NCBI GenBank assembly: GCA_964035015.1
Contig: OZ036017.1
Span: 1,054,001-1,118,000 of the forward strand
DNA: 64,000 nt
DNA from: Corallium rubrum
Taxonomy: Eukaryota > Cnidaria > Anthozoa > Scleralcyonacea > Coralliidae
Direction of reading: 5' to 3'
The notes under the pieces were generated by a model. The model searched no databases, had not been told where the DNA came from, and saw only the letters and a list, made by a program, of their open reading frames with translations. Position numbers and translations under genes: made by a program. This document shows, piece after piece, positions 1-64,000 of this stretch. How positions within the stretch are numbered: the first letter of the stretch is position 1; each line of letters starts with the position of its first letter.

Positions 1-957
1 TTAAGTGTCAGTGAAAAAGCTGTCGTGAGTTACCAACGTAGAAAAACATTTAACTGAAAATTAACTGATTTTGTAGTCGTCTGATACAGTGCGACTTGTA
101 CACACATATGTACACACGTACGTGGTTAAAAATACAAGATTACAAAGGTGTATCGATACATGAAAAGGTATTGAAAATACCATAAAAACTCGTCTCGGCA
201 CTCATGCTAAAACAGTTATGACGGCAAACTGGCGTTTGCAATAAAAATTGGATAAGCTAGAATAATATCGTGCTTATAATTGGTCATATTTTGCGATTCT
301 TATTTCGTCCCGACACGGTAAAAACCCCCACAAAAAAACAACATTTATCGCTTCCCTGTGTTGAATTTAATCCTGCGAATTGTTTGTCAAGTTGAGCTCC
401 GTTTTCTGTGCTATAATAGTAATAAACCAGACAGAGACCATTTGGGAAAATTGTGTGCATAATAATCAGCACATAGCCGCTTTATTGTAATTGATCATGC
501 AATAATTAATATGAGAAAATATTAAAGAACGTGCTAGCACAGAAAAGGTGGGGGTACTAACGCCCACCACAAATAAATTAACTAACATACATAGTATCAG
601 CGTAGAGAAAACGGGGAGGAGGGTGGGTGAAAAATTTTGATTACCAACTTGAGATGTTGCAGCAGTCCTCGTGTAGTAAGAATGAGAAGATAATGCTTAT
701 CACAGCTATTATATACCACCTGCCTTCCCGTTTTCCCGCGCCTTACACTCATGTGACTAAGCGTATAAATTAAATTACCCCGCGCAAATATTATATGCAT
801 ATAATCTAGATAATTATTTTAAAGGCGGGAAGCAATAAAACCTTTATTGGTATGCCAATAATTCCTTTGTTTGCCAGATTTTAAAGAGGAAGCGCACGCC
901 GCGTGCGCCCCGATCCGCCACTGGACTCGTTTCCAGGTATAAATATCGTAAACAACC
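1..957. other. Non-coding flank, presumably an NDOR1 intron
   Basis: No conserved exon is recognised. A minus-strand stretch at 641-720 was tested for the missing NDOR1 segment and rejected. The segment is AT-rich and unique-looking apart from short purine runs. Confidence 0.4.
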
Positions 958-1139
958 CTGCCTCCTCCGCAGGCCCTCATTGCATCATGGACAGGTCACA
1001 CTTTTGAGAGAGCCTGCAAGAACTTGTAAACAAAGTGGCGAGAGATGCCATTATGCACAGTGAGACTAGGGAACTAGGCGCTAGAGGCTGCAGTTTTGAA
1101 AATGGTTTCCGGCCGCTGTTCGACAAACGTACGTCCAAG

Positions 1140-1154
1140 TTCTTTTATTTTATT

Positions 1155-1193
<39 letters not shown>

Positions 1194-1196
1194 TTA
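1140..1196. repeat. (TTTA)n microsatellite
   Basis: Thirteen or so ATTT units, partly interrupted at the left end. Confidence 0.95.
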
Positions 1197-1551
1197 ACTT
1201 TGCCTCAATACAAGACACACAATTAAGATATGAAAATACAAAGTTATACTATATGAGGCTGGGTAACCGCAACAGCTAAAGCCAATTACTGTGGAGAGCA
1301 GCCCCTACATCATGTGTCGCGAAGAATTTAGGAGATATAGATCAAATTCTAAGATCAGTTGGTTGGTCTTATGCCAGCACTTTTCAGACTTTTTATAATA
1401 AGCCAATCAATTCATCACTTAACTTTGGCTCTACCCTTTTGAATTCTGTTCAACATAGTTCATGATGTTTCAATGTTACTGTTTAATAAACACATTTTAT
1501 TATTGTATCATTGCGTTTTATATCCCTGACTCCTTTGGCTACTGTGAAATC

Positions 1552-1681
1552 TCGTACAACTCTGAAACGACCATGGCTGATGACGTAGTAGAATTTAAAA
1601 ATTAAACGAGACTTACCTGTGAGGTGAAGTTTGATTTAAATTCTACTAGTCATCAGCCGGGAGTGAAAGAGTTGTACGCCC
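1552..1681 (-). repeat. Hairpin with a perfect consensus 5' splice site in its loop
   Basis: Arms of about 45 nt (1552-1600 and 1634-1681) pair imperfectly. On the minus strand the sequence between them reads CTTCACCTCACAG then GTAAGT, a perfect CAG/GTAAGT donor complementary to the U1 5' end. See findings. Confidence 0.6.
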
Positions 1682-2344
1682 TACCCACTGGGTTTGTTTC
1701 CCACCCCAACTCTTTCACTCTGCCACGGTCTAAACTTTCTTATACAGATGACAATGAAGAAATCAGTTTAGAGTTACCGACCTTCTGCCCATAGTATTTT
1801 TAGCGACAAAAATTAATTGAAGGTAAAAATATTTGCCGAACAGCAAATTCGACGGTCACCCGGTCAGGAAAGTACAGCTTTTCTTATTGTTTGTTTTACT
1901 GAGCTATCGAAGACTGTCAGCTGACCAGGAGTTAATAAGATTAGATATTAATTTTGTTACATTGTAGGCTACAGTGTAGCGTAATTCAAGTTTTAACTGT
2001 CGTGGAAAACGAAAGAAGTATGAACTCAATAGTCTCCAAGTAGACTAAAGTGCATTTTCGTTGATTATTCCTGCCGTACATTGACAAAGTTCAAACGTAA
2101 TTGCTTTTTTCAACAATTCCTTCATTTTAAAGGTAGGATTCGTATGTCATAAGTTGAATGTCCTTCAAAATCCTCGGATATAGCCAGGGCTATTAACAAT
2201 GGGTAGTTAATTATGCAATTTATTTCTGGGCAATGTTTTGCCAATTTTTTTACGGGATCTTGCAGACACTAAAAAAGACGTGTGTGACCTGTCCATGATG
2301 CAACGAGGACCTGCAGAGGAGGCAGCAAACGACCTAGGTCTACT

Positions 2345-2372
2345 ATCCAAGTTCTAGTGGCTCAATGGTTAG
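2345..2372 (+). mobile_element. SINE head fragment
   Basis: AAGTTCTAGTGGCTCAATGG, continuing TTAGAGC, equals the 5' end of the SINE at 4651, truncated after the D arm. Confidence 0.6.
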
Positions 2373-2500
2373 AGCAAAAACAAACGAAACTTCACCAATT
2401 TTCAAGCTAAAAACACTAAACTAACATCGAAAATCAGAAGCGTTGCATTAAATCAATGTTATAAAATTTGATGACAAGGAAAATATTAAAGTCAAAATAC

Positions 2501-30639
<28,139 letters not shown>

Positions 30640-30694
30640 CTTGAATGTTTACTCGCTCCAGGTCCCGGTTATCTGAACAATCTCGCCGCCCGTT

Positions 30695-30706
30695 TTTGGC
30701 GGGAAA
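30695..30706 (-). promoter_or_regulatory. E2F-like site upstream of NDOR1
   Basis: TTTGGCGGGAAA matches the E2F consensus and lies 56 bp before the NDOR1 ATG, in a locally GC-richer stretch without a TATA box. The match is seen directly; its use is an inference. Confidence 0.3.
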
Positions 30707-30852
30707 AAACAAGTCTTTTTATAAAATTCCGACCTGAATAAAATAGGAAAACAATATTGAATTTATTTTTTTTAATATCTAAACAGCAATTTATGAACGA
30801 TTGAACTCAAATATTTCTATTGGCTGATTGCTCCATCATGCAAAAATGCACT

Positions 30853-31028
30853 ATAGACCTTTATATAAATTAACCCTCGTGACCTCGTTTCAAAGTAAAA
30901 AATTTGAATTAAAAAAAAATTGAAAGTCAAAGTTTTAATTTCCCACATGAAAACGAGTTTGGCATACGGCTAATTTTTACGTATATAAATCAATTTTAAT
31001 TCGGCGGCCATTTTGGAAAAACGTCTAT
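30853..31028. mobile_element. Palindromic MITE, ATAGACC ends (copy 3 of 3)
   Basis: ATAGACCTTTATATAAATTA and inverse with AATTCGGCGGCCATTTT; about 210 bp upstream of the NDOR1 start codon. Confidence 0.8.
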
Positions 31029-31189
31029 ATTCGGTTCAGCAATTCGCCGTAGCAAAAAAAAAAAATGGCGGTATGTGCGACTTACTATAATCCTTGACAT
31101 CCTTTTTGTCCAGTAAAAATGATATCTCAGAGATAGAGCTTCTAGGATACTAAAATTAGTAAGAAGAAAGCTGTTCTTATTAAACTCAC

Positions 31190-31300
31190 GTCAAACAGTG
31201 CCATTTTGCTCTGTTGGAATTCCGAACTCGTTTGGACTTGCAAAGAGTACAGCCGCCATCTTTTTGAATATTTGCTAGAGCCGAAGCGGATTGTGATGGC
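31190..31300 (-). other. Possible non-coding 5' exon upstream of NDOR1
   Basis: On the minus strand a GTGAGT donor follows at 31189, and a good acceptor (TTTTATTCAG) lies at 30734, so splicing of a 5'UTR exon onto NDOR1 is possible. The segment contains ATGGCGGCT at 31259 with a 22-codon open frame that stops before the donor, which would be an upstream ORF. The 5' border is arbitrary. It could equally be the first exon of an unrelated gene. Confidence 0.2.
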
Positions 31301-32122
31301 CAAAATGAGTTTACATAAAAGTAAACACTGATAAACCTTCACCAAAACGACCTTGAAACCATGTCTGTTTGCCATTAGACTGAAGTCCCGCTCAGGAACT
31401 CAGAACTCGGAAACTTTTCACCGGGTGTAAGAGTTCCGCCGCGGCACCCATTTTTCTCATATATTTAGGACATGCTAGTAATTCTGTAGGTAAAATCAAA
31501 ATCACGGCAAAAAAATTATAATTGTGTTCTCTTTTTCATTATTTTAGAAATCAGTTAGCAAACGGTTATTTTAAGGTGGATTTCCAGTCGCTACTCTTTA
31601 TCGATTTATTTTTCGATCGATTAGCTGTTCTGAGCATGGGAATTGGATCTCAACGAAAGATCACAGATCAAATCATGAATTGCGAGATCGTAAGTGCTGT
31701 AGATTCAGGGGTCGCGGAGGGGGAGGGGCTGGACTTTAGCCAAGGCCAAAAATAAACTCAAGCTTTGAAAAATTGAAGCACGCATGCAATGTTTATAAAA
31801 GGCTTGTTAAGTAGAACTATGTTTAGAAAAACCGAGTGTTGAGTTTCATTTGAATAGTTTGTTTGCGTTGCCTTGGGCTATCGATTTACGGTGTTGAGGA
31901 CCATCCCAAAATATTGCGATTGTATACATTTTGTAGTAATATATATGCTACATTTATAGTTATTAAATTGTAAGATTTGTTTATTAAATTGAATGATGAG
32001 ACTAAAAATTGTGGTTTGTCTCAATATATTTTTTTTTGTTAAAACGTCCTTCAAAATCAGGAAATCAGTTTTAGAGCTTTAGCAATTTTCCGGGGGAGCA
32101 TGCCCCCGGACCCTCTAAAATC

Positions 32123-32216
32123 TTTTTTGGCCCCTTATTTTTTTGGCCCCTTATTTTTTTGGCCCCTTATTTTTTTGGCCCCTTATTTTTTTGGCCCCTT
32201 ATTTTTTTGGCCCCTT
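32123..32216. repeat. 17-18-bp tandem repeat (GGCCCCTTATTTTTTT)
   Basis: Six units just after a GGGGGAGCATGCCCCCGGA motif. That motif (CCGGGGGGCATGCCCCC) also occurs at 34138, with a related upstream context at 62490, suggesting decayed ends of one transposon family. Confidence 0.85.
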
Positions 32217-32948
32217 TTTAGCCCCCGAGATTGCCCATATCGTCCATCGTGGCCGATGCCATTGGAAACCGAGCGTGGCCTAGCTGAACATCGAAGAACT
32301 GCTGCGTCTGTACCAGCTACGAGAAACTGAAGTTCGAATGCAATACCAGAAAGAAACGACAAAGATATATAGAAGAATGCGTGCAGGGTGCTATAAATTC
32401 AGTCTCGAAAGAAGACTGCTTCAGAAGCTCGATCTTCCGAGCAGAAACGTGTATTCCAGTGGAAAGTGTGACGACAGTTCAATTCGATTTAGAAATTTTC
32501 ATTCACTAGAAGGACCGAGGACTCTCCTTGCCTTCGGAACCGGTCATTTCATATTTCCAAGAAGCATAATATCAATAAATGAGCAGAAAACATCGGGTTT
32601 GAAGTTAAAGTGATGTCGCGAATACGAATATAAATCAAACTTTAAATTCGCGACATTATGAAGGAGCTAGAAAAGTAACTCGCGAAACAAAAGTATAGCG
32701 AGTGAAAAAGCACTTTAAAGTTGCAATATGTTTCATGCACGCACGCACGCACGCACGCACAAGCTTAAACTCATATATAATTCGTGCAGATAAATCAGCA
32801 GCAAGCTGCTTAATTCCACCTTCTCTTGGTCAATACTAATCACTAATATAACAAAGGTGTTGTATTAGCAGCTGACATTTAATGATGCGTGGGACAGTCG
32901 GATCGTTCTAGCCACGCCAGGTTGCCATGGATGCTAGGGTGCATGTTG

Positions 32949-32949
<1 letters not shown>

Positions 32950-33017
<68 letters not shown>
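32950..33017. repeat. (TA)n microsatellite
   Basis: About 33 TA units; abuts the hairpin at 33018-33100. Confidence 0.98.
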
Positions 33018-33019
<2 letters not shown>

Positions 33020-33100
33020 CTCAAAAGTTGCTACAGGCTGTTTCATCTAAAAAGATTCTTCTTTTAAGATGAAACAGCCTGTAGCAGACTTTTGAGGTAA
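33018..33100. repeat. 83-bp near-perfect hairpin between TA microsatellites
   Basis: TTGCTACAGGCTGTTTCATC and its inverse pair, for about 36-bp arms around a short loop. Confidence 0.8.
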
Positions 33101-33171
33101 GCGAAAATCTATATTTGCTCTAACTATATGTTATCGAGCACTCTTTGCGTTTCGTAGACCAAAACCCACAC

Positions 33172-33276
<105 letters not shown>

Positions 33277-34674
33277 GTGGCTTACTGAGTCACAATTACG
33301 ACACGCTACCCCGAGAAAAAGACTTTTCCTTCATCGTGGCTCGCAGAAGAGTAATAAAAAACACTTTTTTGCGGCAATGAATGTACCGTTACTTTTTAAT
33401 CATCTTTCGGCCAACTAAACACATATATGTATAGAGGAAAAAAGTATATACAGTGTTACGCGGGCAGTATTTTGGATAGAAAAGATAAAGGACTGGGGGT
33501 TTAATCATCCTCAGTATTTCCACCCATGCAGCGGCGGCTGAATTACGAAGGACGCAGATCAACGTGGCTATGTCGAGGCATATCAAAGGCGCTCCAAGCA
33601 GCCACCATACGACACAGTTTAGACCACGATCACAGCTAAGATGTTATGGCATAGTTAATGTAACGCAAGATGTAAGTAATTGATTTTACGCAGCGAGGAA
33701 AACCGGAAAACCCAGCGAAAAACCCTCGAAGCACAGGAGGGATTCTACTCGATCTGACTACCCACATGAGTCGCCCAACCCAATGGTCCCCATGGCCGTT
33801 CTCGTGAAACGTTTCAATCCGTTGACAAACTTGTAAGGGGGGGGGGGGGGGTACATTGTGTTAAGGCCAAGTGAGTAGACTAGTAATGTGTTATATATTT
33901 AGCAGGCATGCATGTGCTATAAATTACAATACTAAGGTCTATACAAAACGCCTCCAACTTGTTTTTACATTTACGACTTGTTTATAAATAAATCTAAAGA
34001 TATTCTGACGTGTATCATTCTATGTTCTGGTTTGATTTCAACAAAATTATGTAATTTATGGCTTTTGGATTACTCTTAAATACTTGCCTCAAAATGCAGG
34101 AAATAGTGTTTCAGAGACCCTAGAAATCCAAAATTTTCCGGGGGGCATGCCCCCACATTCAAGACAGAGGCGTAGCCTGAGGGGGCCCCTGGCCGGGCGA
34201 AATTGTCGCCCCCTCCCCCTCCTGGAGAAATTCAGTCTAGTGCGTTACATTTTCATTCATTTTGCTATGAAAATTTTATTTTGCTATGCTTTTGACTTTG
34301 AGTATTTTGGGGTCGTTCAGTGTGTGTTGTGTTGACAGCCAAGGATCCCGGCGGAAATCTCCAGTACATCCCATTACAGTTATAGATACATCCTTTTACT
34401 TTTTTTAAATTATTTTTTAGGACCACAAGTTTGTTAGTACTTTGTACTATTAAGTGTCACCTTCTTTAAATAAAGTTTCTATCCGTATCTATCTAGTACA
34501 AAATTTAATAAAAAAAAACCCCAAAAAATCCCCCTCCGTTGGCCCTGGTTGAGCTGGCCCCTCCCAGGTTTTACCTGGCCCCCCTTGACAGAAAAACCTG
34601 ACTAGGTTGCTTTCGAGATATTACTAGCGTTCTTGGATGGGCACTGCAGTTCCACTTTCAAGCTGACAAGTTGG

Positions 34675-34883
34675 TAGCCTGGTACCCTGGCCCAATTTCA
34701 AAAGAAATAAGGGCCAGGTAACCACTAATCTCATGCTCGCGTCATCAGGGCTAAATCCACTTATGACGATTGCAGTTTTACTCATAGCCACTAAAAACGC
34801 GCGAAATTTGAACCAATAGGAAAGCAGACGTCTTTAGTGGTTACCTGGCCCATATTCTTTGATTGGGCCAGGGTACCAGGCTA
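34675..34883. mobile_element. 209-bp MITE with 9-bp TSD
   Basis: TAGCCTGGTACCCTGGCCCA and its inverse at the right end are flanked by ACAAGTTGG on both sides (34666-34674, 34884-34892). The 9-bp duplication fits a Mutator-like family. Confidence 0.9.
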
Positions 34884-34917
34884 ACAAGTTGGTAGATCAT
34901 TCGATAAGCCATTTGCA

Positions 34918-35620
34918 CGATGACGTGAGATGGCCTACCAGAATGCTTTGCCAGTATTCTAGGGCTTCGCCTAAAAGGGATGACTCAAAAGGACCCGTCC
35001 AATCCTTTCCAAAATATGTCGCCAAATTGTTGTGTTTTTTTCCAAATTTGTCGTCAAGTTTCAGTGAGTTTCAAGATTTTAGCAATCTTTTCACGCCATT
35101 AACCACAACATAAACTCTAACGTTAACCCTAATCAGAAATCTTGTTTAGCCCCTTAAACTCTTTGGGAAAACATATTTGTCGACATATTTTGGAAAAAGC
35201 CGCGAAAGGACTGGACGGGTCCCTTTTAGTCATCGGTTTTAGCCGAAACCCTAGAATACGAGGTATCATGGGTTTCAAATTATGAAGCTTAACCATCTAA
35301 TAAAACCATCCCACAAGCGGGATGTTAAACTTGAACACATAAAGGTAAAAATTCTATAGGGGTGTTGTGGTCGGGGTATGAGAGGTGGGACATTTTTCCG
35401 GAGGGTTGTGATTAGGTTTAGGGTTTCCGGGGAGTGGTATGGGGGTGAGGTTTCGTTTAAAAAGGTGGTCTAATCAGATGGTGGTTTTAGTAGTTGGTTA
35501 AGCTTCATAATTTGAAGGAAATGAGAGCTCAGAATACTGGCAATTTAAAGCATTCTGATTTCTGGTAGTTGTAGTCATCAGCCAACGCCATCTCACGCCA
35601 TCGTGTAATATGAGTCTGCG
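34918..35620. mobile_element. Nested foldback element
   Basis: Outer arms: ACGTGAGATGG ... CCATCTCACG near 35597. Middle arms (34955-35030, 35175-35260) share GGACCCGTCCA-type sequence. Inner arms near 35285 and 35500 share AATTATGAAGCTTAACCA. No ORF. Confidence 0.65.
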
Positions 35621-35967
35621 CGCAGGCTAGGGGCAGGGCTATTTCGTTTTTTTCTTTTACTTTATACAAAAACTTCTAATTATAATCTCTGAAGAGTGAA
35701 GAGGTGCTTATTCAGAAAAAAAAGATTACACTGGCTTTTGCTATAAACAGTCAGTGCAAAGAAAAGCTATACAATAAATTTGGATGGTACTAGAAACAGT
35801 CTAGAGTGCTGATCATGAAGGCCTTATAGGGTGCATATTAATTTGGGGAAACATTTGCATGCCAGCACAATATAGACGGATGACAGATGAGCAAATGAGC
35901 AATCCAGTTGCATTGTATAGAGATCTGCAGTGGGCTGGCTGAAGTTTTAATATAGTCATTCATGGTC

Positions 35968-36002
<35 letters not shown>

Positions 36003-36080
36003 GCAATAAAGCTCCCAATAAGCGATGACTATGGTATAGTCATGTTTTGATCAAGTTAATATATATATATATATATATAG
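35968..36080. repeat. (TA)n microsatellites
   Basis: Two runs, 35968-36001 and 36059-36079. Confidence 0.95.
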
Positions 36081-36654
36081 CAATACTGATTACATTGATT
36101 CAGTCAATCATCAAGTTACTATTAGTACTGTAAGAGATAACGCCGAAGTGCATATTTTTATATATATAGGACTGACGGTTAGTATAGCTTGAGGCAAAAT
36201 AGCTCCTCGACCTTGCAATGCTTGTTGGCGGACGGAAATAAGGCAGTACAGCATCTTGACCTGCACTTGAAATAACCCGTTATACACAAAAACATACTAT
36301 TTAGACGACGAGTCTTTAAGGTTTATTCTGGTTAGCGCCAGACGATTTTATTCAGCACAGGGAGAGGTCCAGGCCTCAAAGTGTTATAACAAAGCTGTTG
36401 GAAGCTTTTATTTTTGAGGGACCTTTCAAACCCCAATCACAGTTCAAGATTATTCAATAAGTGAATACGACAAGTTTATGTAAGAAATATTTAACGAAGG
36501 TACAGCTTACAGTTTTTTGCTCTTCAGAACACTTTTGACATCGATATCCTATCTACCTGGAGCTGAAAGGCGTTTAATGACGACTATTTAACTTAACGTT
36601 TATTTCTCTTGCTTGTTTTGAATTTTCTTATATTATTTGTTATACAGTGCGTAT

Positions 36655-36878
36655 CAAAAAAACCCCGGAACCCTAGTAGTTTGAAAGCCCTAAAAGCGCT
36701 GCGTTAACTTATAAATTAATCAGCACATAAGTTAATTTCATCATGCATATTAAGACCGTGTTTTTTACGCATCCATGGCTCAGAGGTGTTTATAGGGCTT
36801 TCAAACTACTACAATAGGTTGTTTGAACAGAACACTAATTCATTTTCTAAGGGTTCCCGGTTTTTTTTATACACACTG
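36655..36878. mobile_element. Tc1/mariner-like MITE, TA TSD
   Basis: CAGTGCGTATCAAAAAAACC and near-inverse right end (GGTTTTTTTTATACACACTG), flanked by TA. Internal AGTAGTTTGAAAGCCCTA arms. Confidence 0.8.
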
Positions 36879-36944
36879 TAGTTCAAAGTTCCGCGCAAGC
36901 ACATTGTGGCAGTTGGAACAATGACAATATATTTACACCATATA

Positions 36945-37111
36945 CAGTGGAACCTCGACCATCGTTGGGCAAAAAAATGTGGTCGTAATAACGGGGTGGT
37001 CGTATTAACAGAGGAGTATTACACTGCTTTGAATGTATTTAGGCCAGAAAAAAGTGGTCGTAATAACGAGGTGGTTGTATTAACGGGGTGTCGTATGTCG
37101 GGGTTCCACTG
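36945..37111. mobile_element. pogo/Tigger-like MITE, copy 1
   Basis: CAGTGGAACCTCGACCAT ... GGGGTTCCACTG, flanked by TA. CAGTxGAACCTCG is the typical pogo-type end. The interior GTGGTCGTAATAACGGGG repeats. The sister copy is at 48043-48185. Confidence 0.85.
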
Positions 37112-37563
37112 TATAATTATCAACATACATACAGTCAATAACAATCACATGTGCCACTATATATAGCTAGAATCATGCATGGAAATTAATACCCAAAGTA
37201 TTTCAAACTACATTAACTAACTTTATTTACAAAAATAAGTGAGGGTGTCAATTGGGTAAGTAGCCTTTTGGAACAAAGTGAAAAAATAGTAAATTGCCGA
37301 GATTTTCAGTAACGAAGTACTCTGACGTTTCGATCGAGCATCGAGCCAAGCCCTTCATCTCATCAGCTGATAAAGGGCCTCCACTCGAGTCTCGAAACGT
37401 CGGTAAATCTCGACAGTTACCACAATACCACCTTTTCGCTTGTTTTAACTTTATCAATTTATACTGATATAAACCCTATCAGTCATATCTCATGTAGCAA
37501 ATCTGGGAACGAGAATGCCATGTCATGGCAGTCAGAGTAAACGATCGAGTCATAAAAACTATT

Positions 37564-38250
37564 AAAGCCTAGTTTCCATATAGTTGTAATTGTTGTAATT
37601 CAGTCGGCGATTGATCGGCGATTGTTTGCGATCTTTTACAACAGTCGTGTTTCCATATAGTTGTAATTGTTGTAATTCAAATCGCCGATTCGCTCGGACT
37701 GAGGACTTCTCGGTTTTAACAAAGTTCAGATGCATGAGCTAAGTTTGATATTCAAAAACAAATTGAATGACTATAAACCTTTGTTTGCGATCATTTTCAC
37801 AGTTTATATAACAATATAACAAACATTATTTACAAGTCCAGTAACTTCGCCGCTTAAATCTCATGTTTCTTGAACGTCTGACGACAGTTGCAAACATTTG
37901 AGCTGGCGTACGGCATTCAAGTCTTCGAACTAGTCGTTTAGTAGACTTCGTTAACAAAATCGAGGGTTTTTTGAAAGGATTTGACCGGTTTTTGTAAATA
38001 ATTTTGTGTTTTACGTTGCAAACATCTAGCAAAAAGTCCCCGACTGTCAGTGATTGATGTTTCCATTAACTGTTGTCGCATCGGCGACTGTTGTAATTGT
38101 TGTAGAAGTTGAACCTGATTCAACTTCTACAACAGTCGCCGACTGTCGCCGATTGGATTACAGCAAGTTAAGTTGTAATTGTTGTAAGACTTGATCGGCG
38201 ACAGTCGCCGACTGAATTACAACAATTACAACTATATGGAAACCAGGCTT
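37564..38250. mobile_element. Palindromic MITE, AAAGCCTAGTTTCCATATAG ends
   Basis: The inverse end CTATATGGAAACCAGGCTTT closes 687 bp. Subterminal GTTGTAATTCAGTCGGCGA is repeated in direct and inverted copies (37650, 38050-38220). A fragment lies at 39025-39160. Confidence 0.8.
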
Positions 38251-39756
38251 TCCTCATTGGTCTAGTGTTACTACAGAAACTGCACAATAAAATTTTAAAA
38301 TGTTTAGGAATAATGGCGCCCACTCCTTGAATAGAAAATGCGGAGGTGGGTGTTGACGGCGGTCATTGTTGGAATTTTTCATTAAAGTTGTTATTAAACC
38401 AGTTGAAAAATTAGAATATGCTAAAACAACAGATTGGGCAACTTCAATCACGTAGCACGCTGCAAACGACTAAACACTATATACGCTGAAACTTATAGAG
38501 ACCACGGAAACGGCCAAGGTTACACCCGAATCAATTCAATGGTTTGGCGGGGTCTGTCAGTATATATAGTTGTTTATATTTATAAAGAACGTCAGCTTGC
38601 TGCAAAGTTGAACACAATACGACAATTCCAGAATCTCCAAGGCACTGTATACACGAAAACAAAGCTTAAATATATTTTCGGCAGGCACGCGGAACGTCAC
38701 TATTTTATTCTCAAAATCTCGGCAGTTGATCGACCTTCACGGTGAATGTAAAAGACGGAATGACTTTCCAGAATGGAATGTGGCAGTTGCGGAATGACAA
38801 AAATTAGGACATATACTTTGGACACTTAAGTCAGGAAACATAACTAGACTGACCCACTAGCGGTTGTATTATAGCCCTTTATATAACAACTGCGTAGCGC
38901 CTATATAGTTGCAATGACTTTGAAATAAAATCGAAATATTACCATTTCATCTTTTTATCTTGTTTTGATCCTTGGGTTTTGCAAGATGTTTGTTTTCGGA
39001 ATATGTTTTATACTATATTTCGTGAAGCCTAGTTTTCATATAGTAGAATGCAATTGTATAATTTCAGTCGGCGATCAATCGATCGGCTTGAATCCGAGGT
39101 TCAACTTCGACAAGTCTACGAGACTACAACAACTGCAACAGTCGCTGACGGACAACAGTTATAATACCGTAAAGCTGGGATTTGATCTTTATTAAGGCTT
39201 TTCGCTCAGTGTTATGTCATGTAAAGACGGTTGTGCGTCGTTGGAAGGAAATTAACTCGGTAGGTATTCATCCAATTCATCGTACGGTAGCGTAAACGGC
39301 TGAAAATTAAAAGGATTAACAAGTGTCAAAAATTATTACATATATGACTTTCGTTAAATTGATTACAATATTAAAAAGCTTTGACAATATAACCCTAACC
39401 CTTTCACCTCGTGGGGTTTCCTATTGCCAAGTAAAATCGTCTGGCGTTACGTCCTCCAAGCTGAAAGAGATAAATATAAATAAGTTTTGTGGAAACACCA
39501 CGTAAAATATTTCTTTGCTATTTTTTTTTCTACGTGGTGTTTCCACAAAACGTATTTATATTACTTTATCGCCATGAAAACTTTCAAAGAATTAATGAGA
39601 TAAATATAGTTGGTCTAATTTGAAAGAACTCGTAGAATTGTAACGGAAAACCTTTTACAACTTTTCTTTATCTTTCTTCGTTTTTGAGATACTTTAGTTT
39701 GTTTCATATGTTGCTCAACATGATTGAAATGCATGTTCACTGTCACATATGCCTTA

Positions 39757-39890
39757 TAGCTCTCAGTGGCTCAATGGCAGTAGAGTGTCTGACCGGTCAT
39801 TAGAAGGTTGCAGGTCCGAACCCTGTCTGGGACTCAGAAATCTTTTCTGAGTAGTTGAGCTTGATGAACGTCCACCAAACGTCTGTAAAA
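39757..39890 (+). mobile_element. tRNA-derived SINE copy
   Basis: A box (AGTGGCTCAATGGCAG), B box (GGTCCGAACCC), then GGGACTCAGAAATCTTTTCT and the TTGAGCTTGATGAACGTCC tail. The anticodon arm is degenerate. Confidence 0.75.
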
Positions 39891-41105
39891 AAATTGTGTA
39901 AACGCATAGAATCCAGACGTCAGAGTGAAAACCAGCCAAAGGTTTCTGACAGTCTAGACGGAAGAGATAGCAAATCTTGGTATCTTTAGCTTCTTGCCTG
40001 GCCCAGATGTGAGCTATATATAACAAAACTATAAATAAGCACAAAGTCATCTGCTGTTAATAATATCGAATACTTGAAATAGTAATACGGCGTTGAAAAC
40101 CACATATCTATTAAAAAAAAACTCATTTTGCTTATCCCACTATACTTGATGAAATTTCGATTGGTAAGCCAGATAAACACAGCATCCAATCAATTTCAGC
40201 CAAGGAATGAAGAATTTTCAAGAGAGGTTTGCAGCTTATACAGATTGTGCGTATTCGAGTACTCGACTGCCTGATTTTTGCCTAAACATGGAAACGTTGC
40301 TATGGCGAAGTAGAGAATCGCACAAAACCTTTTTTCTTCGTCCAAGTCATTAGGGAAAGCAATTTGAAGTCAGAAGTCGGATATTAGTCATCGTTAATCT
40401 ATATATATTAAGTTTGAGTACAGAACGAAAATTGAAGAATTATGCGGACGTAAAAATTATGCAGAATAGCATTCCCAAAAGGCAGTTAATTATTACGTGA
40501 CGTTTGTCAAACGCAGCAAAATGGTTCGAATAAATACATTGCACCCATGCAAGGCCCAAGGGGCTGTTCATGAGGCGGCTAGCCCGGTTACCGGACTGAT
40601 TTTATGTCACGAAAATATTTCTATAATTGCAAAACAGAATTAGAATACCCTGTGTGCTGTTCTTACAGAAAAACGAGCCAATTATGCTTTGTATAGTAAT
40701 TTTATATAGTATAATTGTATAAGATTTTCGTGACAGTAAAATCAACCCAGAAAACGTTTCTGAACCAAGACAAGGATCGGACCTGTTTGTTAATACTTAT
40801 GATGACTGACCCATTGTAATCTAGACAGAGAGATCGCGTGCTGTGTCTGGGAGGAACTTGGTTTCGACATGCATGAGGTGCTCTGATAAACACACGATAC
40901 TCATATGCTAGCATATAATATACGCAAGTTAGCAATATGGAATATGTTTTACCGCGTAGTAACACATTTGAAGTGTTATACATGTCTATTTGCTGATAGC
41001 AGGACGACGTTAATATTGTCACCAGAGGAACATGCATGAATATGATATATCATGATTTGACGCTCTGAAAACCAACGAAGATCACTTTGGAAACGTATAC
41101 TGTTC

Positions 41106-42060
41106 GACTATGAATGTGCAACCTTGGCTCTCCGTCCGAATCGGAGTCACGGTAGCTCAATTAGGTTGCAGGTTCCGTATTCGGTTCGATCCTTGTCTAG
41201 AGCTCTAAAATCTTTTCTGAGTATTTAAGCTGGACGAACGTTGCATTATACACCAAGCTCGCAAACGTACATGCACTACATGTATTAAGATTAAGAACTG
41301 TTTATACTAGCTTAGATATTAGATGTAAATGCTCGTTGGGCTATTTCTGTTCGCCGGTGAGACGCTCCAACTAACCACTGAGCTATATGGGACTAAGATG
41401 GTTTTAATAGGTTAAGTTCGATATAGGCTTTTACCAAAGAATTTTACTCGTCAAGGAGAAATGTGTCGGCAGGGAGAAAATTTCGGCAGTTACCACTTTT
41501 TCGCTTTGCGTTCGCTCCCGAACGTTGGCAAGGCAGTACTGTACTCTTTTACAAATACAGAACACATTGGTGTATACTGTACGACTATGAATGTGCAACC
41601 TTGGCTCTCCGTCCGAATCGGAGTCACGGTAGCTCAATTAGCTTGCAGGTTCCGTATTACTTCGATCCTTGTCTAGAGCTCTAAAATCTTTTTTCCGAGT
41701 GTTTGAGCTTGACGAACGTTGCATTATACACCAAGCTCGCAAACGTACCACACGCACTACATGTATTATTAAAGATTAAAAAGAACTGTTTATGCTAGCT
41801 CAGATATTAGATGTAAATGCTCTTTGGGCTATTTCTGTTCGCCGGTGAGACGCTCCAACTAACCACTGAGCTATATGGGACTAAGATGGTTTTAATAGGT
41901 TAAGTTCGATATAGGCTTTTACCAAAGAATTTTACTCGTCGAGGAGAAATGTGTCGGCAAGCCGCGCATCAAAGGAAAAAAAATTCCGGCAGTTAACCAC
42001 TTTTTCGCTTTACCTTCGCTCCCAAACGTTGGCAAGGCAGTACTGTACTCTTTTACAAAT
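41106..42060. repeat. 477-bp direct tandem duplication containing SINE pieces
   Basis: GACTATGAATGTGCAACC begins at 41106 and again at 41583. The two units run in parallel to about 41580 and 42060 with small indels. Each carries a SINE 3' part (GTCTAGAGCTCTAAAATC, GACGAACGTTGCATTATACA) and an inverted SINE head (GAGACGCTCCAACTAACCAC). Confidence 0.85.
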
Positions 42061-43233
42061 ACAAAACACATTGGTGATGTTTCTAACAGTTTATTATGTA
42101 AAAATATAACTACCAGATACGGCACCGAGTTTACATAACGAACGACAACCATACAATATAATACGAAGTATGTTTGTTTAATAATTAATGTTCTATTAAA
42201 TAAAGTCATCAGTTGTTTTGTCCAGCAGAAACAGTTCAAATTTACAGGTTTTTGGAAGATAACACACAAGCAGACAAGAACAGACAGAGGCTTAACAAAG
42301 TTCAATAAATTCTTTACATAATCTTATCACAAAACTGTTTAATGAACGAGAATGCACAAAATCTCAAATGTCACTACTAGAAAAGATCTAATTGAATAGG
42401 GTCCGATTATTGTAAACAAATTGGATCGTAAATAAAATACATTGTAAAATACATTGTAAAATATTGATATTAAAGATGGTTTTTTGTAATGTTTTAAACG
42501 GCTTTAATTTCTCAAAGATATGTATGTACTGAATACGGAAACTTGCATGATAACACATAACTATCAGAAATATTTTTCAATGCAAAATGGCTGAAATCGA
42601 ACAAAATAAATACATGTACAGCACAAAAATTTCACAATCATGCAATTGTGGGATAGAGATGAACCAATATTTTGGATTGGGCCAATATTTTGTAACAACG
42701 GCCAAACGGCCATCTGACCATCGTAACCAATGATATTTGGTAGATGAGCTTGAAAAATGAGAATAGATTATTTTAATTTCATATCACAATGTTTTCTAAA
42801 CTGGTAATAGTGTACATAGCTTAACAAATAACAGTCCAAAACATTTCAAATTGCAAAATATGAATGAATGTTTTAGTTGTATTAAATGGTTTATTCAAAT
42901 ATCAAAATTGAGTTTTGTATATGAAATGGCTGAAAACAATACCATCCCTAAAAAACTACATCTTTTTGGTAGTGACCAAGATATAAAGAACATATAATTC
43001 TGGTAGGTATAATTATTAACATACAAAAATAGCCTTAACTGCTTCAAGGCTCAATATATGTACAGGCCTCTATTTACAATTTAACTTGCTGAATAACTTT
43101 TTACAAAATGTTGACACAAGAACAGTCAACATGGACAGAAATATATTTCATTATATTACAAAGAACACTTGCCACAATTTCTATTCATGTTGTGGCCATT
43201 AATTTTGAGAGGAAGAAATATTTACAGAATATA

Positions 43234-43627
43234 CTATGGTTCCAGTTTGAGGGTGGACATGTGTAATTTGACAACACACATTTCACATGGGAAACTAACA
43301 TGTTGCTAAGCGGAAACTGTAATGTTACTAAGGCCAAACAACATTGTTTCTTCATGGCAAATGTTGTGTTGTGGGGTTTGTCAGCATAATGGCCGATCAG
43401 AAAAGCACTGTGGTGTTCTTAGCTTCACTTGACGAAGATTTAATTGTGTATAAAGATGAGTTATAAACATGCCCACATTTGCTTTGAAAATTTGGCACTC
43501 GTTTCAAATTGAAACAATACCGTTTGGCCTTAGTAACATTACAGTTTCCACTTAGCAACATGTTAGTTTCCCACATGAAACATGTGTCGTCAAATTACAC
43601 GTGTCCACACTCAAACCGGAACCGTAG
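43234..43627. mobile_element. Foldback MITE with TA flanks
   Basis: CTATGGTTCCAGTTTGAG and its inverse at the right end, flanked by TA. Arms of about 115 bp share CTAACATGTTGCTAAGCGGA. It lies downstream of the RYK-like gene. Confidence 0.8.
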
Positions 43628-44094
43628 TATTAACTTTTTACAATGTCAAATTGCCAAATGAATAATAGTTTTGTAAATAAACATGAAAGCACTTTTTTTC
43701 TCAACAGAAAATCAGAAAACTTTGAACAGTTTATAATAATAATAGTAACAAAAGGTCAATATTCTGTTCAAAACTGGTTTTTAAAATGGAAACAAGCTTT
43801 ATCGAAAGTTTCTTCAGATTGCATGTCATAGTACAAGTATTATACTCTCACAAATAATCATCCAATCAAACATCTACATTAGCATCACATACCAGTCCAA
43901 TATGTTGCAATGCAGAGCAGCTACATATCAGACAGCAACCTTTAGACAGGTTCACAAGGTATTAATCAGAATTGTTTGTTCAGTATAGTAACCATGTATG
44001 AATATACATTTTATCAAAACATACACAGCTGTTATTACACAGTATTTCAAGATTTTGCAATCTTAGACAACCAAGATACAAATCTTCAAACAAT

Positions 44095-44107
44095 ATAATA
44101 TAATATA

Positions 44108-44150
<43 letters not shown>

Positions 44151-44155
44151 ATATA
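44095..44155. repeat. AT-rich palindromic microsatellite
   Basis: (AATAT)n followed by (TA)n and ATATTATAATATAT, about 100 bp past the stop codon of the RYK-like gene. Confidence 0.9.
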
Positions 44156-44251
44156 TTTGTATATATTGGATAATAATTATTTCTTTAGGAGTATCACAAA
44201 AAATTGTTTCCATTATGTACTAATTCAGAATACAGTTTAATATGGTCATAC

Positions 44252-46342
44252 CTAAAATACATCACAGTCATCTGTCATTTCGATGGTGTCTTCATCAAAT
44301 TCAAAGGCAATACAGGATGGCCTCAGCCGCAGTTCATAATCTTCTAGTTTGTGAACCATGATGCTAAAGGTAGGACGGTCATCAGGTGATGCTAACCAAC
44401 AGGAGTACATGATCGCATACAAATCATCAGGGCATCTCAGTGGCCGAGACAGTCTCTTTCCAGTTTCAAGGTAAGGTGTGACCTCGTGGTTATCAAGACC
44501 AGCATATGGCTGAGAGCCCAAAGTTACAAGTTCCCATAACACAATACCAAAAGACCAGATATCACTCTTCTCTGTGAATATATAGTACAGCAAACTTTCA
44601 AGTGCCAGCCATTTCACTGCTAACTGAGTAGGGTGCTCCACTTTGTGCAAACCAAACTGGTGCATCTTTCTTGCCAGAGCAAAATCACCAATTTTCACAT
44701 TCAGGTCTTGGTCGACAAAGCAATTCCTGGTGGCCAAGTCCCGATGGACCACTTTCTGACTAGATAAGTATTCCATTCCACGAGCAATTTGCGTCGCAAA
44801 GTTCACGAGTTGTCTCGAGCCAATCAGCTGGCGACGAATACCAATCCCTCGAGAATGCCTCAAGAATTTGTGTAAATCTCCATGTGCCAACAATGGCGTT
44901 AAGATCAGAGGTGGAGAGGACGGTTGTAGTATTACTCCAAGCAGATTTAATAAGTTCTCGTGTCCCAGTGTTTTCATAAGAATAGCCTCGTTGACACACG
45001 TGATCATCTGCTCGAATTCGATATCATCCAGGCAAACTTTCACGGCCACATCCACACACGACGTTGTAGTGTACGCCTCTCGGTCGCTCACCATCTTCCC
45101 TTTATAAACACGGCCGAACATCCCTTCGCCCAACACTTCTGTACAAATTTCGACTTCGTCCCTCGATTTTAAAGTGCCTTCTAGTTTTGTCGCCCAATAT
45201 TCGTTCAAAGTTGAGTACATTTGCTTCTTGTTGTCAGATTCTTTCGCCAGCGTGAGCGTTGGTGAAGAATGTTCGTTTCCGATTAAGGAAACATCGCATT
45301 GCTCCGAGACAAAAACATCGTCTTCGACACTAATTTCACTAAAAAGCTTTCGTTCTTGGCTATTACAGCCAACACGATGTCCACTAGGACTCTTCGTCGG
45401 ATCAACAGATCGTTGTTCTTGCTTGCCGTTGAAATGCGAAGAATGGTTCGAGTTTATGTTTGGTGGACAAATTGGACAACACTGTTGTTTCGACTTCGAT
45501 TCGCGTTTCACTATCTTCGTAAAGAAGTTATTTGCCGATCGATCGCGTGTCGGAGAATAGACGACAGTCGGGAGTTGAGACGTAGCTGTCGAACGGTTCG
45601 AAGAATGACAAGTTACGTTGGTGAGGGGAGACAGTCGTTCGGTTACTTCGTCGAAGCCAAATTTCTTTTTGATACGCTTGACCAAACGCCAGAAGAAAAC
45701 GACCAAAATACAAACGCACACAACACAAGCGAGAGCCGCACTAACGGTTACAACAACTGTACGATTAACGTGCTTCGTCGTCGTTGCTTTTGTGGTCCCT
45801 CCCTTATCGATCGATCCGGTTATTGTGCACCGCTTGGCCACTGAAAACGCCAGAGTTCGTTTGGACGAGCGGCGGGTGTTGTGGTCGTAGTTTGTGTAAT
45901 TCAACACAAATTTTACGTTCACCGATTCATGGACTAGGCCAGTACAAGGAAGTGTAATTTCAAACGCTTTTGACTCTTGAACTGTTCCCTGCAACGGAAT
46001 GGGCGAAATTTTGGGTTCACTCATTACTTTCAGGTCCGAAGATGTGACCCGAAGCGAGTAGCGTTCGCTATGCGTTTCCGCCATCCAAGTCATTTCGACA
46101 CGTTTTACACCCGAAGAGAGCGGTCGTGTAGCTTTGTTGAACAACTTGGCGTTGCCGAAAACGGGATGCCGGACGCCGTTCTTGATCAAGAAAATATCGT
46201 TGTCGACGGGATAACCCAGTTCAGTTTCGGCAAATTGCCGCTTTACGACCAACGTCAGTCCACAGTCGACAGGGGAAACAGCAAAGAGAATGTAAATAAC
46301 AATGGCGATACATTTCCAAATACGTTGAGCGCTTCGAGCCAT
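44252..46342 (-). CDS. RYK: RYK-like Wnt receptor, WIF domain plus kinase-like domain, single exon
   Basis: 696 residues, uninterrupted. Order: signal peptide about 1-26 (hydrophobic CIAIVIYILFAV), WIF domain about 29-172 with the paired cysteines C133 and C172, a Thr-rich stalk, a membrane segment about 195-217 followed by basic residues, a Ser-rich cytoplasmic linker of about 170 residues, and a kinase-like domain about 398-672. WIF plus kinase is unique to the RYK/Derailed family of Wnt receptors at the cell surface. Seen in the kinase: glycine loop GEGMFGRV (405-412), VAVK (K435), helix-C Glu in NEAILMKTL (E452), HRDLATRN (533-540), DFA (553-555) instead of DFG, and WLALES as in RYK. Vertebrate RYK is regarded as a pseudokinase with an altered DFG; here K, E and HRD are intact. 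It ends in DCDVF. Possible minus-strand poly(A) signals (TTTATT on the plus strand) lie at 42890 and 42090. The start is supported by the signal peptide. Being intronless suggests intron loss or an old retrocopy. Confidence 0.9.
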   Translation of the reverse strand: MARSAQRIWKCIAIVIYILFAVSPVDCGLTLVVKRQFAETELGYPVDNDIFLIKNGVRHPVFGNAKLFNKATRPLSSGVKRVEMTWMAETHSERYSLRVTSSDLKVMSEPKISPIPLQGTVQESKAFEITLPCTGLVHESVNVKFVLNYTNYDHNTRRSSKRTLAFSVAKRCTITGSIDKGGTTKATTTKHVNRTVVVTVSAALACVVCVCILVVFFWRLVKRIKKKFGFDEVTERLSPLTNVTCHSSNRSTATSQLPTVVYSPTRDRSANNFFTKIVKRESKSKQQCCPICPPNINSNHSSHFNGKQEQRSVDPTKSPSGHRVGCNSQERKLFSEISVEDDVFVSEQCDVSLIGNEHSSPTLTLAKESDNKKQMYSTLNEYWATKLEGTLKSRDEVEICTEVLGEGMFGRVYKGKMVSDREAYTTTSCVDVAVKVCLDDIEFEQMITCVNEAILMKTLGHENLLNLLGVILQPSSPPLILTPLLAHGDLHKFLRHSRGIGIRRQLIGSRQLVNFATQIARGMEYLSSQKVVHRDLATRNCFVDQDLNVKIGDFALARKMHQFGLHKVEHPTQLAVKWLALESLLYYIFTEKSDIWSFGIVLWELVTLGSQPYAGLDNHEVTPYLETGKRLSRPLRCPDDLYAIMYSCWLASPDDRPTFSIMVHKLEDYELRLRPSCIAFEFDEDTIEMTDDCDVF

Positions 46343-46620
46343 CCTGTTGCCGTGGCCGACAAGTTATGATTGATTTTCTTCTTGACCTGTCTCGGCTCAT
46401 GTCATATGAACATCAGGAAGTAAGTGGAAATCCGATAACCTACCAACATGTGGCTATCTATTTCGTGGCGTTCGATCGAGTAGAGCCAAAAAACAAACGT
46501 TCACACCTCGCTCCAACAACGTAAACACTGAACATTCCATTCACTGATGAAGGGCAAGTCACATGAGTTGCGTCACGAACCAATCAAACGTCATTCATCG
46601 CTACCTGCTACGGCCTCACC
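46343..46620 (-). promoter_or_regulatory. Upstream region of the RYK-like gene
   Basis: This is a 280-bp stretch before the ATG with no recognised transposon. It holds a CCAAT sequence (46580-46584), a CRE-like TGCGTCAC just beside it and another ACGTCA. There is no TATA box at a typical place. The assignment as promoter is by position only. Confidence 0.25.
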
Positions 46621-48042
46621 TTTCAATTACACCGGAAAACAGTATTAGGCTTCGAGCGCGTAAAAGCTATGTTAAAAGCTAAAATTCTACCCGTTGGTCG
46701 GCCACGTTGGCAATTTTCGCTTCTCGTCTGTCATTTGTTTAAACTTATCAACCAAAATGTTGTGTTGTGGCCACTGTAGAACATCTTTTCCTTGAAACCC
46801 TAATTCATTTGTGCCCAAACTCGTCAGGCTTATGCAAACAAAGGTCAGGAGTTTCCCGCGCGTTTTCCTGTCAGAACAATGCAAGCTGAACGAACTGATT
46901 TTTTAATTTTATTATAATTAGAGGAAACGGAGGAGAAAATCCTAGCTCATTTTAAAACTCGAGAGCGGTGTTCCACGAACGGTCACTTGCCATACGACCA
47001 CTAAAATTTCGTCTGAATCGTCTCAAATTGTTGTTGTCGACTTGTCGAAATTATAGCCGCTGACGAAATTCAAAAGTGGTTGGGTTGTTAATACCAAGTT
47101 TGCAGTGTCATATTTCCTTCCTTCCTTCCTTTTAAGACAAGAGCCCTTAACTTGCCTGCGTTTCGCAACAAGTTGTCTTTGCTTTCCACCCCCAATTTCC
47201 AAATATCACCGGCAGAGCACAGGACCGGGAAAATTCAAGGAATGGCAAGCTAGGCAATCACATTATGTTATCACTGTCGCCAATATGACGGACTATTACT
47301 GATAACTAGTTTTAACAAAGCCGCATCGGAAATTGTAAGCTAGATTGCCTAAATCCCTTTGGGCACTGAAGAATATTAGAGCAGGCCTGTCGAGTCACGT
47401 CCAGAGACACCAGATGCCAGAATTTTAAAAGATAATTTGCTACGCGAACGATTCGTTCTATCTTTCTAGTATAATTATTTGGCATTGTCGTAATAGTTGT
47501 TCTAATACTGTTGTAGCAATAGGAGCTAGTGTTCCTAAAACGTGTTGCAAATCAGTTCCTTAAGCTGACGGACGGGCTGACCAATTCATTTGACGAAGTT
47601 CGTCGAAAAACACGGAACAACCTCCCGCTTTGAATTTGATTGGTGTTTGACTAACAATTAGATGTTCAATTGGTTTTTCCAATCAAATTCAAAACAGAAG
47701 TTTCCAACAAATCTTATCAAATGAATTGACTGACTTGGCCAGGCTGCGATGAACTTTTACCAATTATATTTTTAAGAACACCACTAGTGGCACGACGGTA
47801 TAAGACTTTAACATATAATTTTCGTTTAGCGTTGCGGTGACAGAACTTGACTCGACGAGCAGGGACATCGACTCGACTTTTAGGCCGTTCAACATGAGGT
47901 GGGCTATCTATCTTTTCCCGGTTAGTAGTCAATGGGAAAACAAAAACAAGGCTATGACTGACTACAAATTAAGAAATTGACCGATTTTAGTTGACTAATG
48001 ATTGTTTCCCATTCAAAGAATATTGCAAAGTTTACATAAATA

Positions 48043-48185
48043 CAGTGGAACCCCACCATCGTTATTAAGACCACTTTTTCTGGCCTAAATACTTCCAAGC
48101 AGTGTAATACTCCCCCGTTAATACGACCACCCCGTTATTACGACCACATTCCCCCAAGGATGGTCGTATTAACGAGGTTCTACTG
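48043..48185. mobile_element. pogo/Tigger-like MITE, copy 2
   Basis: CAGTGGAACCCCACCATCG ... GAGGTTCTACTG with TA on both sides; interior GGTCGTATTAACG. Opposite orientation to 36945-37111. Confidence 0.85.
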
Positions 48186-48246
48186 TAATGGCAAATAGCT
48201 ATTATAACTATTTATAAGGGAATTGCAACATAATCCTAAAAATTCC

Positions 48247-48414
48247 TTAGACCTTTCCGCATGAAGTGAATGGATTACGTGATCTTGCTTTTAACAATTC
48301 TGATTGGCTAATTTCAATGCCGTTTGTCCGATGGATGTGCGAAGTTTTGCGAGAGCCAATCAAATCACTCAACGCGTTGTCCACCGTCCACGCACTTCAT
48401 GCTGAAAGGTCTAA
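48247..48414. mobile_element. MITE, TTAGACCTTTC ends
   Basis: TTAGACCTTTCCGCATGAAG with inverse right end CTTCATGCTGAAAGGTCTAA; internal GATTGGCT/AGCCAATC. 168 bp. Confidence 0.75.
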
Positions 48415-49542
48415 TAGACCTATACCAGTAAATAATTCTCTTCAATCATGTGATTTTGATCTTGTTAATAATTTATCATTCAGTTAAAACTGCTTGTATA
48501 AATTTGTAAGCACCAGTTAGCCAATATCTGAGATTATATATATATATTTTCAATTTCGTTTTTTATTTTGCAATATTGATGCAAATTTTGCAATAATCCT
48601 TGAACAGAAAGCAGATAACAAGATAACTGCCATAACACTGAACAACTAGTTTTTTCCTTGTTAAATTCGAATTTATGAAAGAAAATATAGACAGATAGAA
48701 GTCCTTCATTTTAAAATATATTTACCAGTGTGTTCAAGTTACCCTTTGCCTTTGGTTATTAGATCACGTATGCGGTTAGATAATGAAGCTACAATGACCT
48801 CGGGGTTACCGACTACATATGGTTAGACTGAACGCGCCAAGGATTATTTGCAGTGATAACCAATTTGTGCAGTGCATGATAAATGAGATTTGTGCAGTGA
48901 TAAGCGCTATTTTGCGCAGTGATAGATTTTTCTTTAATATTTAAGAATGGGTGTTATTCGTGAAAGGATTTCATCAGAAATTATGTTCAAAGGCACAGCG
49001 TATAGATACTATATTCCAACATATACTATTTAATATCAATATTTAAATTAGCAAATACACAAATAAGACGATAAGTTAAAGGACCCTGGTCCGCTGTCTT
49101 CTGATAACGTTAAGTGTAACGTAAACTAACAGCCTTATGCCCTTAATTTCAACTTTCAAGATACATGAGTATATAGCCTAGGCTAGTGTTCTTACTATTT
49201 AGCCAGACTACCCAACATAACATGCTTGAGGCTTCTCTCAGGTCGATGCGTCTGGGCAGTGGTCTGTGCCCATGTGCTATTTGCCTATTGTTTGAAAAAT
49301 GCGAATGTATATGCTGTGCGAAAGGGATTAAATCATTAAAAATTGGGAAAAGGAGGACCGCTTATGTATACTATGACAGCATGACTAGTTGATTACTGAC
49401 GAGCTACCGAGCTACTCAGTGCTCCATCGCTGTTTAACGTGTAATGAAGTTAGATTTTATGCCTTTTTCAGCTCTTTGTGCAGTGATAAAAATTCCTTAA
49501 AATAATCCCTGCATGCTGCCACGCGCTGTAATAAGTCAATAA

Positions 49543-49946
49543 TAGAGAGTTTTAGATTAACGTTTTTTTTAACCGCAAACTGCAAACCGCGGTAGGACGT
49601 TTGCGGTTAGAAGTTTGACGTTAACATGTCAAAGAGCATTTAGATTGGCGTTCGTATTTTCACTTGTTGCGAGCCGCCATGTTTGGTTTTCAATCGTTCA
49701 TACGTATTCACCAAAAATTAACATGAGCTTCAGTGTTCAATTTAAAAACGTCGTGATTCAAGAACAACAGATATGCAAGAGTATAAATTTACACCCGAAA
49801 CGTGGGTTGGTTGAGTAAAAGTTACATAAAAACCTTGCCGTAATTCACTTACCTCAAGAAGCCGTTCTAGTGACCGCTGGACGTTGGTCACGTGGTTTCT
49901 AACGGTTTGCGGTTATCAAGAAAAAACGTCAATCTAAAACTCTCTA
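49543..49946. mobile_element. MITE, TAGAGAGTTTTAGATT ends, likely 4-bp TSD
   Basis: TAGAGAGTTTTAGATT and exact inverse; ATAA may be the target duplication. Subterminal AACCGCAAACCG motif occurs on both arms. The middle (GAGCCGCCATGTTTGG, then a 67-codon frame) is unrelated to the arms and may be captured. Confidence 0.75.
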
Positions 49947-50454
49947 ATAAGGTGCTTTAATCTGATGGTTTTCCGCCTGATTCAAACCAACTTTCATACC
50001 AACAAAACACTGTTCTTGATTTCCTTTTAAAAATAGGAACAAAATAAGCTTGAGAAATTGAAAACTCGGCAAATGCCAAGACGTTCAAGAAGACAATAGT
50101 CACAATACAGTAGTTTTGCCTTTGGGGGCATACACAAAATACGTGATGCTTTTTTTGCCGATTTTTGACTCCCCTCTGTGACAATCTGTGACGGTTGGCA
50201 TTACCCCCCATCGAAAATTATGTGACTCTGAGCCAAACCTAGTTCAAGTTAAATGTTCAAGATAAATTATTAAATCTTCCAAATGATTTGGAACCCTTGC
50301 CACAAGAGTCGTGTATACTTCAACCCAAAAAACCCCCCAAAAAGACCAAAACGCCAGCCCGCCCGCCTTTTGGCAAAAGTAAAGGACGATCACCAACTAT
50401 TTTTTTAAGTGGCTTTAGAAAAATATTTGGAAGTTTGTTCGAAGTTCGCAAGCT

Positions 50455-50575
50455 CCTTACACAGTTCAAAAGTTCGTTTCGAACTACGCATTTGATTGGC
50501 TGCTTAGAAACCAAGCAGCCAATCAAATGCGAGTTCAAAACGAACCTGCAAACTGTGCAAATCGTAACCACTTGC
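50455..50575. repeat. Palindrome with GCATTTGATTGGCTGC arms
   Basis: Arms of about 50 nt; a diverged relative lies at 12525-12640. Confidence 0.7.
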
Positions 50576-50871
50576 AAAGCACTGCAAACTCAGGAACAAA
50601 TCCTCTTTCAACTGCATCAAATTCTGGCTCTATCAAATGTTGTAACAAGCCCTTCATCAGAGTGTGAAACATTTATTAAAAGCTGCAATCCGATTTATTA
50701 AACTGAGGAATAAATCCTCTATCAACTGCATCAAATATTATCACAAAATTCAGAAATGCGTTCGCTATCAACTGCATACAAAACATGCAGAGGAACACAT
50801 TCTCTATCAAGTATATCAAATTCTCGACTATGAAAATTGAGTGTAAATGTTCTTAGAGCTGTTTTTAAATT

Positions 50872-50955
50872 TCTGAGTCCGCCAAAGCAGGTCTGATACA
50901 ACCTTCTGATCGTCGGTGAGACGCCCTAAACGGCATTGAGCTATATTGGGAGTGA
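50872..50955 (-). mobile_element. SINE fragment
   Basis: Minus strand carries ATAGCTCAATGCCGTTTAG (A-box region) and GTTGTATCAGACCTGCTTTG, like the SINE heads at 41341 and 41825. Confidence 0.5.
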
Positions 50956-51157
50956 GTACTGATACTTCGAACCTGAAGAACATTCACATTCAACCGCGAA
51001 CGTTTCACTTGTTGTCTTATGTATGTTAGCTCATTTTTAAATATATATTATAATAATATTTTAGATACATATTTTTGGTTTGTGTTTTGACTTATATTTT
51101 AACTTATATTTTATCAACTTTCAGAGTCAAGTCTTCTGTACCGTAAAGCCCCGAAAG

Positions 51158-51553
51158 TACCTTTCCACCAATAGCGGCGCAATGCATCATGATCTATCCA
51201 GGGTAGCAAGCTCCATTAATTAAAAGGGCGATTGCGTAGTGTTGAGACACAATGCGGTATTTTTTTCTTTATAGATACTTTCGTGGCAACAATATCTAAA
51301 TATAATAATTGTCGTATTGGTAAAAGCAATAATTCTCGTACGTGTAAGTATACATTTGTCATGAATCTTATTCTATGCTTACACGTCCGAGAATTGTTGC
51401 TTTTACCAATATGACAATTATTATATTTAGATATTGTTGCTACGAAAGTATTAATTTATAAAGAAAAAATTACCGCATTGTGTCTCAACCCCTGGATAGA
51501 CCATAGTGCATTGCGAATTCAAGATGGCGCCGCTATTGGTGAAAAGGCCTATT
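51158..51553. mobile_element. Large foldback element, copy without nested insertion
   Basis: Same arms as 23954-24727 (GGGCGATTGCGTAGTGTTGA, AATAATTCTCGTACGTGTAA) meeting at CATGAATCTTATTCTATGC. Confidence 0.85.
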
Positions 51554-51587
51554 GTATGGTTCTTTTAGTAAAGCCCGATAATAGCGA

Positions 51588-51660
51588 CCCCCCCCCCCCC
51601 CCCCCCCCCTCCCCCCCAAAAAAAATAATAAAAAAGAAGAAGAAAAAAGTAGTATTAAAT
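51588..51660. repeat. C-rich / A-rich low-complexity run
   Basis: C20-type homopolymer, T, C7, then A-rich AAGAAG; strand-asymmetric. Confidence 0.9.
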
Positions 51661-52266
51661 AGGCACAAATAAATCCTGTTTTAGCAACAACGGTTGATAG
51701 TATAAATTTGCGTCGTTTATAAAGGAGATAGAGCGTGTACCGGTGTAGAGATAACGATTTTAGCACACCTGAAGTAAGTAACAACTCCCCTTCGTTACTT
51801 TCGGAACTTTACGATATTTTTAGGCCAAGTGAAAAAACTGATTAATAGTTTCTCGTCCCCGCGCGCATCCTTTTTTCCTGCCGCTTCAATATTTCTTTTT
51901 TTTTTAGCCAAAACTATGTCTAGCTTTCGAGATCTTTTGCACCATCTTTCGGCCCTTTTGGTCCCTTTCGGTATCTTTCGTGAACTTTCGGTTACCGTTC
52001 TGTACCTTTTGCGCCATAAATGTTGTTTTGGAGCCATATTTTTATAATATATCGAAGTCGTCGAAGTGAAATCCATATCATTTGATCCCGTCATGGTTTT
52101 TGTGTGTACATGTATTCTAACGGTGAATGGTACATCGGTAAAAGTCCTTAAACTTTGGTATGCATGTACGGCAAAGGATGGAAATCAAAAAAAAAAGGGC
52201 GCCCGCGTTCTCCTTTCTTTTTCAAAGTTAGGACGAGAAACTATTATTTTTTTTTACACAGTGGCC

Positions 52267-52751
52267 TTAAAGTGTATATGAAACGAAAATTAAGTTTGTT
52301 TTATTTGAAAGAACTCTTAAAATAATGGGGAATATCAATTTATAGCTTTTTCATATTTTACTTAGTTCTTGAGATATTTAGACTTAGTGTGATATTCAAA
52401 TGAGATAACTTATGGTTCGTTTTTTTCTAATTAACATATTCGAAAATCGTGAATATTTTTAAGATTATTGATCAAAATCACTTGTAGCTTGTCTTTCATG
52501 TTTAGTTGCATGAACTGTAGCAATATGCAAAGTTTCAAGTGATTTTGTTCAATAATCTTAAAAATATTCGCGATTTTCGAATATGTTAATTAGAAAAAAA
52601 CGAACCATAAGTTATCTCATTTGAATATCACATAAGTCTAAATATCTCAAGAACTAAGTAAAATATAAAAAGCTGTAAATTAATATTCCCCATTATTTTA
52701 AGAGTTCTTTCAAATAAGACAAACTTAATTTTAGTTTCATATACACTTTAA
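52267..52751. mobile_element. Long-arm foldback element
   Basis: Arms of about 225 bp starting TTAAAGTGTATATGAAACG are nearly identical inverses around a ~30-nt centre (GCATGAACTGTAGCAATATG). Related to 15311-15766. Confidence 0.85.
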
Positions 52752-52922
52752 ACGCCAGACGATTTTATACTCGTCACAGGAAAAATTCACCAATGAGAAA
52801 GTGTTACGACTTATGTAGTTGGTAGTACAAATATTATAGGTTATTATGTATCAGGGCTCCATTTGAACTAGTTTGTACTAAGTTAGATCACTGTGATTAG
52901 ATGTTACCTGAATAAATACTGG

Positions 52923-52923
<1 letters not shown>

Positions 52924-52968
<45 letters not shown>
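52924..52968. repeat. (ATT)n microsatellite
   Basis: Fifteen ATT units. Confidence 0.97.
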
Positions 52969-52969
<1 letters not shown>

Positions 52970-53639
52970 AGACCGAAAGAGTTAAATTGTACACGTTTTA
53001 CCAAAATTGGAAAGTTGCATGAATATTGAAAAATAGAGAAAAAAAATGAAAAAAATCTATAATTCCATAGCTGGAAGTGCTGGAAGCAGACTATAACTTG
53101 GCAGTGCCGCTTTATTTTGATAGCCAATATAGACTTTCGCAATTCTGAAACACAAACACAAACACAAACACAAACAAAATCCGCACACGTGCATGTTTCT
53201 GACGACAAACGGAAAGCGGAACGACCGCGTGGGGCGAAGTGTTAATTAGTTGACATAATATGGGAGCATTGATTGTTATAATCCGATTTCAATTACAATG
53301 GAACTGCGTCAATGAACTTCACGGCATTCACGCGGCCAGCATGACCTTGCTGAAAGATTGTCAACACTCGAGAATCATCATGACTACCGCACCCAAAGTC
53401 ACTGTTATTACGAGTCACTGCACTGTGGGTTACCAATTATGACTATATACGTTTGCGCAGTAATGTAAAAGACGTTTGGTAGACGTTCGTCAAGCTCAAT
53501 CACTAAGGAAAGATTTCGCATTTGTACCCTGCAAGCTCGTGTATACGTATAACTTATCATCTCATCTCAACTACACTCAATCGCTTTATAGGAAGCACAT
53601 ATCAGTATGAATTTGCAATCTCAGCTCCACTGACCTAAG

Positions 53640-53900
53640 CCTCTGCATAGTTCAATGGTTAAAGCATCTAAGTTCTAACCGGTAGCAATCCTACGTTGTA
53701 GCAATACAACGTTCTCACAACGTGGTTAGTCATATGACATTATGACTATGAATTTGTATAGCTCAGTGGTTAGAGTGTCTATTAAAAATGCTCAGTCATT
53801 AGATTTAGAAAGATCTAAGTTCTATTAAATCAACGGCCCTGCATGTCCAGCGCTCACCGCTCAGAAATCTTTTCTGAGTACTGAATTGAGCTTGAGCCAG
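53640..53900 (+). mobile_element. Two degenerate SINE copies
   Basis: A-box motifs CATAGTTCAATGGTTAAAGC (53647) and TATAGCTCAGTGGTTAGAG (53758), then TCAGAAATCTTTTCTGAGTA (53860) and a GAGCTTGAG tail. Confidence 0.6.
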
Positions 53901-54779
53901 GGTACGTCAACTTTGGTATTGGAAACAATATAAGTTATACGTATACATTTAGTGGATGTCTTCAGTACGTTTGCGAGCTTGATGTAATCTAATGGACGTT
54001 TGGTACACGTTCGTTCGTAAGGCTCAAATGCTCAGAAAAGTAAAACTGAATATAAAATACTGAGTAATCATGGCCAGTTGTTGCGGGCCGCTTGCTTTCT
54101 TATTTGTTAAAATTTACTTGATCGCCCTCCCTCTTGACTCTTATTTTAAGATACTTGTAGCAACGTAGTAGGAGGGCGCCGGGCAGGTGTGCAAAGAAAG
54201 CGTGTCTCATAATAGCGATTTAACACGACTGCCAGGTTGACCCGGTATCTGACCAGTGACTCCCATGCATAGCTGTTTCATTCATTTCTCTCTCTTGTCC
54301 ATCCTCTCTTTTCAAATCACATGGTGATTAGACATGCAGTAACCGTCATTTTTCCAGAACGTTGTTTGGCGTTGTATAGCAGGAAGCGTAAAACAATAAC
54401 GAGCCCAACAACGACAATGCACATGAAAGGGTTGACTGATCTACAGACTTCAGACTTGGCACTGATTATGCGTTAGCCATGCCGCAAAAAGATAGACTGA
54501 TAGCTTATATCTGGCCTTGTGTATAGTGACGTATCATATATATACCGGTGTGTTTACTGCTGGCGTGTTCAAACTCGTGTTTTTAAGCGGTAGTGTTTGC
54601 ATATAAGATCATTCACTACGAGATGTAGATGGTTGTTGAAACAATACAAAAACGCTCGGAAACGTTACCGTGTGCACAGTCACAGTCGACATGCAGAATA
54701 TGCCGTTTTAAATATGAATCCGAGTAAACCGTAAAGGTCTGTAAATGTCGTCCTCATTGAGTCATATCTCTGTTGATTT

Positions 54780-55145
54780 AACAAATAAAACATAAAGCTC
54801 CGTGCGTATGTACTCTTATAAAGGCACGTTTGAAGTCATTTGAACACGAAAGAAGTTGAGTAGAGGCACGAGGCAATAGCCGAGTGCCTTTACACTTCTT
54901 TCGTGTTCAAATGACGTCATAAAATGTACTTTTATAAGAGTACATATGCACAGGAGCGGTATGTTTTATTTGTTTTAAAAAATAAGAAGAGGAAAAATCA
55001 AACTAAAAGTGAGGTAGTTTAGGAATTTGGCGGGCTTTTCCGGCCAGCTGACGCCATTTTACGTCATTCATGATCTCTGTTCTGTTATAAATGCACGGAG
55101 CTCAGCCAATCAGAGCGTGTGTAGAGGACACCTTATTTTATAACA
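54780..55145. repeat. Foldback element (copy 2 of 21540-22026)
   Basis: The palindrome 54780-54973 has the same CGTTTGAAGTCATTTGAACA and CGAAAGAAGT arms. The adjoining flank to 55145 matches 21540-21840 inverted, including AGAGGACACCTTATTTTATA. Confidence 0.8.
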
Positions 55146-55267
55146 GTAAATATATCGCGTGCATGAAGTGCCGAGCGGAAACAATTCAATTGCAACACAC
55201 TAGACGGATGTTTTGTTCAACTGACGTATGCCAATAAAAATATTTAAGACTTAAAATTACGCGAGGC

Positions 55268-55906
55268 TAAAGCTGGATTTCCACTAGGCGTAAAATATCG
55301 CGCGCTTGACTTTTTTCTTTTGTCTTGTGAGTTTCCACGTGGAACGAAGTAGAAAACTATTCAATTTGTACAATAGAAAAGTCGAACGCGCGACATTTTA
55401 CGCCTGGTGGAAATCCAGCTTTATTATTAGACTTAAACTGGATTTCACTGGGCGTAAAATATCGCGCGCTCAACTTTTTTCTTTTGTCTTGTGAGTTTCC
55501 ATGTGGAACGAAGTAGAAAACTATTCAATTTGTACAATAGAAAAGTCGAACGCGCGACATTTTACGCCTGGTGGAAATCCAGCTTTAAAGCTAGTTTCCA
55601 CTCAGGAAAATCTTCCGCAGGACAGGAACAGACAGTTTCCGTTGTGTTAACGTCATTAGTTCCGACCGAGAGCTCACAAGACAAAGAAAACTTTCCTGTC
55701 CGTTCCTGTCCTGCGGAAAATTTTCCCAAGTGGAAACTATAGCCTTTAGACTTACGCTGGATTTCCACTATGCGTAAAATATCGCGCGCTCGACTTTTTT
55801 CTTTTGTCTTGTGAGTTTCCACGTGGAACGAAGTAGAAAACTATTCAATTTGTACAATAGAAAAGTCGAGCGCGCGACATTTTGCGCCTAGTGGAAACCA
55901 CCTTTA
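55268..55906. mobile_element. Array of four palindromic MITEs
   Basis: Three near-identical ~155-bp units (55268-55423, 55435-55586, 55755-55906) have GCTGGATTTCCACTAGGCGT ends and GTCGAACGCGCGACATTTTA. A different palindrome (55587-55747, TCTTCCGCAGGACAGGAAC arms) sits between the second and third. Confidence 0.85.
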
Positions 55907-56387
55907 GACTGGCCATTGTGCCAAAGAACAATTGGCTGAGTATTGTAGAATTTAACAATGCTGCCCATTGTTTCAAGGCAATCGGGGATTTCTTTTGTTG
56001 GCTTTATAACAACTATTAAAATACTCATTAATAATTCATGAAGAAAATTCAAAAGAAATTAATGTTTAAACAAGTGTTGTAAATCGGATACAGCATTGAT
56101 TAATAAAACATCAATGCTGTATCACATATACCGCTACTAATTAGGACCCATTGGCTCAAATTGAGCTTTTTCCTTGTTTAAATAATTTGTTTTTGCCTCT
56201 TCTACGACTGCTAAACAAAGTATTCATGATATAAACTCATCGTAGTTTAAGTAAGATACGCAGCTTAAGTAAGTACGGTCGAACTGTATGGGATTTACAA
56301 TGGCTCGCCTTTAACCGTAAATCCCATAGCCGCGAATATTGTATCTATTACATATACATCATTATAGTCATTTTTACTAATCCTATA

Positions 56388-56451
56388 CCTCCGTTGACGT
56401 AAAACCAGGTCTGATTAGAACTAATCATACCCGGTTTGACGTCAACGGAGG
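56388..56451. repeat. 64-bp palindrome
   Basis: CCTCCGTTGACGTAAAACC with inverse, loop GATTAGAACTAATC. Confidence 0.85.
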
Positions 56452-56512
56452 TGACAACAAAAGAAATTCCGCAAACAAAAAAATCAGTCCCGCAAACATG
56501 ATATTACAAAGG

Positions 56513-57445
56513 AATAGCATAAAAAGAGGTGCATTAGCTATTAAACGTCCCGCTCGATTTGGGCCATTTAGTAAAATCCCTCGGGCCGTAGTGACCCTCG
56601 TCAAGCAGGACGTTTAATAGCTAATTATATAACCTTCTGTAATCAGGCCCAAATGCTGCAATTTCATTGGTTTAGAGGAGTGCGATTTGAGCATTAATCG
56701 CACTCTTGCTAGCTGTAATCGCACACCTGCTTCAGCCAATGGAAATCAAGCTAGCTATCAAAATTGTCCAATCACAGTTCGGCACCTAAGCTGTAGGATT
56801 TTCCGTGATTTTTCAAAAAATTAAAAAATGGAGGATTTTAAATATTAAAATATAGAATTTAAATTTGTATTTTTTTGTATACGTTTTGAAAACAGTGTCG
56901 TGTCCCCAACAAATTAAAAACAAATTATTACCCAGATTGGCACTCGGGTATTTCTTAAATATTTTAGTCAGTAAAGTAGCAACACTCGGTGAAATACAGT
57001 ATTAGCTTAAACTGCAAGGGGGTGTTTATAAATACGTGCGTATAAACACGCTATAAAGTAAAGACAAACAGCACTAAATTACTCACATTTTTTGTTCTTG
57101 TCATTCTCTATCAATAACTCCGGATCCCAGTTTTACCTCACATATAATCGTATGAACTCCTCATAAATTCACTTTATTTAAACCCACAAGTTGGGCCACT
57201 ATGTAGTATTCGCTGTCGGAAACAAAGAAGACGAGGACATGACCTGATTACAGAAGGATATATAATTAATGGGTAATAGAACGAATTGAGTCGTGCTATT
57301 GAATGCCAAATCATACTTGTGATTAACAAATCAACCTCCCGCTTCGCCGTCGGTCGATTTTGTAATCACTCATATGATTTTGGCATTAATAGCACTCCTC
57401 GTCGTTCTATTACCCCCATCAATACATCCTTTTTATGCTATTACT
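56513..57445. mobile_element. Large nested foldback
   Basis: Outer ends AATAGCATAAAAAGAG / CTTTTTATGCTATT. Inner arms AATTATATAACCTTCTGTAA / inverse at 57240-57268. Sub-palindromes at 56540-56630 and 57275-57410. Confidence 0.65.
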
Positions 57446-57837
57446 TATATAATAAGCCATAATATAAACAATACTAGCACAACTGTGTAATTAAGTAAAC
57501 GTTAATTAGAAAGTTAGCGGCGCTTGGGCGCGAGCGAGTGGAGAGGGGGGAAGGGGAGGGAAGAGAACAGTTTTACAAAAGATTTATTGAGCTCTAAACC
57601 GAGATCGCCTGCTGGATTTTCCTCGTGAAGCGAGTGAAATCGTCTGGTGTTGGCCAGTAAAATACATAAGACTTGACTTGAGAGTCGGATGCTGCACAGA
57701 AAGCGTGCGAGTAATATAATTACTTGGGCTATTTGTGATAATTAAGGCCCGAGACTATTCTGCGTAGCAAATAGACGTTATCGCATGTACGTCGATCGAG
57801 AAGGAAAGCTCTGTTTTAAACGGTAATCAGGCCAACA

Positions 57838-58170
57838 TTGGAATATGGTGCCCAGTGGAATGGTGGCCTGACAAAAAGGAACAAAGCAATGATATAGAAC
57901 GTATCCAGAAACGAGCACTAAGAATAATTTACTCAGAATATGACTATGAATGGTTATTAAACCAGGCAAAACTTAAAACTCTGAAGGATCGTCGAGACCG
58001 AATTTGTATAGATCTTATTAAAAGAATTGCCAAAAAAGGTTGGTCAAGTTAGGGAAAGGAACACGAGGTCAAATAGCCAAAAGTATTATAATTTTACTGG
58101 GAAAACTGAACGTTTTATGAGGAGCCCAATCGCCTACGCCATTGATAAGTTTAATTCAACACTATGTTCC
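57838..58170 (+). pseudogene. Non-LTR retrotransposon ORF2 C-terminal remnant
   Basis: The frame at 57876-58050 reads NDIERIQKRALRIIYSEYDY, then LKTLKDRRDRICIDLIKRI, the segment that follows the polymerase domain in CR1/L2-like LINEs. After a frame disruption, 58095-58163 reads TERFMRSPIAYAIDKFN to a stop, the usual C-terminal end. Both ends are decayed and no tail is recognised. Confidence 0.75.
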
Positions 58171-58395
58171 TGAAGCAACTAAAAGAAGTACATGGTTTAA
58201 ATTTTTCTATTTGTAACTTGAATTAAATTTTTATGTAAAGTAATTAAATTTTGAACTATAGTATTATTATAAATTAGTAGAATTGTAAGCATATTTTAAT
58301 ATTTCTATAACTATATGTAATACGCATTCCAAATTAGCTTTTATGTAGCGTATTCTATGTGTAAATATTTTGAATAATGTGAATAATTATAAGTA

Positions 58396-58542
58396 ATAAC
58401 ATGACTTGAGGAAATTAGCGATTAAATTGCCCGCCGCCGAGGGAAGATTTGTGAAAGTCCGAGGGCGAAGCCCAAGGACTTTTACAAATCTTCCCGAGGC
58501 GAAGGGCAATTTAATCGCTAATTTCCCGACAAGTCATGTTAT
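58396..58542. repeat. Near-perfect palindromic MITE
   Basis: ATAACATGACTTG with inverse right end; arms GAAATTAGCGATTAAATTGC; loop with GGGCGAAGCCC. Confidence 0.85.
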
Positions 58543-58762
58543 CAGTTTGTAATATTATGATCGCCGAGGAAAACTCAGACAAGTATGCTGAGAGAAGTTT
58601 TGGTGTTTGTTTTTGTATGGTTCAGTGAAGTTGTTTACGAGTTTTACTATTGATTGAAGTAATTATACCTTTGGGACATGCTTTGTGTTTGTAGAATAGA
58701 TGTCTGTTAATAAAAATGTTGTGAGTGTTCTTGGACCGCCTGTTTGCATAATAGATATGCAA

Positions 58763-58880
58763 GCGGGAAATTTAGTAAAAGACAAAGGATTTCTTTGTCT
58801 ACTAATTTTCCCCTGCATGCTTGATGAGGGAAAATTAGTAGACAAAGAAATCTTTTGTTTTCTACTAAATTTCCTGGGGA
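58763..58880. repeat. Repeat of GGGAAATTTAGTA / TAGTAGACAAAGAAATC arms
   Basis: Inverted arms of about 45 nt around GCATGCTTGATG, with a third partial arm. Confidence 0.65.
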
Positions 58881-59723
58881 AATTTAGGAGACAAAGGCGT
58901 ATGCATGGGTAATGAGGAAAATACGGGATTTACATTCCTTTGAGAACAATGAAAACCGAGGTGATCATGATATTATAAGAATAAACAATGAACAGTTGAG
59001 GCATTAAGCAGGGTCGAATTCCTAAATTTGTCATTAGTGCGACGTCTAAATTGAGACCTACACTACGTATACAGTGAACTCTTTCTACAAGGCGGACACT
59101 CTGGGGACCAAATTTGGTGTGATTAACCTCGTACCCTGGGGTCGGGCGGAGGGAGATACGATGTATTTGTGCTAAATATAATATTCTTATTTGAGCCCTA
59201 TTTAAAAAGTCGGGGGGGGGGGGGATGTAAAGGGGTTAGCCTTTACTTTTTTACCGATTTTGGCCATTTTTCGAACTTTTGAAATACGCTCAAAAATGTC
59301 AAATAAAGCCTTTTTAGACCTACTGTGGCAACGAAAAGGCTGTATTTCTGCTAAATATTCATATTTCAGCATTATTCAAAATGTCGGGGGGGAAAATGTA
59401 ATGAGTCTTTTCCAACCTCGTTCCCAAGGTCTTACTTTCGCTCCCCCCTCCCCCCCTCCCCCTTCCCCAGATTTAGCCAAACCACCTAAAATCTGAATGG
59501 CTGAGTTAAAGACGATTATAATGATGTATTGTGGTCTTATGTTGTGGTACATTTCTATTTTATTTTGTAAATTTCCAAAATAAGTGAATACCACGCGCCC
59601 CGGAGGTAGACTGCAAGCCGTCCCTCTATTTTCTTCGTTTGTACTCCGAAGATTGGGACGAGGTACGTTGTGCTTAGAGAGGGTTCTCTGTAATACGTCT
59701 TACAGAGACGAATAGTTCTTCTC

Positions 59724-59928
59724 AAGGCCTGGCCAAACGCTTTCAGCATTTCATTCAACATCGTTCAACATTGTTGAATTCAACCAGATTCAACATGTTG
59801 AAAGCGTTTGGCTACCCCTGTTGAATGATGTTGAACGAAATTTGAACATGTTCAAATTTTCGTTCAACACGCGTTCAACAATGTTGAACGATGTTGAATG
59901 AAATGTTGAAAGCGTTTGGCCAGGCCTT
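59724..59928. mobile_element. Palindromic MITE, AAGGCCTGGCCAAACGC ends
   Basis: Internal GTTCAACATTGTTGAA repeats; 205 bp. Confidence 0.8.
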
Positions 59929-60195
59929 TGGGCGAATTTGATTTAAAGCTTGTTTTAGACGTCGCATTACTCGGGCTACCACAGGTAGACGAGTCTAGGT
60001 TTCGGCTCGTTTTTTTTGGGGGTTTTTTCCTTCTGTGTCACGCTCTTAGCCTACTCCGCAGGCCTCTCTAATCAGAAAGCGCAGGCTCAAGTCAAGTGCG
60101 CATTTAACTTACTTATTCCGCCGTCTCGATCAGGACAAACATAATAAGATTTCGCGAAACTGATGCGTGCATGCCAAATGCTTTCTTTCTTTGCT

Positions 60196-60590
60196 TTCCT
60201 GATGTCTGATCAAGTCTTTCTCCTCTCGGATGTGTTTTGTGTTTTCACAGACCTAGTTATTGGTCAGTAATGTCGCTGGCAATTATCTTGATATTATATA
60301 TATACGCTTACGATCTCACACGCCGTATACATGAAGCTGTGTTGATATTTAATACCCGAAGAGACTTGACATATGAACGCTGTACATGTGTGGAAATAAT
60401 GCTTTCTTTCTTAGCTTTCCTACTGTCTGACGATCAGAGTCTGATCAAGTCTTTCTCGTCTCGGATGTGTTTTGGGTGTTCACAGACATAGTTTGATATT
60501 GGTCAGTAATGTCGCTAGCTGTGTTGATATTTAATACCCAAAGAGACTCGGCATATGAACGCTGTGTACATGTGTGGAAATACGTTACAG
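60196..60590. repeat. Imperfect direct duplication of about 200 bp
   Basis: TCTGATCAAGTCTTTCTC, GGTCAGTAATGTCGCT and GTGTTGATATTTAATACCC each occur twice in the same order, with indels. Confidence 0.75.
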
Positions 60591-60637
60591 GCAATCGTGT
60601 TTTGTGTATTGCAAATTGCGTTTTCTATCGGAGATTG

Positions 60638-61598
60638 GAGTGTAACTATAAGTCGAGGGTCGAGAGTCGAGAGTCGAGGTCGAGAGTCGAGAGTCGACGG
60701 TCGAGAGTCGAGAGTCGACGGTCGAGAGTCGAGAGTCGAAGTCGAGAGTCGAGGGTTGAAGTCGAGAGTCGATAAATTGACCAGAAAATACCAAAAAATC
60801 ACTATAATACTATAATCGATTATATATCCCAACATTGTGTCTTATTTCTACGCGCCGCGGGATATATTTATAACCTTTGAGCCTTTGATCTAAAAACCGG
60901 GGGAAAGCGGCCACTTTCACGAACAGCTTACATAGAAATAATGATCTATTCACTAAAAACCGGGGGAAAGCGGCCACTTTCACGACGAAAGTATATCCTT
61001 TAAGCCTTTAAACGAAACGCAATCGGCAAGTCTCTAGAAGGTAACTTGACTCACTTGAAACAAGTAACTTTTGTGAAGTTTCTTTTACAACAACAGCAGG
61101 AAACGAATATCTGTCATCGCATTGTAGAAGTATCTGTTACTTTATTCGGGTATAGAATATCATACGCCGTTAAGCCTTCATTTCAGCTTCTCGAATTATC
61201 CTTTCAAACAAAACGGCGCCTGGCGTTACGCAGTATATAAATATATATTTGCTAAAAAGCGACGCATACATAACTATTTCTATGTAAGCTGTTCGTGAAA
61301 GTATGTAAGCTGTTCGTGAAAGTGGCCGCTTTCCCCCGGTTTTTAGATCAAAGGCTCAAAGGTTATAAATATATCCCGCGGCGCGTAGAAATAAGACACA
61401 ATGTTGGGATATATAATCGATTATAGTATTATAGTGATTTTTTGGTATTTTCTGGTCAATTTATCGACTCTCGACTTCAACCCTCGACTCTCGACTTCGA
61501 CTCTCGACTCTCGACCGTCGACTCTCGACTCTCGACCGTCGACTCTCGACTCTCGACCTCGACTCTCGACTCTCGACCCTCGACTTATAGTTACACTC
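60638..61598. mobile_element. Mutator-like non-autonomous element, 297-bp identical TIRs, 9-bp TSD
   Basis: The TIRs 60638-60934 and 61302-61598 are inverted copies with no difference found by eye, starting GAGTGTAACTATAAG. CGGAGATTG flanks both sides (60629-60637, 61599-61607). Each TIR contains a (GAGAGTC)n-type minisatellite (60655-60775) and a GGGGGAAAGCGGCCACTTTC motif, which is repeated at 60960. The 367-bp centre has a 64-codon frame of unknown origin. Long TIRs plus a 9-bp duplication are the Mutator pattern. Confidence 0.85.
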
Positions 61599-62820
61599 CG
61601 GAGATTGGATTGTGTTTTTGACTTTTGTCTGCGACCTGAATGTGTTTAGACGGCGGCTTTAGATCTTAGCACTGGATGTGACAACCTGCGCGTGATTTTG
61701 CAGTAGCCCGAGTGAACGCCTGACCAGGCGTCTTGTTTAACAATATTCGACCCTGTCAACTGTGTTCGTCGTTTAAAACAGAGCTTAATTAGAACCGTCT
61801 GCAGGAACCTCCACAGTTCTATTCTGATCAGGTCAGTGACCTGCGCAACCGTCTTTCAACAAGCCGCATTCATTACAATCTAGACCCGGCTGGGGTTCCA
61901 TTGATGTGCGTAATTCTGAAGTAATACTTCCTATATTGAAGTAATAAACCGTGGGCGGAACTAACTTAATTATGACGAATATAGAGAAGAAGAAAAAATG
62001 AAATCATCTCGGCGTAAAAAGACACAAAGCATACCGCGCACATGTTCGGTGTTTCAGAGATGACACAAACATGTTATTTGAAATTTTTGCGACTTTTTCC
62101 ACTTGCTTTTTGACTTTCGCTCCCTCTAGTATTTTCGCGTCTTTTTTACTTTGTACGTTAGCATGTATGTTCGTAGGAAGCAGGGGGGGGGGGGGGGCGC
62201 TCCCCTAAAGGCCGAACGAGGGAAGCTGAGTGCCTGAGTCCCCCTAGAAATTTGACAGTAACGCACTAGAGCGAAGACGGGAAAGAAAAGTATTTGATAC
62301 CAAGCACATAGACGATCAGCGACTGTATTGGATAAGTCCCCTAAGTTTAGTAATGCTCCAGAATTATGTAAAAACATGATTTAATCCTACCCCAAATAAT
62401 TTAGGTATTTGATTTGAGTTTTTTATTATGGTGTTTCATGACACTTTTTTTAACCATAACCAGATTTCTGCAAATTCTTCCCCCAAAATGCAGGAAATGG
62501 CATTTCCGAGACTCTACATTTCAAAATTTTCCGAGCCTCAGCCTTCGGCTGATAATACAAACCTCGGCCTTGATATAATTCTTGATATCATGCTCAACCG
62601 CGTCCAATAATTGTTAAATGTTACTTATGGAGCTTCGGGTACCCATTGCCAAAGAAGTAACAATTTACTAAAAGCTTTGCCTCGAGACGTCACCAGTATT
62701 TTGTTACCTAATTAAAATCTTCACAACTTTCGAGTGGTTGCTTATTAGTCTCGTTTTCCCACTCAGGGAGTTCATCACCTTCAAGCATTTTGGTTTACAA
62801 TTTTGATTTGCTTAATCCGA

Positions 62821-63424
62821 TTGAATTAATAAAAACAGAAATGCGTCAATGGAAGTCACTCCCTATACCACTCACAACTCTAAATCATAACAAGGGCGTT
62901 ACTTCTTCCATTTACGCCCAATTTAGTCACGTTCGTCTCTAGACGGATTTTCCTATTTAAAAGCTCGCGCGTTCTAGATTGCTTGTTATCCCAAAGTGCG
63001 TGCATTTTAATCTTTATTCAAAAGTTCGTGCACTCAAATCATATTCCTCAAACATTCCCACACACTTTATCCTTCTTACTCAAAAGTTCACGCCCTCTAC
63101 TGGCCTGTCCCAAACTGCTAATTGAATTAATAAAAACAGAAATGCGTCAATGGAAGTCACTCCCTATACCACTCACAACTCTAAATCATAACAAGGGCGT
63201 TACTTCTTCCATTTACGCCCAATTTAGTCACGTTCGTCTTTAGACGGATTTTCCTATTTAAAAGCTCGCGCGTTCTAGATTGCTTGTTATCCCAAAGTGC
63301 GTGCATTTTAATCTTTATTCAAAAGTTCGTGCACTCAAATCATATTCCTCAAACATTCCCACACACTTTATCCTTCCTTCTTACTCAAAAGTTCACGCCC
63401 TCTACTGGCTTGTCCCAAACTGCG
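62821..63424. repeat. 301-bp tandem duplication
   Basis: TTGAATTAATAAAAACAGAA begins both units (62821, 63122). They differ by a few bases and one CTTC-type unit. A frame shared by both reads KTEMRQWKSLPIPLTTLN and is not recognised. Confidence 0.9.
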
Positions 63425-63454
63425 CGCATTCTATAATACGGCATGTGCTAAAAC

Positions 63455-63506
63455 ATGGACGATGGACCATGGACGATGGACGATGGACGATGGACGATGG
63501 ACGATG
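63455..63506. repeat. (ATGGACG)n minisatellite
   Basis: Seven-bp units GATGGAC, about seven copies. Confidence 0.9.
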
Positions 63507-63507
63507 A

Positions 63508-63509
63508 CA

Positions 63510-63544
<35 letters not shown>

Positions 63545-63735
63545 TATAATTATAATAATTATAATTATAATAATTATAATAATTATAATAATTATAATAA
63601 TTATAATAATAATTATAATAATTATAATAATTATAATACTAATAATAATAATTATAATAATTATAATAATTATAATAATTATAATAATTATAATACTTAT
63701 AATAATTATAATAATAATAATAATAAAAATAATAA
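63508..63735. repeat. (AATAATTAT)n / (AAT)n microsatellite
   Basis: About 230 bp of AAT and TAATTATAA units; open frames across it are artefacts. Confidence 0.95.
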
Positions 63736-64000
63736 CCAGATTTGTCTAGTTCCGGGGGGTGTTCCCTTTTGACACCAAAATGTGCCTTTTTTATCTGATA
63801 AAACGTGGGATTTACGCGCTTTTTGCTTTTCCTTTTGAAATGCTGCGCACCCTTACTTACCTTATTATATAAATATAAATCTTTTCTTATTAATTTTTTA
63901 TGAGTCCGGCCAAACTCAATAAAAATAAGGTCCTCTAATATTTAAGCTAAGTTGCTTCGAGTTAGACTCACAAAAAGTTAAATGTTTGCTGCAAGCGGCT

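Follow-up and report, generated by a model that had tools for sequence, protein, structure and literature searches.

The window (the whole stretch of 64,000 nucleotides that was analysed) had a G+C content of 37.5% and a CpG observed/expected ratio of 1.0. A frame on the minus strand at 44252-46363 combined a WIF with a tyrosine-kinase domain, as in the animal receptor RYK. On this account the host is taken to be an animal; it may be a cnidarian. Another minus-strand frame, at 7154-7576, matched FAD_binding_1 with a score under the curated cut-off (E 5.5e-6), and may be an exon of a host gene of the reductase type. Inverted arms of 224 and 222 bp, with 214 matches, 8 mismatches and 2 gaps, were present at 52267-52751; TTAA was found at the start and at the end of this pair, which resembles a MITE derived from a transposon with TTAA as its target. 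An inverted pair at 11968-12533, which overlaps a plus-strand frame with a sub-threshold match to the THAP domain (12243-12557), is possibly a decayed transposon remnant.

The element described here lies towards the end of the window, and its features are presented in Table 1. Directly to its left, a stretch of roughly 200 bp is tandemly duplicated in imperfect form (60177-60580). The two inverted arms were complementary at 298/298 nt (100%) and were separated by a spacing of 367 nt. Identical inverted ends of 297 bp had been reported in a preliminary description of this DNA; this figure is the count obtained when the arm starts at 60638. From the outside inwards, each arm began with an end of 14 bases, continued with 122 bases of TCGA-rich heptamers and closed with a 162-base part with a G+C content of 36%. 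The period-7 arrays of the two arms did not differ by a single letter over their 122 bp, as had been claimed earlier for every unit of the array. A second exact period-7 array was observed at 63469-63506; its unit (ATGGACG) is unrelated to that of the element.

Table 1. Coordinates of the element and of its parts within the window.
Feature	Position	Strand	Description
Left copy of the probable target-site duplication CGGAGATTG, 9 bp	60629..60637	+	7-bp alternative GGAGATT at 60630-60636
Left terminal inverted repeat	60637..60934	+	298 nt, fully complementary (100%) to the right repeat; 297 nt when its first base is counted with the target duplication
Subterminal tandem array, left arm	60651..60772	+	GTCGAGA-type heptamers, a few 6-nt units, two adjacent 21-bp (3 x 7) units
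Centre	60935..61301		367 bp, no recognised coding content; includes the extra 21-bp unit 61281-61301
21-bp tandem duplication, inner edge of the right arm	61281..61322	-	61281-61301 identical to 61302-61322; left arm lacks it
Right terminal inverted repeat	61302..61599	-	298 nt
Heptamer array, right arm	61464..61585	-	Identical to the left-arm array
Right copy of the probable target-site duplication CGGAGATTG, 9 bp	61599..61607	+	Flanking direct repeat

An 11-bp direct repeat, CGGAGATTGGA, was found at 60629-60639 and 61599-61609, with agreement between the copies at 11/11 positions. It was the sole direct repeat of at least 7 bp near both ends of the element. This repeat can be divided between target and element in two ways that leave the ends symmetric. 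With a duplication of 9 bp (CGGAGATTG), the element spans 60638-61598 and its ends fall at GAGTGTAAC. With a duplication of 7 bp (GGAGATT), the element spans 60637-61599 and its ends are GGAGTG...CACTCC. The 9-bp reading was favoured because it requires fewer coincidences, and the target duplication is therefore probably 9 bp as the best fit, with 7 bp also possible on a single copy. The 9-bp target repeat of the preliminary description thus stands in that a direct repeat is present (of 11 bp) and that 9 bp fits it best, but 7 bp is also geometrically possible. Matches of 9 bp at a spacing of 900-1039 bp occurred within the window at 8.4e-6 per compared position (8,824,270 positions compared, with repeats unmasked). 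When the two flanks were joined and compared with the window, they matched, besides their own sequence, the nearby tandem duplicate to the left, 41 bp at 9731-9771 and 17 bp at 57806-57822. No match at the latter two sites or at the left duplicate crossed the junction, and hence no empty-site paralogue was detected within the window.

The identity of the arms ended at 60934/61302. Past the extra 21-bp unit carried by the right arm, similarity continued over about 15 bases that included 3 mismatches, before the arms diverged (inverted pair of 37 nt, 92%). The duplication and this divergence show that the arms are unequal beyond the 298 bases. In addition, a 33-bp direct copy of the arm stretch 60890-60922 was present on the left side of the centre, at 60953-60985. 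This copy and the extra 21-bp unit together indicate that small duplications happened around the inner ends of the arms. The longest frame inside the centre (61004-61237, 78 aa) had no match in Pfam at E up to 0.01 and none in the PDB at E up to 1. For this frame, the result agrees with the earlier statement that the centre encodes no recognisable transposase. In a BLAST comparison of the element and of its centre with the window, the matches were short, mostly AT-rich, or copies internal to the element, and none was gene-like. The searches with the longest frame and the comparison within the window thus gave no support to the capture of a host exon by the centre. The suggestion that it might be host-derived as in a Pack-MULE is unsupported within this scope, although a capture from exons outside the window may have occurred.

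The inverted arms were compared with other inverted pairs of the window and with chance. The folding energy of the element as single-stranded DNA was -429.5 kcal/mol, whereas 20 dinucleotide shuffles averaged -112.1 (sd 6.0) and none of them (0/20) was as good as the element, which places the structure beyond chance. Its arms were the longest exact inverted match among the best 25 pairs of the window, as ranked by exact 30-mers. From these 25 rows, six inverted pairs were chosen manually and re-aligned with gaps; the TA-microsatellite rows at about 32950-33279 and the distant pair 4418-4471/30144-30197 were excluded. This element had the most matched bases of the six pairs (298) and zero differences, and was one of two pairs that were free of differences, the other being an exact pair of only 54 nt. 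The remaining four long pairs contained 8 to 23 mismatches as well as gaps, and two of them span similar or longer arms. One of the six pairs, 7604-7925 / 20462-20750, has its members 12.5 kb apart and may represent two copies instead of one element. From 0 differences at 298 sites, we calculated an upper 95% bound of approximately 1% for the divergence of the arms.

Taken together, the locus most likely harbours a non-autonomous Foldback-like DNA transposon, probably of the Mutator superfamily (MULE), which was inserted recently by cut-and-paste, with no gene recognised beside the insertion. We assign this reading a probability of about 0.72. The multi-domain long inverted ends with tandem repeats and the 367-bp middle domain correspond to a Foldback-type structure, and the 298-bp terminal inverted repeats correspond to the long ends of MULEs. 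Mutator was preferred because the long composite ends, the subterminal tandem repeats and the likely 9-bp duplication match described systems. The superfamily is a structural assignment which we infer from the anatomy of a single copy. The earlier designation as Mutator-like is therefore retained as the best anatomical fit, but as an assignment from structure, neither a transposase relative among the frames scanned nor a second copy in the window having been found. BLAST detected no second copy of the element in the window, and 31 of its 157 stop-to-stop frames of at least 70 aa were scanned against Pfam, with no match to a MULE transposase and none to a PHD-finger transposase among them.

In the process that we envisage, a transposase supplied by an autonomous relative located elsewhere would bind both ends of the element, excise it and join it to a staggered cut in the target, and repair of the resulting gaps would create the 9-bp duplication. 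The heptamer arrays probably originated by slippage. They may supply additional binding sites for the transposase, by analogy with the internal repeats of Galileo, for which such a binding role is cited in the Tetris paper (PMC4079207).

The same working with another transposase was also considered, in the form of a Foldback-like element of a different superfamily, either P (Galileo-like, with the 7-bp duplication GGAGATT) or Merlin (8-9 bp). This alternative was judged rather unlikely. Target duplications are 7 bp in Galileo and 8-9 bp in Merlin, and the P superfamily, with Galileo, has duplications of 7-8 bp and a THAP-domain transposase. THAP domains are found in other proteins too. A 7-bp cut that leaves the ends GGAGTG...CACTCC is geometrically possible, but the two extra flanking matches (60629/61599 and 60637/61607) would then become coincidences. 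The texts on Tm1 and Tetris state that Foldback structure arises in different lineages (PMC3169594, PMC4079207), which is consistent with an origin outside Mutator. The frame at 12243-12557 gave a sub-threshold match to THAP (E 0.0018; score 19.5 bits, cut-off 23.9), the one transposon-like hint among the frames scanned. As the Tetris paper names THAP as a component of the Galileo transposase (PMC4079207), this match leans very slightly towards the 7-bp alternative, but it lies 48 kb from the element and under its cut-off.

For the Mutator-type element that we prefer, the identical arms and the intact flanking repeat favour a recent insertion, with arm-to-arm conversion as an alternative. As the arms are identical, too little time for drift has passed since they were last equal, whether this equality was due to the insertion of a symmetric element or to conversion of one arm by the other. 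The recent mobility proposed in the preliminary description was thus supported by the identical long ends and by the intact, in-register direct repeat. The age argument that it drew from the identity of the arrays points the right way, but youth or homogenisation already follows from the 298 identical bases by themselves.

A more ambitious version, in which the element would belong to an active, undescribed animal MULE/Foldback family, is regarded as improbable. The TCGA-rich array would in this case serve as a multi-site platform for the transposase, conversion between the arms would actively keep them equal, and the 21-bp duplication (60934/61302) would mark the edge of the last conversion tract. 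Still less probable is an old insertion in which repeated gene conversion or hairpin-templated repair equalised the arms, so that their identity would be uninformative on age. Long inverted arms make a hairpin possible, and identity gives way, exactly at its end, to the extra 21-bp unit and to divergence, as it would at the border of a conversion tract. However, the flanking repeat, which lies outside any such tract, has not decayed (11/11), a weak argument as the repeat is so short. The arms of Tm1 elements average only 93.15% identity in the published comparison (PMC3169594), and homogenisation is therefore not general in elements of this kind. That the structure is an artefact of assembly, or just a local inverted duplication with no transposon involved, is scarcely credible: a false join could yield two perfectly identical arms 367 bp apart, but an inversion or inverted duplication would not leave the two outer ends flanked by an 11-bp direct repeat. 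As the arms are also unlike at their inner edges, the second cannot be simply the first one mirrored.

The occurrence of the heptamer array in bacteria and viruses was also assessed. The exact patterns of the end, the inner arm and the array gave 0 matches each in viral contigs. Prokaryote contigs carried the exact pattern (GAGTCGA)x3 in at least 120 stretches. In all of the 120 loci listed (120/120), the resemblance to the element was confined to the array: the 162-bp inner arm and the centre had no match in these loci at E up to 0.01, in a comparison for which the 14-bp outer end was too short. Other tandem arrays, defined as at least 18 consecutive matched positions, were counted in the 120 listed loci after the seed arrays had been masked (843,613 bases). 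There were 61 arrays at period 7, 7 at period 8 and 3 at period 9, with none at the remaining periods of 4 to 12 in these loci and none in composition shuffles. The 61 period-7 arrays represented 30 units, one of which accounted for 18 arrays. As a heptamer had served to select these loci, and as some of them share an assembly, the counts may be enriched for heptamer arrays. An inverted 14-base piece of the array was found within 150 bases in 17 of the 120 listed loci, where a hairpin is possible. That heptamer repeats are in excess in bacteria has been published before (PMC4692102). As the array alone resembles the element, kinship with the bacterial loci was rejected in favour of independent slippage. 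The (GAGTCGA)x3 family in bacteria seems worth a survey in itself.

Judged by its sequence anatomy, the build of the element is already known, and matches transposons of nematodes, mosquitoes and fruit flies. The sequence GAGAGTCGAGAGTC was absent from a full-text literature search, which is weak evidence as papers rarely print sequences in their text. The coral MITEs of PMC2872659 were not counted as relatives because the text gives TTAA duplications and a length of about 100 bp for them, and the minisatellite-bearing MITE reported from P. gingivalis (PMC4596501) was taken as a bacterial parallel only.

Tm1, a Mutator/Foldback family of root-knot nematodes, is described with duplications of 8-10 bp in 45 of 53 elements, mostly of 9 bp, and with composite inverted ends that carry a short motif in tandem, as in the element described here (PMC3169594). 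The family also includes a MITE-like group, with one described element of 1080 bp, and its arms were identical over the compared portions in 5 of 61 elements (PMC3169594). In contrast to the present element, the tandem unit of Tm1 is most often 14 bp and of a different sequence, 7-bp terminal motifs lie outside the inverted repeat, the number of units is unequal between the ends of some elements, and members with a putative transposase are known (PMC3169594). The Muta1-14 MULEs of Aedes aegypti likewise have inverted ends of more than 100 bp and non-autonomous derivatives, and 10 of their 12 long-TIR families also carry short tandem repeats in a subterminal position; their duplications are 8-9 bp (PMC5225508). 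Their repeat units, however, are 9-15 bp, and the families were defined through full-length elements with a transposase (PMC5225508).

Tetris, a Foldback element of Drosophila virilis that was placed in Mutator by its authors, is also non-autonomous, with internal tandem repeats in its inverted ends, and a middle domain without apparent coding capacity; its duplications are 8-10 bp (PMC4079207). It differs in its longer repeat unit (TIR-220, a length taken from the name), and in having three structurally complete copies and derived satellite arrays (PMC4079207). MULEs as a group are reported to have duplications of 8-11 bp and ends that are commonly hundreds of bp long, although some lack such ends (PMC6446971); the duplication here is 9 bp as the best fit, with 7 bp possible on the single copy. 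Rehavkus, from insects and annelids and with a PHD finger in its transposase, resembles the element in its inverted ends of 26-400 bp, its minisatellite and, on the 9-bp reading, its 9-bp duplications (PMC6446971). The minisatellite of Rehavkus is described as preceding the 3' inverted repeat (PMC6446971), whereas equal arrays lie within both arms here. To these systems, the present element adds one well-preserved Foldback-like example with heptamer arrays in both arms. It is a possible marker of recent transposon activity in the host and, if its copies prove polymorphic, would point to a live Mutator-type system in this species, which would be useful though not surprising.
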